64,000 nt of DNA from Phycisphaerae bacterium (GTDB lineage: Bacteria; Planctomycetota; Phycisphaerae; JAJVII01): positions 1 through 64,000 of the forward strand of contig JAJVII010000008.1 in assembly GCA_022072085.1 (NCBI GenBank), written 5' to 3'. The translations under genes were made by a program, and so were the position numbers. Position 1 is the stretch's first letter; the number at the start of each line of letters is the position of its first letter. Shown piece by piece: positions 1-64,000 of the stretch. The notes under the pieces are model-generated. The model was given only the letters and a program-made list of their open reading frames with translations. It was not told the DNA's origin and did not search any database.

Positions 1-237
1 CCCAATCTTCGGGGGCAGTATCAGGCACGTGATCCACGATTCGTCACACAAGCCAAGGATCTGCCTTCGCACCGCGGCTATCAAAGGTGGCACCGCGAGT
101 TGGACGCTGAAGTTACAGATTGGTTGCGGAGAAACCCTCAAGCAACACCAGCTGACTTCGATGCATACCTGCGTCACCGGTATTCTCAGCCGGACCTGAT
201 CGACAGGTTTCCCAATGGGCTTGGAGGTGCAGAATGA
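1..237 (+). CDS. C-terminal end of a polymorphic toxin, SitA6-like (5' end outside window)
   Basis: An open frame enters from the left edge and ends at TGA 235-237, giving 78 residues. It contains LPSHRGYQRWHRELDAEV and then a Trp/Leu/Arg-rich helix ending in RFPNG. I recognise this pattern from the C-terminal toxin domain of SitA6-type (TIGR02269) proteins, which are probably HNH/Endo VII-like nucleases. The clustered His, Trp and Asp residues would fit a nuclease, but no complete motif can be seen because the N-terminal part is missing. The stop overlaps the start of the next gene in an ATGA, as usual for a toxin followed by its immunity gene. The neighbour has the double CxxC pattern of SitI6 proteins, which supports the call. 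The family assignment is from memory of sequence patterns and needs a profile search. Confidence 0.6.
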   Translation, partial: PNLRGQYQARDPRFVTQAKDLPSHRGYQRWHRELDAEVTDWLRRNPQATPADFDAYLRHRYSQPDLIDRFPNGLGGAE

Positions 238-881
238 GCTTCTATGTGCTGCGCAACCCGTCCACCCATGACGCCAGCAAGCACGCAGTGATGGACTACG
301 AGCCAGTTGGGAACTCCAACTTTGGTGATGCGACGCGCTGCCCTGAATGCGGGAAGCCTACAAACATGCTGCCGTGGCTTCCGCCTTACCGAGTTACGCT
401 GGAACTCTGGACAAATCGATACGGTGACATTGGCTTTGGCCCCTACGCGGAATTGCTTCTCACTGGGAATGTTGTGGAAAAGTTCCGTCAAGCGGGGCTG
501 CGGGGCCTCGAAGTACTCGGCAAGGCTGAGATTGTTCGTGTGAAGCGACGAGGCGGAACTCGCCCGGAGGGCGAACTGCCATCCTATTTCGTCGCTATAC
601 CCGCCCGTAGCTCAACCAAGATTGACCTTGAAGCTTCTGGTGCGGAGTTTGAGACGCCAGTGACCTGCGGCACATGTCGGGGAGGATTGCTGCTAAGACA
701 TGATCGGGTTGTTGTTGATCAGGCGACTTGGCGTGGCGAAGATATCTTCTATGCCAGGGGGATGCCAGGACTGATCATCACGTCGCAGCGATTCGCTACG
801 TGGCATCTGCAGAACCAGATCAACACTGGGGTTCTTGTTAGGAGCGAGGAATACAGCAAGGACTTCTACTCGGCCAAATGA
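234..881 (+). CDS. Immunity protein, SitI6-like double-CxxC family
   Basis: This 215-residue cytoplasmic protein has no signal peptide or membrane segment. CPECG (Cys36, Cys39) and CGTCRG (Cys145, Cys148) form two CxxC knuckles that probably bind one zinc, about 110 residues apart. This arrangement matches the 'double-CXXCG' family (TIGR02264), known in Myxococcus as SitI6, the protein that protects cells from the cognate SitA6 toxin. The start ATG overlaps the stop of the upstream toxin fragment (ATGA), so the two are translationally coupled. The inferred role is to bind and neutralise the toxin encoded just upstream. Base composition looks less GC-rich than in the housekeeping genes further right, which suggests transfer. 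Confidence 0.65.
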   Translation: MSFYVLRNPSTHDASKHAVMDYEPVGNSNFGDATRCPECGKPTNMLPWLPPYRVTLELWTNRYGDIGFGPYAELLLTGNVVEKFRQAGLRGLEVLGKAEIVRVKRRGGTRPEGELPSYFVAIPARSSTKIDLEASGAEFETPVTCGTCRGGLLLRHDRVVVDQATWRGEDIFYARGMPGLIITSQRFATWHLQNQINTGVLVRSEEYSKDFYSAK

Positions 882-1080
882 GCGGCGTAAGTGTGGCTGG
901 ACATCACCGATGCGGCCCGGCAACTGGCCAGCGTTCGTCGAGAGAGGCCTGCTCCCTGTTGTGGTCCAGCGATCTTTGTGCGGAAGGTGTTCGGGCTCTA
1001 ACTTGCCCGACATCAGCTCTTTGGGAACTGAATAGTCGCTTACCTCGCGGCTGTGGGCAGGTCTGCAGTGCATCGCGGGC

Positions 1081-1653
1081 TTGTTCCATGGCGTGCAGGC
1101 AGCTTTCTTCACGATGTCCGCGATCTCCGGCGCAAAGGGGCTCTACAAGGCGCCGGAGGGCGCGGTGGCCAAGGGAGCGCAGACAGCGACCAAGAAAGCT
1201 GTCGAAAAGGGCGTTAAAGATGCCGGCGAGAAGGCGCCGGCGAAGCTGGAGAAGCGGGTTGTCAAGGCGGGCGATGAGATACCGGTGCCCACGCCCAGCC
1301 GGGCCACGGCCCCAAAGGGGCCAATCAACAGGAACTCACGCTCGTTTCAGGGTGACTCACATGTGTATGTAATCAAGGCTCCGGATGGCTCGATCCACAA
1401 GGTTGGCAAGAGTTCCGCCGGTACTCGGGTGACTGACGGGGCCTCTATACGAGCAGAATCACAAGTGCGGAAACTGAACCGCATTGATATCAAGAATGGT
1501 GGTTATGGCGGTTACAGCAGTGAAATCCGCAAACGATTTGGCTCAAGTGGTGAAACGTTGGACTATGAGGCGAGGTGGCGTGACACGTATCGTCGTCTCT
1601 ATGGGGAGGACAAGCTTCCGGGCAACCGCGAGTTCTTGCGAGGTCGACGATGA
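1081..1653 (+). CDS. Orphan polymorphic-toxin C-terminal module, GIY-YIG-like
   Basis: The frame is open from 1036, and TTG 1081 is the earliest plausible start; there is no good Shine-Dalgarno and no secretion signal. Residues 1-35 look like a hydrophobic pre-toxin helix. Residues 30-85 are a Lys/Ala/Pro-rich linker. Residues 90-190 form a compact domain beginning SHVYVIKAPDGSIHKVGKSS, which resembles the VYxI...YVGkT opening of GIY-YIG nucleases; a downstream R..E..QVRKLNR segment would fit the rest of the fold. The stop overlaps the next start (ATGA), typical of toxin/immunity pairs. With no delivery domain and no clear start, this looks like an orphan cassette that could become a new C-terminus of the upstream toxin gene by recombination. 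The nuclease type is inferred. Confidence 0.55.
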   Translation: MFHGVQAAFFTMSAISGAKGLYKAPEGAVAKGAQTATKKAVEKGVKDAGEKAPAKLEKRVVKAGDEIPVPTPSRATAPKGPINRNSRSFQGDSHVYVIKAPDGSIHKVGKSSAGTRVTDGASIRAESQVRKLNRIDIKNGGYGGYSSEIRKRFGSSGETLDYEARWRDTYRRLYGEDKLPGNREFLRGRR

Positions 1654-2063
1654 GAGATGATATCAATGTAGTGCTGGGCGGTGTTGGCGTAGTTAAGGGT
1701 AGCGTTCGCAATGCCGGCCCTGCGATGGTCAAGATTACGAGAGAGATCAACCCTTACCTCGTTGAGGACGGTTTTCTGTTGAAAGCCCCGTTTTGCCTTC
1801 TCAATGGGGTTTTCAGATACGGAATGCGGTTTGATCCCCACGCCGGGGTCGGGCCCATCGATATCGCACACAGGGAATTGCCTTTTTCGATGGAGGTTGA
1901 ATTGGCTGTGATCGCTCGCGCGTCCAAGGAAGAGGTTGAGGCGGTGTTCCTGAAAGCTCTAGTGCCTGCACTCTTTGCCATCGCGCTCGAATTCGATCTG
2001 CCGGTTGCCGGATTGACTGCTTTCGCTGAGTCTAGAGGCTTCTCTATCAGCAAGGAGAACTGA
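1650..2063 (+). CDS. Probable immunity protein for the orphan toxin module
   Basis: A 137-residue acidic, soluble protein whose ATG overlaps the stop of the toxin module (ATGA). It has no recognisable catalytic motif, signal or membrane segment. The middle is rich in Phe, Tyr and Gly (LLNGVFRYGMRFDP) and is followed by a helix rich in Glu and Ala. Length, acidity and position all fit a cognate immunity protein. It may belong to one of the numbered Imm families, but I cannot assign one with confidence. The function is therefore inferred only from coupling to the toxin-like module upstream. Confidence 0.5.
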   Translation: MRDDINVVLGGVGVVKGSVRNAGPAMVKITREINPYLVEDGFLLKAPFCLLNGVFRYGMRFDPHAGVGPIDIAHRELPFSMEVELAVIARASKEEVEAVFLKALVPALFAIALEFDLPVAGLTAFAESRGFSISKEN

Positions 2064-2246
2064 CCGAGCTGTAGTGTGCCAACGAGTTATGGGCGGCGTT
2101 CCAGTGACAGTTGAAGGTGGCGGTTCCTTGCCATGATAATTCGTAAGCGGGGGAGAAGCGGGGTCACTGGTGCTCCTTAGAAGAACTCTAAGTAATTGAG
2201 CGGTTGGCACTAGTGCTTCTTTCTCGGGATCGCTTTACCATGCCGG

Positions 2247-2446
2247 ATGAGCACCACCAGCAAGTCGCCACGGGCCGTTGCGTTGGTGGCCTGGGCGGTG
2301 GCCAAGCAGGCCCTGCCGGCTTACTCGCACGGCTGCAGCCCCAGGTGCTTCACCCAGCCCAACTGTTCGTCTGCCTGGTTCTCAAGGCCTTCTTCAGGAC
2401 CGACTATCGCGGCATCGCCGCCATCCTGGCCGACAAGGGTGTTGAC
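2247..2446 (+). pseudogene. Transposase remnant with a one-base deletion
   Basis: From ATG 2247 one frame reads MSTTSKSPRAVALVAWAVAK... up to TQP at 2358-2360. The recognisable continuation QLFVCLVLKAFFRTDYRGIA then appears one frame over. Restoring a single C in the run near 2358-2361 would join them. The PQLFxCLVLKxFxxxDYRG motif is typical of the N-terminus of IS4/IS5-type transposases. After about 2446 the similarity stops, so the catalytic DDE region is gone. Clear terminal inverted repeats were not found. The remnant lies between the toxin island and the chromosomal genes and suggests past insertion-sequence activity there. The stretch 2064-2693 holds no other convincing gene. Confidence 0.6.
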
Positions 2447-2693
2447 CACGAGGGTTGTTTCTGGGTCTATACGTACGCGGTTTGGGATGATCTGGCACTG
2501 ATGATCACGGTGTCTGGGGATTAACGAGACCTTGAAGAAGCAGAGAACTGGGCATTTACGGCGATGAACAGCTTACGACGGGCCGCGAAGAACTGATAGC
2601 ACCTTTCATTCACGTTTTAATGCCGGGGACCGTGCCCTTTGCTGGGGCGATACCAAAGGGCGCAATCGGAGCGTTCTTGAAGGGGAGACTTCC

Positions 2694-4493
2694 ATGAAGG
2701 GCAAATGGCTGGTGGTAGCCGCCATGTCGGTCGTGACGACTGTGGGAATCCAGGGCCCGGTTTGCGGCGCTCCGCCCACGACCCGTCAGCAGAGGGAAGC
2801 AGAACTCCGCGCCCGCCGTGAGGCAGAGCTTCGCGCCCGGCAGGAAGCCCTCGCCAAGGAGAAGGAGCAGCAGGCGAAAAAGGATCGCCCGCAACGGACC
2901 ATCAAAGCTCCCGACGCTGACGACATACTGCGCGAACTCATGCAGATGTCCAAGGAGGGCCAGCGACTGGCCCCGGCGATCAGGGCGATGGATGCCGGCA
3001 AGCAGGTCCCACCGGATGTTGAGGAGGAGGTCAAGGCGTTCCGCGCGAAGCGTGAACTTCTGGCCGGCTATCTCCGGACCGGCGAAGAGTCCGACCCCCG
3101 AAAGTGGGTCAGCCCTCGCGTGCCGCAGTTCAATCCAAACCTCCCGATCGTGCCGGGTGGTGAGCGGGACCCATTCCTCAAAGGCCTTCTCGACTCGTTC
3201 ACCCGGCAGGTGGAGAAGGACCCGGATGCGGACCTGCTTAAGCGGGCTGCGCAGTGCCTGCTGGCCCGCGACGCTGAAGACGTGTCTCCACTCTATCACG
3301 TCACATTTGGCATTGTCCTGGTCCGCAAGCTCCGTTCCTCCACGGCGGTGCCGCTGCTGCTCTACTACATGGCCAAGAGCGAGCCAGGGGTTTCCGACCC
3401 ACGAGCGATCCTCTGCAAGGCCTCGGTCCAAGTCCTGACTGGCGAGCAGGCCAAAGTCGAGATCGAACCAGAAGACGACGCGGAAGGCCGCATGCGCAAG
3501 GAGGCCGAGAGGCTGGCCAAGGTGGTCCTGAACCCGGATGGGGTCCCGCGGCCCTTGAACGGCAACTCGACGCCGGCGCAATGGCGGGTGCGCGTCCAAA
3601 CGCTCTGCTGGCTGTGCAGCCACGATAGGAACCATTCCTGGGAGGTCAAGCCCCAGGGGGCCCTCGATTCCGCCTCGATGGACTTCACTGTCAGGGCCTG
3701 CATCGATGCGGGCGTCGTGGCCACGAACACGTGGCTCCAGGCCGACCTCAGCGACGAAATGGTTCCTTACTTCCTGGAACTCGCCGGTTATGCGGGCACG
3801 CCGGAGGCCCAGGTCAACACACGGCCCGCCGATGCCCGATTTCCCTATGACGCCATCGCACCACTATTTCGTCTGCATCACTTCAACCAATCGCCGCTGC
3901 TGGAGAAGGTAGTCAACGACACGAAACAGCCCGCCGCCGTCCAGTTGCTTGCGCTTCTGGCGGTGAACGCCGTGGACTGTCAATTGCCACTGAATCGACT
4001 GGTAGCCATCGCACAAGATAAGGATCAGCCGTCGGAACTGCGCATGATCGCCGTCTCGGCGATGCGGTATTGCCCGGATGAAAAGGCAACGATTGGCAGA
4101 TTACGGAGCCTGCTGCTGTGCGGCGACGGGCCGGTAGTTGGCATGGCCGCCATGACCCTGGGGACGTTGAAAGCCGAAGGCACGGAAATCGATCTGGGGC
4201 GTCTGCTCCACCAGCCCGACGTATCGAACGAGGTAATAACGAGCGTGTTAGGCGGCTTGAGTCGAATGAGGACTGACTCGGCCACGACCGTCCTGCAAGG
4301 CTTTCTGCGGACAACAATGAACGACCCGGCCAAAGCCGCGTTTCTCCGGCCGACGCTCTACACCTATATGAATGTGATAGGCTACATGCCGGGCCGGGCG
4401 CTTGCGACCGAGCAGGAACTTCGCGATGAGGCCGTCAAGGCGATGAACTGGTCCGCCGGCCACGCACGCCGCCCTTCAGCCCCCAGACCATGA
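2694..4493 (+). CDS. Secreted HEAT-repeat-like protein of unknown function
   Basis: A 599-residue protein with an N-terminal signal peptide (MKGKWLVVAAMSVVTTVGIQ, probable cleavage after VCGA near residue 26). Residues 27-75 are a charged Arg/Glu/Ala stretch likely to form a coiled coil. The rest is helical, with repeated hydrophobic pairs such as PAAVQLLALLAVNAVD and SELRMIAVSAMRY, which look like HEAT- or armadillo-type repeats and suggest a protein-binding scaffold. A good Shine-Dalgarno (GGGGAG) precedes the ATG. There is no enzyme motif. It is likely exported to the periplasm, and its partner is unknown. It stands alone on the plus strand, with the neighbouring DCC-family gene facing it. 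Confidence 0.6.
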   Translation: MKGKWLVVAAMSVVTTVGIQGPVCGAPPTTRQQREAELRARREAELRARQEALAKEKEQQAKKDRPQRTIKAPDADDILRELMQMSKEGQRLAPAIRAMDAGKQVPPDVEEEVKAFRAKRELLAGYLRTGEESDPRKWVSPRVPQFNPNLPIVPGGERDPFLKGLLDSFTRQVEKDPDADLLKRAAQCLLARDAEDVSPLYHVTFGIVLVRKLRSSTAVPLLLYYMAKSEPGVSDPRAILCKASVQVLTGEQAKVEIEPEDDAEGRMRKEAERLAKVVLNPDGVPRPLNGNSTPAQWRVRVQTLCWLCSHDRNHSWEVKPQGALDSASMDFTVRACIDAGVVATNTWLQADLSDEMVPYFLELAGYAGTPEAQVNTRPADARFPYDAIAPLFRLHHFNQSPLLEKVVNDTKQPAAVQLLALLAVNAVDCQLPLNRLVAIAQDKDQPSELRMIAVSAMRYCPDEKATIGRLRSLLLCGDGPVVGMAAMTLGTLKAEGTEIDLGRLLHQPDVSNEVITSVLGGLSRMRTDSATTVLQGFLRTTMNDPAKAAFLRPTLYTYMNVIGYMPGRALATEQELRDEAVKAMNWSAGHARRPSAPRP

Positions 4494-4517
4494 GATCGGA
4501 AAGGAGAGCGACGGCGG

Positions 4518-4928
4518 TCAGAGTTTGCAGGTTCCCTCTTCGCAGCCACGGGCCAGGCGGTGGCGGTTCTTCGCGACAAGGGCGTAGCCCCAGCGGAACA
4601 GGGCGTGAAGGAGCGGGACGCGATAGAGCCAGGCCAACCGCCGCCAGCCACGCAGGCGGCGGGCGATGTGGAACACCGCGTCGGCAGCGACGTAGACCCG
4701 GCCGTCCGGCTCGATCAGCCGCATGCCGGAATTGAAGTCCCCCTCGACGATCTGCCGAAACCGCTCTTCCAGCCTCTCCTGGCAGCGCGGGACGTACTCG
4801 AAGATTCCCCCCGGATCGCGCCGGCGCATGCGATCGACCTGCCCGCGGCAGAATGCGCAGTCGCCATCGTAGACCACGACGGGTCGGCCGGCGTCAGCGC
4901 GGTGCGGGATGGTCGTCGCCTGGGTCAT
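4518..4928 (-). CDS. DCC-family thiol-disulfide oxidoreductase-like protein (DUF393)
   Basis: A 136-residue protein. The N-terminal VVVYDGDCAFC, with Cys24 and Cys27 in a CxxC after the DGDC turn, is the hallmark of the DUF393/DCC family, whose members are predicted thioredoxin-like redox proteins. The C-terminal half (AVFHIARRLRGWRRLAWLYRVPLLHALF) is an amphipathic to hydrophobic stretch common in this family and possibly membrane-associated. A second Cys pair (CEEGTC) sits at the C-terminus. Length is normal. No pathway is evident from its neighbours, which face different ways. The family call is firm and the substrate unknown. Confidence 0.8.
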   Translation of the reverse strand: MTQATTIPHRADAGRPVVVYDGDCAFCRGQVDRMRRRDPGGIFEYVPRCQERLEERFRQIVEGDFNSGMRLIEPDGRVYVAADAVFHIARRLRGWRRLAWLYRVPLLHALFRWGYALVAKNRHRLARGCEEGTCKL

Positions 4929-4976
4929 TCAGAGGCGTCCTCCGGTTGCCCCTAGTATAGGCATTCGCGCAGGAAA

Positions 4977-5005
4977 GAGGCCGGCCCCTCGGGAGGACCG
5001 GCCTC
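4977..5005 (-). terminator. Terminator of the hexuronate operon
   Basis: Arms GAGGCCGG (4977-4984) and CCGGCCTC (4998-5005) have further CCTC/GAGG pairing inside. On the minus strand the hairpin is followed by TTTCC. It lies 25 bases past the HAD gene stop. Confidence 0.6.
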
Positions 5006-5029
5006 GACGTCTCGGGGAACGTCCGAGTC

Positions 5030-5926
5030 TCAGCCGCGTTTCTTCCACGGCGGGGTGTCGGGCAGCAGGGCGTCGAACTCGGCGATGAGTTTCGCTTCGT
5101 AATCGCCGGCGTAGGTCCCCTTGATGAATCGACCGAAGGCCTCGTCGTGGAACCGCTGCCAGCTCGCCTCCTCGTGGCCGGGGTTGATCGGGAAGAAGAG
5201 CGCCCCGTTGGCGCGGGCGGCCTTCATGTCGCCGGGGGCGTCGCCGACCATCAGGATGTGGTCGGGGGCGTAGTTGGGCTTGGCCGCGAAGCCGAGGTGC
5301 TCGGCCTTGGTGCCCATCTCCTGGCCGGCGATCACGCGGACATACTTGGCGATGTCGTGCTCCTGCCACTCGCGGACCAGGGCCTCGCCGGGGGTCGCGG
5401 AGACGACGACGACGTCGGCCTTGCCGGCCAGCTTGCCGCTGAGGCTCTCGCGGACGAAGGGATACGGCGGGACGCCCTCGACGATCTCGCCGACGGAGCG
5501 GTTGACGCCCTCGCTCCAGGCCAGGGCCTGGGTGAGCACCGCGTCGGCGGTCCTGGCGACGGCGGCCTTGAGCGCGGGGTTGCCCTGCTTGGTCTCGGTC
5601 TTGATCCATTGGCGGAGGCTGTCGACCTGGGGCATCTTGACGCCACGGGCGAGAACCTCGGGCCGATCCGCGAGCAGGTCGAAGACCATCACCAGGGCGG
5701 GGAACCGGTTGATGCCTCGCCACTTGGAATAGAGGTTGACGAACTCCGCCGCTTCGCGGGCGTACTTGCTGACGGCCTGGAGCTTCCAGTAGCGGATGAT
5801 GTTGGGGATGAAGCACTCCTTGTGCTTGATCTCCATCGTGTCGAACGCGCAGCCGTCGGAATCGATGCCGACGAAGAAATCGTGCCGGGGCTTGAAATCC
5901 TTCAGTGGTGCAGCCGGGTCGCTCAT
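5030..5926 (-). CDS. HAD-superfamily hydrolase of the hexuronate operon
   Basis: A 298-residue protein. Motif I is GIDSDGCAFDT with Asp22 and Asp24, motif II is VVSATPGE, and motif IV is MVGDAPGDMKAA, so the full HAD phosphatase set is present. A large helical cap lies between motifs I and II. It is the last gene of a minus-strand operon after uxaE and the mannonate oxidoreductase, 48 bases downstream of the latter. That context suggests a phosphatase acting on a sugar-acid phosphate intermediate or dead-end product. The substrate is not shown by the sequence; phosphoglycolate-type housekeeping is an alternative. A strong terminator follows. Confidence 0.75.
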   Translation of the reverse strand: MSDPAAPLKDFKPRHDFFVGIDSDGCAFDTMEIKHKECFIPNIIRYWKLQAVSKYAREAAEFVNLYSKWRGINRFPALVMVFDLLADRPEVLARGVKMPQVDSLRQWIKTETKQGNPALKAAVARTADAVLTQALAWSEGVNRSVGEIVEGVPPYPFVRESLSGKLAGKADVVVVSATPGEALVREWQEHDIAKYVRVIAGQEMGTKAEHLGFAAKPNYAPDHILMVGDAPGDMKAARANGALFFPINPGHEEASWQRFHDEAFGRFIKGTYAGDYEAKLIAEFDALLPDTPPWKKRG

Positions 5927-5974
5927 GTCCTGAGAATCCTCGTGATGACTTTGGAACGGTGACAGGGGCTTGTG

Positions 5975-6808
5975 TCAGACCCCGTGGAACGCGTTGAAGC
6001 CGCCGTCGATGGGCAGCACGATGCCGGTGACGAACGCCGCCGACGGGCTCATCAGCCAGGTCGTCGCGCCGATCAGGTCGGCCGGAGCGCCGAACTTGCC
6101 GGCCGGAGTGTGGGCGATGATCGTCTTGCCGCGGGGCGTCAGTTCGCCGGTCTTCTGGTCGGTCAGCAGGAAGCGGTTCTGCTCGGTGAGGAAGAAGCCC
6201 GGGGCAATCGCGTTGACGCGGATGGCCGGGTTGTATTCCTGGGCCATGTGCACCGCGAGCCACTGGGTGAAGTTGCTCACCGCCGCCTTGGCTGCCGAGT
6301 AGGCCGGCACGCGGGTCAGCGGCGCGAACGCGCTCATCGAGGAGACGTTGATGATCTGGCCGCGACCGGCCTTGGCCATGCCACGCCCGAAGACCTGCGA
6401 CGGGCCGATCGTGCCCAGGCAGTTGAGTTCGAAGACCCAGCGGACGCTCTCCTGCGGGATGTCGAAGAAGCTCTGGTCCGCGGAGGTGGTCGCGTCCTTC
6501 TTGTTGCCGCCGGCGCCGTTGATGAGCACGTCCGGCGGGCCGAACTCCGCGGCCACCTTCCCGGCGGCGGCCTCGACGCTGTCGCGCTTGAGCACGTTGC
6601 ACTCGACGGCGACGGCCTGGCCGCCGTCGTCGCGGATGGCCCTGGCGATCTCCTCAGCCGCCTTGACCATCAGGTCGAGCACAGCCACCTTCGCGCCCAG
6701 GGCGCCCAGGGCCTTGCCCAGTTCGCCGCAGAGCACGCCCCCGCCGCCGGTGAGGGCGACAGTCATGTCCTTGATGCCGAACAACGATTCGAGAGTGACC
6801 CGGCTCAT
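5975..6808 (-). CDS. uxuB: SDR-family D-mannonate oxidoreductase (fructuronate reductase)
   Basis: A 277-residue short-chain dehydrogenase. The cofactor loop is TGGGGVLCGE (residues 20-29), NGAGG lies near 98, and the catalytic Ser157, Tyr170 and Lys174 are spaced normally (NVSSMSAF...YSAAK). It ends in the usual IDGGFNAF. The type matches the NAD(P)-dependent SDR mannonate oxidoreductases (Bacillus YjmF-like) that interconvert D-fructuronate and D-mannonate. It starts directly after the stop of uxaE (TAG-ATG), with a Shine-Dalgarno (GGAAAG) inside the upstream gene, so the two are co-translated. In the pathway it would receive fructuronate made by the epimerase. Other SDR substrates are possible, but the operon makes this the best call. 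Confidence 0.75.
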   Translation of the reverse strand: MSRVTLESLFGIKDMTVALTGGGGVLCGELGKALGALGAKVAVLDLMVKAAEEIARAIRDDGGQAVAVECNVLKRDSVEAAAGKVAAEFGPPDVLINGAGGNKKDATTSADQSFFDIPQESVRWVFELNCLGTIGPSQVFGRGMAKAGRGQIINVSSMSAFAPLTRVPAYSAAKAAVSNFTQWLAVHMAQEYNPAIRVNAIAPGFFLTEQNRFLLTDQKTGELTPRGKTIIAHTPAGKFGAPADLIGATTWLMSPSAAFVTGIVLPIDGGFNAFHGV

Positions 6809-8326
6809 CTACTTTCCTTTCGCAAACGGATCGATGTGCCGCTTGAGATGCGACGACACCGTCTGGTAGTGCGTTTCCTCGTTCTCGCGCAGCGTTTTCA
6901 TGAAGCGGTCGCGGAACTTCCAGGCCCCGCCCTCTTTGGCCGTCAGCACCGACCCGAAGGTCACGTGAAGCACCTGGCGGCCGTCGAACTGGTCGAGGCC
7001 CGACTCCAGCTCGCCGTCGGCCAACTCGTCCGGGCGCTTCACCTTGGCCAGATCGGCCGACACGTGGTAAGTCCGCTTGTCCGCGTCGTAGCGGGAGATC
7101 GCGAAGGCGAGAATCTCGCGGTAGAGCCCGGGGTTGACGCGGGCGATCGCCCGCAGGGCCTCCAGGTAGCTCGTGCCCGCGGTCTTGAGGTGGACCAGCC
7201 CGCCGGTCAGCTCGGCGGCGATGGGGTAGACGCTGAACTTGTCGCTGCCGCTGTGCAGCGAAATCTTGTAGCCGCCCAGCTCGCGGGCGATGGCCGCGTG
7301 CAGCGCGAACTGGCGGCGGAACAGCCCCAGGTCGCCCTGGTAGTCCACGCCCTTCTCGAACTTGCCCACGAAACGCGGGGCCAGGCTGGTCGGGACCACG
7401 CCCAGGCGGCGCAGCTCGTTGGCAATGAAGTAATGCTCAGCCGGCGAGGTCGGGCTCTCCGTCTCGTCGACGCTCATCTCCAGGTCGAAGTTGCCTTGTC
7501 CAACCACCTTGACCAGGTGGCGATACATCCCGAGCGTGTGGGCGATGGCCCGGCCGTACTTCACGGCGGCTTTGCGGGCCTCGGCTTCGTTGATCGACAG
7601 GCGCAGGCCGCCCGGCAGCTTGACCTTCAGGTCGTAGTAGGTCTCGCGGCAGTCGGCTGCCGAGATCTCCAACTCGTCCCAGGGCAGCGCGTCGTAGCGG
7701 GCGCGGCAGTCGGGCCCGTCGTAGTCGTCGGCGCCGTTGTCGACGTGGTCGCCGGGGTCGATGGTGAACATGCGAAAGCCCGCCGCGGCGGTCGCGTCGA
7801 TGTCGTCGGTGCTCTTGAGGTGGTCGGCGTCGGCGCCCCAGGGCTTCCGCCAGCCGGCCTGGAGGACACCCCAGATCGCGTCGTCCATCACTTGTTGCGG
7901 CGTTCGGCCGGTGCGGGTCATCTCGCGGATCGACTGCTGCGCCGGCACTGGCACGACGCCGCTGTCGCCGACGGCCGCCAGGTGCGCAGGCGTCGCCAGA
8001 CCCAGCCGGTCGCCCAGGCCGGCACTGGTAGCCGCCCCCACGACGCCCGGCCGGGCGAAGTTGAACGCCTTGCGCAGGGCCGCGGCGTTGGCGGCGTTCA
8101 GCAGGCAGCGGCGGACCGCCAGCTTACTCCCGGCGATCGTCACGTCGGCCGACTTGCCATCGAACGCCTCGGCGCCCTTGCCCCAGGCGAGCAGTTCCTT
8201 GTCCACACCCTTGCGGGCCATCACAACCGCGAGCCCGCCGGCGTCGGCCGCAGATGCGGGATAGGCCTCCAGTCCGAGTTTCTCGCACACCTGTTGCGCC
8301 GATTTCGTCTTGCTGCCTGTCGCCAT
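6809..8326 (-). CDS. uxaE: Tagaturonate epimerase
   Basis: A 505-residue protein of the UxaE (tagaturonate/fructuronate epimerase) family, recognised by length and segments such as GWRKPWGADADHLKS, FTIDPGDHVDN and KISLHSGSDKFSVYP. The conserved Asp and His residues in these segments are the likely metal ligands. It converts D-tagaturonate to D-fructuronate, the shortcut first described in Thermotoga, so that galacturonate and glucuronate enter one route. It is the first gene of a three-gene minus-strand operon with the mannonate oxidoreductase and a HAD hydrolase. Downstream steps (mannonate dehydratase, KDG kinase) are not in this window. Confidence 0.8.
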   Translation of the reverse strand: MATGSKTKSAQQVCEKLGLEAYPASAADAGGLAVVMARKGVDKELLAWGKGAEAFDGKSADVTIAGSKLAVRRCLLNAANAAALRKAFNFARPGVVGAATSAGLGDRLGLATPAHLAAVGDSGVVPVPAQQSIREMTRTGRTPQQVMDDAIWGVLQAGWRKPWGADADHLKSTDDIDATAAAGFRMFTIDPGDHVDNGADDYDGPDCRARYDALPWDELEISAADCRETYYDLKVKLPGGLRLSINEAEARKAAVKYGRAIAHTLGMYRHLVKVVGQGNFDLEMSVDETESPTSPAEHYFIANELRRLGVVPTSLAPRFVGKFEKGVDYQGDLGLFRRQFALHAAIARELGGYKISLHSGSDKFSVYPIAAELTGGLVHLKTAGTSYLEALRAIARVNPGLYREILAFAISRYDADKRTYHVSADLAKVKRPDELADGELESGLDQFDGRQVLHVTFGSVLTAKEGGAWKFRDRFMKTLRENEETHYQTVSSHLKRHIDPFAKGK

Positions 8327-8442
8327 GATCGTCCTTGTTCAGGAACCCTGCGAATCCGGCCCGGCGGGTTGGTCCCGGCCGGGACGACGGAAAAGGCCAT
8401 GTTACGAATCCGCTGGGCGTTGTCAACGGCGGCGGTTCGCGC

Positions 8443-8471
8443 TGGACCGCCCCGCATCGCCAACTTAGAAT
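8443..8471 (+). promoter_or_regulatory. Possible promoter for the phospholipase D-like gene
   Basis: TGGACC (8443-8448), 17 bases, then TAGAAT (8466-8471), about 37 bases before the ATG. The -10 box matches other candidates in this window. Confidence 0.35.
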
Positions 8472-8507
8472 GCCTTCGACTTCGACCTCGACTCCTCTGC
8501 GGTCATC

Positions 8508-9767
8508 ATGGACCAGAAACGGGCAGTGCACGAAGCGGATTCGGGCGCGGGGGCCGGGGGCGTCGGCCCCGACTCCGGGCTTCGCATGCGCCGACTGGAG
8601 CGGCTGGCCCGGCACTTCAGCCCGCGTCCGCGGCGGCCGCTGCCCTACGTCGGCGGCAATGACTTCCACCTGCTGATCAACGGCAACAAGGGGTTCTCGC
8701 ACATGCTCTCGGCGATGCTGACGGCGCGGGCCAGCATCGACATCGAGATGTACATCTGGCGGGCCGACCGCATCGGGCGTCGCTTCGCCGACCTGCTCAA
8801 GGCCAAGGCGGAGGAGGGGGTCAAGGTTCGCGTCATCCGCGACGCGGTCGGCTGCTTCCTCGAACCGCGCAGCTTCTGGCGCGAGATGAGCGACGCGGGC
8901 ATCCTGATCGCGGAGTTCAACCCGATCGCCCCCTGGCGGGCCCGCAAGTCGGCGGGCCGACTCTACCGCAAGCGGTCGATCAACCACCGCGACCACCGCA
9001 AGATCATCCTGGTCGACGGGGAAGTCGCGTTCACGGGGGGCATCAACATCGGCGACGAATACGTCGGCGACGGCGACAGCCACCGGCACTGGCGGGATAC
9101 CAGCGTGCAGGTCCGCGGGCCGGTGGTCGCCCGGCTGGCGGCGTTGTTCGAGCGGCAGTGGCGGCAGGTGACCGGCTCGCGGATGATCGTCGGCCCGGTC
9201 CGTCGACCCGACCCGGTCGGCGAGGGAGTGGGCATCGTGCTGGACAGCCAGCCCTGGAAAACCAACCTGATCCACCGGACGATCCTGGCGGCCGTGCGGC
9301 GGTCGCGGAAGCGGATCGAGATCACGATGGCGTATTTCATGCCCCCGGCCAGGCTGACGCGGGCCCTGCGGCGGGCGGCCCGACGGGGTGTACTGGTGCG
9401 GCTGCTGCTGCCGGCCCACTCGGACGTCGCAGCCGTCTTCCACGCCGGGCGGTCCAACTACAGCCGCCTGCTCAAGGCCGGCATCCACATATACGAGTGC
9501 CAGGGGACCGTCCTGCACGCCAAGACCCTCCAGGTGGACGACGTCTGGGGAACAGTGGGGTCGGCCAACCTGGACATGCGGAGCTTCAGGCTGAACGACG
9601 AGGTGAACGTCTTCGTGCTCGGCCGATCCTTCGCCCGGCAGTTGCACTGGATGTTCGAGAGCGACCTGGCCCGCAGCCGGGAGATTACCCTGGAACAGTG
9701 GAAACGCCGGCCCTGGCTGGATAAACTGAAAGAGCGATTCTTCCGCCTGTTCAGGCGGTGGCTCTGA
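8508..9767 (+). CDS. Phospholipase D-family protein, cardiolipin synthase-like
   Basis: A 419-residue protein with two HxKxxxxD motifs, His163-Lys165-Asp170 (HRKIILVD) followed by GGINIGDEY, and His337-Lys339-Asp344 (HAKTLQVD) followed by GSANLDMRS. These are the two halves of a phospholipase D active site. The spacing and GGxNIGDEY / GSANxDxRS context match bacterial cardiolipin synthases, which join two phosphatidylglycerols. It lacks the usual N-terminal two-helix anchor, so it resembles the ClsB type. Residues 1-25 are Gly/Ala-rich and weakly coding, so ATG at 8586 could be the true start. It ends in a basic Phe/Arg tail that may touch the membrane. It is a single gene, divergent from the hexuronate operon. 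Confidence 0.8.
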   Translation: MDQKRAVHEADSGAGAGGVGPDSGLRMRRLERLARHFSPRPRRPLPYVGGNDFHLLINGNKGFSHMLSAMLTARASIDIEMYIWRADRIGRRFADLLKAKAEEGVKVRVIRDAVGCFLEPRSFWREMSDAGILIAEFNPIAPWRARKSAGRLYRKRSINHRDHRKIILVDGEVAFTGGINIGDEYVGDGDSHRHWRDTSVQVRGPVVARLAALFERQWRQVTGSRMIVGPVRRPDPVGEGVGIVLDSQPWKTNLIHRTILAAVRRSRKRIEITMAYFMPPARLTRALRRAARRGVLVRLLLPAHSDVAAVFHAGRSNYSRLLKAGIHIYECQGTVLHAKTLQVDDVWGTVGSANLDMRSFRLNDEVNVFVLGRSFARQLHWMFESDLARSREITLEQWKRRPWLDKLKERFFRLFRRWL

Positions 9768-9834
9768 CGGTCGGCCGATCGCGGCGGTGGAGGGCGGAGA
9801 CCGGCGGTGTCAACGCAAATTTTCAACTTTTGGG

Positions 9835-9863
9835 TTGTCCCTGGCCGATAGATTTTGTACAAG
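9835..9863 (+). promoter_or_regulatory. Possible promoter of the amidase-like gene
   Basis: TTGTCC (9835-9840), 17-base spacer, TACAAG (9858-9863). Transcription would begin near 9870, which favours translation start 9917 over 9872. Confidence 0.3.
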
Positions 9864-9916
9864 ATTGAGGGATGCATCTCGTCAGGATAGCGGATTACAG
9901 GAAAGAGTCGTCGGCC

Positions 9917-10459
9917 ATGCCTGTTTCGTTCGACCGCCGCAGCAAAGTTCTTCTGGCCCTGGTCGTTTCGATGACCCTGGGGGCCGGTCTTCTCATGCTG
10001 CTGGCGCCCGAGCCCGGCGCGGCCCCGGGGGACACGGCCATGGTCGGGCAGAGCAGCCCGCCCGAGCCGGCAACGGCGCCCGCCTACCTCGCAACCGATG
10101 TTGAGCCGATCCGCTGGCAGCGGGTCGTGATCCACCGCCTGAACGAGACTCGCCGCGGCGACTACCACTTCGTAGTCGATGCGGACGGGACCATCCAGTC
10201 CACCGAAGCCTGGCGGAAGCAGTTGACCCCCGGCGGGGTGGCCGGACAGCCGACCGAAATCAACATCGGCGTGGCCGATGATCAGGGGGGCGCCGAGACC
10301 GTGACGCTGGAAGCCGGCAAGACCCGTTTCTTGACCCGGCAACTGATTGACAAGCTGGGCTTGTCCTGGGGGCAGGTCTACCTCCACAGCCAACTCGACC
10401 AGACCCCCTGCCCGAGCAAGGCGTTCGAGCAGGCCTGGCGAAATGCATCGGCCATCTGA
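9917..10459 (+). CDS. Membrane-anchored amidase_2/PGRP-like protein
   Basis: 180 residues from ATG 9917, chosen because AGGAAAG lies at good distance; ATG 9872 in the same frame is 15 codons upstream. Residues 8-30 form a signal anchor. The region from residue 66 (IRWQRVVIHRLNETRRGDYHFVV.DADGTIQSTEAWRKQ) matches the start of N-acetylmuramoyl-L-alanine amidase (amidase_2) domains. The likely zinc ligands are His73, His about 157 and Cys about 165 (HSQLDQTPC), with the same eight-residue spacing as in T7 lysozyme. The domain is shorter than usual (about 110 residues), and the IHH pair is IHR, so activity is uncertain. Probable role: binding or cutting peptidoglycan stem peptides in the periplasm. 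Confidence 0.55.
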   Translation: MPVSFDRRSKVLLALVVSMTLGAGLLMLLAPEPGAAPGDTAMVGQSSPPEPATAPAYLATDVEPIRWQRVVIHRLNETRRGDYHFVVDADGTIQSTEAWRKQLTPGGVAGQPTEINIGVADDQGGAETVTLEAGKTRFLTRQLIDKLGLSWGQVYLHSQLDQTPCPSKAFEQAWRNASAI

Positions 10460-10811
10460 TTACTCACGGAAAACCGGCCTGACCTCCTGCCTGGCGGCCA
10501 CCGGAAGAACGAAGCCGGATGAGAGAGGGGCAACCTGTAATGAGAGCATGAGACCGCCCTCCCGGCCCAGCCGCGAAATGAATCTATCCAGACCATTTGA
10601 GTTTGACTGCGGCCAGCCGACCCCAAATAATGATCTGGTTGGTTTGCCCGCATGACGGCGGCCCGGCATCTCAGGACAGGAGCTGGAAATATAACTAAGA
10701 AGGGACCTGGCAGCGGTCGATGAAAGCGGCGGGAAACGCCAAGGCGCTCCCTCGGACGATTGCATCGGACTCATCCATACGTCATTAACGGCGAGTGCCG
10801 ACGGGAAGACC
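10460..10811 (+). other. Intergenic leader of the kinase gene
   Basis: 350 bases with no clear gene. They contain a promoter candidate at 10603-10631 and a 22-codon open frame (ATG 10720 to TAA 10788, beginning MKAAGNAKAL) just before the kinase TTG start. If transcribed from 10638, the leader would be about 175 bases, long enough for translational control through that small frame. This is only a suggestion. Confidence 0.35.
10603..10631 (+). promoter_or_regulatory. Promoter candidate for the kinase gene cluster
   Basis: TTGACT (10603-10608), 17-base spacer, AATAAT (10626-10631). Confidence 0.45.
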
Positions 10812-11756
10812 TTGGGAAAGAACGTCATTCCATCCGCGAGAAAATTCAGCGGGTACATTGTTCAGCGGCGTCTGGGCAGTGGAGCCAGCTCGGCGATCTT
10901 CGAGGTCTCCAACCCGACCTCGGGCGATACCTACGCGCTCAAGCGAGTCATCAAGCGTACCGAAAGCGACGAGCGATTCCTCCGCCAGACCGAGAACGAA
11001 TACGAGATCGGCCACCAGGTCGATCACCCCAACGTCCGCCGCATGTTCCAGATATTCCGCCTTCGCAGCTTCTTCCGGGTCCGCGAACTTCACCTGTTGA
11101 TGGAGCTGGTCCCGGGCAAGACGCTCGAACAGCACCGCCCGACCCGCCCGCTGACCATCGCCCGCATCTTCATCCAGATCGCCAGCGGACTGGACGCTAT
11201 GCACCAGGCCGGCTTTGTCCACGCCGACATCAAGCCCAACAACGTCATCGTCATGCCCGACGGACAGGTGAAGATCATCGACCTCGGCCAGAGCTGCCCG
11301 ATGGGCACGATCAAGCAGCGGATCCAGGGAACGCCCGACTACATCGCCCCCGAGCAGGTCTACCGCCACCCGATCGACCGGCGGACGGACATCTTCAACA
11401 TCGGCGCCACGCTTTACTGGCTGCTCACCGAGAGACACGTCCCCACGGTGCTGCCCAAACGCGACCCTGGGCGTGAGATCGCCCTGGTCACCTCCAGCCG
11501 CGCCGAGCCGCCGCACGAGATTAACCCTCGCATTCCGGCTTCACTCTCACGGCTGGCGATGGACTGCGTCAAGGTCAGCCCGACCGACCGCCCCAGCGAC
11601 ATGCGCGTCCTGCTGGACCGCCTGGAGACCATCGAGCTGATGCTCAGCCGCACCGACGACGGCCACCCGGACTCTCCCGGCGACTGGGCCGACGGACAGG
11701 TCGAGGGCAACGCCGACAACGACACCGTCGACCTGCCCGGCCTTGAAGCCGTCTGA
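10812..11756 (+). CDS. Serine/threonine protein kinase, soluble
   Basis: 314 residues from a TTG start; no ATG or GTG lies in frame upstream before the kinase domain, and the glycine loop begins at residue 21, so the start cannot be later. All kinase motifs are present: GSGASSAIFEV (22-32), Lys44 in YALKR, HADIKPNN with catalytic Asp139, DLG at 157-159 in place of DFG, and GTPDYIAPE (173-181). The C-terminal 40 residues are acidic and Asp/Gly-rich. There is no transmembrane segment and no sensor domain, so it is a cytoplasmic Hanks-type kinase. It is followed after 26 bases by a metallophosphoesterase and then a P-type-ATPase-like protein, which suggests a signalling unit. The weak start codon implies low expression. 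Confidence 0.85.
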   Translation: MGKNVIPSARKFSGYIVQRRLGSGASSAIFEVSNPTSGDTYALKRVIKRTESDERFLRQTENEYEIGHQVDHPNVRRMFQIFRLRSFFRVRELHLLMELVPGKTLEQHRPTRPLTIARIFIQIASGLDAMHQAGFVHADIKPNNVIVMPDGQVKIIDLGQSCPMGTIKQRIQGTPDYIAPEQVYRHPIDRRTDIFNIGATLYWLLTERHVPTVLPKRDPGREIALVTSSRAEPPHEINPRIPASLSRLAMDCVKVSPTDRPSDMRVLLDRLETIELMLSRTDDGHPDSPGDWADGQVEGNADNDTVDLPGLEAV

Positions 11757-11782
11757 CCCGCCGCCGGACACTGGACCAGGTC

Positions 11783-12646
11783 ATGTTCGAGCCGATCATC
11801 GCCGCATACCGCCAGGCCGCCGACGCCGCACGGCATTGTCCCCTGCGCCGCGGACAGGTCGTTCACACCCCGCCCGGCGCCGACCTGCTGATCGCCGGCG
11901 ACCTGCACGGCAACGGGCAGAACCTGCTGCGGATCGAGCGGCTGGCCGACCTCGACCGCTACCCCGAACGCCACGTCGTGCTCCAGGAACTCATCCACCC
12001 GACCTCCGACGCCTCCGACCCGCCGGCGGCCGCGGGCGACGATTCTCACCACGTGCTCACCCGCGTCGCGCGGTGGCAAGCCCGCCATCCGCAGCGCGTC
12101 CACGTGATCCTCGGCAATCACGAGTTGGCCCAGATGACCGGCCAGGACATCCTCAAGGACGGCGCGTCCATCTGCCGCGCCTTCGCCGACGGCGTCGCGG
12201 CCCACTACGGCGGCGAGGCCGCCGAGGTCCTGGACGCCATGTACGACTACTGCCGTGCCCTGCCGCTGGCGGTACGGTCAGCCGATGGCGTCGCCGTCGT
12301 TCACTCCCTGCCGGCCGACCGCCTGGCCCCGCGGTTCGACGCGACAATCTTCGTCCGCGAGCAGACCGACGCCGACCGGCTCCGCTCCGGGCCGGTCTAC
12401 CAGCTCGTCTGGGGCCGCACGGTCGGCCGCGCTGCCATCGACCTGATCCGCCAGATCCTGGACGCCAAGCTCCTCGTGCTCGGCCATCAACCCCAGCCGA
12501 CCGGCTTCCGCGTGCTGGACCACGACGCCCTGATCATCGCCTCCGAACACCGCCAGGGCGTGGCCCTTCCCCTGCCCCCCGGACCGCCGCCGTCGGCAGA
12601 CGATCTGGCCGAGCGGCTGATCCGCCTCGGCGAGGTCGCGTTTTGA
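11783..12646 (+). CDS. Calcineurin-like metallophosphoesterase
   Basis: 287 residues. Metal-binding motifs GDLHGN (39-44), GNHE (111-114) and GHQPQ (near 236) are present, as in PPP/calcineurin-type enzymes that use two metals. The usual GDxxDR motif between the first two is not evident; the place is taken by a VLQELIHPTSDASDPP segment, so the active site may be altered or one ligand comes from elsewhere. It is soluble. It follows the kinase gene by 26 bases on the same strand and precedes the ATPase-like gene by 75 bases. A kinase beside a phosphoesterase of this class often forms an opposing pair, so protein dephosphorylation is a reasonable inference; a nucleotide substrate is the alternative. 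Confidence 0.8.
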   Translation: MFEPIIAAYRQAADAARHCPLRRGQVVHTPPGADLLIAGDLHGNGQNLLRIERLADLDRYPERHVVLQELIHPTSDASDPPAAAGDDSHHVLTRVARWQARHPQRVHVILGNHELAQMTGQDILKDGASICRAFADGVAAHYGGEAAEVLDAMYDYCRALPLAVRSADGVAVVHSLPADRLAPRFDATIFVREQTDADRLRSGPVYQLVWGRTVGRAAIDLIRQILDAKLLVLGHQPQPTGFRVLDHDALIIASEHRQGVALPLPPGPPPSADDLAERLIRLGEVAF

Positions 12647-12721
12647 CCGGCCCACCGGCCACGGCCGTCTCATGAAGTTTTCAATTTACAATTCCCCCAG
12701 CCATGCTTAACTGACAGCCTT

Positions 12722-14800
12722 ATGGGTTATCAGTTCATCCAGATCATCGGGCTGGAGAAGCCCAGGGATCTCCGCCGGGCCCGGCGGGCCCTGGCGGCCC
12801 ACTCCGCTTCGCCCGCCTGCTGGGTCGACCCTCTGGACCAGGTCGCCTGGCTTCAGCGGCCGGGCGGGCCGTTCACCGACGACGAAACCGGCGAGGCTGT
12901 CGACCTGCTCAACCGCTCCGGATTCTGGGCCGTGCCGGTCGATCAGCGCAAGATCTCCGGGCCGGCCTGCATCGCGCTGCACCGTCGCCGCCGCATCCGC
13001 GACATCCGCCAACGGCTGGCGATCGCCGTCGGCTTCGGCCTGCCGGTCATCGCCCTGCACCTGTTCGGCCATCGCCTGGCCGCCGACCCCGCGCGCGAAC
13101 TCTGGCCGCTCTGGATGCAGCTCCTGCTCACCGGCTGGGTGCTGTTCGCGGCGGCGGGATCCTGGTTCTATCACGGCATCTGGTCGGTCATGCACGGCCA
13201 CTGGCGTTGGCGCACCGGGGCGGCGGCCGTGCTGGCCGGCGGTCTGCTGCTGGGAACCATCGACCTGGTCCTCCGCGCCTTCGGCGTTCACGGGCTGATG
13301 CACCCGCTGCTCGGCCCCAACCCGGCTGACCCCCTGCGATCCCTCTTCGCCCCCACGGTCGTCGCGCTGATCCTGCTGCTGGTCCGCGGGCTGCTCATGC
13401 GGCTGCGGCTGAGGCGGATCAGCGACCCCTTCGATCGCTGGCTGGCCAACCTCACCGGCGAGGACGAGACCCGCCTGCGGTTCTTCCTCCAGGTGCAGTC
13501 CAGCCACCAGCAGCACGGCTTGGACCTGAGCTGGGGCAAGCTGGCCGACCGCTATTCCGACTATGGCCTGGCCGCCGCGGCGGTCGTGTTCGTCCTGGCG
13601 CTCATCCTTACCGGCAGCCTCATGCCTGCGTGGCTGATCGCCGCCGCGCTGCTGCTGACGCTCGACCCGCGGACCTTCCAGTTGACCTGGGTCGCGCCGG
13701 AGGTGCTGGCTGAACGCCGCGCTGCCGCCCAGGGCCTGTTCATCGCCAACCCGCGTGTCTTCGGAAAGGCCGGCCACATCGGCGCCGTCGTCTTCGAGAA
13801 GACCGGAACCGTAACCAGCGGACGCAGCGAGGTAATCGCCGTCGAGGTCAACGCACTGGCCGGTCTGGACCTGACCGGGGACGAACTGCTCCGCCTGGCG
13901 GCTTCCGCTGAGCAAGGCTCGGAGCATTCGATGGCCCGAGGCCTCCTGCACGAGGCCCAGCAGCGCAAGCTCACGCTGTCCGAGGCCGCCGGCATACGCC
14001 GTCAGGCCGGCCTGGGCGTGTCAGCGACCGTTGACGGACGGGCCGTGCACGTCGGCAGCGAGCGGCTGATGGCCGAGAACGGCCTGGACACCAGCAGCTT
14101 CGCCCAGACCGCCAACCGCCTGCGCCGCGAGGGCTACAGCGTCGTGCTCGTTGGAGTCGGCGAGCAGATCGCCGGCGCCATCGCCGTCGAAGAAGCCGTC
14201 CGCCCCGGCGCCGAGCAGACCGTCGGCGAACTCCAGGGCGACGGCTACGGCGTTCGTCTGATCACCGGAGACAGCGAGTCGGCCGGCGCCGCCATCGCCG
14301 CCCGGCTGGGCATCGACCAGGTCGTCGTCGAACTGGGTCCGCAGGGCAAGATCGACCAGCTCGCCCGCTGGCGCCAGGCCGGTGACTGCCTGGCCGTCGT
14401 CGGCACGGTCGACAAGGACGAGGCCGCCCTGGGGGCCGCCGACGTGGCCATCGCCTTCTACGACTTCACCAGCGCCGAGGATCGGCTGGCCAACCTCGCC
14501 GACGTTGCCGACCGCGGCCTGGGCGACATCGAGGACATCACCGGCGCTGACGTCGTCGTGCTCGGCCACCGGATCGAACGCATCCCGCTGATGCTGCGGA
14601 TCGCCCGCCATGTCGGCAGCCAGCGGACGCGGAGCATGGCGTTCGTCACCGGGGTCGTGGTCGTGTCGGCGGCCATCTCGCTGCTGATGCCCCTGGCCCG
14701 CCCCATCGCCGAGTGGTCCCCCGCCGTCGTCGCCGCCCTGACGATGGCCGAACTCCCCCTCCTCCTCTCCCGCCCCGACGCCGGCGCCAAGGCCGACTGA
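12722..14800 (+). CDS. Catalytically degenerate P1B-type ATPase homologue
   Basis: 692 residues with membrane helices near 100-160, 165-230 and 275-330 and a pair at the C-terminus (640-685). From about residue 250 it follows the layout of heavy-metal P-type ATPases, but the key residues are changed. The phosphorylation motif DKTGT is EKTGT (Glu359), the CPC metal site is replaced by LDPRTF, GDGxNDAPAL is GTVDKDEAAL, and the SEHP motif is SEHSM. The A domain with its TGE loop appears to be missing or replaced. ITGD is kept. It also lacks an N-terminal metal-binding domain; residues 1-100 match nothing I recognise. It cannot form the aspartyl-phosphate intermediate, so active pumping is unlikely. 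It may act as a sensor or scaffold with the upstream kinase and phosphoesterase. The frame is intact and long, so it is not a decaying pseudogene. Confidence 0.75.
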   Translation: MGYQFIQIIGLEKPRDLRRARRALAAHSASPACWVDPLDQVAWLQRPGGPFTDDETGEAVDLLNRSGFWAVPVDQRKISGPACIALHRRRRIRDIRQRLAIAVGFGLPVIALHLFGHRLAADPARELWPLWMQLLLTGWVLFAAAGSWFYHGIWSVMHGHWRWRTGAAAVLAGGLLLGTIDLVLRAFGVHGLMHPLLGPNPADPLRSLFAPTVVALILLLVRGLLMRLRLRRISDPFDRWLANLTGEDETRLRFFLQVQSSHQQHGLDLSWGKLADRYSDYGLAAAAVVFVLALILTGSLMPAWLIAAALLLTLDPRTFQLTWVAPEVLAERRAAAQGLFIANPRVFGKAGHIGAVVFEKTGTVTSGRSEVIAVEVNALAGLDLTGDELLRLAASAEQGSEHSMARGLLHEAQQRKLTLSEAAGIRRQAGLGVSATVDGRAVHVGSERLMAENGLDTSSFAQTANRLRREGYSVVLVGVGEQIAGAIAVEEAVRPGAEQTVGELQGDGYGVRLITGDSESAGAAIAARLGIDQVVVELGPQGKIDQLARWRQAGDCLAVVGTVDKDEAALGAADVAIAFYDFTSAEDRLANLADVADRGLGDIEDITGADVVVLGHRIERIPLMLRIARHVGSQRTRSMAFVTGVVVVSAAISLLMPLARPIAEWSPAVVAALTMAELPLLLSRPDAGAKAD

Positions 14801-14821
14801 CTGCCCGCCTCGCCGTCGCCC

Positions 14822-14850
14822 TTGCAAAATCCACCCGCGGCGACTAGAAG
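14822..14850 (+). promoter_or_regulatory. Promoter candidate for proS
   Basis: TTGCAA (14822-14827), 17-base spacer, TAGAAG (14845-14850), 25 bases before the ATG. The same -35 hexamer and spacing occur before the aldolase gene. Confidence 0.5.
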
Positions 14851-14874
14851 TAAGCCCACTGACAGGAGAACCCG

Positions 14875-16647
14875 ATGCGCTGGACGCAGACGTTTATTCC
14901 GACCGTCAAGGAAGTGCCCGCCGACGCCGAGGTCAAGAGCCATCAGCTCATGGTCCGCGCGGCCCTGATCCGCAAGCTGGCCAGCGGAACCTACACCTAC
15001 CTGCCGCTGGGCTGGCGCAGCCTGCGGAAGGCCGAGGCCATCATCCGCGCCGAGATGGACGCCGCCGGCGCGATCGAGATTCACATGCCCGTCCTCCAGC
15101 CGATCGAACTGTGGCAAGCCACCGGCCGCGACCAGGCCTACGGCGAGAACCTCATGGTCGTCACCGACCGCCACGGCCGCCGCAACGCCCTGGGCCCGAC
15201 GCACGAGGAGGTCGTTACCAGCCTGGTGGCTGACCACGTCAGCAGCTACAAGCAGCTCCCGGTGAACCTCTACCAGATTCAGACCAAGTTCCGCGACGAG
15301 TTCCGCCCGCGGTTCGGCGTGCTGCGCAGCCGCGAGTTCCTAATGAAGGACGCCTACAGCTTCGACGCCGACAAGGCCGGCCTGGACGCCAGCTACGTCA
15401 AGATGTACGACGCCTACTGCCGCATCTTCGCCCGGTGCGGATTGAATTACGTCGTCGTCGAGGCCGAGAGCGGGCCCATCGGCGGCGACGCCAGCCACGA
15501 GTTCATGATCCCCACCGACGCCGGCGAGGACATCATCCTGCACTGCCCCGCATGCCGCTACGCCGCCAATCAGGAGCGGGCCGAGGTGGGTAAGGTCGAG
15601 GCACCGGCTGCCGGTCCGGCCTCCCCGGCGATGGCCGAGGTCCACACGCCCGGCACGACGACCATCGAGCAGGTCTCGCAGTTCCTCTCGCGTCAGCCGG
15701 ACGAGTTCATCAAGACGCTCATCTACGTCAGCGAGTCGGGCCAGGTCGTCGTCGGCCTCGTCCGCGGCGACCACGAGCTGAACGAGACCAAGCTGGCCCG
15801 GGCCGCCGGACTCGGCCCCCTGGCGATGGCCGATCCGCCGGTTATCGAGAAGCTGACCGGGGCAGCCGTCGGCTTCGCCGGCCCGCAGAGCCTGCGCGGG
15901 CGCGACGCCAAGCTGATCGCCGACCCCGCCGTCATGCCGCTTCGCAACGCCGTCACCGGCGCCAACCGGACCGACCATCACGCGGTCAACGTAGACGCCG
16001 GCCGCGACTTCGACCCCGAAACCGTCGCCGACATCCGCGTCGCGCTGGCCGACGACCCCTGCCCCCGCTGCGGCGCCCCCATGGCCGCCAGCCGCGGCAT
16101 CGAGGTCGGCCACGTCTTCAAGCTGGGCACGAAGTACACGACCAAGCTGAACGCGACCTACCTCGATGAGGCCGGCGCGTCCCACCCGATCATCATGGGC
16201 TGCTACGGCATCGGCGTGAACCGCATCCTGGCTTCGGCGATCGAGGCCGGCGCGGACGACAAGGGCATCGTTTGGCCGATCACCATCGCCCCGTTCGAGG
16301 CGATCATCGTGCCCATCGCCGCCGACCGCAACGAGTCCGTCCGCGTCGCCGCCGACAAGCTCTACGCCGACCTGACCGCCGCCGGCGTGGACGTGCTGAT
16401 CGACGACCGCGACGCCCGCCCGGGCGTGAAGTTCAACGACGCCGACCTGATCGGCATCCCGGTGCGCATTACCGTCGGCGACCGCGGACTGAAGGAAGGC
16501 AAGATCGAACTGAAGCTGCGCAGCCAAGCCGACGTGAGGATGATCGACGCCGCGACCGCCGCCGACACCGTCGGGGGCATCGTACGCGAGATGCACCAGT
16601 CGCTCCGGACCGCAGCCGTCGAGGCCACGCGGCGCAAGGAGGCGTGA
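14875..16647 (+). CDS. proS: Prolyl-tRNA synthetase, bacterial type
   Basis: 590 residues, the normal length for the bacterial form with an editing insertion. Class II motif 2 is FRDEFRPRFGVLRSREFLMKDAYSF split around residues 142-165; motif 3 and the C-terminal anticodon-binding domain (IDDRDARPGVKFNDADLIGIP near 515-540) are clear. The insertion domain (about residues 240-385) contains the ybaK-like segment that hydrolyses misacylated Ala-tRNA(Pro). Start ATG 14875 follows AGGAGA. It charges tRNA(Pro) in the cytoplasm. A promoter candidate sits just upstream, so it is probably separate from the kinase cluster. Confidence 0.95.
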   Translation: MRWTQTFIPTVKEVPADAEVKSHQLMVRAALIRKLASGTYTYLPLGWRSLRKAEAIIRAEMDAAGAIEIHMPVLQPIELWQATGRDQAYGENLMVVTDRHGRRNALGPTHEEVVTSLVADHVSSYKQLPVNLYQIQTKFRDEFRPRFGVLRSREFLMKDAYSFDADKAGLDASYVKMYDAYCRIFARCGLNYVVVEAESGPIGGDASHEFMIPTDAGEDIILHCPACRYAANQERAEVGKVEAPAAGPASPAMAEVHTPGTTTIEQVSQFLSRQPDEFIKTLIYVSESGQVVVGLVRGDHELNETKLARAAGLGPLAMADPPVIEKLTGAAVGFAGPQSLRGRDAKLIADPAVMPLRNAVTGANRTDHHAVNVDAGRDFDPETVADIRVALADDPCPRCGAPMAASRGIEVGHVFKLGTKYTTKLNATYLDEAGASHPIIMGCYGIGVNRILASAIEAGADDKGIVWPITIAPFEAIIVPIAADRNESVRVAADKLYADLTAAGVDVLIDDRDARPGVKFNDADLIGIPVRITVGDRGLKEGKIELKLRSQADVRMIDAATAADTVGGIVREMHQSLRTAAVEATRRKEA

Positions 16648-16686
16648 CCGCGACCCGACCCCCTTTCACTGACAGGGAGACAATCG

Positions 16687-16911
16687 ATGGACGAGGGAGA
16701 TCAGCTGGGCTTCTGGGCCCGCGTGGGCGTCGTGATCGGCTTCCTGGCCAGCCCGCCGGTGGTCAATGCGTTCCTGATCCTCGTGGGCATACTCGGGACG
16801 TCGGCCGGCATCACGGCGCTGGCGATTCATGGTGCCGGTGAAGGGGGCATTTCCGCGGGCATCCTCTTCGTGGCCGCGGCCCTGGCGATGGGACAGCTCA
16901 AGAGGCAATAG
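16687..16911 (+). CDS. Small two-helix membrane protein
   Basis: 74 residues with a GGGAGA Shine-Dalgarno ten bases before ATG. Hydrophobic segments at about 10-38 and 43-68 make two transmembrane helices joined by a short Gly-rich turn, ending in KRQ. No motif identifies a function. It is 39 bases downstream of proS on the same strand and may be co-transcribed. The stop is ten bases from the end of panB, which runs the other way. Confidence 0.6.
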   Translation: MDEGDQLGFWARVGVVIGFLASPPVVNAFLILVGILGTSAGITALAIHGAGEGGISAGILFVAAALAMGQLKRQ

Positions 16912-16921
16912 ACCGTCTCGA

Positions 16922-17773
16922 TCAGTCCTTCCTCATCGGATAGAGGTGCTCGGGGGCGGGGTAGGCGCCGGCGGCGATGTCCTGGCGGTACTTCGCGAAG
17001 GCGTCGCGCATCTGCGGGCCCAGGTCGGCCAACTTCGGCACGAACCGGGGCGTGCGGCCGGGCGTCAGGCCCAGCAGGTCGTTGGTCACCACGACAAACC
17101 CGTCACAGCTCGGACCCGCGCCGCAACCGACGACCGGCACGCCGACCGCGTCGGTCACCCGTTGCGTGGTCTCAGCCGGCACGGCTTCCAGCAACAGCAT
17201 CACGGCGCCGGCGTCGACGAGCTTGATCGCGTCGGCCACCAGCCGCTCGGCATCCTCAGCGGTTCGACCGGTCGCCTTGTAGCTGCCGGTGTAGGTGATC
17301 CGCTGGGGCAGCAGGCCCAGGTGAGCCATCGTCGGCACGTTGGCCCGGTCCATCGCAGCGACCACGTCGGCCATCCGCCCGTCGCACTCCAGCTTGACGC
17401 AGTCGCAGCCGCCGTCAGCCACGAACGCCAGGGCGTGATCGACCGCCTCGTTCAACCGATTGTGGTAGGAGCCGAAGGGCATGTCGCCGATGACGTAGGC
17501 CGACGGCGCCCCGCGCCGCACCGCGCCGCAGGCGCTGAGCATCTCGGACAGTTTCACGCGGACGGTCGACTCGTGGCCGAACACGCACATGCCGATCGAG
17601 TCGCCGACGAGCAGGACGTCCACGCCGGCCTCAACCTGCCAGCGGGCCGTCGTCGCGTCGTAGGACGTGAGGACGGGGAACTTCTCGCCGGCCGACTTGC
17701 GGGCCCGGAGGTCGGTCAACGTAACGCGCGGGCGGCCCGCGTCCCCGGGGTCAGTCTGCTTTCGTGCGCTCAT
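16922..17773 (-). CDS. panB: 3-methyl-2-oxobutanoate hydroxymethyltransferase
   Basis: 283 residues from ATG 17773 (MSARKQTD). An upstream in-frame ATG at 17821 would overlap the preceding gene by 26 bases and adds no conserved sequence. Family signatures are present: LTSYDATTA, VDVLLVGDSIGM, YVIGDMPFGSY, CVKLE, MAHLGLLPQ and VVGCGAGPSCDGFVVV. The enzyme adds a hydroxymethyl group from methylene-tetrahydrofolate to ketoisovalerate, the first committed step to pantothenate and coenzyme A. It closes a minus-strand run with a HAD phosphatase and a nitrilase-type hydrolase; panC is not nearby. The assignment is firm. Confidence 0.92.
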   Translation of the reverse strand: MSARKQTDPGDAGRPRVTLTDLRARKSAGEKFPVLTSYDATTARWQVEAGVDVLLVGDSIGMCVFGHESTVRVKLSEMLSACGAVRRGAPSAYVIGDMPFGSYHNRLNEAVDHALAFVADGGCDCVKLECDGRMADVVAAMDRANVPTMAHLGLLPQRITYTGSYKATGRTAEDAERLVADAIKLVDAGAVMLLLEAVPAETTQRVTDAVGVPVVGCGAGPSCDGFVVVTNDLLGLTPGRTPRFVPKLADLGPQMRDAFAKYRQDIAAGAYPAPEHLYPMRKD

Positions 17774-17795
17774 GCCGCATTCCCCGATGCCGGAC

Positions 17796-18686
17796 TCACG
17801 CGGACGCCTTGCGCCGCGCATGGGGGTCGAACTCGCCCGCCAGGATCGCCGTGATCGCCCGGGCCACGCCGTCCGCGTCGTGGCCGGCCGTCACGTGGTC
17901 GGCCACCGCCAGCACGTCCGCATGGGCGTTGCCCATCGCCACGCCCAGGCCGCCGGCCGTCATCATCGGCACGTCGTTGATGTCGTCGCCGATGCTCGCG
18001 GTCCACTCGATCGGCCAGCCCTGCCGCTCGCAGACCCAGCGCATGGCCGTTCCTTTGTTCACGTCGCAGCCGAACACCTCCAGCAGCCGCAGGTCGGTGT
18101 CGGGGTAGAACAGGTCGTGCCAGTGGGCCCGCTCCTGCATCGCCTCCAGCCGCTGGCGGATCGGATCGCCGGCCTTGCCCTCAGCCACCATGCTGATCCG
18201 CAGCGTGTCGTCCGCCGCCCCCGGCGTCCAGCGCGGAACCTCGCAAAACCGCGTGCCGAAATGCGTCGTCGAAATCCGACGGTAGCGGTCATAGAGCGGC
18301 CAGTCGCCCCCCGGCAGCACGAGACGATAGTCGTAGCCCACCTGTGAGACGTCCTGAAGCATCAGCATCGGAACGCCCAGCTCGGACATTGCGGCAGCCG
18401 TCGCGTCGCGGGCCGCCGGCTCCATCGACCGGCGATGGATCGTCGCGCCATCGCCGACGCGGCTGACCAGGGCGCCGCCGGCGCAGATGGCCAGGTCGCC
18501 ATCGCCCAGGGGCAGTTGCCTGAACGCCGGGACGGCTTCGGTGTAGCAGCGGCCGGTGCAGACCACCACAGCCAGGCCCGCCTGGCGGGCGGCGTCGACG
18601 GCGTCGGCGTTGACCCGGCTGATCAGCCGGTCCGGACCCGTCAGCGTCATGTCAACATCTATGAAGATCGCGCGGTATTCAGTCAT
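17796..18686 (-). CDS. Cof-type HAD phosphatase
   Basis: 296 residues. Motif I is FIDVDMTLT (Asp10, Asp12), with CTGR at about 44, Lys in FGCDVNKGTAM and motif IV IGDDINDVPMM, followed by GVAMGNA. This set and the large C2-type cap are typical of the Cof/YidA group, which dephosphorylates sugar phosphates and cofactors such as FMN or PLP. The start overlaps the stop of the upstream nitrilase-type gene by four bases (ATGA), and panB follows 22 bases later. The operon link to pantothenate synthesis is noted, but the substrate is unknown. Confidence 0.8.
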   Translation of the reverse strand: MTEYRAIFIDVDMTLTGPDRLISRVNADAVDAARQAGLAVVVCTGRCYTEAVPAFRQLPLGDGDLAICAGGALVSRVGDGATIHRRSMEPAARDATAAAMSELGVPMLMLQDVSQVGYDYRLVLPGGDWPLYDRYRRISTTHFGTRFCEVPRWTPGAADDTLRISMVAEGKAGDPIRQRLEAMQERAHWHDLFYPDTDLRLLEVFGCDVNKGTAMRWVCERQGWPIEWTASIGDDINDVPMMTAGGLGVAMGNAHADVLAVADHVTAGHDADGVARAITAILAGEFDPHARRKASA

Positions 18687-20197
18687 CGCGTCGGACTCGG
18701 CTTCAGATTCAACTTCGACTTCACGTTCGACCTGGCCGACGGACAGCCCAGGTAACGTTCATACATCGCCGGGTCGCGATTGTTCACCACGTCCGTGCCC
18801 GGCACGAGTTCCTTGTCGCGGGCGGCCGCCGGCGTCAGTCGAGCCACGACGGCCATCGCCTCGCCCGCCAGCGAGTCGGCCAGCACCGTCCCGGTCGGAG
18901 CGACGATCACGGCGCGGTCCGCGGCGGCTGCGACGACGTAGATCCGGTTCTCTGACGCCCGCGTCCGCAGCAGGCGAAGGTCCGGGCAGTTCCCATCGGC
19001 TGCCGCGTCGGCGACGAACAGGTCCGCCCCGCCGAGCATCGCGGCCCGCGCGGCGGCGAATCCCTCCACCGGCCCGCCGGCCAGGCGGAACTCGCCATGC
19101 TGCAACGCATAGGCCAGCCCGCCGGTGAAACCGAGCATGATACCACAATCGGCGACGCGACGCATCCAGCGTGCCCAGCGGTCCTCGCCGTCAGCCAGCG
19201 ACGGCGGGACGATCAGTTGATTCACGCCCTGGGCCCCCAGGCCGGCTGCCAGACGGTCCAGCCGCGATTCGCTCCATTCCTTGCGTGTCCCGGCGATGGC
19301 CGCCACGATTAACGGCTGCTCGCCCGGCGGGGTCTGCTTCCGCCGCTCGGTGATCGGCAGCGATTCGGTCGCGTCGAACAAGATCGCGGGCAGTTCCCCG
19401 GCGGCCGGGGCCCCGGCGATCGACAGGTCCACCTCCGCCAGCAGCAGGCCCGGCTCCTGCGGGCCCAGCGACGCAACGCACTCACCCCGCGGCGAGACCA
19501 GGTTGCTGCGCCCGCAGTAGACGATCGCGTCGGCCTCGATGCCGACTTTGTTGGCCGACAAGATCCAGCAGCCGGTCTCCATCGCCCGGGCCGGCAGGAA
19601 GTAGCTGATCTGCGGGTTGGACAGTTCGTCGGCTTCGCGGCCCCAGCTCACCCACGCCGTCGGGTTGACCAGCAACTGGGCGCCCTGCCGCGCCGCCGCG
19701 GCGGCCAGCTCCGGCACACGGCCGTCGGCGCAAATCATCAGGCCGATGCAGCCGATCTCGGTCTGCACGACCGGGACTTCGTCGCCCTGCTCGAAGTACC
19801 GCCTGTCGAAATGCCAGAGCAGGTGCTTGCGATAGCGGGCCAACTCACGCCCGTCGGGCCCCAGCAGGATGGCCGCGTTGGCCAGCCGCCCGTGGCCCAT
19901 CTCCTCGATCACGCCCGCGACGAGATAGATGGCGTTGCTCCCGGCGACCTCCGAAAGCCGCTGCATCAGGGCATCGAACCCGAGCCGGTGGCCGGCCATA
20001 TCGCGGTAGTCCTGACGCGACCGCAGGAAATACGCGGGATAGGCGCACTCCGGCCACGCCACCAGCCTGGCCCCCTGCCCCGCAGCCTGTGCGGTGAGGT
20101 CAGCCAGCCGGTCCAGGTCGGCAACCGGTCCGGTGATCTGCCCAGCCGGGGCCTGGACGGCGGCAACGGTCAGACGGGTTGCGGCGTTGCGGGCCAT
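18683..20197 (-). CDS. Carbon-nitrogen hydrolase with a second, degenerate nitrilase domain
   Basis: 504 residues from ATG 20197 (MARNAATRLTVAAVQAP); an in-frame ATG 120 bases upstream adds non-conserved sequence. The first domain (1-270) has the catalytic triad Glu50 (WPECAYPAYF), Lys124 (RKHLLWHFD) and Cys156 (GLMICADGR), so it should hydrolyse an amide or nitrile. A second domain (about 290-480) follows the same fold pattern (PLIVAAIAGT, NRIYVVAAAADRAVIVAPTG) but has no Glu, Lys or Cys at the matching places. It may be a structural or regulatory half. It is the first gene of a tight trio with the HAD phosphatase and panB. The substrate is unknown; omega-amidase or ureidopropionase-like activity is possible. 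Confidence 0.78.
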   Translation of the reverse strand: MARNAATRLTVAAVQAPAGQITGPVADLDRLADLTAQAAGQGARLVAWPECAYPAYFLRSRQDYRDMAGHRLGFDALMQRLSEVAGSNAIYLVAGVIEEMGHGRLANAAILLGPDGRELARYRKHLLWHFDRRYFEQGDEVPVVQTEIGCIGLMICADGRVPELAAAAARQGAQLLVNPTAWVSWGREADELSNPQISYFLPARAMETGCWILSANKVGIEADAIVYCGRSNLVSPRGECVASLGPQEPGLLLAEVDLSIAGAPAAGELPAILFDATESLPITERRKQTPPGEQPLIVAAIAGTRKEWSESRLDRLAAGLGAQGVNQLIVPPSLADGEDRWARWMRRVADCGIMLGFTGGLAYALQHGEFRLAGGPVEGFAAARAAMLGGADLFVADAAADGNCPDLRLLRTRASENRIYVVAAAADRAVIVAPTGTVLADSLAGEAMAVVARLTPAAARDKELVPGTDVVNNRDPAMYERYLGCPSARSNVKSKLNLKPSPTR

Positions 20198-20407
20198 ATC
20201 CAAAGGATACCCCGCGCGGCAGCCGGTTGGAACAGGAATCACACGGGCCCAAGGGCAATCGCGTTCCGTCCCCTCCGCATCCAACGGGGACGGGCCCAAG
20301 ACCAGGTCGCGGTGCAACCGTGCTCAAGGGTCCTGCGGGGAAACAGCCAGGGGGACTGACGAGGTCAGAGTGGGAGACGCGTCGGCCCGCCTACGGCTCG
20401 AACAGGG

Positions 20408-22075
20408 CTACTTCTTGGCCGGTCGCACGGGCTCGATCTCCGGCCGTCCGATCGACAGCGTGCCGGGCCAGTTGCGGATGACCACGGCCAAACGGGCCGC
20501 GTCGGCTGGGCGTTTGCGGCGGGTCGGTCCACGCCAGCGGATGATGCTCTGACTGCCCAGTTCGCCCTTCTGCTCGACCACCTCGCCGGTGAAGACGCCG
20601 TCCTTGAAGAAGAAGATCAGGCGATGGACCGGGCACTTGCGGTGCGACGTGCGATAGAGAGCGGCCGTCGCGACGAACCGTTGCCGTCCGACGGGGACGG
20701 CCGTGTTGAACAGCACCGCGGCGTAGCCCTGCGGCCCGTCGGCCTGTACGCTGACGATGTCATCGTGGACCTTCGCGTTGCACTGGCGCGGCACGCGCAG
20801 CCAACTCCAGCCGCCCTCCAGATGGAACGGCGGGTCGGGGCGCTGGACGGTGCGCGGCGGCTTGACGCCCCGGCACAGCGCCTCCAGGGCCCGGGCAATC
20901 GACTGCCCGATCCGCCGCCAGTCGTCCGGCCCAGCCAGGCGGCTGTTGGCCTGCCAGTTGTAACTTAGCTCGATGGAACTGCTGTGGTCGGCCAGGCCGC
21001 AGGCCGCGTGGAAGGTGGAAGAAACCTTCGGCCCGACCTCCGGCCCGGACCAGTCGATGTGCTCGGGATCATTGTTCGCCCAGCGCAGCGGGCTCTGCTC
21101 GCTGTTGAACCGCTCGATGAGCTTGGCCAGCCACCACGCCGATCGCCACGCGTCCGGCCCGCTCCACGCCGGGCTGGGCGGGACGGGAAAGCTCACCCCC
21201 GACGGACCCGGGGCGTGCAGGTCGATGAAGGCGAGCATGCTGCCGCTGCGCCCGCCGCACTTGAGGCGGCTGGCGTCCATCGCCTGTCGCAGGGCCCTGA
21301 TCTCGGGCCGCTGCGGGAACGCGCACCAGTCGCGGTTGAAGTCCACCGGCGCTCGGTCCTTGCCGTACATCCCCTCGGCCACGCCGTCGACGTCGGTCGC
21401 GGGGCAAACGAAGATCGTCGCGCGACGGCGGAGGCCGGCAGCCCACTTGGCCTTGCTCAAGATCGCCTCGACGAGTCCCTCAGCCGCGAAACTGCCCGGC
21501 ACCTCGCCGGAATGCTGGCGGGCCAGCACCCAGATCAGTTTGCGACCGCGCGCCGGCGTGCCGATCCGTAGCACGCGCAGACTGCGGCCGCCTCTTGTGC
21601 GGCAGAGCGTGAGGATCTTCACCCCCGACCGGCGGCCCATCGCCGTCCACCGGGCAAACGCCTCCTCCACGTCCTGCATCGTGAAGGGGTAGCAATAGGC
21701 GACTTCCGTCACGCCCGGCCCGCAAGGCACGTCGAACTGGAAGAACCCCTGCGTCAGCCTCGGCCCGCCGTCGAAGAGCCCGCCGCCGGGCTCGCCCGAG
21801 CGGCAGGTCGTGGGGTCCACGCGCAGCCACGGCCCGTCGCCGGTGCGATAGACCGGGACGGCCCGGTCGAACGTGGGCGCCCCCAGAAGATGGTCGCGAT
21901 TGGTCAGGATCATCCGGACCGGCGAGCCGTCGCCGCCGGCAACCTTGAAGTGGAACCACATGCCCCGCGGGCCGTCGCCTAGCGGGGCCGCGAACTGGAT
22001 GCGCCGGTCTGAGTCGCTGACGCGGACCTTCTCGACCGCGGCGTGCTCGAAATCCTTGAGAACCTGAAGTGCCAT
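20408..22075 (-). CDS. M14-family zinc carboxypeptidase with N-terminal beta domain
   Basis: 555 residues from ATG 22075, which has GCAGGAG upstream; an earlier in-frame ATG at 22165 lacks this. Residues 1-140 look like the beta-sandwich found before the catalytic domain of cytosolic carboxypeptidases (RGMWFHFKV, PYTFxxxD-like YPFTMQDV). The catalytic domain has the zinc ligands His188 and Glu191 (ARQHSGEVPGSF), His287 (FIDLHAP), the substrate-binding FNRDW (246-250) and the likely catalytic Glu369 (SSIELSYNW). Residues 400-555 form an extra domain with no known motif. No signal peptide is visible. It probably trims C-terminal residues from peptides or proteins, possibly glutamates as in CCP enzymes; that substrate is inferred from the architecture. 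Confidence 0.8.
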   Translation of the reverse strand: MALQVLKDFEHAAVEKVRVSDSDRRIQFAAPLGDGPRGMWFHFKVAGGDGSPVRMILTNRDHLLGAPTFDRAVPVYRTGDGPWLRVDPTTCRSGEPGGGLFDGGPRLTQGFFQFDVPCGPGVTEVAYCYPFTMQDVEEAFARWTAMGRRSGVKILTLCRTRGGRSLRVLRIGTPARGRKLIWVLARQHSGEVPGSFAAEGLVEAILSKAKWAAGLRRRATIFVCPATDVDGVAEGMYGKDRAPVDFNRDWCAFPQRPEIRALRQAMDASRLKCGGRSGSMLAFIDLHAPGPSGVSFPVPPSPAWSGPDAWRSAWWLAKLIERFNSEQSPLRWANNDPEHIDWSGPEVGPKVSSTFHAACGLADHSSSIELSYNWQANSRLAGPDDWRRIGQSIARALEALCRGVKPPRTVQRPDPPFHLEGGWSWLRVPRQCNAKVHDDIVSVQADGPQGYAAVLFNTAVPVGRQRFVATAALYRTSHRKCPVHRLIFFFKDGVFTGEVVEQKGELGSQSIIRWRGPTRRKRPADAARLAVVIRNWPGTLSIGRPEIEPVRPAKK

Positions 22076-22210
22076 GCCGGCTCCTGCACGGGACTGGACG
22101 TACCAGGGGCATCGACGGACCTGCGTCGATAGTCGAAGGTATATCGAATTGCGGCCCGAGTCCATAGGCCAATTCGCCGCCCGACGACCCCGTCCGAAGC
22201 GATCCGAGGC

Positions 22211-22240
22211 TTGCCGCGGTACGTCGGCTTCGACTATGCT
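22211..22240 (+). promoter_or_regulatory. Possible promoter for the sulfatase gene
   Basis: TTGCCG (22211-22216), 18 bases, TATGCT (22235-22240), 29 bases before the ATG. Confidence 0.3.
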
Positions 22241-22269
22241 CTGGGCCTGTACCCACGGAGGCCCAGGCC

Positions 22270-23796
22270 ATGCCCGGACGACCCAACATCCTGTTCCTGA
22301 TGACCGACCAGCACCGCCACGACGCTCTGGGATGCGTCAACCCGACGATCCGAACGCCGACACTGGACGCGATCGCGGCTCGCGGCGTGCGGTTTTCGCA
22401 GGCGATCTGCAACGTGCCCATCTGCGTACCCAGCCGATACTCGATGATGTGCGGACTCTACGGGTTCCAGAACGGCGTGAAGCACAACACCCAGATGGTC
22501 GTCCGCGACGCGGAGTTGCCCGTGCCGGTGCTGGCCCAGCGGCTGGCAGCCGGAGGCTATCAGACCGCGGGCATCGGCAAGACGCACTGGTACATCGGCT
22601 CGTGGGTCATGCCCGACGTGAAGGTCGAGGGCAGCCGCCGCGGCTTTGAGGCCCGGGCAATCCAGGGCCGCCGCGAGCCCAACAACGACGAGGTCGGCAG
22701 CCTTTACATGGCCGACGACCAACCCGAGTGGTTCGACCGCGTCCGGGAGGAAGCCCGCATCGGCGGCCCGGGCGGCGAGGCCATGCCCGGCTACGTCGGG
22801 GCGACCAGCGGGATTCCGCCTGAGGAGCACTTCGAGGGCTGGCTGACCAGCCGGGCGCTGGACTTCCTCGACCGCCAGCGCGACCCGGCCCGCCCGTTCT
22901 TCCTCTACCTCAGCCTGGACTACCCGCACGCGGGCCTCCAGCCGCCGGCCGAGTTCGAGGACCTCTACGACATCGCCGACTTCCCCGACAACCCGCCGCC
23001 CGAGCCGATCCCCGACGGCCATCGCCACGCCCCCCCCGGCGGCGATCCGTGGGGGTACTTCGAGGACCGCTGGATCAACATGACGCCCCAGCAGCGCCGC
23101 CGCTCGCGGCTGCGCTACGCGGCCCTGTGCAGCTACGTCGACAGCCGGTTCGGCATGGTGATCGACCGGCTGCGCAACATGGGCGAGTTGGACAACACGT
23201 TCATCGTCTTCACGTCCGACCACGGCGACATGCTCGGCGATCGCGGCCGGGTCTCCAAGTATTGCCTCTACGACGGAAGCGTGCGAGTGCCGATGATCGT
23301 CGCCGGGCCGGGCGTCGGGCGGAGCGGCGCGGTGGACGATCGCCCGGCTGAACTGGTGGACGTCGTACCGACGTTGCTGAACGCCGCGGGCATGGAGATT
23401 CCCCAGACGCTGCCGGGGTTCAGCCTGCTGTCGGATTTCCAGCGGACGGGGTCGTTCGCGGAGTTCCACGGGCGCGGCTACGAGCAGTTCCAGCGGGCGC
23501 CGGCCGTCATGTGGCGGACCGCCGACTGGAAGCTCATCCTCTACCTGCCCGGCAAGCTCGGCGAAGTCTACGGGCGATATGACAACCTGGCCGGCGAACT
23601 GTATCACCTGGCCGACGACCCGCTGGAGCTGCGCAATCTGTTCAGCCGGCCGGACTGCGCCGAGGTCCGCGAGCGGATGACGCGCCAGTTGCTGATGCAC
23701 GTAATGAGCGCCCTGGGCCGATTCCCCTTCGCCCCCGCGCGGCCGGCGATCCGTGTCACCGGCCCGGAGACCAAGCCGGACCGGGCAAGCTGGTGA
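22270..23796 (+). CDS. Type I sulfatase (formylglycine-dependent)
   Basis: 508 residues with ACGGAGG upstream. MTDQHRHDALGC (Asp13) supplies metal ligands, and CVPSR (52-56) is the CxPSR signature whose Cys52 is oxidised to formylglycine. TSDHGDMLGD near 318 gives the second metal-binding pair. Ordinary sulfatases of this size hydrolyse sulfate esters on polysaccharides or small molecules. There is no obvious signal peptide, so it may act in the cytoplasm. It needs a formylglycine-generating enzyme encoded elsewhere. Sulfatases are abundant in planctomycetes and usually serve in algal-polysaccharide use. Confidence 0.9.
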   Translation: MPGRPNILFLMTDQHRHDALGCVNPTIRTPTLDAIAARGVRFSQAICNVPICVPSRYSMMCGLYGFQNGVKHNTQMVVRDAELPVPVLAQRLAAGGYQTAGIGKTHWYIGSWVMPDVKVEGSRRGFEARAIQGRREPNNDEVGSLYMADDQPEWFDRVREEARIGGPGGEAMPGYVGATSGIPPEEHFEGWLTSRALDFLDRQRDPARPFFLYLSLDYPHAGLQPPAEFEDLYDIADFPDNPPPEPIPDGHRHAPPGGDPWGYFEDRWINMTPQQRRRSRLRYAALCSYVDSRFGMVIDRLRNMGELDNTFIVFTSDHGDMLGDRGRVSKYCLYDGSVRVPMIVAGPGVGRSGAVDDRPAELVDVVPTLLNAAGMEIPQTLPGFSLLSDFQRTGSFAEFHGRGYEQFQRAPAVMWRTADWKLILYLPGKLGEVYGRYDNLAGELYHLADDPLELRNLFSRPDCAEVRERMTRQLLMHVMSALGRFPFAPARPAIRVTGPETKPDRASW

Positions 23797-23829
23797 CCGC
23801 ATTGGCCTGGAATGAACCAACTCCTGTAG

Positions 23830-24107
23830 GGGGCTCTAACAGAACCTACGCGGGTCGCGACGACGGGTATTGCGGTCGCGGCCAAGGAGTCGAGGAGGAG
23901 TCGATACGGGACGGAGTATCGTCGACGACGAGCGACGCCGGCCGCGACCGCAAGCCCCGCCGTCCCGGCGGGTTGGGCCGCAAAGGGCCCGTCTGCGGCG
24001 TCGCCGCTTCTCGACGATACTCAGTTTCGTATCGACTGCGTCGCGGCTTCTTGCATCCGGGCCCTTTGCGACCCAACGCGATCCCGTGTAGGTTCTGTTA
24101 GAGCCCC
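23830..24107. repeat. 278-bp palindromic element with 20-bp terminal inverted repeats
   Basis: A perfect 20-base terminal inverted repeat (23830-23849 and 24088-24107, starting GGGGCTCTAACAG) continues imperfectly for about ten more bases. Inside are two more hairpins: arms 23870-23883/23940-23953 (14 bp, perfect) and 23973-23991/24058-24076 (18 of 19). Each hairpin carries a GTATCG-type core, so the two halves look related. There is no gene inside. It fills the gap between the sulfatase and the kelch-like gene and ends a few bases before the latter's ribosome binding site. It looks like a non-autonomous mobile element or a folded RNA; no target-site duplication is clear. Confidence 0.75.
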
Positions 24108-24124
24108 TAAGGATGGAAACAGCG

Positions 24125-25294
24125 ATGAATGGAACGCTTGCGGCAATTCTCGTCCTTCTGCTCTGCTCCTCGATTGCCCTGGCTGCGGATGCGACGCCGC
24201 CGGCCTCGCCGACCACTCAGCCGGTCCAGGCCGCCAAGGCCAGTCCGAACACATGGATCGCCTTTTCGCCATCCTTCCACGGCGCTCCGCGCGGCGGGCG
24301 CTATATCGCCGTCGGCTGGAACAAGATGGTCTACGACGCCCGCGGGCATCGGGCGATCATCATGGACCGATGGAAGGACGACATCCGCGACATGACGATC
24401 TACGCCAACGCGGCCATCGCCATCGACGTGGCGGCCGATCGCGCCGACGTACTCAAGCTGACCAACCACAAGCGGGCGTCCGGCAACGGGCCGGGCGGCT
24501 ACCTCACCGCGACCCTGCCCGAGAACGCGACCGACCCGACGCCCATGGACCGGCACCCCTACGGCTGCCTGGTCTACTGCGACTTCGACAACTCGATCTA
24601 CCTGGGCCCCGGCGCGAACCGGTCGGCCAAGCCCCCGCACCCGCAGGATTTCTGGCGGCTGGATCTGGCGACGCGCAAGTGGAGTCTGGTCGATCCCGGC
24701 CCGGAGAAGGTCGTCGGCAAGGGTCTGCTGGAGCGGGCGATGTGCTACGACTCGGCCAACAAGGTGATACTGTTCTATAAGTCGATCGGGGCCGGCTCGA
24801 CCTGCCTGTACGACGTCGTCAAACGCGAGTGGCGTCAGCCCAAGCAGGCCGTCGAACCGGCCGCCGGCATGAGCGCGGCCCTGGAATACGACTCGAAGCG
24901 CCAGGTGATCTATCTGTTCGGCGGGCCGGGCAGCAAGGGCAAGGAATGGAACAGCCCCGGCGCCGAGCTGTGGCGTTACTCGGTGAAGGACAACGAGTGG
25001 AAGCAGTTGGCCGACTCGCCCGTGCCGGCCCGGGCGCCCGCCCTGGCCTACGACTCGGCCCACGATGTGCTGCTGGTCAGCGTCGAGCGTCAGAACAAGC
25101 CCAACGCCGTGCTGCTGTATCACCCGGCTGACGACAAGTGGACGGAGATGGTCCCACCGGCCGATGGCGGCCCCTGGCCGACCGGCGGATGGGACACGCT
25201 CTGCTACGACGTCACCAACAACGTGTTCGTTCTGAAAGCCGGGGTCTACGACGCCCAGCGTTGGCTGGTCATGCACTATCAGCCGACCAAGTAG
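24125..25294 (+). CDS. Secreted kelch/beta-propeller-like protein
   Basis: 389 residues from ATG 24125; ATG 24113 in the same frame sits directly on the AAGGA ribosome site, so 24125 is preferred. A signal peptide (residues 1-20, LLLCSSIALAADA) is followed by a Pro/Thr-rich linker. The rest contains repeated blocks such as LVYCDFDNSIYLGPG, RAMCYDSANKVILFY, ALEYDSKRQVIYLFGG and ALAYDSAHDVLLV, each ending in a W-containing strand (RKWSLV, REWRQP, NEWKQL, DKWTEM). That is the blade pattern of kelch propellers. No catalytic motif is visible. Probably extracytoplasmic carbohydrate or protein binding. The palindromic element lies immediately upstream and may have supplied or disrupted its promoter. 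Confidence 0.65.
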   Translation: MNGTLAAILVLLLCSSIALAADATPPASPTTQPVQAAKASPNTWIAFSPSFHGAPRGGRYIAVGWNKMVYDARGHRAIIMDRWKDDIRDMTIYANAAIAIDVAADRADVLKLTNHKRASGNGPGGYLTATLPENATDPTPMDRHPYGCLVYCDFDNSIYLGPGANRSAKPPHPQDFWRLDLATRKWSLVDPGPEKVVGKGLLERAMCYDSANKVILFYKSIGAGSTCLYDVVKREWRQPKQAVEPAAGMSAALEYDSKRQVIYLFGGPGSKGKEWNSPGAELWRYSVKDNEWKQLADSPVPARAPALAYDSAHDVLLVSVERQNKPNAVLLYHPADDKWTEMVPPADGGPWPTGGWDTLCYDVTNNVFVLKAGVYDAQRWLVMHYQPTK

Positions 25295-25369
25295 CCTGAA
25301 ATCGCAGCCGCCCCTGACAAGTTGATGGACGTTCCGCTTTCATGCCACCCCATGAGCGCAAACAAGAGA

Positions 25370-25389
25370 AGCCCGGCCAACGCCGGGCT
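25370..25389 (-). terminator. Terminator after tatA and tRNA-Val
   Basis: Arms AGCCCGGC (25370-25377) and GCCGGGCT (25382-25389) with a four-base loop. On the minus strand it is followed by TCTCTTGTTTG, so it ends transcripts coming from tRNA-Val. Confidence 0.6.
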
Positions 25390-25399
25390 CCTTCGCGAC

Positions 25400-25473
25400 T
25401 GGGCGATATAGGACTTGAACCTATGACCTCACGGGTGTGATCCGTGCGCTCTAACCAACTGAGCTAATCGCCC
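25400..25473 (-). tRNA. tRNA-Val, anticodon CAC
   Basis: 74 bases. The 5' end GGGCGATTAGCTCAG pairs at the acceptor with the 3' ATCGCCC, and the T loop GGTTCAAGTCC is intact. The anticodon stem CACGG/CCGTG encloses ATCACAC, giving anticodon CAC (complement of 25437-25439), which reads GUG. The discriminator is A and CCA is not encoded. It lies seven bases after tatA on the same strand. Confidence 0.93.
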
Positions 25474-25480
25474 GCTGTCC

Positions 25481-25732
25481 TCAATTGTCGCTGGGCCGGG
25501 GGCCCGATTCATTCTTCTTCTCGGCCGGCTTGTCGCCGGCGGTGTCGACTTCGCGCTTCACATCCTTCACCTGGTCGTCGACATCCTTGAGGCCCCTCTT
25601 GAACTCCACGAGGCCCTTGCCCAGGCTTCGCCCGACCTCCGGCAGCCGTCGCCCGAACAGCAGCAACGCCACCAGCAGGATCACCATCCACTCCCAGCCG
25701 CCGGGAGCCCATGCCAACGTCGGTGTCCACAT
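25481..25732 (-). CDS. tatA: Twin-arginine translocase subunit TatA/E
   Basis: 83 residues from ATG 25732, preceded by GGAAGGTGG; an ATG 36 bases earlier lacks this site. A short periplasmic start and one membrane helix (WEWMVILLVALLLFG, about 14-28) are followed by the conserved FGRRLPEVGRSLGKGLVEFKRG amphipathic helix (27-48), then a charged tail. This is the TatA/E layout: many copies form the pore of the Tat pathway, which exports folded proteins. tatC is not in the window. The downstream tRNA-Val probably shares its transcript. Confidence 0.9.
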   Translation of the reverse strand: MWTPTLAWAPGGWEWMVILLVALLLFGRRLPEVGRSLGKGLVEFKRGLKDVDDQVKDVKREVDTAGDKPAEKKNESGPRPSDN

Positions 25733-25827
25733 GACCGTCCACCTTCCGCCATGCAGGCGGGGTTGCATGAATTATAAGGACCGCCCGGGGTCTGTCAATC
25801 AATCCGTCCGCGGAGCGTCCCGCTCAT

Positions 25828-26922
25828 CTATTCTACCGCGCCGGCCTGGCCCAGGCTTCTCAACTGCCGCACCGCCACCAGCAGCTCGCGCATGTCCGCG
25901 GGCGGCTCGGCCTCCAATTCCATCGGCCGATGCGTCACCGGATGTTCAAACTGAATCCGCCACGCGTGCAACGCCTGGCGGGCGATCAGCGGCCCCTCGA
26001 TGGGGGCGTCGTCCAGAGACGAGCCGGCCATCCGCGAGCTTCCGCTCGCGGCTCGCGGAGAGGCGAGCAAGTCGGCCCGCGTGATCAGTCGGCCGCCGTA
26101 GTCGCGGTCGCCGACGATCGGGTGGCCCAGGTGGCTCATGTGCACGCGAAGCTGGTGCGTTCGGCCGGTGTGCGGCTCGAGCTGGAGCAGCGTGAAGCCG
26201 CGGAACCGTTCCAGAACGCGGTAGACGGTGACGGCCTGCTTGGCTGACGGGTTCTCCGGCGAGACGGCATACTTCTCGCGGTGCCTGGGGTGCCGCGCCA
26301 GGGGGGCGTCAATGCGATCGGCGTCCAGGTCCATACCGCCCTGCACCAGGGCAATGTAGAACTTGTGGATGCGGCGGGCCTCGAACTGCCTGGCCAGCCG
26401 CCAATGGGCCTCGTCGGTCTTGGCGACCAGCATGATTCCCGTTGTGTCGCGGTCGAGCCGGTGGACGATGCCCGGGCGGAAGGGGTCGCCGCCGCTGCTG
26501 AGCTTGCCGGCGTAGTAGGCCAGCCCGTTGACCAGCGTGCCGTGCGGGTTGCCGCGGGCCGGGTGGACGATGATGCCGGCCTGCTTGTTGATCGCCAGCA
26601 TGCAGTCGTCTTCCCAGACGACCTGGATGGGGATCGGCTCGGGCGGAATCTCCCGCGGCTGCGGAGGCGGGACAACGACATCCACCACGTCGCCCGGCGC
26701 CAGCCGACGGCTCGCCTTGGTCGCCTGGCCGTTCACCGTCACCTGCCCCGCGTCGATCAGCCGCTGGATCGACGAGCGGCTCAACTGCGGCAGCCGCGCA
26801 TTGACGTACTGGTCGAGGCGGCGGTGGGTCAGTTCGCGGCGCACCGTCAGCGAGACGCGCTGGAGCGGTTCCTCGTCGCCCTCGCCGTTTTCAGGATCAG
26901 GTGTGATGGGCTCGACGGTCAT
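25828..26922 (-). CDS. RluD-family pseudouridine synthase
   Basis: 364 residues. An S4 RNA-binding domain (about 32-85, RRLDQYVNARLPQLSRSSIQRLI) precedes the catalytic domain with HRLDRDTTG, where Asp157 is the nucleophile, and the later LEPHTGRTHQLRVHM. It converts specific uridines in rRNA to pseudouridine; by domain set it is closest to RluD, which modifies 23S helix 69. A 35-residue insertion rich in Ser/Ala (about 285-315) precedes the last strands and is unusual. The next gene upstream on the strand ends six bases before this start, so they are one operon. Confidence 0.88.
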   Translation of the reverse strand: MTVEPITPDPENGEGDEEPLQRVSLTVRRELTHRRLDQYVNARLPQLSRSSIQRLIDAGQVTVNGQATKASRRLAPGDVVDVVVPPPQPREIPPEPIPIQVVWEDDCMLAINKQAGIIVHPARGNPHGTLVNGLAYYAGKLSSGGDPFRPGIVHRLDRDTTGIMLVAKTDEAHWRLARQFEARRIHKFYIALVQGGMDLDADRIDAPLARHPRHREKYAVSPENPSAKQAVTVYRVLERFRGFTLLQLEPHTGRTHQLRVHMSHLGHPIVGDRDYGGRLITRADLLASPRAASGSSRMAGSSLDDAPIEGPLIARQALHAWRIQFEHPVTHRPMELEAEPPADMRELLVAVRQLRSLGQAGAVE

Positions 26923-26928
26923 GCCTGC

Positions 26929-27765
26929 CTATTCGTCGTCCGGCTGCCCGCCACTGTCGGCCGGCAGAGAAGTCGACGACGGCGTGGCCGTGCCGGAACC
27001 CGCATCGGGCGTCCCGGGCGCCGGCTCGCCGGTGTTGTGTCCGCTGGGCATGGTCAGGCCGGGCTGCGAAGTCGCCGACGGGGCCGGGCCCTCGGTCGAG
27101 CCGGACTCCGGCTGGGTCGCCGGCGGCGGAATCGGCACGGTCACTTCCGTGTGCGACGCGACGCCGCGGACGAACTCGACCGGCCCGGCATCGGCTGCCA
27201 GCCGCGCCTGACGCTCGCTGGCCATGTCGCGGAACAGCGGATCGGCCTGCTTGTCGTCGATGATCTGCTGGTAGAGCTTGCGGGCGTCGTCCAGGCGGCC
27301 GCTGTCCTTGGCAATGTTGGCCAGCAGCAGCCGCGCCGCAGGGGTCGTCAGGCCGAAGTACGGCCGCTTCAGGGCGGCATCCAACCGCTCCTGTGCCACT
27401 TCCTCATGTTTGCCGAACTTCTCGCGGTCTTTGGCTGCGTCGATTGCCTCGGCCTGGCGCATGATCAGGACGCCGCGGGACAGTTCGGCCAGCCCGGTGA
27501 CCGGGTCGGTGTCGGGATAGCGGGTGACAACGCTTTCGAGTTGGACGGCGTCCTCCTTGCTCCAGGCGGCCCAGTAGTCGCCCCAGGCCTCGGCCTGCTG
27601 AGTCCGGTCACGGTTGCCGAGGTACCAGTAGACCGTCAACGCGACCAGGACGACGACCACGGCGACGAGCAGCTTGTTCGCGTGCTTCTTGATCCTGCCG
27701 GGAAATTCGCTGATCCAGACGGACAGCTCGTTGGTCTTGAGACGATGTCGCTCTTCGGACTTCAT
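26929..27765 (-). CDS. Membrane-anchored TPR-like protein
   Basis: 278 residues from ATG 27765 (MKSEERHRL), with TGGAAG upstream. It has a cytoplasmic basic start and one transmembrane helix (about 33-52, LLVAVVVVLVALTVYWYL). Helical pairs between 60 and 200 (LARLLLANIAKDSGRLDDARKLYQQII) match the TPR_21 pattern of YfgM-type translocon helpers. Residues 205-278 are a Pro/Ser/Thr-rich low-complexity tail, probably extracytoplasmic. It is co-transcribed with the pseudouridine synthase gene. A role in periplasmic protein folding or translocation is suggested only by this resemblance. Confidence 0.6.
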   Translation of the reverse strand: MKSEERHRLKTNELSVWISEFPGRIKKHANKLLVAVVVVLVALTVYWYLGNRDRTQQAEAWGDYWAAWSKEDAVQLESVVTRYPDTDPVTGLAELSRGVLIMRQAEAIDAAKDREKFGKHEEVAQERLDAALKRPYFGLTTPAARLLLANIAKDSGRLDDARKLYQQIIDDKQADPLFRDMASERQARLAADAGPVEFVRGVASHTEVTVPIPPPATQPESGSTEGPAPSATSQPGLTMPSGHNTGEPAPGTPDAGSGTATPSSTSLPADSGGQPDDE

Positions 27766-27933
27766 GATGACTTCCACGCCAGGAGCGTCAGATCCACCGC
27801 GCCGCCCGCCACGTTGCGGGCCTGCGGATCGGATGGAATCAAGGGAGTAAGTCTACCACCGCCCACGGGCAAGCTCAAGGCCCGCGGCGGGCACAAATGC
27901 AGGCCGATCGCGGGACCCCGTCCGGCGGAAACC

Positions 27934-28410
27934 TCAGCCCTTCTGCTGCTCGACGGGGTAAATCTCGGCGTGGATGGTCGTGTAGCCCCACATGTCTTCG
28001 GTGATCGTGACGATGCAGCGTTCGCTGCCCTTGCCGAAGTCGATCTTCAGCGTGCCGCGGTCGTCGCGGTAGTTTTCCTTGAACCAGCGGAAGTTGGCCG
28101 GCATCTGGTCCAGGTAGAAACTGGCCACCCGCTCCTTGCCCGCCCGGCCGCGATAGTAGTGGCTGACGTAGCGGAAGTGGCTGTTGGCCTGGGCGACGCT
28201 CTTGGATTCCTGGAAGGAGAAGTCCAGCGGCACGGGCAGGTCGGCGACCTTGGACTGGCTCTTGGCGATCAGTGGGCTCGGGTCGTTGCCCACCTCGCGC
28301 GGGGCGCCCGAGGAGATGTCGATCTGCCGCGTCTGGGCACAGCCGCCCAGCGAGAGCAGCAGCCCCGACGCAACCAGCAGGACCGAACCCGGCGCGGTGC
28401 AGAGCCTCAT
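27934..28410 (-). CDS. Lipoprotein of unknown function
   Basis: 158 residues with a lipoprotein signal (LLLSLGGC, Cys24). The mature part has DLPVPLDFSFQESKSV and RYVSHYYRGRAGKERVASFYLDQMP, a pattern seen in small planctomycete lipoproteins with a DUF4810/BamC-like beta fold; I cannot name the family. It is probably attached to the cell-envelope membrane. tRNA-Arg lies 24 bases upstream on the same strand and may share a transcript. Confidence 0.6.
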   Translation of the reverse strand: MRLCTAPGSVLLVASGLLLSLGGCAQTRQIDISSGAPREVGNDPSPLIAKSQSKVADLPVPLDFSFQESKSVAQANSHFRYVSHYYRGRAGKERVASFYLDQMPANFRWFKENYRDDRGTLKIDFGKGSERCIVTITEDMWGYTTIHAEIYPVEQQKG

Positions 28411-28434
28411 GTCGCACCTCCCTGTGCAAGCGAT

Positions 28435-28507
28435 TACGCCCGGCAGGATTCGAACCTGCGACCCCCGGTTTAGGAAACCGGTGCTCTATCCTCTGAGCTA
28501 CGGGCGC
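28435..28507 (-). tRNA. tRNA-Arg, anticodon CCT
   Basis: 73 bases. The acceptor GCGCCCG pairs with CGGGCGT. D arm AGCTCAGAGGATAGAGC and T arm GCAGGTTCGAATCCTGC are intact. The anticodon stem CCGGT/ACCGG closes loop TTCCTAA, giving CCT, which reads AGG. The discriminator is A and CCA is not encoded. Confidence 0.93.
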
Positions 28508-28787
28508 TCAGCGGCTGCCCGCCGGGGCGTGAATCATTGCCCAATATCGGCCAGCCGTGCCTTCTTTGTTGAGCCCATCCCGAGGGCCCAGACCCGCATT
28601 ATGGCCGCGCCCGCAGCCGCGGTCAACGACGCTCCGGGGCGGCGCCGCCCAACCCCGCCGCCTCCGGCGTGTCCAATAGGTCAGCGGAGGGACGAATTGG
28701 AGGACCCGCGAAGCAGATTAAGGCCCTCCCCTCGTCGGCCGATATGAACTCAGGGATCGGCCGGGGAAACAGACGGGAGGCAGCGCG

Positions 28788-29003
28788 ATGCAGGCCGCTA
28801 CGGACGTTGAAAAGCTTGTGGCTCGAATCGCCCATCTCGACCGCGCCCAGGTCACCCGTCACCTGCTCAACTTCAAGGGCAGCTTCCCGATGGACTTCAC
28901 CGCCGACTACCTGGCCCGCCTGCCCCTGGACCGGCTGCGGCACCTGCTCATGGCCGCCCACCTGCACCAGGCCCGCTGCCGTCGCCATCCGGTCCACCAC
29001 TGA
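28788..29003 (+). CDS. Small conserved-looking soluble protein
   Basis: 71 residues, ATG 28788 with GGGAGG nine bases upstream. The sequence (HLLNFKGSFPMDFTADYLARLPLDRLRHLLMAAHL) is a compact amphipathic helical domain ending in a His/Arg-rich tail. Codon use is like that of the neighbours and the ribosome site is good, so it is probably real. I recall similar short proteins in planctomycetes but no known function. It stands alone between tRNA-Arg and the acyltransferase gene. Confidence 0.55.
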   Translation: MQAATDVEKLVARIAHLDRAQVTRHLLNFKGSFPMDFTADYLARLPLDRLRHLLMAAHLHQARCRRHPVHH

Positions 29004-29027
29004 CGGCATCCGGACGTCAACTGCCTC

Positions 29028-29056
29028 TTAACGCGCCGCCCATCGGCCGTTAGAAT
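29028..29056 (+). promoter_or_regulatory. Promoter of the acyltransferase gene, near-leaderless
   Basis: TTAACG (29028-29033), exactly 17 bases, TAGAAT (29051-29056). The start codon is at 29066, so transcription would begin within a few bases of the ATG. No Shine-Dalgarno is present, in keeping with a leaderless message. Confidence 0.5.
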
Positions 29057-29065
29057 GCTCCGTCT

Positions 29066-30025
29066 ATGGTCCGCAAGGTGATCGACTATCTCGTTTACGT
29101 CGTGACGCGCGTTGTCGCCGGCTTGATCCAAGTCGCCGGACCGGCCGAGGCCAAGGTGCACGCCCGCCGCCTCGCCCGGCTGTGGTGGCGGCTGGACCGC
29201 AAGCACCGCAACATCGCTCTGACCAACCTCCGCAACAGTTTTCCCGACTGGCCGCAGGATCGCATCGAACGCGTCGGCCGCGAGAGCTTTGAGCGGCTGC
29301 TCTGCTTCATCATCGACGTCCTGCTCACCCCTCGGTTTGTCACGAACCATCGCTGGCAGGACCACATCCGACTGGTGGGCTTCGAGCCGACTCTCGAAAT
29401 GCTGTTGACCCCGCGCCAGCCGATCATCATGCTGACGGCCCACTACGGCAACTTCGAGATCATGGGCTACACGCTGGCGACGCTGGGGTTCCCGACCGTC
29501 AGCGTCGCCCGTCCGATCGACAACCCCTATCTCAACGAATACATCCTGGGCGTGCGCGAGCGGCACGGGCAGGAGATTCTCTACAAGAAGGGGGCGACCG
29601 GGTCGATGCAGGACGTGCTGGCCGGCAACGGCGTGCTCTGCTTCATCGCCGACCAGAACGCCGGGCACAAGGGACAGTTCGCGAACTTCTTCGGGAGGCC
29701 GGCGTCGACCTACAAGTCGATCGGCCTGCTGGCGATCCAGTTCCGCTGCCCGATCGTGATCGGCTACGCCCGGCAGGTCGGCACGGGGCTCCAGTACGAG
29801 ATCGGCGTGCAGGAGATGATCAGGCCCGAGCAGTGGCAGGGCCAGCCGGACGAGTTGGCCTGGATCACGCAACGATACAGCGACGCGATGGAGGCCTTCA
29901 TCCGGGCCGAGCCGGCGCAATACTGGTGGATCCACCGACGCTGGAAAAGCCGACCGCCCTGGGAGAAGCCCGGCGATGCCCCCAAGGAAGCCGGCGGCAA
30001 ATATCACCCCAAGGCGACGGCCTGA
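29066..30025 (+). CDS. LpxL/HtrB-family acyltransferase
   Basis: 319 residues. A hydrophobic N-terminal segment (8-24) anchors it to the inner membrane. HYGNFE (His126, Glu131) is the HxxxxE catalytic motif, followed by VSVARPIDNPYLNEY, IADQNAGHKG and the C-terminal WWIHRRWKSRP typical of lipid A lauroyl/myristoyl transferases. It adds a secondary acyl chain to lipid A or a related lipid, using acyl-ACP. If lipid A is made in this organism, this is a late step. Some family members acylate other lipids such as phosphatidylinositol mannosides. There is no ribosome site; the promoter suggests a leaderless mRNA. Confidence 0.85.
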   Translation: MVRKVIDYLVYVVTRVVAGLIQVAGPAEAKVHARRLARLWWRLDRKHRNIALTNLRNSFPDWPQDRIERVGRESFERLLCFIIDVLLTPRFVTNHRWQDHIRLVGFEPTLEMLLTPRQPIIMLTAHYGNFEIMGYTLATLGFPTVSVARPIDNPYLNEYILGVRERHGQEILYKKGATGSMQDVLAGNGVLCFIADQNAGHKGQFANFFGRPASTYKSIGLLAIQFRCPIVIGYARQVGTGLQYEIGVQEMIRPEQWQGQPDELAWITQRYSDAMEAFIRAEPAQYWWIHRRWKSRPPWEKPGDAPKEAGGKYHPKATA

Positions 30026-30035
30026 CGCGTCCGGC

Positions 30036-30782
30036 TCACTTCCCCGCCCGCAGTTTCTTCAACGCCGCGAGGATGTCCTTCGGCTCGCCGCGCGTGGTGT
30101 AGTCGGGATCGACGTAGGCGTAGCGGATCGTGCCGCCCGGATCGACGACGTAGGTCGCGGGGATCGGCAATTCCCAGTTGTCGTTGCCCTGGCTCTTGGC
30201 CAGATCTAGACCGAAGCCTTTGTAGACTTCCTTCAACTCCGGCTCGACCTTGAAGACCAGCCCGATCCGCCGGGCCAGCGCGTTGTCGCGGTCGTTCAGC
30301 AGCGGGAAGCCCAGCTCGTCCTTGTGCCCGGTCTCGAACGCGTTGGCCTGCGTCTCGGGCGAGATCGCCACCAGCGTCGCCCCCTCGGCCCGGAAGTCAG
30401 CCAGCGACTGTTGGAGGGCGTGCAACTCCATGTTGCAGTACGGGCACCACCCGCCGCGGTAGAACGCGATCACCACCGGGCCCAGCGCCCGCAGCGTCGA
30501 GAGGCTGACTGCCCTGCCCTGGGCATCGGACAGCGTGAAGTCCGGCATCGCGTCGCCGACGTGCAGCGACGTCTCGGCGATCTTCGAGTCTCGCAGCCGG
30601 CGTTGCGCGTCCTCCATCGTCTTGCGGACGGCCTCGGGGGCACGGCCCTTGGACGCAGCCCGCCGCTGGGCCATCTGATCGTTGAGCGACGCCGGCTGAT
30701 TCGTCGCACAACCGCCCGCCGCCAGAAGCACGGCCATGATCGCCATTGCCGCCGCTCCCCGTCCGATCGCGAATGCACGCAT
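30036..30782 (-). CDS. Peroxiredoxin/thioredoxin-like lipoprotein
   Basis: 248 residues from ATG 30782, with CAGGAG upstream. The lipobox is LLAAGGC (Cys25), so it is a membrane-attached lipoprotein. An alpha-helical linker (30-75) leads into an AhpC/TSA-type domain (DAMPDFTLSDAQGR...FYRGGWCPYCNMEL) with Cys113 and Cys116. The CPYC pair makes it closer to redox-active thioredoxin-like proteins than to a one-Cys peroxiredoxin. It probably reduces peroxides or disulfides in the envelope. It ends the murC-to-ftsQ-like run on the minus strand. Confidence 0.75.
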   Translation of the reverse strand: MRAFAIGRGAAAMAIMAVLLAAGGCATNQPASLNDQMAQRRAASKGRAPEAVRKTMEDAQRRLRDSKIAETSLHVGDAMPDFTLSDAQGRAVSLSTLRALGPVVIAFYRGGWCPYCNMELHALQQSLADFRAEGATLVAISPETQANAFETGHKDELGFPLLNDRDNALARRIGLVFKVEPELKEVYKGFGLDLAKSQGNDNWELPIPATYVVDPGGTIRYAYVDPDYTTRGEPKDILAALKKLRAGK

Positions 30783-30899
30783 CGTCTGCTCCTGAAATGG
30801 CCCGCCGCGCCGTCCGAAACGGGCGGTACTGCATCCGACACAGGTTTCAGTGAGAGGCACAACAAGGAATTGTATGCCCCGCGTGACTGCGGGTCACAC

Positions 30900-31586
30900 T
30901 CAGTTGCAGCCGTCGGCCCGATCGCTACGCAGCCGGTCGGCCGGGAAGAGAATCGCCGTCGCAGCCAGCACGATCAGCAACGCCAGCGGCAAAGCCAGCG
31001 GCCACTGGCCGGCGAACGTGCTGGGCCAGCCGGTCCGGGAGAGGCTCGCAGCCTCGAACATCGGGTTGAAGGCGCGGAAGTGCATATTCGCGTTGTCCAG
31101 GAAATCGCGGCTGAGGTAGTCCAGTCCCAGCAGGCCGAAGTTCAGCAGCACCATCAGCAGCGACCACCCCCAGCGAAGCGAGGGTCCCCCCCTGTCCACC
31201 ATCAGCCAGCCGACGGCCAGCCAGGCCAGCATGTAGACCAGCGGCATAGCCGTCCGGCCCGTGTTCGCCTGCGCCCACCAGGCCGCCGGGATCGCCGCCA
31301 GCAGGCAGCCGGCTAGCAGGAGCAACGCTTCGAGGCCCGCCTGCGCACGCGGGCGGGTGGTCAGCCGACCGATGCCCAGCGTCGGCCACAGCCAGCTCAC
31401 AAACAGCACCTGCGCCCCAGCTAGCATCGCCCAGCCGCGGCCGGGATCGGGCGCGGCGCTGGCATCGGGAAATGCGGCGACAGCCAGCACGGCTACCTCA
31501 GCCGCCAACAGACCGGCCGCCAGCCAGGTCGGGAAAGTCACCTGCGACGCGGAGGGTGACTCGCTGACCGGTGAATCGGGCGACAT
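30900..31586 (-). CDS. Integral membrane protein of unknown function
   Basis: 228 residues with about six hydrophobic helices (roughly 20-40, 50-70, 83-105, 112-130, 137-155 and 195-217). A soluble loop near 158-190 holds LSRDFLDNANMHFRAFNPMFEA. No family motif was recognised. It starts nine bases before the ftsQ-like stop's downstream side, so it is in the same operon as the cell-wall genes. A role in envelope assembly is only suggested by position. Confidence 0.55.
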   Translation of the reverse strand: MSPDSPVSESPSASQVTFPTWLAAGLLAAEVAVLAVAAFPDASAAPDPGRGWAMLAGAQVLFVSWLWPTLGIGRLTTRPRAQAGLEALLLLAGCLLAAIPAAWWAQANTGRTAMPLVYMLAWLAVGWLMVDRGGPSLRWGWSLLMVLLNFGLLGLDYLSRDFLDNANMHFRAFNPMFEAASLSRTGWPSTFAGQWPLALPLALLIVLAATAILFPADRLRSDRADGCN

Positions 31587-31594
31587 CGGGCGCC

Positions 31595-32686
31595 TCAGGG
31601 TTGCATGGTGAGCGCGGATCGGCCGGGGCCCAGCGCGTGCGGCACAACGTTGGCTCGGGCCTCGCCCCTGACCGAGTAGAGGTCGATCGGCCCGTCAACG
31701 ACCCGCAGCGCGGAGAGGTTGAGCGTCTTGTAGGTGGTCCAGATTTCGCGGAGCAGAACGAGTTTGCCCTTGGTGTCGTTCATCTCGCCCCGGTCGGGGT
31801 TGCCCAGCCGGTAGCCCCACTTGATTTCCTGAACGCTGGAGTAGCGGTCCACCGGCGACCAGACCCGCAGCACGAGTTCGGCGGCGTCAGGGTCGGGCCG
31901 CCCGAAGTTCCCGACATCCACTTCGCAGATTTCGTTGAAGTAAGGCCGGTCGCTCAGCAGGCTGACCAGGTCCAGGCCCGCCTGGATGGCCGCCACCCCG
32001 AGTTGCCCGCCGACCTGCGGCTGCGGCGAGGGCGCCGGCACGATCGACGGCAAAGCAGGCCGCTTGCTGGATTCCGACGAAAGCACGAAGCCATCCTTGT
32101 CCAGCACATACCACCGCCCCGGCCCGTGCGAGAGCCGGCTCTGCCACCAGACTTGGGCCAGCGGGCGGCGATACTCCACGGCCATCACGATCTCACGTCT
32201 GAACCCGCCCTTGCCGTCGTCAGCCGGCACGAGCCGCTTCTCGACCTGCGTGACGCGCGAGACATAGGGGTGGCTCCCCAACGCATGGGCGATGTTGGGC
32301 GCCAGCTTCGGGTCGAACCAGGTCCGGGCCGTGTCGCCGCCGACCGAGGCAGCCAGCCGGTTCACGGTCTGCTCGGCTGCCGACTGGAGTTCGTCGTAAG
32401 CGGGGTTGGACGGCGCCATCCACTCCGGCGGCGGCGCCATGACCAGCATGATCTTCTCGCTGGGGCTGGCGAGCGAATGAACGTAGCGCTCCATCGAGTG
32501 CAGCCCGTAGACCAGCCCGCCGGCCAGCACGGCGATGAACGCCACGTGCAGGCAGAACCGCACGGCCCGGCGTTTGCTCTGGTCGCTCAGCCGCGACCAC
32601 CAGCCGTCGATGAGCGGGCCCCGTTTGCCCGAGGACGATCCGCTGCGCGAACCCGCGCCGGCACGCTTGGTCTTTCGCTTGGCCAT
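31595..32686 (-). CDS. FtsQ-like cell-division membrane protein
   Basis: 363 residues from ATG 32686 (MAKRKTKRAG), preceded by GGAGCGGA. A basic cytoplasmic start and one membrane helix (about 41-60, FCLHVAFIAVLAGGLVYGL) are followed by a long extracytoplasmic part. Residues 130-190 (HALGSHPYVSRVTQVEKRLV...VMAVEYRRPLAQVW) look like the POTRA/FtsQ segment, and GRWYVLDKDGFVLSS is the usual FtsQ 'D..G' block. It directly follows ddl, the place of ftsQ in division/cell-wall clusters. It is longer than typical FtsQ (about 280). ftsA and ftsZ do not follow. Sequence support is moderate and position support good. Confidence 0.6.
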   Translation of the reverse strand: MAKRKTKRAGAGSRSGSSSGKRGPLIDGWWSRLSDQSKRRAVRFCLHVAFIAVLAGGLVYGLHSMERYVHSLASPSEKIMLVMAPPPEWMAPSNPAYDELQSAAEQTVNRLAASVGGDTARTWFDPKLAPNIAHALGSHPYVSRVTQVEKRLVPADDGKGGFRREIVMAVEYRRPLAQVWWQSRLSHGPGRWYVLDKDGFVLSSESSKRPALPSIVPAPSPQPQVGGQLGVAAIQAGLDLVSLLSDRPYFNEICEVDVGNFGRPDPDAAELVLRVWSPVDRYSSVQEIKWGYRLGNPDRGEMNDTKGKLVLLREIWTTYKTLNLSALRVVDGPIDLYSVRGEARANVVPHALGPGRSALTMQP

Positions 32687-32779
32687 TCCGCTCCGCGGGC
32701 ATCGCCCGCAACCGAAACTTCGAGGCAGACAAGTCGCCCGCCGGCTGCCCGGAATCCTCCGGCAGCCCGGGCGCACCGC

Positions 32780-33709
32780 TTATCCAGCATCGGCCAGCCG
32801 CTTGTTTCGCCGTGAGGCTAATTCCACCAGCCGCCCGCACAGCGCCCCGAAATCCAGGCCCGACGCCGCAGCCGCCATCGGCAGCAGCGAGTGACTGGTG
32901 AACCCGGGGATCGTGTTCACCTCCAGCAGGAACATTCGGCCGTCCGGCCGAAGGCGGAAGTCGATCCGGGCGTAGTCGCGGCAGCCGACCGCCTCGAACG
33001 CCCCTTCCGCAATCTCGCACATCCGGTCGCGCAAGCGGCGGGTCAGGTCGGGCTCGACAACGTAACGCGTGCCGCCGTCATCGGCGTACTTCGCCTGGTA
33101 GTCGTAATACTCGTGCGCCGCCGAAACGACGATCTCGACCGGCGGCAGCGATTTGCCCTCCAGGATGCCGACCGTCAGTTCGCGGCCGGGGATGAACTGC
33201 TCGATCAGGCAGCGGCCGTGCTTCGCGCAAACCGTCTCGACGCCCTTTCGCATCGCCTCCAGGTCGCGACAGATGAACAGGTCGACGCTGGAGCCCTCGT
33301 CCACCGGCTTGACGACCAGTGGGAAGTCGCCATCCCATCGGCCCGGCCATTCGCCCAGCACCTGCCACCCGGGCGTGGGAAGTCCGGCGGCGACGAAGGC
33401 GGTCTTCGTCGCCGCCTTGTTCATCGCCAGTTCCGACGCCTCGGGGCCCGAGCCGACGTAGGTCAGCCCGCGATCTTCGAGGATGCGCTGAAGCTGGCCG
33501 TCCTCGCCCCAGGTCCCGTGCAGCACGGGAAAGACGACGTCCGCATCGGGCCGGTCCAGCGACGACAGGTCGTCAGGCGTGATGTCGAAGAGAGAGACGC
33601 GATGGCCGACGCCGCGCAGGGCCTCAGCCACGGCTCGCCCGCTGACGAGGGAGACCTCACGCTCGGCGGACGGCCCGCCATGCAATACGGTGATATTCAG
33701 TGGGTTCAT
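32780..33709 (-). CDS. ddl: D-alanine--D-alanine ligase
   Basis: 309 residues, normal length. The N-terminal VLHGGPSAEREVSLVSG, middle PLVVKPVDEGSSVDLFI and C-terminal DYARIDFRLRPDGRMFLLEVNTIPGFTSHSLLP are ATP-grasp Ddl signatures, including the Mg-binding Glu and Asn. It makes the D-Ala-D-Ala end of peptidoglycan precursors in the cytoplasm. It is placed after murC-murB and before the ftsQ-like gene, with the toxin-antitoxin pair in between. This supports a peptidoglycan wall in the organism. Confidence 0.93.
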   Translation of the reverse strand: MNPLNITVLHGGPSAEREVSLVSGRAVAEALRGVGHRVSLFDITPDDLSSLDRPDADVVFPVLHGTWGEDGQLQRILEDRGLTYVGSGPEASELAMNKAATKTAFVAAGLPTPGWQVLGEWPGRWDGDFPLVVKPVDEGSSVDLFICRDLEAMRKGVETVCAKHGRCLIEQFIPGRELTVGILEGKSLPPVEIVVSAAHEYYDYQAKYADDGGTRYVVEPDLTRRLRDRMCEIAEGAFEAVGCRDYARIDFRLRPDGRMFLLEVNTIPGFTSHSLLPMAAAASGLDFGALCGRLVELASRRNKRLADAG

Positions 33710-33775
33710 CCGTGAACCTCAAAGCCAGGAGGCCGGAGCAATATCGAAAAGGGATCCTTGCCTCGGACGGCTCGA

Positions 33776-34120
33776 TCATCCGCCCTCGCCCAGCGCCTCG
33801 CGAAGTTGGGCGACCAGCGGCGGCAGATCGATCCGGATCACGTTCCAGAGCACATCAAAATCCACGACATCATAGCCGTGAACCAGGCGGTTGCGCATTC
33901 CGACCATCTGCGCCCAAGGAATGCCGGGCAAACGCTCTCGCCCCGCGGGAGAGACTCTTGCCGCAGCCTCCCCCACGATCTCCGCCAGACGAACCAAAGC
34001 CAGATTGAGCTTCCGATCGCGGTCGAGGTCCGCCCGGTCCAGCCCCTTGGCGATTTCGATCGCTTCTTCAGCATACTCCAGCATGTCCAGCAAGCGAGTG
34101 CCGTCGTCATGCTGCGTCAT
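33776..34120 (-). CDS. hepT: HEPN-domain toxin, HepT-like (DUF86)
   Basis: 114 residues, all helical. RNRLVHGY carries the RxxxxH motif (Arg76, His81) of HEPN ribonucleases. The start overlaps the end of the nucleotidyltransferase gene by 14 bases. HepT proteins cut RNA unless the partner MntA adds AMP to a Tyr next to the active site; the Tyr83 after H81-G82 fits that target. It sits inside a cell-wall operon. Assignment by motif and partner is strong. Confidence 0.88.
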   Translation of the reverse strand: MTQHDDGTRLLDMLEYAEEAIEIAKGLDRADLDRDRKLNLALVRLAEIVGEAAARVSPAGRERLPGIPWAQMVGMRNRLVHGYDVVDFDVLWNVIRIDLPPLVAQLREALGEGG

Positions 34121-34409
34121 ACAGCACCTCGGCTTCGGCTAGAACGCGACCGATGATGCGTTTGCCGATGAAGCCGGGCGTGTTCAGGTCCACCTTCCGC
34201 CCGAGCATTTCCGATAGCTCGATTTCCATGCCGAAAAACCGCAGCCCCGGCGTCTGCCCCGGCTCGAATTCCACCAGGATGTCCACATCGCTGTCGGGCG
34301 TAAAGTCGTCCCGCAGGACCGAGCCGAACAGGGCCAGCCGGCGAATGCGGTTCCGCCGGCAGAACGCAGCGATCTCTTCCTTCGGAATGTCGATGCGTGG
34401 CTGCCCCAT
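34107..34409 (-). CDS. mntA: Nucleotidyltransferase antitoxin, MntA-like
   Basis: 100 residues. GSVLRDDFTPDSDVDILVEF has the GSxxR...DxD signature (Gly29-Ser30, Asp41, Asp43) of minimal nucleotidyltransferases. As in MntA, it probably adds AMP to its HepT partner and silences it. It begins six bases after the murB stop, so it is read on the same message. This places a toxin-antitoxin unit inside an essential operon, which may favour its retention. Confidence 0.88.
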   Translation of the reverse strand: MGQPRIDIPKEEIAAFCRRNRIRRLALFGSVLRDDFTPDSDVDILVEFEPGQTPGLRFFGMEIELSEMLGRKVDLNTPGFIGKRIIGRVLAEAEVLYDAA

Positions 34410-34415
34410 GACGCC

Positions 34416-35300
34416 TCACCAGACTTCCAGCTCCAGCTCCAGCTGCACGCCGAAACGCTCGAACACGCGCTGGCGGACCAGCTCAATCAGCTTGAGCACG
34501 TCGGCCGACTTGGCGCCCAGCCGGGCGATGATGAAGTTCGCGTGCTTCTCGGAAACCTGGGCCCCGCCGACCTCGGTGCCCTTGAGGCCGGCCTGGTCGA
34601 TCAGGGCGCCCGCGGAAAGCTGCCGCGGGTTCTTGAATACGCAGCCGGCGCTCTTGGCGTTCAGCGGCTGGCTGTTCTTCTTGAAGAACCAGATTTCCTT
34701 GACCTTCTTGAGGATCTCCTCCGGGTCGTCGGGCGTCAGGTCGAAGGTGGCCTGGAGGATGAACTTCGCATTGATGTTCGTCGATCGGTAGGCGAAAACC
34801 AGGTCGTCCTTCTCGGCGAAGAAGGCCGTGCCCGTCGCGTCCATCAGCTTGACGCGGCGGATGATGTTGCCGATGTCGCCGAACGCGCCGCCGGCGTTCA
34901 TCTTCACCCCGCCGCCCACGCTGCCCGGCACGCCGGTCAGACACTCCATGCCGGCCAGCCCCTCGCGGACGCAGCGCAGGTTCAGCTTGCTCATGTCCAC
35001 GCCAGCGCCCGCGGTGACCGTGCCGTCCTCGTCGATCGCGGTTTCGGCGAACTCGCCGGCCAACTTGACCACCGCCCCGTCGATGCCGTCGTCGGGGATC
35101 AGCAGGTTGGCCCCGCCGCCCAGCACGTAGATCGGAACCGAGTTGTCCCGGCAGCGTGCCAGCGCCGAGGCCAGTTCCTTCTCGTTGCGCGGCTGGATGA
35201 AATAGCGCGCAGGCCCGCCGAGGCGGAACCACGTGTGCCGAGCCAGCGGCTCGCGTTCGGTCACGATTTCCCGAAACTCAGCTTCCTTGAAGATAGTCAT
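34416..35300 (-). CDS. murB: UDP-N-acetylenolpyruvoylglucosamine reductase
   Basis: 294 residues. The FAD-binding segment is VLGGGANLLIPDDGIDGAVVKL, and GVPGSVGGGVKMNAGGAFGD, AYRSTNIN and SAGCVFKNP are the MurB signatures, with the catalytic Ser in SAGCVFKNP (type II form without the extra YR loop). It reduces the enolpyruvyl group to make UDP-MurNAc. The start overlaps the murC stop by 23 bases. The operon continues into mntA-hepT and ddl. Confidence 0.93.
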   Translation of the reverse strand: MTIFKEAEFREIVTEREPLARHTWFRLGGPARYFIQPRNEKELASALARCRDNSVPIYVLGGGANLLIPDDGIDGAVVKLAGEFAETAIDEDGTVTAGAGVDMSKLNLRCVREGLAGMECLTGVPGSVGGGVKMNAGGAFGDIGNIIRRVKLMDATGTAFFAEKDDLVFAYRSTNINAKFILQATFDLTPDDPEEILKKVKEIWFFKKNSQPLNAKSAGCVFKNPRQLSAGALIDQAGLKGTEVGGAQVSEKHANFIIARLGAKSADVLKLIELVRQRVFERFGVQLELELEVW

Positions 35301-36717
35301 CGGCGATCTTCCAGACGTCCCCGGCGCCCATGGTCAGAATCAGGTCCCCCGCCCGCACGTGCGAACGGAGGTGTGCCGTGATTGTATCAAAATCCTCGAA
35401 AGATTCCGCATCCCCGCCCACCAGCCGAATCTGGCTGGCCAGGTCGGCCGCCGACACGTTCTTTCGCTCGGCCTCGCTGTCGCGCACGAAGTAGATCGGC
35501 GGCAGCAGCACGGTGTCGGCCTGGGCAAAGCTGCGGGCGAAGTCGCGCATCAGGAACCGCGTCCGGCTGTGCTGGTGCGGCTGGAACACGCACCACAGCC
35601 GGGCCGGCTGATGATACTGCCGCACCGCTCGCAGCGTCGCCTGGATCTCCGTCGGGTGGTGGGCATAGTCGTCCACGACCGTCACGCCGTTGACCCGCCC
35701 GCGGAGCGTCATCCGCCGGTCGGCGCCGGTGAACTCGCCCAGGTAGGCCAACGCCTGCGTCGCCGGCACGCCACAGTGGATCGTCATCGCCGCCGCGGCC
35801 AGCGCGTTGTAGACATTGTGTCGGCCGGCCAGCCGCAGCCGGCATCGGCCCAGCACGCGGTCGCCGCAGCGTACGTCGAACGCGTGCGTGCCGCCGTCCA
35901 GTTCGACGTTGACCGCCCGCCAGCGGCAGTTCTCGCCCAGGCCGAACGTCTCAACGCGGGCGGCGACCCCCTCGACCGCGCGGGCGGTGTTGGGGTCTTC
36001 GCCGTTGACAATCAGCAGGCCGTTGCGCGGAGCCAGCGACGCGAACGCGGCAAATGACGCGACGATCGCGTTCAGATCCTTGTAGTAGTCCAGGTGGTCC
36101 TCCTCGATGTTGAGGATGGCCGCCACCGTCGGGTGAAGGTTGAGGAAACTGGCGTCGTACTCGCAGGCCTCGGCCACGAAGCAGGGCCCGCCGCCCGCCC
36201 GGCTGGAGCCGCCGAGTTGCGGCACGGTCGCGCCGATGACGTAGGTCGGATCGGCGCCGGCCCGCATCAGCACGTAGGCAACCATCGCCGAGGTCGTGCT
36301 CTTACCGTGCGTGCCGGCGATGGCCAGGCCGATCGAGTCGGCCATCAGCCGCCCGAGCAGTTGGGAGTACTTGATGACCTCGACGCCGCGACTGCGAGCC
36401 TCGGCCAACTCGGGGTTCTGCGGCGGGACGGCCGCCGAGGCGACGACCAGGTCCAGTTTGACCGGCAGGTTCTCGGGCTTCTGGCCGATGCTGACGGCTG
36501 CGCCGGCTTCGGCCAAGCGGACGGTCGTCGCCGACGGAGCGCGGTCGGAGCCGCTGACGTGAGCGCCGCCGGCCAACAGGACCGACGCCAGCCCGCTCAT
36601 GCCGCAGCCGCCGATGCCGATAAGGTGAACATTCTTGCCCGCATAGGCGGACCCGGGGCGGGCCGGGGCGGGCGCGTAGGTGTTCGAGGTCTTTGCGAGC
36701 TTTTCCTGGCCGTTCAT
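35278..36717 (-). CDS. murC: UDP-N-acetylmuramate--L-alanine ligase
   Basis: 479 residues. HLIGIGGCGMSGLASVLL is the N-terminal Rossmann loop, AGTHGKSTTSAMVAY (about 132) the ATP site, ILNIEEDHLDYYKD the central motif, and DDYAHHPTEI with FQPHQHSRT the C-terminal domain. It adds L-Ala to UDP-MurNAc. It is the first gene of the minus-strand cell-wall run murC-murB-mntA-hepT-ddl-ftsQ-like. It has an N-terminal extension of about 25 polar residues before the Rossmann fold. Confidence 0.95.
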   Translation of the reverse strand: MNGQEKLAKTSNTYAPAPARPGSAYAGKNVHLIGIGGCGMSGLASVLLAGGAHVSGSDRAPSATTVRLAEAGAAVSIGQKPENLPVKLDLVVASAAVPPQNPELAEARSRGVEVIKYSQLLGRLMADSIGLAIAGTHGKSTTSAMVAYVLMRAGADPTYVIGATVPQLGGSSRAGGGPCFVAEACEYDASFLNLHPTVAAILNIEEDHLDYYKDLNAIVASFAAFASLAPRNGLLIVNGEDPNTARAVEGVAARVETFGLGENCRWRAVNVELDGGTHAFDVRCGDRVLGRCRLRLAGRHNVYNALAAAAMTIHCGVPATQALAYLGEFTGADRRMTLRGRVNGVTVVDDYAHHPTEIQATLRAVRQYHQPARLWCVFQPHQHSRTRFLMRDFARSFAQADTVLLPPIYFVRDSEAERKNVSAADLASQIRLVGGDAESFEDFDTITAHLRSHVRAGDLILTMGAGDVWKIADDYLQGS

Positions 36718-36830
36718 GGGATCCTTCCCGCTCCAGTCTACACAGAGAGATGGCGCACAACAAATCCTATCTCGTTTATCGAATCGCGCGGCGTCCGGGC
36801 TTTAGAGCGAGTGGCGCCGGTACAGGACAA

Positions 36831-36856
36831 GAGCCCGGTCCGCGCGGGCCGGGCTC
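36831..36856 (-). terminator. Terminator of the aldolase gene
   Basis: Arms GAGCCCGG (36831-36838) and CCGGGCTC (36849-36856), followed on the minus strand by TTGTCC. It is 25 bases past the fba stop. Confidence 0.55.
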
Positions 36857-36881
36857 GAATCATCGCGTCGTGTGCCAGCGG

Positions 36882-37844
36882 TCAGGCGGTAACGGCGCCC
36901 ATGACGGCGTCGGCTTTGTTCTGGCAGTTGAGCATGACCAGCTTGCGTTTGACGACCTTCTTGATCGCGTCGCGGGCCGGGCCCAGATACTTGCGCGGGT
37001 CGAACTCCTCGGGCTTCTCGACGAACACCTTGCGGATGCTGGCGGTCATGGCCAGCCGCAGGTCGGTGTCGATGTTGATCTTGCAGATGCCGTATTCCCG
37101 GGCGGCCTTGGCCATCATCTCTTCGGGCACGCCCTGGGCGCCCTTCATCTTGCCGCCGTACTTCACGTTCATCTCGACCAGGTCCGGCGGGACCGACGAG
37201 GCCCCGTGCAGCACCAGCGGCACGCCGGGGATATTCTCCTGGATGGCCGCCAGACGCTCGAAGTTCAGCTTCGGATTGCCCGTGGAGAACTTGTAGGCCC
37301 CGTGGCTGGTGCCGATGGCGACGGCCAGGCTGTCGCAGCCGGACTTGGCGACGAACTCGGCCGCCTGGGCCGGGTTGGTGTAAACCGCGTCGCGCTCGGA
37401 GACCTTGACGTGCTCTTCCTCACCCGCCAGTTTGCCCAGCTCGGCCTCGACCGCCACGCCGTGATCGTGGGCATACTCGACCACGCGGCGCGTCAGGGCG
37501 ATGTTCTCCTCGAACGGCAGATGCGAGGCGTCGATCATGACCGACGTGTAGCCGTCGTCGACGCACTGCTTGCACAGTTCAAAGCTGTCGCCGTGGTCGC
37601 AGTGCATGACGATGGGCAGGTCGCCGCTGGCCTCCAGGGCCGCCTCGATCAGCTTGCGGAGGTAGCGGATATCGGCGTATTGCCGGGCGCCCTTGGAGAT
37701 CTGGAGGATCAGCGGGGCCTTGTCCTCGGTGCAGGCCTCGATGATGCCCTGGATGATCTCCATGTTATTGACGTTGAAGGCCCCGATGGCGAACCCGCCG
37801 TCGTAGGCCTGCCTGAACATTTCCTTGGTCGATACCAGCGGCAT
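36882..37844 (-). CDS. fba: Class II fructose-bisphosphate aldolase
   Basis: 320 residues, a normal length for the class II (zinc) type. HCDHGDSFELCK (His82, Asp83, His84) begins the metal site, IDASHLPFEEN follows, EAELG and the later GTSHGAYKF and LVLHGASSVP supply the other ligands, and NIDTDLR binds phosphate. It splits fructose-1,6-bisphosphate into two trioses in glycolysis and reverses this in gluconeogenesis. AAGGAG precedes the ATG and a strong promoter candidate lies 65 bases upstream. It is a single gene with its own terminator. Confidence 0.93.
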   Translation of the reverse strand: MPLVSTKEMFRQAYDGGFAIGAFNVNNMEIIQGIIEACTEDKAPLILQISKGARQYADIRYLRKLIEAALEASGDLPIVMHCDHGDSFELCKQCVDDGYTSVMIDASHLPFEENIALTRRVVEYAHDHGVAVEAELGKLAGEEEHVKVSERDAVYTNPAQAAEFVAKSGCDSLAVAIGTSHGAYKFSTGNPKLNFERLAAIQENIPGVPLVLHGASSVPPDLVEMNVKYGGKMKGAQGVPEEMMAKAAREYGICKINIDTDLRLAMTASIRKVFVEKPEEFDPRKYLGPARDAIKKVVKRKLVMLNCQNKADAVMGAVTA

Positions 37845-37908
37845 GGCACGTGCTCCTTGCTAGCGGTTCACTGAACTCCACGGAGGTTTCTCAAGCTGCG
37901 AAGCGGGT

Positions 37909-37937
37909 AATCTATGGCGGGCAGACCGTTCTTGCAA
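37909..37937 (-). promoter_or_regulatory. Promoter of fba
   Basis: On the minus strand TTGCAA (complement of 37932-37937), 17 bases, TAGATT (complement of 37909-37914). Confidence 0.55.
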
Positions 37938-38017
37938 GTTATATTAGGTTGCGTCGCCCCGTCTGACAAACAGACCGGCCTTCTTCGCCCCCCTCTGGCC
38001 GTTGTTGCCCGTAACGC

Positions 38018-38023
38018 TATAAT
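38018..38023 (+). promoter_or_regulatory. Possible -10 box of the Gfo/Idh/MocA gene
   Basis: A perfect TATAAT 38 bases before the ATG; no good -35 hexamer at the usual distance. Confidence 0.3.
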
Positions 38024-38061
38024 GCGCCGCTTTACCCGCATCTGCGAAAGGGCAAACCGCA

Positions 38062-39084
38062 ATGGGCACGAGGATCAAACTGGGGCTGATCGGCGTTCAG
38101 AAGTGGGGCAAGAAGGTCGGGACCAGCATGGCCGCCAGCGACAAGGTCGAACTGGCCGGCGTCTACGACCTCAACGCCGACGCGGCCGCCTCCGCCGCCG
38201 CCCAGTGGAACACCCGCCCGGCCGCCAGCCTCGACGAACTGCTGGCCAGCGACGTGGCTGGCGTGGTCATCGTCACGCCCAACCACACGCACGCCGAACT
38301 GGGCGTCGCCGCCGCCCGAGCGGGCAAGCACCCGATGATCATCAAGCCCTTCACCAACACCATGGCCGAGGGCCGCTCGGTGCTGGAGGCCTGCCGCGAA
38401 GCCGGCGTCTTCGCTGCATCCAACCACCCCTCGCGCAAGAGCGTTTACGCCCGCTGGGTGAAGCGGCTGCTCGACGCCGGCGAGATGGGCCAGGTCCTGC
38501 TGGCCGTCAACGTGACCGGCCACAACGGCGGGATGCACAAGACGCCCGAAGACTGGCGGGCCCGGCGGTCAGCCGCCCCGGGGGGGCCGCTGATGCAGCT
38601 CACCGTTCACACGTTCGACACGTGGGCCTACTGGTTCGGGCCGATCGAGGCGATCCAGGCAGCCGGCGGGCACGCCGTCACGCCGGGCGACAACGACGAC
38701 CACTTCGCCGGCCAGGCGCGGTTCGCTTCGGGCCTGCTGGCCAACTTCGCGACGCAATACGCCTCGCCCGGCGCCAACTTCGACGCCGTCTACGGCACGA
38801 CGCGGACCGTCAGCCACGACCGCGCGGGCATCCGGCAGCACTTCCTCCTGCCGAACCTGGCGCCGATGGACTGGCCGCGGTCGAAGGAAGAACCCTTGGA
38901 GTTGGAGGAGCACGACGCGATCCGCATCGATGTCGAGGAATTCGCCGCCGACATCGTCGCAGGCCGACAGCCGCACGCCAGCGGCGAGGACGGCCTGCGG
39001 GCCGTGGCGGCGGTCCATGCCGCCCTGCTCAGCCGCGACCGCGGCGGGGCGTGGGTGACCATCGAGGAAGTGATGGCCGGCTGA
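38062..39084 (+). CDS. Gfo/Idh/MocA-family oxidoreductase
   Basis: 340 residues. An N-terminal Rossmann fold (KLGLIGVQKWGKKVG, VVIVTPNHTHAELGVAAARAGKHPMIIKPF) carries the family's usual EKP-type motif as IKP with Lys about 94. The C-terminal domain has the HTFDTWAYWFG block with the catalytic His. It uses NAD(P) to oxidise or reduce a sugar or sugar acid; the substrate cannot be told. There is no signal peptide, unlike many planctomycete members. A single gene, divergent from fba and sealed by a shared terminator. Confidence 0.85.
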   Translation: MGTRIKLGLIGVQKWGKKVGTSMAASDKVELAGVYDLNADAAASAAAQWNTRPAASLDELLASDVAGVVIVTPNHTHAELGVAAARAGKHPMIIKPFTNTMAEGRSVLEACREAGVFAASNHPSRKSVYARWVKRLLDAGEMGQVLLAVNVTGHNGGMHKTPEDWRARRSAAPGGPLMQLTVHTFDTWAYWFGPIEAIQAAGGHAVTPGDNDDHFAGQARFASGLLANFATQYASPGANFDAVYGTTRTVSHDRAGIRQHFLLPNLAPMDWPRSKEEPLELEEHDAIRIDVEEFAADIVAGRQPHASGEDGLRAVAAVHAALLSRDRGGAWVTIEEVMAG

Positions 39085-39118
39085 AGCCGCTCGAACGACG
39101 CGTCATGTCCGAAACGAA

Positions 39119-39146
39119 AGGCCCCGGGAAGCTCTTCCCGGGGCCT
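39119..39146. terminator. Bidirectional terminator
   Basis: Perfect 12-bp arms (39119-39130 and 39135-39146, AGGCCCCGGGAA type) with a tight loop, T-rich on both sides (GTTTTCG on plus, CTTTCGTTTC on minus). It separates the convergent oxidoreductase and STAS genes. Confidence 0.75.
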
Positions 39147-39170
39147 GGCACGTTTTCGCTCGGGCCGCCC

Positions 39171-39542
39171 TCAGCTCACGCCGTGGATGCCGAACTGAGC
39201 GAGGGCTTCCTTCTCGGTCGGGAAGAACTTGAAGAGCCGGTCGATCTGGGTGATTTTGAAAACCTTCAGCAGGTCCGGGCGGATGCCGGCCAGCAGGATT
39301 TCGCCCTTGATGGCCGACGACTTCTTGCGGAGGTTCAGCAGCATGCCGATGGCCTGCGAACTGAGCATTTTAACCTTCGTGAAGTCCAGAACGATCTGGC
39401 GGCGGTCCTGCTGATCGACAAGGTGGTACAACTCCTCGGACATCTTCTGAATCTGAAGCGCGTCCAGGACGTTGTTCGTGTCGAAGTTGACGATCGTCAC
39501 GCCGCCGACGCTTTCGACGATCAGTTGCGAACTCTCAGACAT
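39171..39542 (-). CDS. STAS-domain anti-sigma factor antagonist
   Basis: 123 residues from ATG 39542, with GAAGGG upstream. A single STAS domain: VTIVNFDTNNVLDA, VLDFTKVKMLSSQAIGMLL with Ser61/Ser62 at the site phosphorylated in SpoIIAA/RsbV, and ILLAGIRPDLLKVFKITQID. Such proteins bind an anti-sigma kinase and free a sigma factor when dephosphorylated. No anti-sigma kinase is nearby, so its partner is encoded elsewhere. Downstream of the lipoprotein gene on the same strand but 100 bases away. Confidence 0.87.
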   Translation of the reverse strand: MSESSQLIVESVGGVTIVNFDTNNVLDALQIQKMSEELYHLVDQQDRRQIVLDFTKVKMLSSQAIGMLLNLRKKSSAIKGEILLAGIRPDLLKVFKITQIDRLFKFFPTEKEALAQFGIHGVS

Positions 39543-39644
39543 GGCTGGCCCTTCGCAAGTCCGTGAATGGTGAACCGAACGCCTGACGGGCATTCTATCG
39601 CGGCGTCCACGACTGGCAACAGCGAAATGCCCGCCGGCTGTCCG

Positions 39645-40337
39645 TCATCGCCCGACCGGCGGGGTCGCGGGATAGCGCAGGTGGCAGCGGTTGCACGCGT
39701 CGGCTACGGCCACGACGGCCGGCCGAACCTGCTCACGCGACCACTCCGGCGGCACGCGACCCCACGTCTCCACCGACGAGGCCAACTGCCGCAAGTCGCC
39801 CGGGAACCGCACGTCCAGCCGATCGCCCTCCCGGTTGGCGAAAATGATCACCTGATCGACCGCCGTGTTCAGCCGCTGCGTGTTGACGCTCAGCAGCGGC
39901 TGCTCGTGAACACGCAAGCGATCGGCGATGGCCAAGTACTCCTGGTTCAGCCGCTTCATCAGCGGCGTCAGCTCCTGTCGCTGTCCGGCCGTCAGCGGCT
40001 TGACCGGAACCAGCGGCAGTTCGGCCTCCGGGCCGGCCTGGGGTTGCGTCGTCGGCGACGCGGGCGCCCTGGCCGGGCGGGCTGGGCGCATCTCGATCGG
40101 CTGCACCGGCCGGGACGCCGGGGCCGGACGCAGCGCCGCCTGCTCAGCCACCGTCAGCGGGCGCTGCGGCGTGAAGTAGATGTCGCCCGGCAGCGTGTCG
40201 GACGACGGCGCTGGCTGAACGGCCTCCGGCTGCGCCTGCTGCTCGCATCCGACGATGCCGGCAACCACCAGCATCGCCAACGGCGCCGCCAGCAGCGCGA
40301 TCGCCAGGCCGACTTGAGTCCTCGGACTTCTGCGCAT
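39645..40337 (-). CDS. Lipoprotein with C-terminal CxxCH, cytochrome c'-like
   Basis: 230 residues. Lipobox GIVGC (Cys31). Residues 35-110 are Pro/Ala-rich spacer. From about 115 to 230 the sequence is helical (LTPLMKRLNQEYLAIADRLR, QRLNTAVDQVIIFANREG) and ends ADACNRCHLRYPA, with Cys215, Cys218 and His219. A CxxCH near the C-terminus of a helical domain is the layout of class II cytochromes c (c', c556). That suggests a membrane-attached haem protein in the envelope. The classic N-terminal Met/Arg ligand motif was not found, so redox activity is not certain. Its stop lies upstream of the STAS gene and its start 23 bases after lon. Confidence 0.55.
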   Translation of the reverse strand: MRRSPRTQVGLAIALLAAPLAMLVVAGIVGCEQQAQPEAVQPAPSSDTLPGDIYFTPQRPLTVAEQAALRPAPASRPVQPIEMRPARPARAPASPTTQPQAGPEAELPLVPVKPLTAGQRQELTPLMKRLNQEYLAIADRLRVHEQPLLSVNTQRLNTAVDQVIIFANREGDRLDVRFPGDLRQLASSVETWGRVPPEWSREQVRPAVVAVADACNRCHLRYPATPPVGR

Positions 40338-40360
40338 GCCTCACCCGTCTCCTCGGCGGC

Positions 40361-42874
40361 TCAGGCCTTTCGCCGACCCCTGCTGGAATTCCTGCGGCCC
40401 CTTCCGGTCTTCCTCTCATCGGCCGCCGGCGCCTTGAACTTCAGCTTCACCCCCAGCGCGATCCGCAGCACCTCTTCGATCCGGGCCACGGGGTGGAACT
40501 TCAGCCCGCGGGTCATTTCCCGCTCGTCCCTGCGAAGCTCGGCCAGGTCGCCGCCGTTGTCGGCCGGCAGGATGATCTCCGTCACGCCGGCCTGGCGGGC
40601 CGCAAGCACCTTCTCCTTGATCCCGCCAACCGGCAGGACCAGCCCGCGGAGGGTGATCTCGCCGGTCATCGCCAACTTGGGCTTGACCGGCCTGTCGGTC
40701 AGCAGCGAGGTCAGCGCCGTCAGCATCGCGACGCCCGCGGAGGGCCCGTCCTTGGGCACAGCGCCGGCCGGCACGTGGACGTGGATGTCGGACTGGTTGA
40801 ACCGCTCGGGGCCGATCTTCAACTCGCCGGCGTGCGTGCGGATCAGCGTCAGGGCGGCGCTGACGCTTTCGCGCATGACGTCGCCGAGTTGGCCGGTGAG
40901 CTGGAGCAGGCCCTTGCCCGGCATGGCCGCCGCCTCGATAAAGATGATTTCGCCGCCGACGGGCGTCCAGGCAAGCCCCGTCGCCACGCCCGGCACGTTC
41001 TCGCGATCGATCACGTCGTGGTGGACCTTCGGCGGGCCGAGGAACTCCTCGACCCGTTCGGCGTCCAGCGTGACCGACTTGAACCGGCCACGGACGATGC
41101 GGGCGGCCGTCCCGCGGCAGAGCCCGGCAATGGCCCGCTCCAGGTTCCGCACGCCGGCTTCGCGGGTGTACTCGTCGATCAGCCGACGAATGGCATCGTC
41201 CTTGACGCGGCAGTTGGACGCCGTCAGCCCGTTCTCGCGGAGCTGTCGCGGCACGAGGTATCGCTTGGCGATCAGCAGCTTCTCGTGCGGCGTGTAGCCG
41301 GGCAGGTGGATCATCTCCATCCGGTCGCGCAGCGCCGGCGGAATCGGGTCGGGGATGTTCGCGGTCCCGATGAACATCACCTTGCTCAGGTCGAACGGCA
41401 CGTCGAGATAGTGATCGGTGAAGGTTCCGTTCTGGGCCGGGTCGAGCACCTCCAGCAGGGCGCTGGCCGGGTCGCCGCGGAAGTCGGCGCCGATCTTGTC
41501 GATCTCGTCCAGCATCATCAGCGGATTGTTGGCGCCGGCCTTGCGGATCTCCTGGATGATTCGGCCGGGCATCGCGCCGATGTAGGTGCGGCGGTGACCG
41601 CGAATGTCGGCTTCGTCGCGGATGCCGCCCAGGCTCATGCGCACAAACTTTCGGCCCAGCGCCCGGGCGATCGACTGGCCGAGGCTGGTCTTGCCCACGC
41701 CCGGCGGGCCGACGAAGCAGAGGATCGGCCCGCGCCCTTCAGGGTGCAGCTTGCGGACAGCCAGAAACTCCAGGATCCGCTTCTTGACCATGCTCAGGTC
41801 GTAGTGGTCCTCGTTGAGGATGGTCTCAGCCCGCTTGATGTCCAGCTTGTCCTGCGTGCTGACCGACCAGGGAAGGTCCGCCAGCCACTCCAGGTAGGTG
41901 CGGATGACGTTGTACTCGGGGCTTGCCTGCGGGATGGCCGCCAGGCGGTTCAGTTCGCGGTCGGCCTCGGCCTGGATCTTCTCGGGCAGTTTCGCGTCAG
42001 CCAGCCGCTTGCGGAGCTGCGGAATTTCCTCGCGGCCCTCCTCCTCGCCCAACTCCTTGCGGATAGCCGCCAACTGCTCGCGCAGGAAATACTCGCGCTG
42101 GTTCTTCTCGATGGTCTCCTTGACCTCGCCCTGAATCTTGGCCGACAGGTTGAGCATTTCGAGCTGGTCGGTCAGGACGCGCTGCACCTCGCGCAGGCGT
42201 GTCTCCACGTTGACGGTCTCCAGCAGCTTCTGCCGCGGCTCAAACTCGGAGACGAAGTTGGCCGACAGAAAATCGGCGAGCTGGCCCGGCTGGTCGATAT
42301 TGTCCAGCGCGATGCGGGCCTCCTCGGGAATCTCGTCGCTGCGTTCGATGACCTTGCCCGCGGTCTGGCGGACCGTGTGGACCAGGGCATCGAGCTGCTT
42401 GCCGGGATCGACGACGTCGGGCAGCAGCTCGACGGCGGCGCGGAGCAACGGATCGACAGTCAGCACGTTGCGAACGCGGAAGCGAGCCAGCCCGTGCACG
42501 ACGATCGCCTGGTTGGAGTCGGGCAGCTTGAAGACGCGCATGATCATGCAGATCGTGCCGACGCCCAGCAGATCGCCGGGACCGGGGATCTCGATGTTCG
42601 GGTCGGTCTGCGAGACGATGCCGATCATCTTGTCGCCCGGGGCGGCCTCGTCAACGACGCGCTTGGATCGCTCGCGCCCCACCTGGAGCGACATCACCGT
42701 GCCGGGGAAGACGACGGTGTTGCGGACGGCCAGGATCGGCAGCGTGGGCGGCAGGGGAATCTCCTGCGGGCCCAACTGCCCGGGGACGGTCAGGGTCTGC
42801 GTGGGGGTTTCGACGGAGGGCGCCGCGGCCGATTCGCCGGGCTGCGTCTGCTTGGCGTTCTCGTTGTCAGCCAT
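40361..42874 (-). CDS. lon: ATP-dependent protease Lon
   Basis: 837 residues. An N-terminal LON substrate domain (about 45-240, LPILAVRNTVVFPG), coiled coil, AAA+ module with Walker A GPPGVGKTSLG (near 390) and Walker B MLDEIDKIG, and a C-terminal protease domain with catalytic Ser in PKDGPSAGVAM and Lys in GGIKEKVLAARQAG. It unfolds and degrades damaged and regulatory proteins. A Lys/Arg-rich tail (KFKAPAADERKTGRGRR) extends past the usual end. With Hsp20 and DegP-like genes upstream on the same strand it forms a protein-quality-control block. Confidence 0.95.
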   Translation of the reverse strand: MADNENAKQTQPGESAAAPSVETPTQTLTVPGQLGPQEIPLPPTLPILAVRNTVVFPGTVMSLQVGRERSKRVVDEAAPGDKMIGIVSQTDPNIEIPGPGDLLGVGTICMIMRVFKLPDSNQAIVVHGLARFRVRNVLTVDPLLRAAVELLPDVVDPGKQLDALVHTVRQTAGKVIERSDEIPEEARIALDNIDQPGQLADFLSANFVSEFEPRQKLLETVNVETRLREVQRVLTDQLEMLNLSAKIQGEVKETIEKNQREYFLREQLAAIRKELGEEEGREEIPQLRKRLADAKLPEKIQAEADRELNRLAAIPQASPEYNVIRTYLEWLADLPWSVSTQDKLDIKRAETILNEDHYDLSMVKKRILEFLAVRKLHPEGRGPILCFVGPPGVGKTSLGQSIARALGRKFVRMSLGGIRDEADIRGHRRTYIGAMPGRIIQEIRKAGANNPLMMLDEIDKIGADFRGDPASALLEVLDPAQNGTFTDHYLDVPFDLSKVMFIGTANIPDPIPPALRDRMEMIHLPGYTPHEKLLIAKRYLVPRQLRENGLTASNCRVKDDAIRRLIDEYTREAGVRNLERAIAGLCRGTAARIVRGRFKSVTLDAERVEEFLGPPKVHHDVIDRENVPGVATGLAWTPVGGEIIFIEAAAMPGKGLLQLTGQLGDVMRESVSAALTLIRTHAGELKIGPERFNQSDIHVHVPAGAVPKDGPSAGVAMLTALTSLLTDRPVKPKLAMTGEITLRGLVLPVGGIKEKVLAARQAGVTEIILPADNGGDLAELRRDEREMTRGLKFHPVARIEEVLRIALGVKLKFKAPAADERKTGRGRRNSSRGRRKA

Positions 42875-42944
42875 TGCGGCCTTTCAAGGATGCAGGCGTC
42901 AGGGGTCGCAAGCTCGAAGCGGACGGTCCGGCCGGCGTCTCGGC

Positions 42945-43367
42945 TTATCGCCGTTGTCGCGGCAGTTCGATCCAGAGGAAGCCCGCCGACGTGTAGTTGG
43001 CCCGGATCGAGTCGACATCCACCTCGGAAGGAATCTCGACCGAGCGGCAGAACGGGCCCTGGTCCACCTCCATCAGATGGATCGACAGGTTCTCGGTGTC
43101 CCACGGCGGGCGCGGGTGCCGCCGCGTGCCCGAGATCACCAGGATGCTCTTCTTGACCTCGACGCTGATTTCCTCGCGGGCCATGCCGGCCACGTCGACG
43201 CAGACGTAGTAGCTGGTGGCCGACTCGTAGAGGTTCACCGCCGGGCGCCAGGAATCGACCGGACAGTAGTTGTAGAACGGCTGGGCGGACGAGCAGTCCT
43301 CGTCCGCACCTGGCGCAAGCAGATCATCCCGCGGCTCAATCCGTCGGCGGGCCAGTTCCAGTTTCAC
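42945..43367 (-). CDS. Small heat-shock protein, Hsp20/alpha-crystallin
   Basis: 140 residues from GTG 43367, which has AAGGAG at good spacing; a longer frame to ATG 43514 would cover the DegP-like stop and has no ribosome site. The alpha-crystallin domain (about 45-138) starts RPAVNLYESATSYYVCVDVAGM and ends NYTSAGFLWIELPRQRR, with the conserved GxLxIxLP pattern seen as AGFLWIELP. It holds unfolding proteins in soluble form for refolding. It lies between lon and a DegP-like gene, as expected for stress genes. Confidence 0.88.
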   Translation of the reverse strand: MKLELARRRIEPRDDLLAPGADEDCSSAQPFYNYCPVDSWRPAVNLYESATSYYVCVDVAGMAREEISVEVKKSILVISGTRRHPRPPWDTENLSIHLMEVDQGPFCRSVEIPSEVDVDSIRANYTSAGFLWIELPRQRR

Positions 43368-43513
43368 GGGACTCTCCTTCGAAAACGCGACATGACGTCC
43401 CGGAATGCCGCCGACAGCCGGTCGCCGGACGTCGGGGGCGGCGCTACGTGCCCTGCCCCGATGCCCGGCGCCGGCGCCGGACGATTCCGTTTCTCCCCCA
43501 TGAATTGTACTCA

Positions 43514-45076
43514 CTACTTCTTGAGCGGCAACAGGACAAACCGCGACCCGCCGTCCTTGGAAATCACCAGCAGCCGCACCGTGCCGCGATCCTTCGCGCC
43601 CGACAGGGCCTGGGCGAACGCGTCGGCGTCGGCAACCGCCTTGCCCTGCACCTGCGTGATCACGTCGCCGGGCGTCAGGCCCTCGCGCGATGCCTCGCTG
43701 TCGGGATCGACCGCAGTAACCAGTACGCCCTTTCGGCCCTCCAGGCCCAGCTTCTTGGCGTCGGCCTCGGTGAGCGTCTTGACCCCGATGCCCAGCAGGG
43801 CCTGGCTGTCGCCGCCGGCGGCCGGCGGGGCCGGCAGGCCCGGACGCATCTCATCGTCGGGCAGTTCGCCGAGCTTGACCTCGACCGTGATCTGCTTGCC
43901 GTCGCGATAGACGCCCAGTTTGACCGACTGCCCCGGCGCCACCGCGGCGATCAACTGCCGCAGTTCGTTCGGACCTGCCACCTTCCTGCCGTCCACCTCG
44001 TTGATGATGTCGCCGACCTGGAGCCTGTCCTTGCTCGGCGAATCGCCGCGGACCTGCGAGACCAGGGCGCCCCGCGTGGAGTCGTAGTTGAAGCTGTCGG
44101 CCAGCTTGCGGGTGAGCGGCTGGATCAGCACGCCCAGGTAGCCGCGATGGATCGTCTCGCCCTTCTCCAGCCTGGGCAGCAGGGCCTTGATCATGTTGAT
44201 CGGAATCGAGAAGCCGATCCCCTGGTTGCCGCCGCTTCGGCTGGCGATCGCGGTGTTGATGCCGATCACCTGGCCCGAGATGTTCACCAGCGGCCCGCCG
44301 CTGTTGCCCGGGTTAATCGACGCGTCGGTCTGGATGAAGTCCTCGTAGTCGGCGATGCCCACGTTGGCCCGGCCCTTGGCCGACACGATGCCCACGGTGA
44401 CCGATCGGCTGAGCCCAAAGGGGCTGCCGATGGCCATGACCCAGTCGCCGACCTCCATCTGGTCGCTGTCGCCCAGCTCGGCCGGCACGAGGTCCTTGGC
44501 GTCCTCGATCTTGATGACGGCCACGTCGGTGCGCGGGTCGGCGCCGATCACCTTGGCCTGGACCGACTCGCCGTCCTGGCCGGCCAGCGTGACCGAGACG
44601 CGCTCGGCGCCGGCGACGACGTGGTTGTTGGTCAGGACGTAGCCGTCCTTGGTGATGATCACGCCGCTGCCGGTCGCAACGCTCCGCTGGGTGCGCGGGC
44701 GGTTCTCGAAGAACTTCTTCATGTCGTCGGGATTGTCGAAGAACTTCTCGAAGGGCGCCAGGTCCGGCATCTGGGCCGTGTGCTCGGAAGTGATCTGGAC
44801 GACCGACGGCTCGAGCTTGCTGGCGACGGCGTGGAAGACCTCCGAGATGGCCTCGGCCGTCTTGACCTGCGAACTCATCGCGCTCAGGCGGGCCGTGGCG
44901 GCATCGTACTGCGCCTTCTGTTTGGCCAACTCCGCGGCGTAGGCCTTGTTGAACCGGACCTGCTGATTGTCATCCGCAACCGCCAGCCCGCCGGGCAGCT
45001 TGGCCATCAGCACCACGCCGCCGACCAGAACGACCATGGCCGCCACCACGGCGACCGTCTTGATTGACCTGTTCAT
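43514..45076 (-). CDS. DegP/HtrA-family serine protease
   Basis: 520 residues from ATG 45076, with GAGAGGAG upstream; an earlier ATG at 45139 adds only spacer. An N-terminal membrane anchor (7-26) leads to a coiled segment, then the trypsin-like domain with His152 (TNNHVVAG), Asp184 (RTDVAVIKI) and Ser259 (INPGNSGGPL). Two PDZ domains follow (about 305-395 and 410-500). It degrades or refolds misfolded envelope proteins. It has the DegP arrangement, but without a cleavable signal it resembles DegS/HtrA of Gram-positives in being membrane-bound. The three stress genes are on one strand but with gaps, so co-transcription is possible, not shown. Confidence 0.92.
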   Translation of the reverse strand: MNRSIKTVAVVAAMVVLVGGVVLMAKLPGGLAVADDNQQVRFNKAYAAELAKQKAQYDAATARLSAMSSQVKTAEAISEVFHAVASKLEPSVVQITSEHTAQMPDLAPFEKFFDNPDDMKKFFENRPRTQRSVATGSGVIITKDGYVLTNNHVVAGAERVSVTLAGQDGESVQAKVIGADPRTDVAVIKIEDAKDLVPAELGDSDQMEVGDWVMAIGSPFGLSRSVTVGIVSAKGRANVGIADYEDFIQTDASINPGNSGGPLVNISGQVIGINTAIASRSGGNQGIGFSIPINMIKALLPRLEKGETIHRGYLGVLIQPLTRKLADSFNYDSTRGALVSQVRGDSPSKDRLQVGDIINEVDGRKVAGPNELRQLIAAVAPGQSVKLGVYRDGKQITVEVKLGELPDDEMRPGLPAPPAAGGDSQALLGIGVKTLTEADAKKLGLEGRKGVLVTAVDPDSEASREGLTPGDVITQVQGKAVADADAFAQALSGAKDRGTVRLLVISKDGGSRFVLLPLKK

Positions 45077-45265
45077 CTGCACAAACTCCTCTCTGACAGT
45101 TTCAGTTGTGTCCCGGATCGAATTCCACCCGGGTAGCATGCTTGGTAAGAGGCACTACCTGGAGTCTCTACGAGATTCTATACCCAAGGTTCATCGGCAG
45201 GCCTCAACAAAACCTGCGCCGGCCACATCTCGCAACTGACAGTCCTCGCTGAAGCAATGAGAAAA

Positions 45266-45288
45266 GCCCGCACCGTGACGGTGCGGGC
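45266..45288 (-). terminator. Strong intrinsic terminator
   Basis: Arms GCCCGCACCG (45266-45275) and CGGTGCGGGC (45279-45288) with a three-base loop, followed on the minus strand by TTTTCTC. There is no annotated minus-strand gene close upstream, which hints at an RNA gene. Confidence 0.75.
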
Positions 45289-45645
45289 TGTGGCAGGCAA
45301 AGGCAGGAAGCCCCTGGCGCCCCGACGCGCCCGAAGCTCCTGCCCACGGCACCCGTGAGGGCACCATAGTCACGAAGCCACCCACTCGCCCGGGCCCCCA
45401 GCCCGGCGGCGGACGCTTCCGCTCAGCCAATGATCGATAGGCCATCCAGCGCACGGCCACGATCCCGGCGTCCCGACAGGCATCTGGACGCCTTAACCCC
45501 AGTTAAGAGCAAAACGCGTACCACATCCGATCCTGGCAGCAGGTGAAGAGCTTGGCCGAAATTCTAAGTGATTCTCCCCCAACGGGTTGATCCTCCTGGT
45601 CCTCGCTGCAAGCCCGTATTCGCAAGGCATGCAAAGGTTGTGTTA

Positions 45646-45665
45646 TTGCGACAATTGTGTTGCAA
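45646..45665. promoter_or_regulatory. Operator-like palindrome, first copy
   Basis: TTGCGACAATTGTGTTGCAA: a palindromic ACAATTGT core flanked by TTGCR/YGCAA-type half sites. LacI-type regulators bind sites of this size, and the adjacent gene encodes a GntR/LacI-type regulator. Confidence 0.45.
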
Positions 45666-45740
45666 CGGACAACGCATATCTATTCAAAGCGTTCCCCTTG
45701 CACACCTTGCAGACTCTGGAATATGTTGATTTTATGCAAC

Positions 45741-45751
45741 GCGACAATTGT
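45741..45751. promoter_or_regulatory. Operator-like palindrome, second copy
   Basis: GCGACAATTGT repeats the core of the first site 93 bases away (45648-45658) and is preceded by TGCAAC. The distance is close to nine helical turns, compatible with looping. Confidence 0.4.
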
Positions 45752-45765
45752 CCCAGATGGGGACA

Positions 45766-46857
45766 TCAGCCCGGGCTGGAAACAGACATGGCAGGATTCT
45801 CGATCGCGGCCGCCAACTTGATCGCAGGCGACACGCTGAACTGATCCAGCCGGATCAGCAGGTCGACGCCTTCGAGGCCGATCCTTTCGGCCGTGCCCGC
45901 ATTGGCCAGTGTCAACCGACTCAGGCTTTGCGGCGTGCCGAACCGGCACCCCAGGGCCATGACCGACAGTTGCTCCGGCACGGCCACGCCGGCCTGACGG
46001 CAGACGCGCACGAACGACTCGGCGGTCGGGATGTTGTGGACGATAATGGCCGTCGGCCGATCGGACGCCTCGCGCCAGCGGCGCACCCAGTCGATCAGCC
46101 TGCTCTCCACTCGGTCCCGCGGCGGCTCGGGCTCGTAGGAAAGGTTCCATCCCTGATCCCCTTCCAGCCCCTCGTGCCGCAGGATGTTCGCCACGACCGA
46201 GCCGAGGAAACGGCCCGGCGTACTGAGGCGCGTGCCGATCGTCGCGATCCGCCGATGCCCCAGCGTCAGCAGGTGCTCGACCGCCAGCCGGGCGGCCTCC
46301 ACGTGGTTGGGCACGACCGCCGGCGCCGCCACCTCGAAGTGCGCGTTGTCCAGCATGACGACCCGGCGACCGGCCGACATCCATCGCTCCAGCAGGACGC
46401 CCGGCGGGTAGGCCAGCATCAGCCAACCGATGTGTTCGCCCGAGAGAAAACCGGCCAGTTCCTCCAGTTGGTCGGTCACTCGATCCGGGTCAACCCACCG
46501 GCTCTGCATTGCCAGTTTGAGCTGGCGGCAGCGATGATCGGCGCCCATGGCCACGTACTGGCAGAACGCCCCGCGCATCGTCGTGTCGTGGACGAGGACC
46601 ACCTGCTGGATTCCCACCCGCCGCGCCGGCCGGTGCTGCACTCGATAGCCGCCGCGTGTCGCGCGGATCCATCCGTCGGCCTCGAGCCGGCCCAGCGCCG
46701 AGCGGACCTCGCGAAGCGATACGCGGCACAGCCGGGCCAGTTCGGCCTGGCTGGGCAGGCGGCGCAGCAGCGGCTCGCGTTCGATCGCCTGTCGGATGCG
46801 TTGGACGACCTGCTCGATGGCAAGCCGCCGCTCGGGTGTGACGCGGCGTGGGCTCAT
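45766..46857 (-). CDS. GntR-type HTH regulator with LacI-type sensor domain
   Basis: 363 residues. The N-terminal winged helix is GntR-like (LPSQAELARLCRVSLREVRSALGRLEADGWIRATRGGYRV, about 34-73). Residues 80-363 are a periplasmic-binding-protein-like sensor (VAAPAVVPNHVEAARLAVEHLLTLGHRRIATIG, PTAIIVHNIPTAESFVRVCRQAGVAVPEQLSVMALG) as in LacI/AraR proteins that sense sugars. Such fusions (AraR type) repress carbohydrate genes. Two palindromes lie just past its stop. Which genes it controls is not shown. Confidence 0.82.
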   Translation of the reverse strand: MSPRRVTPERRLAIEQVVQRIRQAIEREPLLRRLPSQAELARLCRVSLREVRSALGRLEADGWIRATRGGYRVQHRPARRVGIQQVVLVHDTTMRGAFCQYVAMGADHRCRQLKLAMQSRWVDPDRVTDQLEELAGFLSGEHIGWLMLAYPPGVLLERWMSAGRRVVMLDNAHFEVAAPAVVPNHVEAARLAVEHLLTLGHRRIATIGTRLSTPGRFLGSVVANILRHEGLEGDQGWNLSYEPEPPRDRVESRLIDWVRRWREASDRPTAIIVHNIPTAESFVRVCRQAGVAVPEQLSVMALGCRFGTPQSLSRLTLANAGTAERIGLEGVDLLIRLDQFSVSPAIKLAAAIENPAMSVSSPG

Positions 46858-46888
46858 GGTTTCAGGCTACCCCCCGCAGCCGGTTCGA

Positions 46889-49800
46889 TCAATTGCCCGC
46901 CGGCACGGGCGTCGGCGGCAGTTCCCGGGCCTCGCCCCGGTGTTCGGCGCTCTCGCGGACGGTCAGCGAGTAGGCCACCGGCAGCACGACCAGCGTCAGC
47001 AGCGTCGCGAACGCCAGGCCGAACATGATCGCCGTCGTCAGCGGCCGCCAGAAGTCTCCGCCGCCGGAGAAGTCCAGCGTCAGCGGCAGCAGTCCGACGA
47101 TGGTGGTCAGCGTGGTCAGGAAGATCGGCCGCAGGCGAAGTTGCCCGGCCCGCACGATGGCCTCGTACTTGCTCATGCCGGCTGCGCGGAGCTGGTTGAT
47201 GAAGGTCACCAGAACAATCGCATCGTTGACAACGATGCCGGCCAGCGCGACCACGCCGATCATCGTCGCGATCGAGAAGTTGTAGCCTGTGATGACCAGC
47301 CCGATGATGACCCCGATGAAGCTGAGCGGGATGGCCATCATCACGATAAACGGCTGGCGGAAGCTGTCGAACTGGATGACCAGGATCACGCCGATGGCGA
47401 TGACGCCGAATATCCAGGCGGTGGACAGTTCCTTCACCGAGCGGTCGCGTTCCTCATTCTCGCCGCCGAACTCGATGTTGAAGCCCTGCTGCTGGAGGGC
47501 GGCAGGTCCCAGGCCCGCCCGGTCCAGCTCGTGCAGGAAGTTGGCCTGCACATGGTCGGCGATGTAACCGTCGGCGGTGTCCGTTCGCAGGCTGACGATG
47601 CGGTTGCCCCCGCGGTGGTTGATCGCGTAGGGCGCCAGCACGTCGTCGCGGATGTCGGCGACCTCGCCCAGGTCGCGGACCGCGGCGCGCACGCGGCCGT
47701 CGGACCCAGCCGAGCGGCCGAGGATGGGCAGGTCCGCCAGCGACTGGCGGCTGCGGAACCGCGGCAGGTTCTGAAGCCGGATGTCGATGCTCTCGTCGCC
47801 GCCGAAGTTGGCTTCGGCGATCTTCACGCCGTTGAGCGCGTAGGACTCGTAACTGCCGATCTGCCCGTCGCTGACACCGCTCATCGACGCGAGCTGCCGG
47901 CGCGGCGCGACGCTGATCTTCCGCTGCTGGAGCCAGTCGCTGGTCACGTCCTTGCTGCCCGGCGTTGCCCGGAGGATGCGTTCCAGCCGCTCGCTCATTA
48001 GGCCCAGGTCGTCGACGCGGCCCTGCCCGGTCTCCGAGACGCGGACGACCAGAGCCGACCCGGCCGGCGGGCCCTCCTGGGCGATGTCCACCCGCACGTC
48101 CTTGAGCTCGGGCAGCCGCGGCATGCGTCGGCGGATGTCGTCGATGATCTCGTCCATCGAGCGGCTGCGTTTGCCGGGCATCACAAGCTCGACGCTGATC
48201 GTGCCGTATTGCGGACCGCTCTTGGCTGCGCCGAACTGGGCCGCCAGCACGCCCGGGTCGCCGACGGTGATCACCGGCGGGCTCTCCAGTTCGCCGCGTT
48301 TCTGATTCTCGTCCAGCACCGGCAGCAGCTTCCTGCCGACCTCCAGCGTCTGCCCGACGGTCCTGCCGGGCGGCAGCTCGTAGTTGATGCGGAACTGGGC
48401 CAGGTCGCTCTTGGGGAAGAACTCGAAGCCGATCAGCCCCAGCCCGATTGCCGAAATCGCCACCGTGACGGCCACGCCGGTGAGGATCAGGATCACGCCG
48501 CGGTGGTGCAGCGCCCAGGTGATCAGCCCGCGGTACGGGCGCGACAGCCGCGTCGCGTCGGCGCTGCGGCGAACGTCGTCGAGGCTGGAAGACTCGGCCT
48601 GCCCCTCGTCGCCGCCGGGCGGGGCGTCGCCAACGGCGCTGGTCAGGCGGCCGACGCCGCGTTTCATCACGAACCGCGCCACCGCCGGCAGCAGGAAGTG
48701 GTCCACCAGCATCGACGCGGTCAGGGCCATGGACACGACGATGGGCATGAACTTGAGGAACTCGCCCATCACGCCGCTGACCAGCAGCATCGGGGCGAAC
48801 GCCGCAATGGTGGTCAGGTCGGCCGAGATGACGGCCGTGCCCACCTCGCGGATGCCGACCTTGGCGGCTGAGCGGCGGTCCATGCCCGACTCGATGTGGC
48901 GGAAGATGTTCTCGCCGACGATCAGCGCCCCGTCCACCACCATGCCGACGATCAGGATCAGCGAGAAGAGGACCATGTTGTTGATGGCCGCCTCGTCGTT
49001 GATCGTCAACTTGATGAACAGCATGATCCCGAAGGTGAACAGGATCGAAAAGGGGATCGCGAACGCGATGACCAGCGCGTTGCGCAGCCCCATGAAGATC
49101 CAGAGCGCCACCAGAACCAGCGCCACGCCGAACAGGGCGCTGCTTGAAAGCTGGCGGACCATGATGCGGATCTCCCGCCCCGTGTCGCCGGCGACGTTCA
49201 GCGTCGCCCGGTCGGCCAGCCGCACGTTTTCCCGGTCGATCAGCGCGTGGATGTCCCGGATCACCTCCAGCGTGTTGATGTCGGACTTGGGGCGGACGTT
49301 GAGCACGACGGCCTCGCCGCCATTGCACCAGGAAAGCGAGCGCACGTCCTTGAACCCGTCAACGACGGTGGCCACGTCGCGCACCAGCACGTTGCCGCCA
49401 GGCCGGGCCTCCACAACGACGCCCTCGATTTCCGCGGGCGTGGCGAACTTGCCGCGATACTGCACGTCGGCCGCCTGGGCGTCGCCGTGCGTGCGCCCAG
49501 CCGGCAGATTCAGGTTGGCCGACTGCACCGCCGCCGCGATCTGGTCGTAGTCCACGCCGCGCTGGACCATCAGGTGCGGGTTGACCAGCACCTGGACTTC
49601 GCGCTCGCGCCCGCCGAACAGGTCGGCAGCCGCGACGCCCGGCTGGGCGGTCAGCTCGTCGCGCAGGTCCTCGGCGATCTGCCGCAGCTCGCGCGGATCC
49701 TTGTTGCCGCTGACGATGATCTGGATGATCGGCCAGTCGGTGAAGCTGATGTCGGTCACCGTGATGTCCTGGGCGACCGTTCCGGGCAACTCGGGCTTGT

Positions 49801-50143
49801 GGCGGTTGATGAGTTCCTGGACGTCGTCCTTGGCGCGGTCGATGTCGGCCTTGTCGGTGAACTCGAACTGAAGGACGGCCGCCCCGCTCATGGCCATCGC
49901 CTCGTAGCTCTTGAGGTGGTCGAGGTTCTCGGCGTCTTTCTCCAGCTTCTCGACGATGTCGACCTCGTTGTCCTCCGGCGAGGAGCCGAGGTTGGGAGCA
50001 GCCACCAGGATCAGCGGCAGCGTCACGCGCGGCGTGCGTTCCAGCGGCAGACGGGCCAGCGCCAGCCCGCCGACCAGGCAGATCGCAATGGCCGCCACCA
50101 GCACCAGCCGCGGACGGTCGATGGCTTTTTCGCTGATCTTCAT
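46889..50143 (-). CDS. RND-family efflux pump, inner membrane transporter
   Basis: 1084 residues, twelve predicted helices in two halves with large periplasmic loops after helices 1 and 7. The helix 4 motif is GMVVDGALIVGENIFRHIE; it keeps one Asp (VVDG) where AcrB-type pumps have two, which is closer to the metal/CusA and other divergent groups. Helix 10 has GVVALAGIVVNDAIVLV. It exports drugs, metals or lipids with proton drive. The adaptor gene lies immediately upstream (six bases), and no outer membrane channel gene is here. The substrate is not known. Confidence 0.88.
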   Translation of the reverse strand: MKISEKAIDRPRLVLVAAIAICLVGGLALARLPLERTPRVTLPLILVAAPNLGSSPEDNEVDIVEKLEKDAENLDHLKSYEAMAMSGAAVLQFEFTDKADIDRAKDDVQELINRHKPELPGTVAQDITVTDISFTDWPIIQIIVSGNKDPRELRQIAEDLRDELTAQPGVAAADLFGGREREVQVLVNPHLMVQRGVDYDQIAAAVQSANLNLPAGRTHGDAQAADVQYRGKFATPAEIEGVVVEARPGGNVLVRDVATVVDGFKDVRSLSWCNGGEAVVLNVRPKSDINTLEVIRDIHALIDRENVRLADRATLNVAGDTGREIRIMVRQLSSSALFGVALVLVALWIFMGLRNALVIAFAIPFSILFTFGIMLFIKLTINDEAAINNMVLFSLILIVGMVVDGALIVGENIFRHIESGMDRRSAAKVGIREVGTAVISADLTTIAAFAPMLLVSGVMGEFLKFMPIVVSMALTASMLVDHFLLPAVARFVMKRGVGRLTSAVGDAPPGGDEGQAESSSLDDVRRSADATRLSRPYRGLITWALHHRGVILILTGVAVTVAISAIGLGLIGFEFFPKSDLAQFRINYELPPGRTVGQTLEVGRKLLPVLDENQKRGELESPPVITVGDPGVLAAQFGAAKSGPQYGTISVELVMPGKRSRSMDEIIDDIRRRMPRLPELKDVRVDIAQEGPPAGSALVVRVSETGQGRVDDLGLMSERLERILRATPGSKDVTSDWLQQRKISVAPRRQLASMSGVSDGQIGSYESYALNGVKIAEANFGGDESIDIRLQNLPRFRSRQSLADLPILGRSAGSDGRVRAAVRDLGEVADIRDDVLAPYAINHRGGNRIVSLRTDTADGYIADHVQANFLHELDRAGLGPAALQQQGFNIEFGGENEERDRSVKELSTAWIFGVIAIGVILVIQFDSFRQPFIVMMAIPLSFIGVIIGLVITGYNFSIATMIGVVALAGIVVNDAIVLVTFINQLRAAGMSKYEAIVRAGQLRLRPIFLTTLTTIVGLLPLTLDFSGGGDFWRPLTTAIMFGLAFATLLTLVVLPVAYSLTVRESAEHRGEARELPPTPVPAGN

Positions 50144-50149
50144 GCCGGG

Positions 50150-51580
50150 TTACTCGACCGTGACCGTTGCGTTGTCCGAGAGGTTGTGCTGGCCCTCGAC
50201 GATGACCGAGGCGCCGGCTGGGCCGGGCCGATCGGGCTGCGTCGTCGCTGCGGGCGCCGAGCCGAGCAGGTAGCAGCCGTCCAGCAGCACCGTCGCGTCC
50301 GGGTCGATGCCCACCCGCCGAACCGTCGGCGGCGTCGTGTCGGCCAGCAGATAGAAGGCCAGCCCCTCCCGGTCGCGCACGGTCGCCGACTGCGGCACGC
50401 GGAAGACCGGCTGGCGGTCCACAACGATGTCGGCCCGCACGATCATGCCCGGCCGAAGCAGCGGGCAGTCCTGCCCGTTGACGCGGACGAAGCGGTTGGC
50501 CACCTCCACCTCGACCATGAACAGGCTGGTGTCGGGGTTCTCGCGCTCGGGCACGCGGAGCACCGTGCCGGGCCAGGTCTGGCTGAGGCCGGCGGAAACT
50601 TCCCCGTCGCCGCCGCCGATCGGCTGACCGCTGCCGACGCCCAGCCCCGCCAGCCTGACGGCGTTGCGCAGCGACTCGATGGTCAGCGTCACCTGCTGGC
50701 CGGCGTGCAGTCGGCCGACGCGGCTGTCAACCACGCCGACCACGGCCTTGACGCGTGAGAGGTCCATCAGCTCGACGGCCGGGACCGCGGGCGAGACGAT
50801 CTCGCCCACCTCCGGGGCCACGTCGGTGACGAAGCCGTCGATCGGGGCCTTCAGTTCCGTCTTGCCCAGGCGGATGGCCGCCAGGTCCGCCGCCGCGAAC
50901 GCCGCCTTCACCTGTTCCCAGCGAGCGTCGAAGCCCTGCCGCGCGCCGCGGAGCACGGCCTTGGCCCGGCTGACTTCGGACTGGGCACGGTTCATCTCGG
51001 TCTTGCTGGCGCGGCTCTTGGACGGGTCGGGATCGTATAGCCCGGCGATGCGGTCATGTTCGTCCTGGGCAAACTGAAGACCGGCGTCGGCCTCCTGGAT
51101 CGCCGGGTCGGCGGCGGCCGCCGGCTCGTAATACTGCCGCAGCGTCGCGGGGTCCTTGCACAGGGCGTCGGCCTGCGAGCCGGTCAGCCCGACCGCGGCC
51201 AGCGCCTGGGCCAGGCCGCTGCGGGCCCGCTCCAGGTCCTTGGCCTGCTCGCCGCCGTCCAGGGCGATCAGCCGATCGCCCCGGCGGACCTGCTGGCCTT
51301 CCGGCTGGCTGGCGCCTTCGGGCACGCGGATCATCGCGACCGTGCCGGCGTATTCGAAGCTGAGTTCCACCTGCTTCCAGGGTTCGAGCTGGCCGTAGAA
51401 GGTTTCGATGAAGGGGTAGTCCGCCAGGTCGATCTGCTGAACGCGGACAGCCGGGGGGTGCACGTCAGGCGGCTTGGGGCTGGCCGAGTTCTGGCGGGCG
51501 TAGCCAATGGCGAAGACCGCGCCGAACAGCAGCACGATGGCCGCCGTGCCGTAACCCAGTTTCTTGAGAATCACCCGCAT
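50150..51580 (-). CDS. RND efflux periplasmic adaptor (membrane fusion protein)
   Basis: 476 residues. An N-terminal anchor (about 10-28) precedes the HlyD-type barrel-hairpin layout: SFEYAGTVAMIRVPEGASQ (lipoyl half), a coiled-coil hairpin (about 105-235, with AQSEVSRAKAVLRGARQGFDARWEQVKAAF), ELKAPIDGFVTDVAPEVGEIVSPAVPAVELMDLS (second lipoyl half) and the membrane-proximal beta domain. It links the inner pump to an outer channel. Operon with the pump. An operator-like palindrome lies just upstream of the start. Confidence 0.88.
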   Translation of the reverse strand: MRVILKKLGYGTAAIVLLFGAVFAIGYARQNSASPKPPDVHPPAVRVQQIDLADYPFIETFYGQLEPWKQVELSFEYAGTVAMIRVPEGASQPEGQQVRRGDRLIALDGGEQAKDLERARSGLAQALAAVGLTGSQADALCKDPATLRQYYEPAAAADPAIQEADAGLQFAQDEHDRIAGLYDPDPSKSRASKTEMNRAQSEVSRAKAVLRGARQGFDARWEQVKAAFAAADLAAIRLGKTELKAPIDGFVTDVAPEVGEIVSPAVPAVELMDLSRVKAVVGVVDSRVGRLHAGQQVTLTIESLRNAVRLAGLGVGSGQPIGGGDGEVSAGLSQTWPGTVLRVPERENPDTSLFMVEVEVANRFVRVNGQDCPLLRPGMIVRADIVVDRQPVFRVPQSATVRDREGLAFYLLADTTPPTVRRVGIDPDATVLLDGCYLLGSAPAATTQPDRPGPAGASVIVEGQHNLSDNATVTVE

Positions 51581-51593
51581 CCGCTCACATCTC

Positions 51594-51607
51594 TTAACAA
51601 GTGTTAA
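51594..51607. promoter_or_regulatory. Operator-like palindrome upstream of the efflux operon
   Basis: TTAACAAGTGTTAA: perfect six-base arms TTAACA/TGTTAA around AG, 14 bases before the adaptor start. TetR- or MarR-type repressors use such sites. No regulator gene of that type is adjacent. Confidence 0.5.
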
Positions 51608-51680
51608 TAATTGCAGCGTTTATAGCATATTCGGGTCGGCGGATGGACGCAAGGAGAAGTCCGCCGCCAAGGCGACAGAA

Positions 51681-51710
51681 GAAGCCCAGCCAAGGCATTG
51701 GCTGGGCTTC
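51681..51710 (-). terminator. Terminator of the leucine dehydrogenase gene
   Basis: Perfect 13-bp arms (51681-51693 and 51698-51710) with loop GGCA, 55 bases past the dehydrogenase stop. Confidence 0.65.
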
Positions 51711-51765
51711 AAACGTCCAGGGCAATGGGATGCCGCTCGATCTGGGCGTCTCCGGCGCGTCGCGG

Positions 51766-52824
51766 TCAGACGGCCGCGCGGGTGGCGTCGGCGATGCGGT
51801 CCTCGGCCATCTTGTTGGCCGCCTCCAACGTGGTGATGCCGTGCTCGCTCGCGGTGGCGATGATCCGCCGGATCGTGTCGCCGATCCGGTGGGCGCGGGC
51901 CAACGCCTCGTCCTTGGGGATGCCCAGGTATTCGCTGCCGACGTGGATCAGCCCGCCGCTGTTGATGGCGTAGTCGGGGATGTAGAGGACGCCGCGGTCC
52001 TGGAGGGCCCGGGCGTGCCGCTGTTCCTCGACAAGCTGGTTGTTGGCGGCCCCGGCAACGACTCTGCACTTGAGCGCCGGGATCGACTTGTCGCCCAGCA
52101 CCCCGCCCAGCGCCGCCGGGCAGAGGATGTCGCACTGGGTCGTCAGGACTTTCTTCACGTCGGTCGTCGCGGCCCCGGTCGCCTCAACGATCTTCTGGAC
52201 GCGCTTGGCGTCGATGTCGGCGACGACAAGCTTGGCGCCAGCCTCGTGCAGGAGCTTGCAGATGTAGCTGCCGACGTGGCCGCAGCCCTGGACGGCGACG
52301 GTCTTGCCGGCCAGGTTGTCCGACCCGAACGCCGACTCGGCCGCCGCTTTGATGCCCTCGAACACGCCGATGGCGGTGATCGGGCTGGGGTCGCCGTAGC
52401 CGCCCTCGTAAACGCCGCCGGTGACGTGCCGCGTCGCCCGGCGGATCGCATTCATCGCCGCCTCGTCGGTGCCGACGTCCTCGGCCGTCACGTACTTGCC
52501 GCCCAGGCTCTCGATGAACTCGCCGTACTTCTCGAACGTCTCGGCGGTCGGCGGGCTGGCCGCGTCCTTGATCATGACCGCCTTGCCGCCGCCCAGGTCC
52601 ATGCCGGCGACCGAGGCCTTGTAGGTCATCCCGCGGCTGAGCCGCAGGACGTCGTAGAGCGCCGCCTCGGTGGAGTCGTAGGTCCAGCAGCGCGTGCCGC
52701 CCAGGGCCGGCCCCAGGACGGTCGAATGAACGGCGATGATTCCGCGCAGGTGGGTCTCGGGGTCGTTGCAGAACACGACCTGCTCGTGTCCCCAGGTTAC
52801 CATTTCAACGAAGGTGTCAAGCAT
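51766..52824 (-). CDS. Leucine dehydrogenase-type Glu/Leu/Phe/Val dehydrogenase
   Basis: 352 residues, the usual length of the octameric leucine/valine group. MTYKASVAGMDLGGGKAVM holds the two catalytic lysines (Lys69, Lys81), TAEDVGT and the Rossmann segment VAVQGCGHVGSYICKLL follow, then CPAALGGVLGD and AGAANNQL. It deaminates branched-chain amino acids to keto acids with NAD, or runs in reverse. A single gene with its own terminator. The exact amino acid preference cannot be read from sequence. Confidence 0.9.
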   Translation of the reverse strand: MLDTFVEMVTWGHEQVVFCNDPETHLRGIIAVHSTVLGPALGGTRCWTYDSTEAALYDVLRLSRGMTYKASVAGMDLGGGKAVMIKDAASPPTAETFEKYGEFIESLGGKYVTAEDVGTDEAAMNAIRRATRHVTGGVYEGGYGDPSPITAIGVFEGIKAAAESAFGSDNLAGKTVAVQGCGHVGSYICKLLHEAGAKLVVADIDAKRVQKIVEATGAATTDVKKVLTTQCDILCPAALGGVLGDKSIPALKCRVVAGAANNQLVEEQRHARALQDRGVLYIPDYAINSGGLIHVGSEYLGIPKDEALARAHRIGDTIRRIIATASEHGITTLEAANKMAEDRIADATRAAV

Positions 52825-52971
52825 CCGTCACTCCTTGACCAGTTGGCAGTGCCTGCCGCGGGGCGGGCGTGGTGTCTCCCTTCCTCCGGCCCCATCCTCG
52901 GGCCGCCATTATACGACGGAGCGATGGGGCGTCAATGAGATCGAAACGCACGCCACAAGGCAAGCCGCGAA

Positions 52972-53026
52972 GGGGCGAAGGGGTATAGGGGCGAAGGGGA
53001 TAGGGGGGATAGGGGGGACAGAGGGG
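52972..53026 (+). repeat. G-quadruplex-type tract
   Basis: Seven runs of four to six G (for example 52980-52983, 52988-52991, 52996-52999, 53003-53008, 53012-53017) are separated by three to five bases such as TATA, CGAA and ATA. It fits the quadruplex rule on the plus strand. Confidence 0.6.
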
Positions 53027-53133
53027 GCCACGCGCCGAATTTCTCTCCAGGGAAACCCGTTCTGCCCGTGAAATCCCTGTTCCATCCCCCCCTCCGGGCC
53101 TGCGGAACCCTTCCACAATCGTCCAAAGATTTG

Positions 53134-53162
53134 TTTACAAACCGCCCCGGCCAGACGATAAT
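53134..53162 (+). promoter_or_regulatory. Promoter of the RNA-binding protein gene
   Basis: TTTACA (53134-53139), 17 bases, GATAAT (53157-53162). Confidence 0.5.
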
Positions 53163-53378
53163 ATCGGCGGTTGGCCTGTCGAATGGACCAGTGACGCGTT
53201 CGTCGGTGTCGGTCGGAGGTCGATGTGATCGCCGAGGCATTGTCGGACCGCGAGCCCTGCAGACCAGATCGCCTGTTGCCCACCCTGGCCGTTGTTTCCG
53301 TTCGGAACCCGGCCTCTTTCTCTCCGGCCCGGAAAGCGTATAAGCGGGTCGGTTGCCCCACTTCCCAAAGGAGAAAAC

Positions 53379-53720
53379 ATGGGCAAGAAGTTGTATGTCG
53401 GTAACCTCCCGTACACTACCGACACGGCGGCGCTGGAGCAGTTGTTCGGCAGCCACGGGACCGTTGAAAGCGTCCAGATCATCACCGACCGCGAGACCGG
53501 CCGCAGCAAGGGCTTCGGCTTCGTCGAGATGGGCAGCCAGGAGGAGGCCAACGCCGCCATCCAGGCCCTCAACGGCCAGCAGCACGAAGGCCGGGCCCTC
53601 ACCGTCAACGAAGCCAAGCCGCGCGAAGAGCGTCCGCGTGGCGGCAGCGGCGGCGGCGGGCGCGGCGGCCGGGGCGGATACGGTGGCGGTGGCGGTGGCG
53701 GCGGCGGACGCCGTTTCTAA
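53379..53720 (+). CDS. RRM-type RNA-binding protein with Gly/Arg tail
   Basis: 113 residues from ATG 53379, with AAAGGAG upstream. One RRM domain (1-80): RNP2 is LYVGNL (4-9), RNP1 is KGFGFVEM (about 43-50). Residues 85-113 are an RGG-like tail (repeats of GGGR and GG), which binds RNA and DNA structures. Such proteins are common in planctomycetes and cyanobacteria and probably act as RNA chaperones, sometimes cold-induced. It follows a long leader and has its own terminator. RGG tails are known to bind quadruplexes, and a G-rich tract lies 350 bases upstream. Confidence 0.92.
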   Translation: MGKKLYVGNLPYTTDTAALEQLFGSHGTVESVQIITDRETGRSKGFGFVEMGSQEEANAAIQALNGQQHEGRALTVNEAKPREERPRGGSGGGGRGGRGGYGGGGGGGGGRRF

Positions 53721-53754
53721 GTCCACCCACCGGACTTCGTAACGCTGAATGACA

Positions 53755-53789
53755 AGGGCCGGAGGCGATCCCCGATCGTTTCCGGCCCT
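53755..53789 (+). terminator. Terminator of the RNA-binding protein gene
   Basis: Arms AGGGCCGGA (53755-53763) and TCCGGCCCT (53781-53789), with a second GATC pairing inside, followed by CTCGTTTTCTC. Confidence 0.7.
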
Positions 53790-53946
53790 CTCGTTTTCTC
53801 GTCCCAGCCGCCCGCTGCTGGTTTCCCCCATTCAAGAGGCCCCGAGGAATAACCCAACCGCCCCCGGACTCTGGCCGAATAGAATGCCCGGGTTTCCATT
53901 TGTGCTTGACGGGGCCGAGGGCCAGTCGTATCGTCGCTCTGCCCGT

Positions 53947-53974
53947 CTGACAGTTTGACTCGGCCGCCTACAAT
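53947..53974 (+). promoter_or_regulatory. Promoter of the lipoprotein hydrolase gene
   Basis: CTGACA (53947-53952), 16 bases, TACAAT (53969-53974), 33 bases before the GTG start. Confidence 0.5.
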
Positions 53975-54006
53975 GTCGTGAAGGCCCGGGGATTCCGGAG
54001 GTCGCC

Positions 54007-54999
54007 GTGACCGTTTCGCGGACCATCCTGTTGACCGTCCTGGCCGGCTGCCTGCTGGCAGCCGCGGGCGGATGCTCCGCGCCGGTCAAGCTGCGCAACA
54101 ACGACGCCGAGACCTACGGCAAGGTCTACTACCTCGACGGGGTCGGCTGCTACGGGTTCGGAAAACACACCGTGCCCCAGGGCTTCCGCGACGCCGGGTA
54201 TCGCGGCGACGTGGAGTACTGGAGCTGGTCGGCCACCGGCACCCCCTTCGACCAGGTCGGCGGGCCCTTCATCCGTTCCAAGGGCAAGGACCTGGCTGAG
54301 TTGATCGTGCTCTACAAGGAGACCTACCCGCAACGGCCGGTCTCGCTGATCGGGCTGTCCGGCGGGACCGGCGTGGTCGTCTTCGCCTGCGAGCAGTTGC
54401 CCGAGGGCGTCAGCGTGGACGAGGTCGTGCTGATCGCCTCCAGCGTCTCCAGCCGCCACGATCTGACGCCCGCCCTGCGGCACATCCGCGGGAATATCAC
54501 GCTGTTCGAGACCAGCGGCGATTTGGCCCTGGGCGTCGGGGCCCGCATGCTGGGCAACATCGACGGCGAGTTCGGCACGCCCGCGGGGCTGGTCGGCTTC
54601 TCGCTGCCCGACCGCCAGCTCTCCGACGAGGAGCGCAGCCTGTACCAGCGGGTGATCAACGTGCCCTACGCGCCGTCGTTCGCGGCGCTGGGGTTCACGG
54701 GCAATCACACGTCGGCAGTCGACAGCCCGCTGTTCATCAAGACCAAGATCGCCCCGCTGATTCTGCCCTACCGCGCCAGCCCCGGCACGGAGGGCCGGCC
54801 CCCCGGCCCGATCGACGTCGACCTGGGCGCCGACGGCGCCCCTCAAGCTGGCACACAGGCCAACGCAAACGGGGACTTCAACTCGCCGCGCAGCCGCGCC
54901 GACCGCGAAGCCGCCGTCCACACGACGCCCGCCGCCGAAGCGCCGGGCCCCCCCGCCGGCGACCTGATCTGGTGGCCCCAGACGGAGACCCATCGCTAG
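54007..54999 (+). CDS. Lipoprotein with alpha/beta-hydrolase-like fold
   Basis: 330 residues from GTG 54007, with GGAGG seven bases upstream. Lipobox LAAAGGC (Cys23). SLIGLSGGTGVV has a GxSxG-type elbow with Ser118, and GFTGNHTSAV near residue 240 could supply the His; an Asp partner may be in LFETSGDLALG. This suggests a membrane-attached esterase or lipase-like enzyme, but the Gly-rich elbow is GLSGG instead of GHSxG. The last 70 residues are Pro/Ala-rich. Substrate unknown. A single gene with its own promoter. Confidence 0.65.
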   Translation: MTVSRTILLTVLAGCLLAAAGGCSAPVKLRNNDAETYGKVYYLDGVGCYGFGKHTVPQGFRDAGYRGDVEYWSWSATGTPFDQVGGPFIRSKGKDLAELIVLYKETYPQRPVSLIGLSGGTGVVVFACEQLPEGVSVDEVVLIASSVSSRHDLTPALRHIRGNITLFETSGDLALGVGARMLGNIDGEFGTPAGLVGFSLPDRQLSDEERSLYQRVINVPYAPSFAALGFTGNHTSAVDSPLFIKTKIAPLILPYRASPGTEGRPPGPIDVDLGADGAPQAGTQANANGDFNSPRSRADREAAVHTTPAAEAPGPPAGDLIWWPQTETHR

Positions 55000-55076
55000 G
55001 CCGCTTCACCTGATTGCATCAGTTCCCCGTCCGCGCGTTTAGAGCGACTTGACAAATGCCGTGACGAGTCATGCCG

Positions 55077-55296
55077 CCCGCGCTCCCTGACGGTCGCGGC
55101 TATTGAGACCTGCAAAAGAAATCTGCATTCACCACAGAGGACACCGAGATCACAGAGGAGGTCAGAAGCGTCAAGAAATGCCTGAAATCAAGAATTTCTT
55201 GATACTCCCGACTCTGTGCTCTCTGTGTTCTCTGTGGTGAAGATTGCTTCTACAGGATTCAGTAAACGTTTAGCCGCGACCGTCAGGGAGCGCGGG
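55077..55296. repeat. Perfect 26-bp inverted repeat pair enclosing a dispersed element
   Basis: 55077-55102 and 55271-55296 are exact reverse complements (starting CCCGCGCTCCCTGACGG). They flank the 164-bp element, which suggests that the element entered an older hairpin or that the outer repeat is part of a composite unit. Confidence 0.8.
55101..55264. repeat. 164-bp palindromic dispersed element, copy 1
   Basis: It matches 63826-63989 with two mismatches in 164. Arms beginning TTCACCACAGAG (55128-55139) and ending CTCTGTGGTGAA (55230-55241) continue for about 30 bases. A central hairpin has TCAAGAAAT (55171-55179) and ATTTCTTGA (55194-55202). It is AT-richer than its surroundings. It looks like a miniature inverted-repeat element. 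Confidence 0.9.
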
Positions 55297-55465
55297 CACA
55301 GCATTCACGGGACGCGTCACTCCACTCTTGCATCGCCCAGCAACTTCTCCCCTCCCTCCTTCCGCATCTCCCGCGCAAACTCGCCCTGCGATACGTTGCA
55401 ACCCGCCCCGCAGCAGGTTATCCTCTTCCTCGAATCCACTCAGCTACCGGACAGGGAGGAACCCG

Positions 55466-56062
55466 ATGGCCGACCCCACGCCCGCACCCGACAATCCGCA
55501 GCCGCCCAGCAACCCGCTGACCGACGCCGCCCGGAAGAACGCATCCGACGACTACTTCGATGACGAGCACGTCATCTGGCAGGACAGGACGCACTACAAG
55601 TCCTTCCTCGGTCGGTGGCTGCTCTACGTCGTCTTCGCAGTCGTCGTGCTCGTGGTCTACCTCCGTTTCGGGCGGCCGGACGACAGCCCGAAGTTGGCGG
55701 CCTTCTTCCATTGGACCGCCCTGCTGCTGCTGATCCTGCCGGCCCTCTGGCTCACCGGCCGCATGCTCTACGCCCGCTGGGCGACGCGATTCCGCCTAAC
55801 GGCCCAGCGGCTGTTCATCGACCGCGGCCTGCTGACCCGCACGACCGACCAGCTCGAGCTGATCCGCGTGGACGACATCAGCGTCCGCCAGACGCTGATC
55901 GACCGGCTGGTCGGCCTGGGCACGGTGATCGTCCGCTCAACCGACGCGACCGATCCGGCGCTGTACATCCGCGGCATCCCCGAGCCGGAGAAACTGGCCG
56001 AGCACGTCCGCGAGCGCATGCGCAAACTCCGCGGCCGCGGCCTGTACGTCGAGAGCCTGTGA
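55466..56062 (+). CDS. Membrane protein with bacterial PH-like domain
   Basis: 198 residues from ATG 55466, with GGGAGGA upstream. A Pro-rich start is followed by two membrane helices (about 50-68 and 78-100), then a PH-like domain (FRLTAQRLFIDRGLLTRTTDQLELIRVDDISVRQTLIDRLVGLGTVIV) of the DUF304/bPH2 type. These domains occur in pairs and probably bind lipids or proteins at the membrane. The stop overlaps the start of the next gene by one base (TGATG), and the two are likely partners. Confidence 0.75.
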   Translation: MADPTPAPDNPQPPSNPLTDAARKNASDDYFDDEHVIWQDRTHYKSFLGRWLLYVVFAVVVLVVYLRFGRPDDSPKLAAFFHWTALLLLILPALWLTGRMLYARWATRFRLTAQRLFIDRGLLTRTTDQLELIRVDDISVRQTLIDRLVGLGTVIVRSTDATDPALYIRGIPEPEKLAEHVRERMRKLRGRGLYVESL

Positions 56063-56700
56063 TGGCCGATCACGACCTGCCGCTCCCGGCAATGGAAGCG
56101 TCGGACGCCCCGGCGGCTCCCGCCCGGCGTCTTGTCGACATCAGCTATCCCGACCTCCGCGTCGATCGGGAACGGGGAATGCTGACCGCTCGCGAGCACA
56201 CCGCCGCCAACCGGACGATCGCAACCGGGCTGGCCGTGTTCGGCACGGCCCTGCTCCTGACCGGATGGGCCGCCCGCCTGGCTGACGTGCTCCACCTCGG
56301 CGTCGGGCTGATCGCGTTGGCCGCCGCGGTCAGGTTCTGGGGTTTCATCAACGATGTCGTCCGCTGTCGGCTGGACATCAAGACCGGCCAAGCCGTCCTG
56401 CGGCCGCGCGGTCTGGGCAGGCTGGTCCGACTGCCGCTGGAGCAGATCGCGGCGGTGCAGGTGCTCCCGGCGGGCCTGGGCCCCAGCCGCCATCGCAGCC
56501 GCGGCTGGTATTGGGGAGTGCGAATCGCTCCGCCCCATGTGCCGATGCTCCAACTCAACTTCATTCTCGCCGACGGCACGCGGCTGAACCTGATGCACTC
56601 GGAGTTCGGCGTCAGCGTGCGCCAGACAGCGAACGAAATCGCCGACTTCCTGCAAGTCCCCCTGCACGACCCGATCGAAGAAACCGACGACGAGCAGTGA
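56062..56700 (+). CDS. Second membrane protein, probably PH-like
   Basis: 212 residues. Two membrane helices (about 52-72 and 76-95) are followed by a beta-rich part (CRLDIKTGQAVLRPRGLGRLVRLPLEQIAAVQVLPAG, MLQLNFILADGTRLNLMHSEF) that resembles the bPH fold. It ends in an acidic tail. Translation is coupled to the PH-like gene before it by a one-base overlap, so the two may form one complex. No enzymatic motif is present. Confidence 0.65.
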   Translation: MADHDLPLPAMEASDAPAAPARRLVDISYPDLRVDRERGMLTAREHTAANRTIATGLAVFGTALLLTGWAARLADVLHLGVGLIALAAAVRFWGFINDVVRCRLDIKTGQAVLRPRGLGRLVRLPLEQIAAVQVLPAGLGPSRHRSRGWYWGVRIAPPHVPMLQLNFILADGTRLNLMHSEFGVSVRQTANEIADFLQVPLHDPIEETDDEQ

Positions 56701-56769
56701 CAGCGGCGGCCTGGCACTATTACTTGCTGGCACTGCCCGGGCGAGCGGGCGGCGTGTGAGGCGAGGCGG

Positions 56770-57468
56770 CTACTGGACCGGCAGCGCGGGCGCCGGGCGG
56801 GCCAGTTCGTCGCGATAGATGCGGGCGATTTCCTTGCGAAGTTCGTTGCGGACGCTCAGGTTGGCTTCGACCAGGGGGCCCTTCTCCTTCACCGTCCGGT
56901 CCCAGTAGTCGCCGAACGACTTGTAGATCAGGTCGCGCTGATGCCAGTCGCCCTTGGCGATCAGGCTTCGCCCGTTGGCCAGCCACGCCAGCCAATCGAC
57001 CGCGTCGTCCGCGTCGGCCCGCGGGTCCAGCAGCACGTAGGCAATCGATTCGTCGGCGGCGTCGGGCACGTCCAGCCGCGTCAGCCGCTGCGGGTTGGCG
57101 AAGACGATCCGATAGCCATAGCCCGGACGGATGGCCATGAACCGCGAACGCTCGCTGACGTTGACGGCGATCATGGTCACACCGGTGTTCAGGCCCGGGC
57201 GGAACTCGCGGTTGTCCGGCGTGATCATCCCGCCGCGAAGGCCGGTCAGCGTGTCGGCGGCCGGGACCTGCTGCTCGAAGCCCGCGGTGACCGGCGAGTC
57301 GCTGGCGACTTTTTCGATCCACTCCAGGAGCAGGACATTCTCGACGGGCTTGTCGGTGACGGTGTCGTAGAACTGCCATGTGCGGATGGGCGAGGCGTGC
57401 ATCGTGCACCCGCCCGCCAACACCAGCGCCACCGCCGCCGCGATCGAGAATGGGAGGTATCTGGCCAT
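56770..57468 (-). CDS. Lipoprotein of unknown function
   Basis: 232 residues from ATG 57468, with GAAAGG upstream. Lipobox VLAGGC (Cys21). The mature part is mixed alpha/beta with WIEKVASDSPVTAGFEQQVP, DWLAWLANGRSLIAKGDWHQRDLIYKSFGDYWDRTV and a Pro/Ala end. It is not recognised. It is probably attached to a cell-envelope membrane. Confidence 0.6.
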   Translation of the reverse strand: MARYLPFSIAAAVALVLAGGCTMHASPIRTWQFYDTVTDKPVENVLLLEWIEKVASDSPVTAGFEQQVPAADTLTGLRGGMITPDNREFRPGLNTGVTMIAVNVSERSRFMAIRPGYGYRIVFANPQRLTRLDVPDAADESIAYVLLDPRADADDAVDWLAWLANGRSLIAKGDWHQRDLIYKSFGDYWDRTVKEKGPLVEANLSVRNELRKEIARIYRDELARPAPALPVQ

Positions 57469-57626
57469 GACCGGCCTTTCGGAAGGAGGAGCCGACGCCA
57501 TTCAGCATACCCCGGCCCCCGGGTGAATCAAGGGCGCCGCGGCAGGGGCGTCAGGAGAATCGCCTGCTCGCAGCGGGGATGGATCCCCGTCGCAGGCGAC
57601 GGGGCTTGGCCGAGGACCAAGTGGCC

Positions 57627-57666
57627 TGTAATCGCCTGTATTGGCCTGTATTGGCCTGTATCTGGA
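57627..57666 (+). repeat. Four decamer repeats, cluster 1
   Basis: TGTAATCGCC, TGTATTGGCC, TGTATTGGCC and TGTATCTGGA lie in direct succession with an exact ten-base period, so that they face the same side of the helix. Confidence 0.6.
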
Positions 57667-57827
57667 GAGGCCCCTGCGAAAGAGTGGGTTGCGCCCTCCC
57701 GGCCGTTGCCCGGCCAAGGCCCGGCCGTTGCCCTCAGACGCAATCGGCCGGCGCACCCCTACTCCGGGTCGACCTCGCCCGGCCGGATGCGGCCAATCGC
57801 CTCTGGCCGCCTCGGCCGGCCGAGCTC

Positions 57828-57857
57828 TGTATTGGCATGTATTGGCCCGTATCCGCG
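57828..57857 (+). repeat. Decamer repeats, cluster 2
   Basis: TGTATTGGCA, TGTATTGGCC and CGTATCCGCG follow one another 160 bases after cluster 1, just past the stop of the thioesterase gene. Confidence 0.6.
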
Positions 57858-57875
57858 TCGCTCGACGGCCGGCGG

Positions 57876-58292
57876 TCAGGGCAGGTGCGGGGCCACGTCC
57901 TCGGGGATCGCGATGACCTGGCCGTCTCGGCCGACGCAGGCCAGCGTCGTCTGGGCGGTGCAGATCAGGCGGCCGTCCTCGACGCGGACCAATTCGTAGC
58001 TGTGGTCGATTCGGCTGCGCGTGACGCGGTCGATCCGCGTGACCAGGCGAAGCTCATCGTCGTAGTGCGCGGGCTGGCGATATTGGCAGGCGGCCTTGAA
58101 GACGACGAACAGCACGCCGCGGATTTCGAGATCGCGGTATCGGAAGCCGGCCTGTCGGAGCAGTTCCGTTCGGCCCATCTCGAAAAAGACGAAATAGCGG
58201 CTGTGGTGCAGCACGCCCATCGGGTCGGTCTCGGCGTAGCGGACGCGGAAGGTGATCTCGCACTGCTGGGGGGCGACAGGCTGGCCGGTCAT
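57876..58292 (-). CDS. YbgC-type acyl-CoA thioesterase
   Basis: 138 residues from ATG 58292, with GGAGG upstream; an upstream frame extends into repeats and is not used. Hot-dog fold with FRVRYAETDPMGVLHHSRYFVFFEMGRTELLR, containing the catalytic Asp and His of 4HBT/YbgC enzymes (YaETDpMGvvhH). It hydrolyses short acyl-CoA thioesters in the cytoplasm; YbgC is often linked to the Tol-Pal envelope system, not seen here. Confidence 0.9.
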   Translation of the reverse strand: MTGQPVAPQQCEITFRVRYAETDPMGVLHHSRYFVFFEMGRTELLRQAGFRYRDLEIRGVLFVVFKAACQYRQPAHYDDELRLVTRIDRVTRSRIDHSYELVRVEDGRLICTAQTTLACVGRDGQVIAIPEDVAPHLP

Positions 58293-58340
58293 AAGGTTCC
58301 TCCGTGACAAGAGATATACCAGAGGCGGGGGCGGGGGGAA

Positions 58341-58481
58341 ATGTCGAATGTCGAATTCCGAATGTCGAATCAATGGCGAAACCTCAATGACGAATGCCCG
58401 AGCCGGCGACACCCCGGGGCTCATTGGGGTTTCGGCATTCGTCATTCATTTGACATTCGACATTCGTCATTCGACATTGCC
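58341..58481. repeat. GTCGAAT/ATTCGAC inverted repeat cluster
   Basis: Repeats of ATGTCGAAT and CGAATGTCGAAT on the left (58341-58398) face TCATTCGACATTCG-type repeats on the right (58434-58481), so the strand can fold into a long hairpin. A related cluster is at 59956-60071. Confidence 0.7.
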
Positions 58482-58512
58482 CAGCCCCCCCTTCCGGGGC
58501 CGGAAATTCCCC

Positions 58513-58540
58513 TTGCTTCACCGGTGAAAGATGCCATACT
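58513..58540 (+). promoter_or_regulatory. Possible promoter of rpsU
   Basis: TTGCTT (58513-58518), 16 bases, CATACT (58535-58540). Confidence 0.35.
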
Positions 58541-58646
58541 GTATGACTTGGCCGGGGTTGAGGCTTCGGCGCGGAGCAGACGTAACTGGTGCGTCCATTG
58601 GCAATTACCCCCGCAAGGCAAACAACGGAACTGAGGTTGAGGGTCG

Positions 58647-58835
58647 ATGATCAAAGTCAAGTCACGCGGTAACGAGTCGATCGAGCAGTTGCTCCGCCGG
58701 TTCAAGAAGCTGTGCGAGAAGGAAGGCCTCACCAAGGACATCAAGAAGCACGCCTACTATGAGAAGCCCTCTGAACGCCGCCGCCGTCGGCAGCGTAAGA
58801 GTCAGAAGCGGGCTTCCCAGGTCATGGGCTCCTGA
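58647..58835 (+). CDS. rpsU: 30S ribosomal protein bS21
   Basis: 62 residues, normal length. The N-terminal MIKVKSRGNESIEQLLRRFKK and the basic C-terminal RRRRRQRKSQKRA are typical of S21, which joins the 30S subunit near the anti-Shine-Dalgarno end of 16S rRNA and helps start translation. Between repeat-rich gaps, with no neighbour in the same operon. Confidence 0.93.
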   Translation: MIKVKSRGNESIEQLLRRFKKLCEKEGLTKDIKKHAYYEKPSERRRRRQRKSQKRASQVMGS

Positions 58836-58911
58836 CGGGGCCCGGGGGGCCAGCCAACAGGCCATGGACCGGATGACCGGAGCCGGTGGCGCGTTCCATT
58901 TTGGATTTCGG

Positions 58912-59011
58912 ATTGCAGATTTCAGATTGAAGGCCCAAACGGGACGGGCCCGCGGCCTTATCCCTCGCGCGGCGGATTCCCTTTCCGCGCTTCCAATCTG
59001 AAATCCGCAAT
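58912..59011. repeat. Inverted repeat before the ABC transporter gene
   Basis: Arms at 58912-58932 (ATTGCAGATTTCAGATTGAAG type) and 58990-59011 pair with about two mismatches; further ATCTGAAAT copies follow at 59013-59026. The hairpin lies 35 bases before the ABC ATPase start. Confidence 0.65.
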
Positions 59012-59046
59012 CTAGAATCTGAAATCAGAATCTCCGGAGGCTTGCC

Positions 59047-59943
59047 GTGGCCAGTCATCCCCCGCCCGCCGTCGTCGCCGAGAACCTCACCAAAATCTAT
59101 CGCGACTTCTGGGGCCGCCCCAAGGTCTTCGCTTTGGACGGGCTGAACCTCCAGCTCGAGAAGGGCGAGGTGTTCGGCCTGCTCGGGCCCAACGGCTCGG
59201 GGAAGTCCACCACCATCAAGCTGCTGCTGGGGCTGATCTTCCCCTCCCGCGGCAGCGCCACCGTGCTCGGCCGCCGAGCCGGCGACGTGCGGGCGGCTGA
59301 GGGCATCGGCTTCCTGCCCGAGGAGTCCTATCTCTACCGCTTCCTCAACGCCGAAGAGACGCTCGACTTCTACGGGCGGCTGTTCCGCATCCCGCGATCC
59401 AGCCGCAAGCGGCGAATCCACGAACTGCTCGACCTGGTCGGCCTGGACGCGAAGGCCCGCAAACGTTCGCTGCGCGAATACTCCAAGGGCATGAGCCGCC
59501 GCATCGGCCTAGCCCAGGCGCTCATCAACGACCCCGAACTGATCCTGCTGGACGAGCCGACGACCGGACTGGACCCCATCGGCACGCGCGAGATGAAGGA
59601 CCTGATCCTGCTGCTGAAGGAACAGGGCAAGACCGTCCTGCTGTGCAGCCACCTGCTGGCCGACGTGCAGGACGTCTGCGACCGGATCGTGATCCTCTTC
59701 CGCGGCAAACAACTCCGGCTCGGCCGCGTAAAGGAACTGCTGGAGGACCGCGACATCACCCAGCTCCAGGTCCGCGGGCTGTCGGGCCACCTGCGCAAGA
59801 GCCTGGAGGAGATGATCGCCAAGGACGCCAAGGCCGAGTTGGTCGATGTCTCCCACCCGACCAGCACGCTGGAGGAGCTGTTCCTGCGGGTGATCCGCGA
59901 GCAGACCGGCGTCACCGACGAGACCTCGCGGCAGGTCGGGTGA
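59047..59943 (+). CDS. ABC transporter ATPase subunit
   Basis: 298 residues from GTG 59047, with CCGGAGG upstream. Walker [11 protein letters not shown] (about 50), signature [15 protein letters not shown], Walker [14 protein letters not shown] and the switch His in LCSHLL are all intact. A C-terminal extension of about 80 residues is of the DUF4162 type found in the CcmA/NatA-like group. It powers the permease encoded next. Between them lies a repeat cluster of about 120 bases. Confidence 0.92.
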
Positions 59944-59955
59944 GCGGAAAGGAAA

Positions 59956-60071
59956 CGTCGAGTGTCGAATGTCGAATGACCAGCCGAAGCGCGTGAGCTG
60001 ATCGGCGATCCAACATTCGTCATTCGGAATTCGTCATTCGTCATTGATTCGACATTCGACATTCGACATTG
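59956..60071. repeat. GTCGAAT/ATTCGAC repeat cluster between ABC genes
   Basis: GTGTCGAATGTCGAATGAC on the left faces many CATTCGTCATTCG and GACATTCGACATTCG units on the right. It fills the gap between the ATPase and permease genes and is the same family as 58341-58481. Confidence 0.7.
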
Positions 60072-60083
60072 CCCCGGTGCCCC

Positions 60084-62297
60084 ATGCTGTCCGCCTTCAC
60101 GATATCCGCGATGATCGCCGCCGCGACGCCGGCGCCGCCGGAGCCCGTCTCCGAGGTCGCCCGGGTCATGCGCTACGTCCAGTGGGGTGTCCTGCTCCTG
60201 CTGGGCGGCGGCGTCCTGTGGGTGGGCTGGCGCGACATGGCCCGGCTGAGCCTGTCGCGGATATGGGCGATCTCGGTCCACACACTGCGCGAGTCGGTCC
60301 GCCAACGCGTGCTGCTGCTGATCCCGGCGGTCATGCTCCTGATCGTGCTGTTCGGCCTGTTCCAGCGCGGCTTCGACGAAGTCTCCTCGCTCCGTCAGGC
60401 GACCGAGACCTGCATCGTCAGCAGCTCCGTGCTCACGCTGGTGCTGATGCTCCTGCTGACGGCGTTCGCCTTCCCGCGCGAGATCGAAAGCCGCACGATC
60501 TACTCACTGGTGACCAAGCCCGTCTCGCGCCTGGAGATATTCGGCGGCAAGGTCATCGGCCTGTCCATGGTCGCCGCCATCGTCCTGGGCCTGATGGGCC
60601 TGTTCAGCTACGGCTACCTCCACGTTCGGGCCGCCCAGTTGCTCGGGGCCGCCCGTGAACGGCTGGCGGCGCAGGAGTCGGCCGCCTCCGCCCACGCCCA
60701 GGCCGAACGTGACCTGATCCGCTACGAGCGTTCCCGCGTCTCCGGTTCGCTGGCCGAAGGCCCCTCGCCCACGACGCGCCCGGCCGACACGCGCACGCCG
60801 ACCTTCGAGCCCTCCGACGAATCGCTGGCCCAGCTCGTCCACATGGGCCTGCTGGTGTCGATGAACTACATCGACGTCAGCCGCCCGATGGCGCTGGCCC
60901 CCGGCCTGCCGCCTGACCTGCCGCGGTCGCTGGCCGACGACAAGGCCTGGCAATGGGGCATCACGCGGCGGGCCTATGTCGCCCATTACGTGCTGAACAT
61001 GCCGCCGCAGAACGCCCGCGGCGCCAGGTGGCGGCTGCGGATTCGCATGGCCTGGCCCGGCCATCGCGGAAGCGACCCCCTGGCCGTCTCGGTGCGGCTG
61101 TTCACCCGCGACTTCTCGCAACCGCAACAAGTTCCCTGGCGGGCGGCCCCCGAAGGGCTGATTCGCATCGGCTGGAAGATCAACCAGGGCGAAGAACTCC
61201 GCGCAAACCTTCGCCCGATCGCCGAAGACAGCGACATCTACGCCTCCGACGAACTCGTGCTCAGCGGGCAGTTCCTCGAGGCCCTGGGCGATGTCAGCCA
61301 GCTCGCCATCGGCATCATGCCCATCGGCTCCGCCGAGGGCCAGCTCTTCGGGGCCCGGCCGGATGGGTTGGCTGTCGACCTGCTGGCCCCGGGCAGCGAC
61401 GCTGCCGTCGCCACGCTCAACCCCGTTGAGTTTCGCCTGCTCCCGCAGGTCTTCTACCAGAACATCTTCCCGATCCAGGGCAGCAAGGCCGGGCAGACCG
61501 CCGAGAACGCGGTCTTCCATTTCAGCGGGCTGGACGCCGCCGACCTGGCAGCCGGCGACCTGGTCTTCCAGATCGACCTCCAGCGGATCGACAAGGGCTC
61601 CGGCGCCGCCTACCTGAGCAACGCCCTGGTGACGGTCATCAACCCGGGCACGGGCAAGATGCTGACCAACCCGGTGACCGGACGGCCCGAACCGCTGCGA
61701 GTCTTCCCCAGCAGCGAGCACGCGAGCTACCTGCACGTCCCGCGCGATTTCGCCAGCGGCGGCGAACTGGTGCTGGAGATCCGACCGGCCAACGCTGGCG
61801 ACATCTTCCGCATGGGCAGCCGCTCCGTGCGGCTGCTGGGCGCACCCAGCAGTTTCGCGTTCAACCTCCTCAAGAGCATGGCCATCTGCCTCATCCAATC
61901 GGTGGTGGTGGTGGCCATCGGGGTCATGGCCAGCGTGTTCCTCTCCTGGCCGGTCGCCCTGCTGCTCAACGCGGTCGTGCTGATCGCCGGCAATTTGCTC
62001 GATTTCGTCAGCGGCATCGCCCGGCACCAGACGCCGGTCTTCAACGTCTCTGACGCCGACCAGCGGTCAGTGCAGCTCCTTCAGCAGGCAGCCAACCGCT
62101 TCGTCGAGGAGTCCGCCCGCGTCGTCACGACGATCATGCCGGACTACGGCCGGTTCCAGCCGGTCGCACACATCGGACAGGGCGTCTCGATTCCCGGCGT
62201 TGACCTGTTGTGGAACCTGCTGTGGGCGCTGGCCTACATCGGACCGGCCATCGCCATCGGCTACCTCTGCCTCCATTACAAGGAGGTGGCGCGATGA
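60084..62297 (+). CDS. ABC transporter permease with large extracytoplasmic domain
   Basis: 737 residues from ATG 60084. Membrane helices occur near 28-45, 75-95, 115-135 and 155-175, then a soluble part of about 430 residues (180-610), then three or more helices at 625-735. This is the ABC-2-like permease shape with an unusually large domain between helix groups. The soluble part is beta-rich and has no motif I recognise. The stop overlaps the next start by four bases (ATGA). Export of a substrate or a role in envelope assembly is likely; the substrate is unknown. Confidence 0.75.
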   Translation: MLSAFTISAMIAAATPAPPEPVSEVARVMRYVQWGVLLLLGGGVLWVGWRDMARLSLSRIWAISVHTLRESVRQRVLLLIPAVMLLIVLFGLFQRGFDEVSSLRQATETCIVSSSVLTLVLMLLLTAFAFPREIESRTIYSLVTKPVSRLEIFGGKVIGLSMVAAIVLGLMGLFSYGYLHVRAAQLLGAARERLAAQESAASAHAQAERDLIRYERSRVSGSLAEGPSPTTRPADTRTPTFEPSDESLAQLVHMGLLVSMNYIDVSRPMALAPGLPPDLPRSLADDKAWQWGITRRAYVAHYVLNMPPQNARGARWRLRIRMAWPGHRGSDPLAVSVRLFTRDFSQPQQVPWRAAPEGLIRIGWKINQGEELRANLRPIAEDSDIYASDELVLSGQFLEALGDVSQLAIGIMPIGSAEGQLFGARPDGLAVDLLAPGSDAAVATLNPVEFRLLPQVFYQNIFPIQGSKAGQTAENAVFHFSGLDAADLAAGDLVFQIDLQRIDKGSGAAYLSNALVTVINPGTGKMLTNPVTGRPEPLRVFPSSEHASYLHVPRDFASGGELVLEIRPANAGDIFRMGSRSVRLLGAPSSFAFNLLKSMAICLIQSVVVVAIGVMASVFLSWPVALLLNAVVLIAGNLLDFVSGIARHQTPVFNVSDADQRSVQLLQQAANRFVEESARVVTTIMPDYGRFQPVAHIGQGVSIPGVDLLWNLLWALAYIGPAIAIGYLCLHYKEVAR

Positions 62298-63757
62298 GCG
62301 GGCATCCGCGTCTCTACCAGTTGATCTGCCTGCTCGTGGGCCTTGGCCTGCTGCTGGGTCTGTCCTGGCCGTCGCACCGGGCGCTCAACGAGCAGCGCGG
62401 CAAGCTGATCCCGCCGACCGAGGAGGCGGGCAAGTCGGCTGAACTGGACAGCTTCGCGATGGGCCTGATGCTCGGCGGCTTCCGCGGCCCGCTGGTGATG
62501 TACGAGTGGATCGCCGCCGACAACGAGAAGAACAATGAGGACACCGAGCGGTTCCTCACGCGGATGAAACTCATCTCCGACCTTCAGCCGCAGTTCGTGA
62601 CGATGTACATCCATCAGAGCTGGAACCTGGCCTACAACATTTCGGTGCAATACAGCCTGCCCAGTGAAAAATACCGCTGGGTCATCGAGGGCATCCGCTT
62701 CGCCGAGTTGGGAAACCGACGCATCCCCGACAACACCGACATCCTCGCCCAGATCGGCCAGCTCTACTATGACAAGCTGGGAAACAGCCAGGAGGCCGAC
62801 TACTTCACCCGGCGGTTCCGCCGCGAGTCGCTCGAGCCGCCCGATCCGTCCAGGCGGATGGTCGCGATCGATCCGCAGACCGGCTGCCTGCTGCCGCCGC
62901 GCAGCGGGCAGTGGCTGTTCATCGACCGCCTGCCGGCGCTCATCGCCGACGCCCAGGCGGTGCTCAAGTCGGCAGCCGAGGAGTCGTCGCGTGGCGGGCA
63001 GACCCGCGTTCAACTGCCGCTGAATCCGCCGCCGGACACCTCCGCGCGGCAGACCTGGAAGCAGGGCGTCAGCGTCTTCGCCGTCTCCTACGAATACTAC
63101 AAGCAGGCCAACCGCCCGGGCCTGCCGGCCCACACGCAATACGGCGACTCGGTCGTCTCCAGCCGACCGGCCATTTCGCTGCGCTCGTGGGAAAACGAGG
63201 AGATCAACCTGGCACTGGACGCCGAACAGCGCGTCTGGCCGGGCCACCAGGACGGCCCGACAGTCGGCCTGCCCATGCCCCTGCCGACGGCGGCGATGCT
63301 CGCCGGCGACTCGGCAGCCGCCGCCTATGAGGAAGCGATAGCCCACTTCAAGACCGCCGACGACGTGGGCGCCCTGTGCATTGCGGAATACGAGTCCCAC
63401 CTGGCCCGCTACGGCTACGAGTCGTCGATCTACCGCCCGCACGTCGACATCGTCTCGGCCCGCCGAAAGCTCGCCCAGGCCGGCCTGGCCCGACTCGAGG
63501 GCATCCGCCAGTGGCTCGCCGCCGGCGGCGCCGCCGCGGGCGACAGCGATGCCCTGGCCCGGGCACAGGGACGCCTCCGCGAAGCCGAGTCGCTATACGA
63601 CTCCGCGATCAGCGGTATACGCTACTACGTCGCCCGCATCTACCGCGTCGACGCCTGGTCGACCGATTTCTACGCCCCAAGCCGCAAGGAATACGACGAC
63701 CTGATCGCCTTCGCCACCCAGGCCAAGGCCCAGATCGAAGCGATGCTTGGACAATAA
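62294..63757 (+). CDS. Membrane-anchored TPR-like partner of the ABC transporter
   Basis: 487 residues from ATG 62294, which overlaps the permease stop (ATGA) and has AAGGAGG upstream. One N-terminal helix (8-27) anchors it. Residues 60-180 (LQPQFVTMYIHQSWNLAYNISVQ, WVIEGIRFAELGNRRIPDNTDILAQIGQLYYDKLGNSQEADYFTRRF) are TPR-like pairs, and the C-terminal region is again helical (LARLEGIRQWLAAGG, LREAESLYDSAIS). It is probably periplasmic and works with the permease; its role is inferred from coupling. Confidence 0.65.
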   Translation: MSGHPRLYQLICLLVGLGLLLGLSWPSHRALNEQRGKLIPPTEEAGKSAELDSFAMGLMLGGFRGPLVMYEWIAADNEKNNEDTERFLTRMKLISDLQPQFVTMYIHQSWNLAYNISVQYSLPSEKYRWVIEGIRFAELGNRRIPDNTDILAQIGQLYYDKLGNSQEADYFTRRFRRESLEPPDPSRRMVAIDPQTGCLLPPRSGQWLFIDRLPALIADAQAVLKSAAEESSRGGQTRVQLPLNPPPDTSARQTWKQGVSVFAVSYEYYKQANRPGLPAHTQYGDSVVSSRPAISLRSWENEEINLALDAEQRVWPGHQDGPTVGLPMPLPTAAMLAGDSAAAAYEEAIAHFKTADDVGALCIAEYESHLARYGYESSIYRPHVDIVSARRKLAQAGLARLEGIRQWLAAGGAAAGDSDALARAQGRLREAESLYDSAISGIRYYVARIYRVDAWSTDFYAPSRKEYDDLIAFATQAKAQIEAMLGQ

Positions 63758-63760
63758 GAA

Positions 63761-63796
63761 GTGCTGAGTCCTGAGTGCTGAGTGCTCAGTGCCGAG
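63761..63796 (+). repeat. Short GTGCTGA tandem
   Basis: About four imperfect copies of a GTGCTGA/GTCCTGA heptamer directly after the last gene. Confidence 0.5.
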
Positions 63797-63825
63797 CGGG
63801 GACGCCAGCGTTCCAGGTAATTGCT

Positions 63826-63989
63826 TATTGAGGCCTGCAAAAGAAATCTTCATTCACCACAGAGGACACCGAGATCACAGAGGAGGTCAGAAGCGTCAAG
63901 AAATGCCTGAAATCAAGAATTTCTTGATACTCCCGACTCTGTGCTCTCTGTGTTCTCTGTGGTGAAGATTGCTTCTACAGGATTCAGTA
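63826..63989. repeat. 164-bp palindromic dispersed element, copy 2
   Basis: Same element as 55101-55264 with two mismatches and the same ends (TATTGAG to GATTCAGTA). Here the right flank continues GCCGCGAG, as in copy 1 after an eight-base difference, but the outer 26-bp repeat is not visible on the left. Confidence 0.9.
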
Positions 63990-64000
63990 GCCGCGAGCCT

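Follow-up and report, generated by a model that had tools for sequence, protein, structure and literature searches.

A putative pseudoenzyme derived from a P1B-type heavy-metal ATPase in the Phycisphaerae

What becomes of a P-type ATPase once it can no longer pump, and why would its gene be kept? The question is raised by a single gene in the 64,000-nucleotide stretch of DNA examined here (the window: positions 1 to 64,000 of contig JAJVII010000008.1, Phycisphaerae bacterium, assembly GCA_022072085.1), the product of which follows the layout of a heavy-metal pump and departs from it at the sites where a pump does its work.

The gene and its departures from canonical pumps

The open reading frame occupies positions 12722-14800 of the forward strand, begins with ATG and encodes 692 residues with zero internal stops, precisely the intact frame described in the first-pass annotation; no promoter- or terminator-like site was detected near it. 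Descent from P-type ATPases is supported by the curated family model TIGR01494 (84 bits, cut-off 62.3) and by the Pfam HAD hydrolase model PF00702 (8e-15, 56.1 bits, cut-off 26.4). The NCBIfam heavy-metal subfamily model TIGR01525 gives an E-value of 2.3e-53, but its 181.9 bits lie far below the cut-off of 346.25. The best match among solved structures is Legionella CopA (3rfu, E 1.8e-34), followed by other copper ATPases, and the heavy-metal layout proposed at first pass holds. Judged by these scores, the resemblance to P1B ATPases is far above chance. The host genome encodes three further P-type ATPases, each with DKTGT and GDGxND intact. The features of the gene are as follows.

12722-14800, + strand: pseudo-P1B-ATPase gene, 692 aa (open reading frame, family matches and a full-length orthologue, L005/L064)
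12722-12961, + strand: residues 1-80, HMA-like ferredoxin-type domain lacking CxxC (AF2 secondary structure; alignment to canonical HMA domains)
13010-13411, + strand: residues 97-230, first four membrane helices MA, MB, M1 and M2 (hydropathy, AF2 helices of low confidence, alignment)
13406-13549, + strand: residues 229-276, remnant of the A (actuator) domain, about 81 residues missing (span length compared with canonical pumps)
13664-13672, + strand: residues 315-317, DPR where helix M4 of pumps has the CPC metal-binding motif (alignment to 52 canonical pumps)
13796-13810, + strand: residues 359-363, EKTGT in place of DKTGT (codon GAG; D in 52/52 canonical pumps)
13856-14155, + strand: residues 379-478, N domain, ATP-pocket positions kept, P of HP lost (alignment)
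14264-14272, + strand: residues 515-517, TGD (HAD motif II), kept (alignment)
14348-14350, + strand: K543, conserved P-domain lysine (HAD motif III), kept (alignment)
14402-14419, + strand: residues 561-566, HAD motif IV, GTVDKD instead of GDGxND, first G and last D kept (alignment)
14585-14767, + strand: residues 622-682, final two membrane helices M5 and M6 (hydropathy and alignment)

Hydropathy and alignment fit eight membrane helices, although the AF2 models, built on two-row alignments, inspire little confidence (mean pLDDT 39 for the whole protein and 41 for the P/N part). Residues 1-80 adopt a beta-alpha-beta-beta-alpha-beta order in AF2 with a block pLDDT of 55-81; taken alone they have no Pfam match, and they contain the conserved new motifs GLEKPxDLRRARRA and VDPLDQVxWL. 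Ahead of helix M1, in both orthologues, HxHWRWRT (residues 158-165, window 13193-13216) stands for the NMDxL-type motif, possibly as a functional motif of a new type.

The extent of the damage was gauged against a reference set of 52 canonical P1B proteins of the class, all with DKTGT and CPC/CPH-type sites. This profile alignment recovers every departure named at first pass: the phosphorylated aspartate is E359 (GAG), the M4 metal site (CPC, CPH or SPC in pumps) reads L314-DPRTF, the hinge and Mg site GDGxND is GTVDKD from G561, the HP motif ends in serine at position 403 (SEHSM, from S400), and the A domain is reduced to 48 residues compared with 128-137 (median 129) in the 52 pumps, the TGE phosphatase loop being absent at that site. 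None of the 52 carries these changes. Over the 71 columns that are at least 90% conserved, the protein keeps 33, differs at 27 and is gapped at 11, and the losses are unevenly distributed. The verdict that every catalytic signature had been lost was therefore too strong, as K360-T-G-T, T365, T515-G-D, P540, K543 and D566 remain, together with E397, S400, H402, G430, G432 and G445 of the N domain. The positions E397, H402, G430, G432 and G445 presumably correspond to the ATP-binding residues E1064, H1069, G1099, G1101 and G1149 of ATP7B. Since motifs of catalysis and transport have gone while ATP-binding positions have stayed, the machinery of catalysis and transport is broken and the nucleotide pocket seemingly preserved.

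Legionella CopA, a P1B-1 pump, has an HMA-like head and an eight-helix layout that the window protein probably shares, and over residues 250-584 the two can be aligned through their P and N domains; the CopA-like copy of the host genome itself (G000:C20) is 37% identical over 272-580. Unlike CopA, the window protein has no A domain, no HP and no CxxC in its head, and has exchanged CPC for DPR, DKTGT for EKTGT and GDGxND for GTVDKD.

A single orthologue, its ancestry and selective constraint

Two scans of genome contigs brought up one orthologue, in the metagenome-assembled genome Phycisphaerae STB_87 (JAQTVL010000030.1), which belongs to a different genus. Some 400 genomes from the class and some 390 from the phylum added none to the pair, and neither did viral contigs or plasmids. 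The two proteins are 50% identical across their full length. Two members of the family are thus known, both from draft assemblies, and the order itself is represented by these two genomes only. Downstream of both genes the order proS, panB-like, nitrilase, peptidase is common to the two loci.

14875-16647, + strand: proS, prolyl-tRNA synthetase, syntenic (Pfam; 59-61% identical to L112 6288-8057)
16922-17821, - strand: panB-like gene, syntenic (named by sequence reading; 73% identical to L112 8062-8907)
18683-20317, - strand: carbon-nitrogen hydrolase of the nitrilase family, syntenic (Pfam; 55-58% identical to L112 9001-10461)

The synteny is limited to these downstream, mostly housekeeping genes and so indicates no partner gene. 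Between the STB_87 orthologue and proS lies a glycosyltransferase-like gene in the opposite orientation (L064 4147-6231), which the window lacks. Immediately upstream of the pseudo-P1B-ATPase gene and on its strand, window 10812-12646 encodes a Ser/Thr protein kinase and a calcineurin-like phosphoesterase, the match of the phosphoesterase being weak. The phosphoesterase gene stops 76 bases short of the pseudo-P1B-ATPase gene, and neither of the two adjoins the STB_87 orthologue.

The orthologue keeps 32 of the 71 conserved columns, has the same 48-residue A-domain span and the same DPR, and retains the same P- and N-domain residues listed above. Its GDGxND reads GELGKD and its position 403 is alanine. 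The expectation that homologues would share the changes is therefore borne out for the missing A domain, DPR, the damaged GDGxND and the absent HP. It fails for EKTGT, which was found nowhere else: STB_87 has an ordinary DKTGT with a GAC codon (L064). Taken literally, a relative with DKTGT and the lack of a second protein with EKTGT make up the result that the first-pass annotation had named as refuting its claim. This result overturns only the idea that E359 defines the family, because the other losses are common to the pair. Most simply, the disappearance of the A domain, the exchange of CPC for DPR and the bulk of the remaining changes would predate the split of the two lineages, whereas E359, given the DKTGT of the orthologue, probably came after the A-domain and CPC losses, and is either a later change in the window lineage or an assembly error.

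The tree unites the two proteins in a single, fully supported clade. Its stem measures 2.42 changes per site, and the two tips, at 0.46 and 0.63, have lengths that are ordinary for the tree set. Measured along the branches, the CopA-like pump from the window's own genome comes closest to the pair, which makes descent from the P1B-1 type likely, with an exact placement left unsure by the long stem. A long stem followed by ordinary tips is as expected for a change of role and a subsequent new constraint.

The first-pass annotation had argued from the lack of stops and frameshifts that the gene is not decaying, and had proposed dN/dS as a check. Substitution ratios are of little help here. Fourfold sites of the pair are 0.53 identical compared with 0.425 for random sequences, and with silent sites so near saturation dN/dS is unreliable: NG86 returns 0.61 with an underestimated dS, the maximum-likelihood dS diverges, and NG86, YN00 and maximum likelihood are all uninformative. 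A neutral simulation calibrated to the fourfold sites and run 300 times with no selection shows the constraint instead: amino-acid identity falls to 21%, with a maximum of 25.4%, and each lineage gathers about two stops, compared with 50% and none in the real pair. Both copies have been under purifying selection since they split. The conclusion of the stop-codon argument stands, although the argument alone is weak because in a GC-rich genome full neutrality would itself produce only about two stops per lineage. Its identity is of a similar magnitude to that of its neighbours, but the gene is less constrained than proS (61%), the panB-like gene (73%) and the nitrilase gene (58%). Within the protein, conservation peaks in the helices M3-M4 (residues 283-345) at 65%, compared with 48% for the P and N domains, and the most conserved stretch surrounds DPR (residues 312-332, 18/21 identical, borderline against shuffling).

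Reduced relatives in the Phycisphaerae

A profile of the N-terminal half of the window protein retrieved shorter, membrane-only proteins of 329-374 residues (families f18 and f23) in five Phycisphaerae genomes, at one locus each.

L106, 8142-9266: membrane-only protein, f18/f23
L107, 8014-9054: membrane-only protein, f18/f23
L108, 7908-8897: membrane-only protein, f18/f23
L109, 8054-9043: membrane-only protein, f18/f23
L110, 8231-9220: membrane-only protein, f18/f23

Each resembles the window protein in its head, which has a DP motif and no CxxC, and in the first membrane helices, but A, P and N domains are absent; the two members that were scanned gave no Pfam match. Their profile matches the window protein with a hhalign E-value of 6e-11, covering the head, while canonical pumps are matched chiefly in the membrane part. 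A comparison of the heads alone gives E 0.001 over a segment too short to settle kinship, and the gene neighbourhoods differ from that of the window protein. An ftsK gene adjoins the membrane protein in L108 and L110.

A separate derivative occurs in genome G211 (L111 8053-9435, also L036 1231-2613). This 460-residue P1B derivative pairs an HMA head with membrane helices and has none of the A, P and N domains; its CPC reads GSPRALG, and it is closest to a normal pump (47%). Catalytic domains have thus probably been lost from P1B proteins more than once in the class. Two further candidates were set aside: L044, considered as a relative lacking GDGxND, reads DDGVND and looks like an ordinary pump, and L069, an iron-sulfur-type protein, matches the membrane part by chance.

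Possible roles for a pump that does not pump

The reading that we favour, with a probability of roughly 0.6, is that the window protein is a retained pseudoenzyme which arose from a P1B (CopA-like) heavy-metal ATPase and was reused in the membrane. That it is retained and does not pump, as had been suggested at first pass, is very probable: a syntenic orthologue with identical A-domain and CPC losses, more similar than neutrality would leave it, bears out this part. From what is known of the family, a protein that forms no aspartyl phosphate at the usual site, has no actuator to drive the E2 state and no CPC to hold the metal would run no Post-Albers cycle and move no metal, and it has probably been reused for another membrane job. 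What that job would be is a matter of tentative reasoning. The N domain might still bind ATP or another nucleotide, and its occupancy might be relayed to the membrane part, probably of eight helices, and to the HMA-like head that lacks CxxC, the output being that of a nucleotide-responsive membrane sensor or of a regulatory partner of another membrane protein. We regard the nucleotide-sensing step as tentative, somewhat less probable than not, and the kept N-domain residues may merely maintain the fold. An unlikely extension would make the protein a nucleotide-sensing membrane receptor, in which the N domain reads ATP or another nucleotide, the former transport helices with DPR for CPC carry the signal with no phosphorylation cycle, and the membrane-only proteins belong to the same non-pumping lineage in a more reduced state.

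A scaffold or regulatory subunit that needs no ligand, its fold kept as a dimerising or docking partner of, for example, one of the genome's canonical pumps, would account for the strong conservation of M3-M4 relative to the P and N domains, for the new membrane-proximal motifs HxHWRWRT (158-165), PFDRWLA (236-242) and DPRxFQxTWVAPEVLAER (315-332), and for the existence of membrane-only relatives; it fits poorly with the persistence of E397, H402, G430, G432 and G445 in both proteins when about half of the P/N residues differ, and no partner gene is linked, so we hold it to be possible but doubtful. A residual phosphorylation switch is improbable. It supposes that the ancestor autophosphorylated the DKTGT aspartate as a signal, dropped the A domain for that reason and became Glu-locked in the window lineage, and the orthologue does retain DKTGT, TGD and the lysine, while its motif IV (GELGKD) still has an acidic residue, but this motif is damaged in both proteins, and E359 and T562 preclude an aspartyl phosphate in the window protein.

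A functionless pseudogene in slow decay is very improbable. Its identity of 0.50 is indeed somewhat under the 0.58-0.73 of the neighbours, and the high GC content makes stops so rare that an open frame alone proves little; against this stand the neutral expectation of 0.21 at near-saturated silent sites, the equal A-domain span in two genera and the zero stops in both. The glutamate itself is another matter, and it is distinctly unlikely that E359 is without meaning, whether as an artefact of assembly or base calling or as a mutation of recent origin. The GAC of the orthologue is one base from GAG and the Glu occurs in one sequence only; nothing speaks directly against such an origin, which would be compatible with the retained-pseudoenzyme reading, since the case for a non-pumping protein is built on the common A-domain and CPC losses instead.

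If the favoured reading is true, the P1B scaffold can be reused for purposes other than pumping, and the protein offers a natural test case for the roles of the P and N domains in the absence of an actuator. It also calls for caution, as homology-based annotation would label it a copper exporter. In the open-access literature searched we found no pseudo-P-type ATPase in bacteria, and no bacterial P-type ATPase retained by selection once the A domain and the transport site had gone. Among non-pumping P-type proteins the closest precedent that came up is human TMEM94/ERMA, which has a P-type-like fold and an A-domain-like part lacking TGES, and in which one structural study found neither ATPase activity nor bound nucleotide (PMC12134183). 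A later study calls TMEM94 a Mg pump and reports Mg uptake (PMC13322241), a caution that motif loss calls for bench tests. TMEM94/ERMA differs from the window protein in being eukaryotic, in having ten helices and in keeping both an A-domain-like part and D417.
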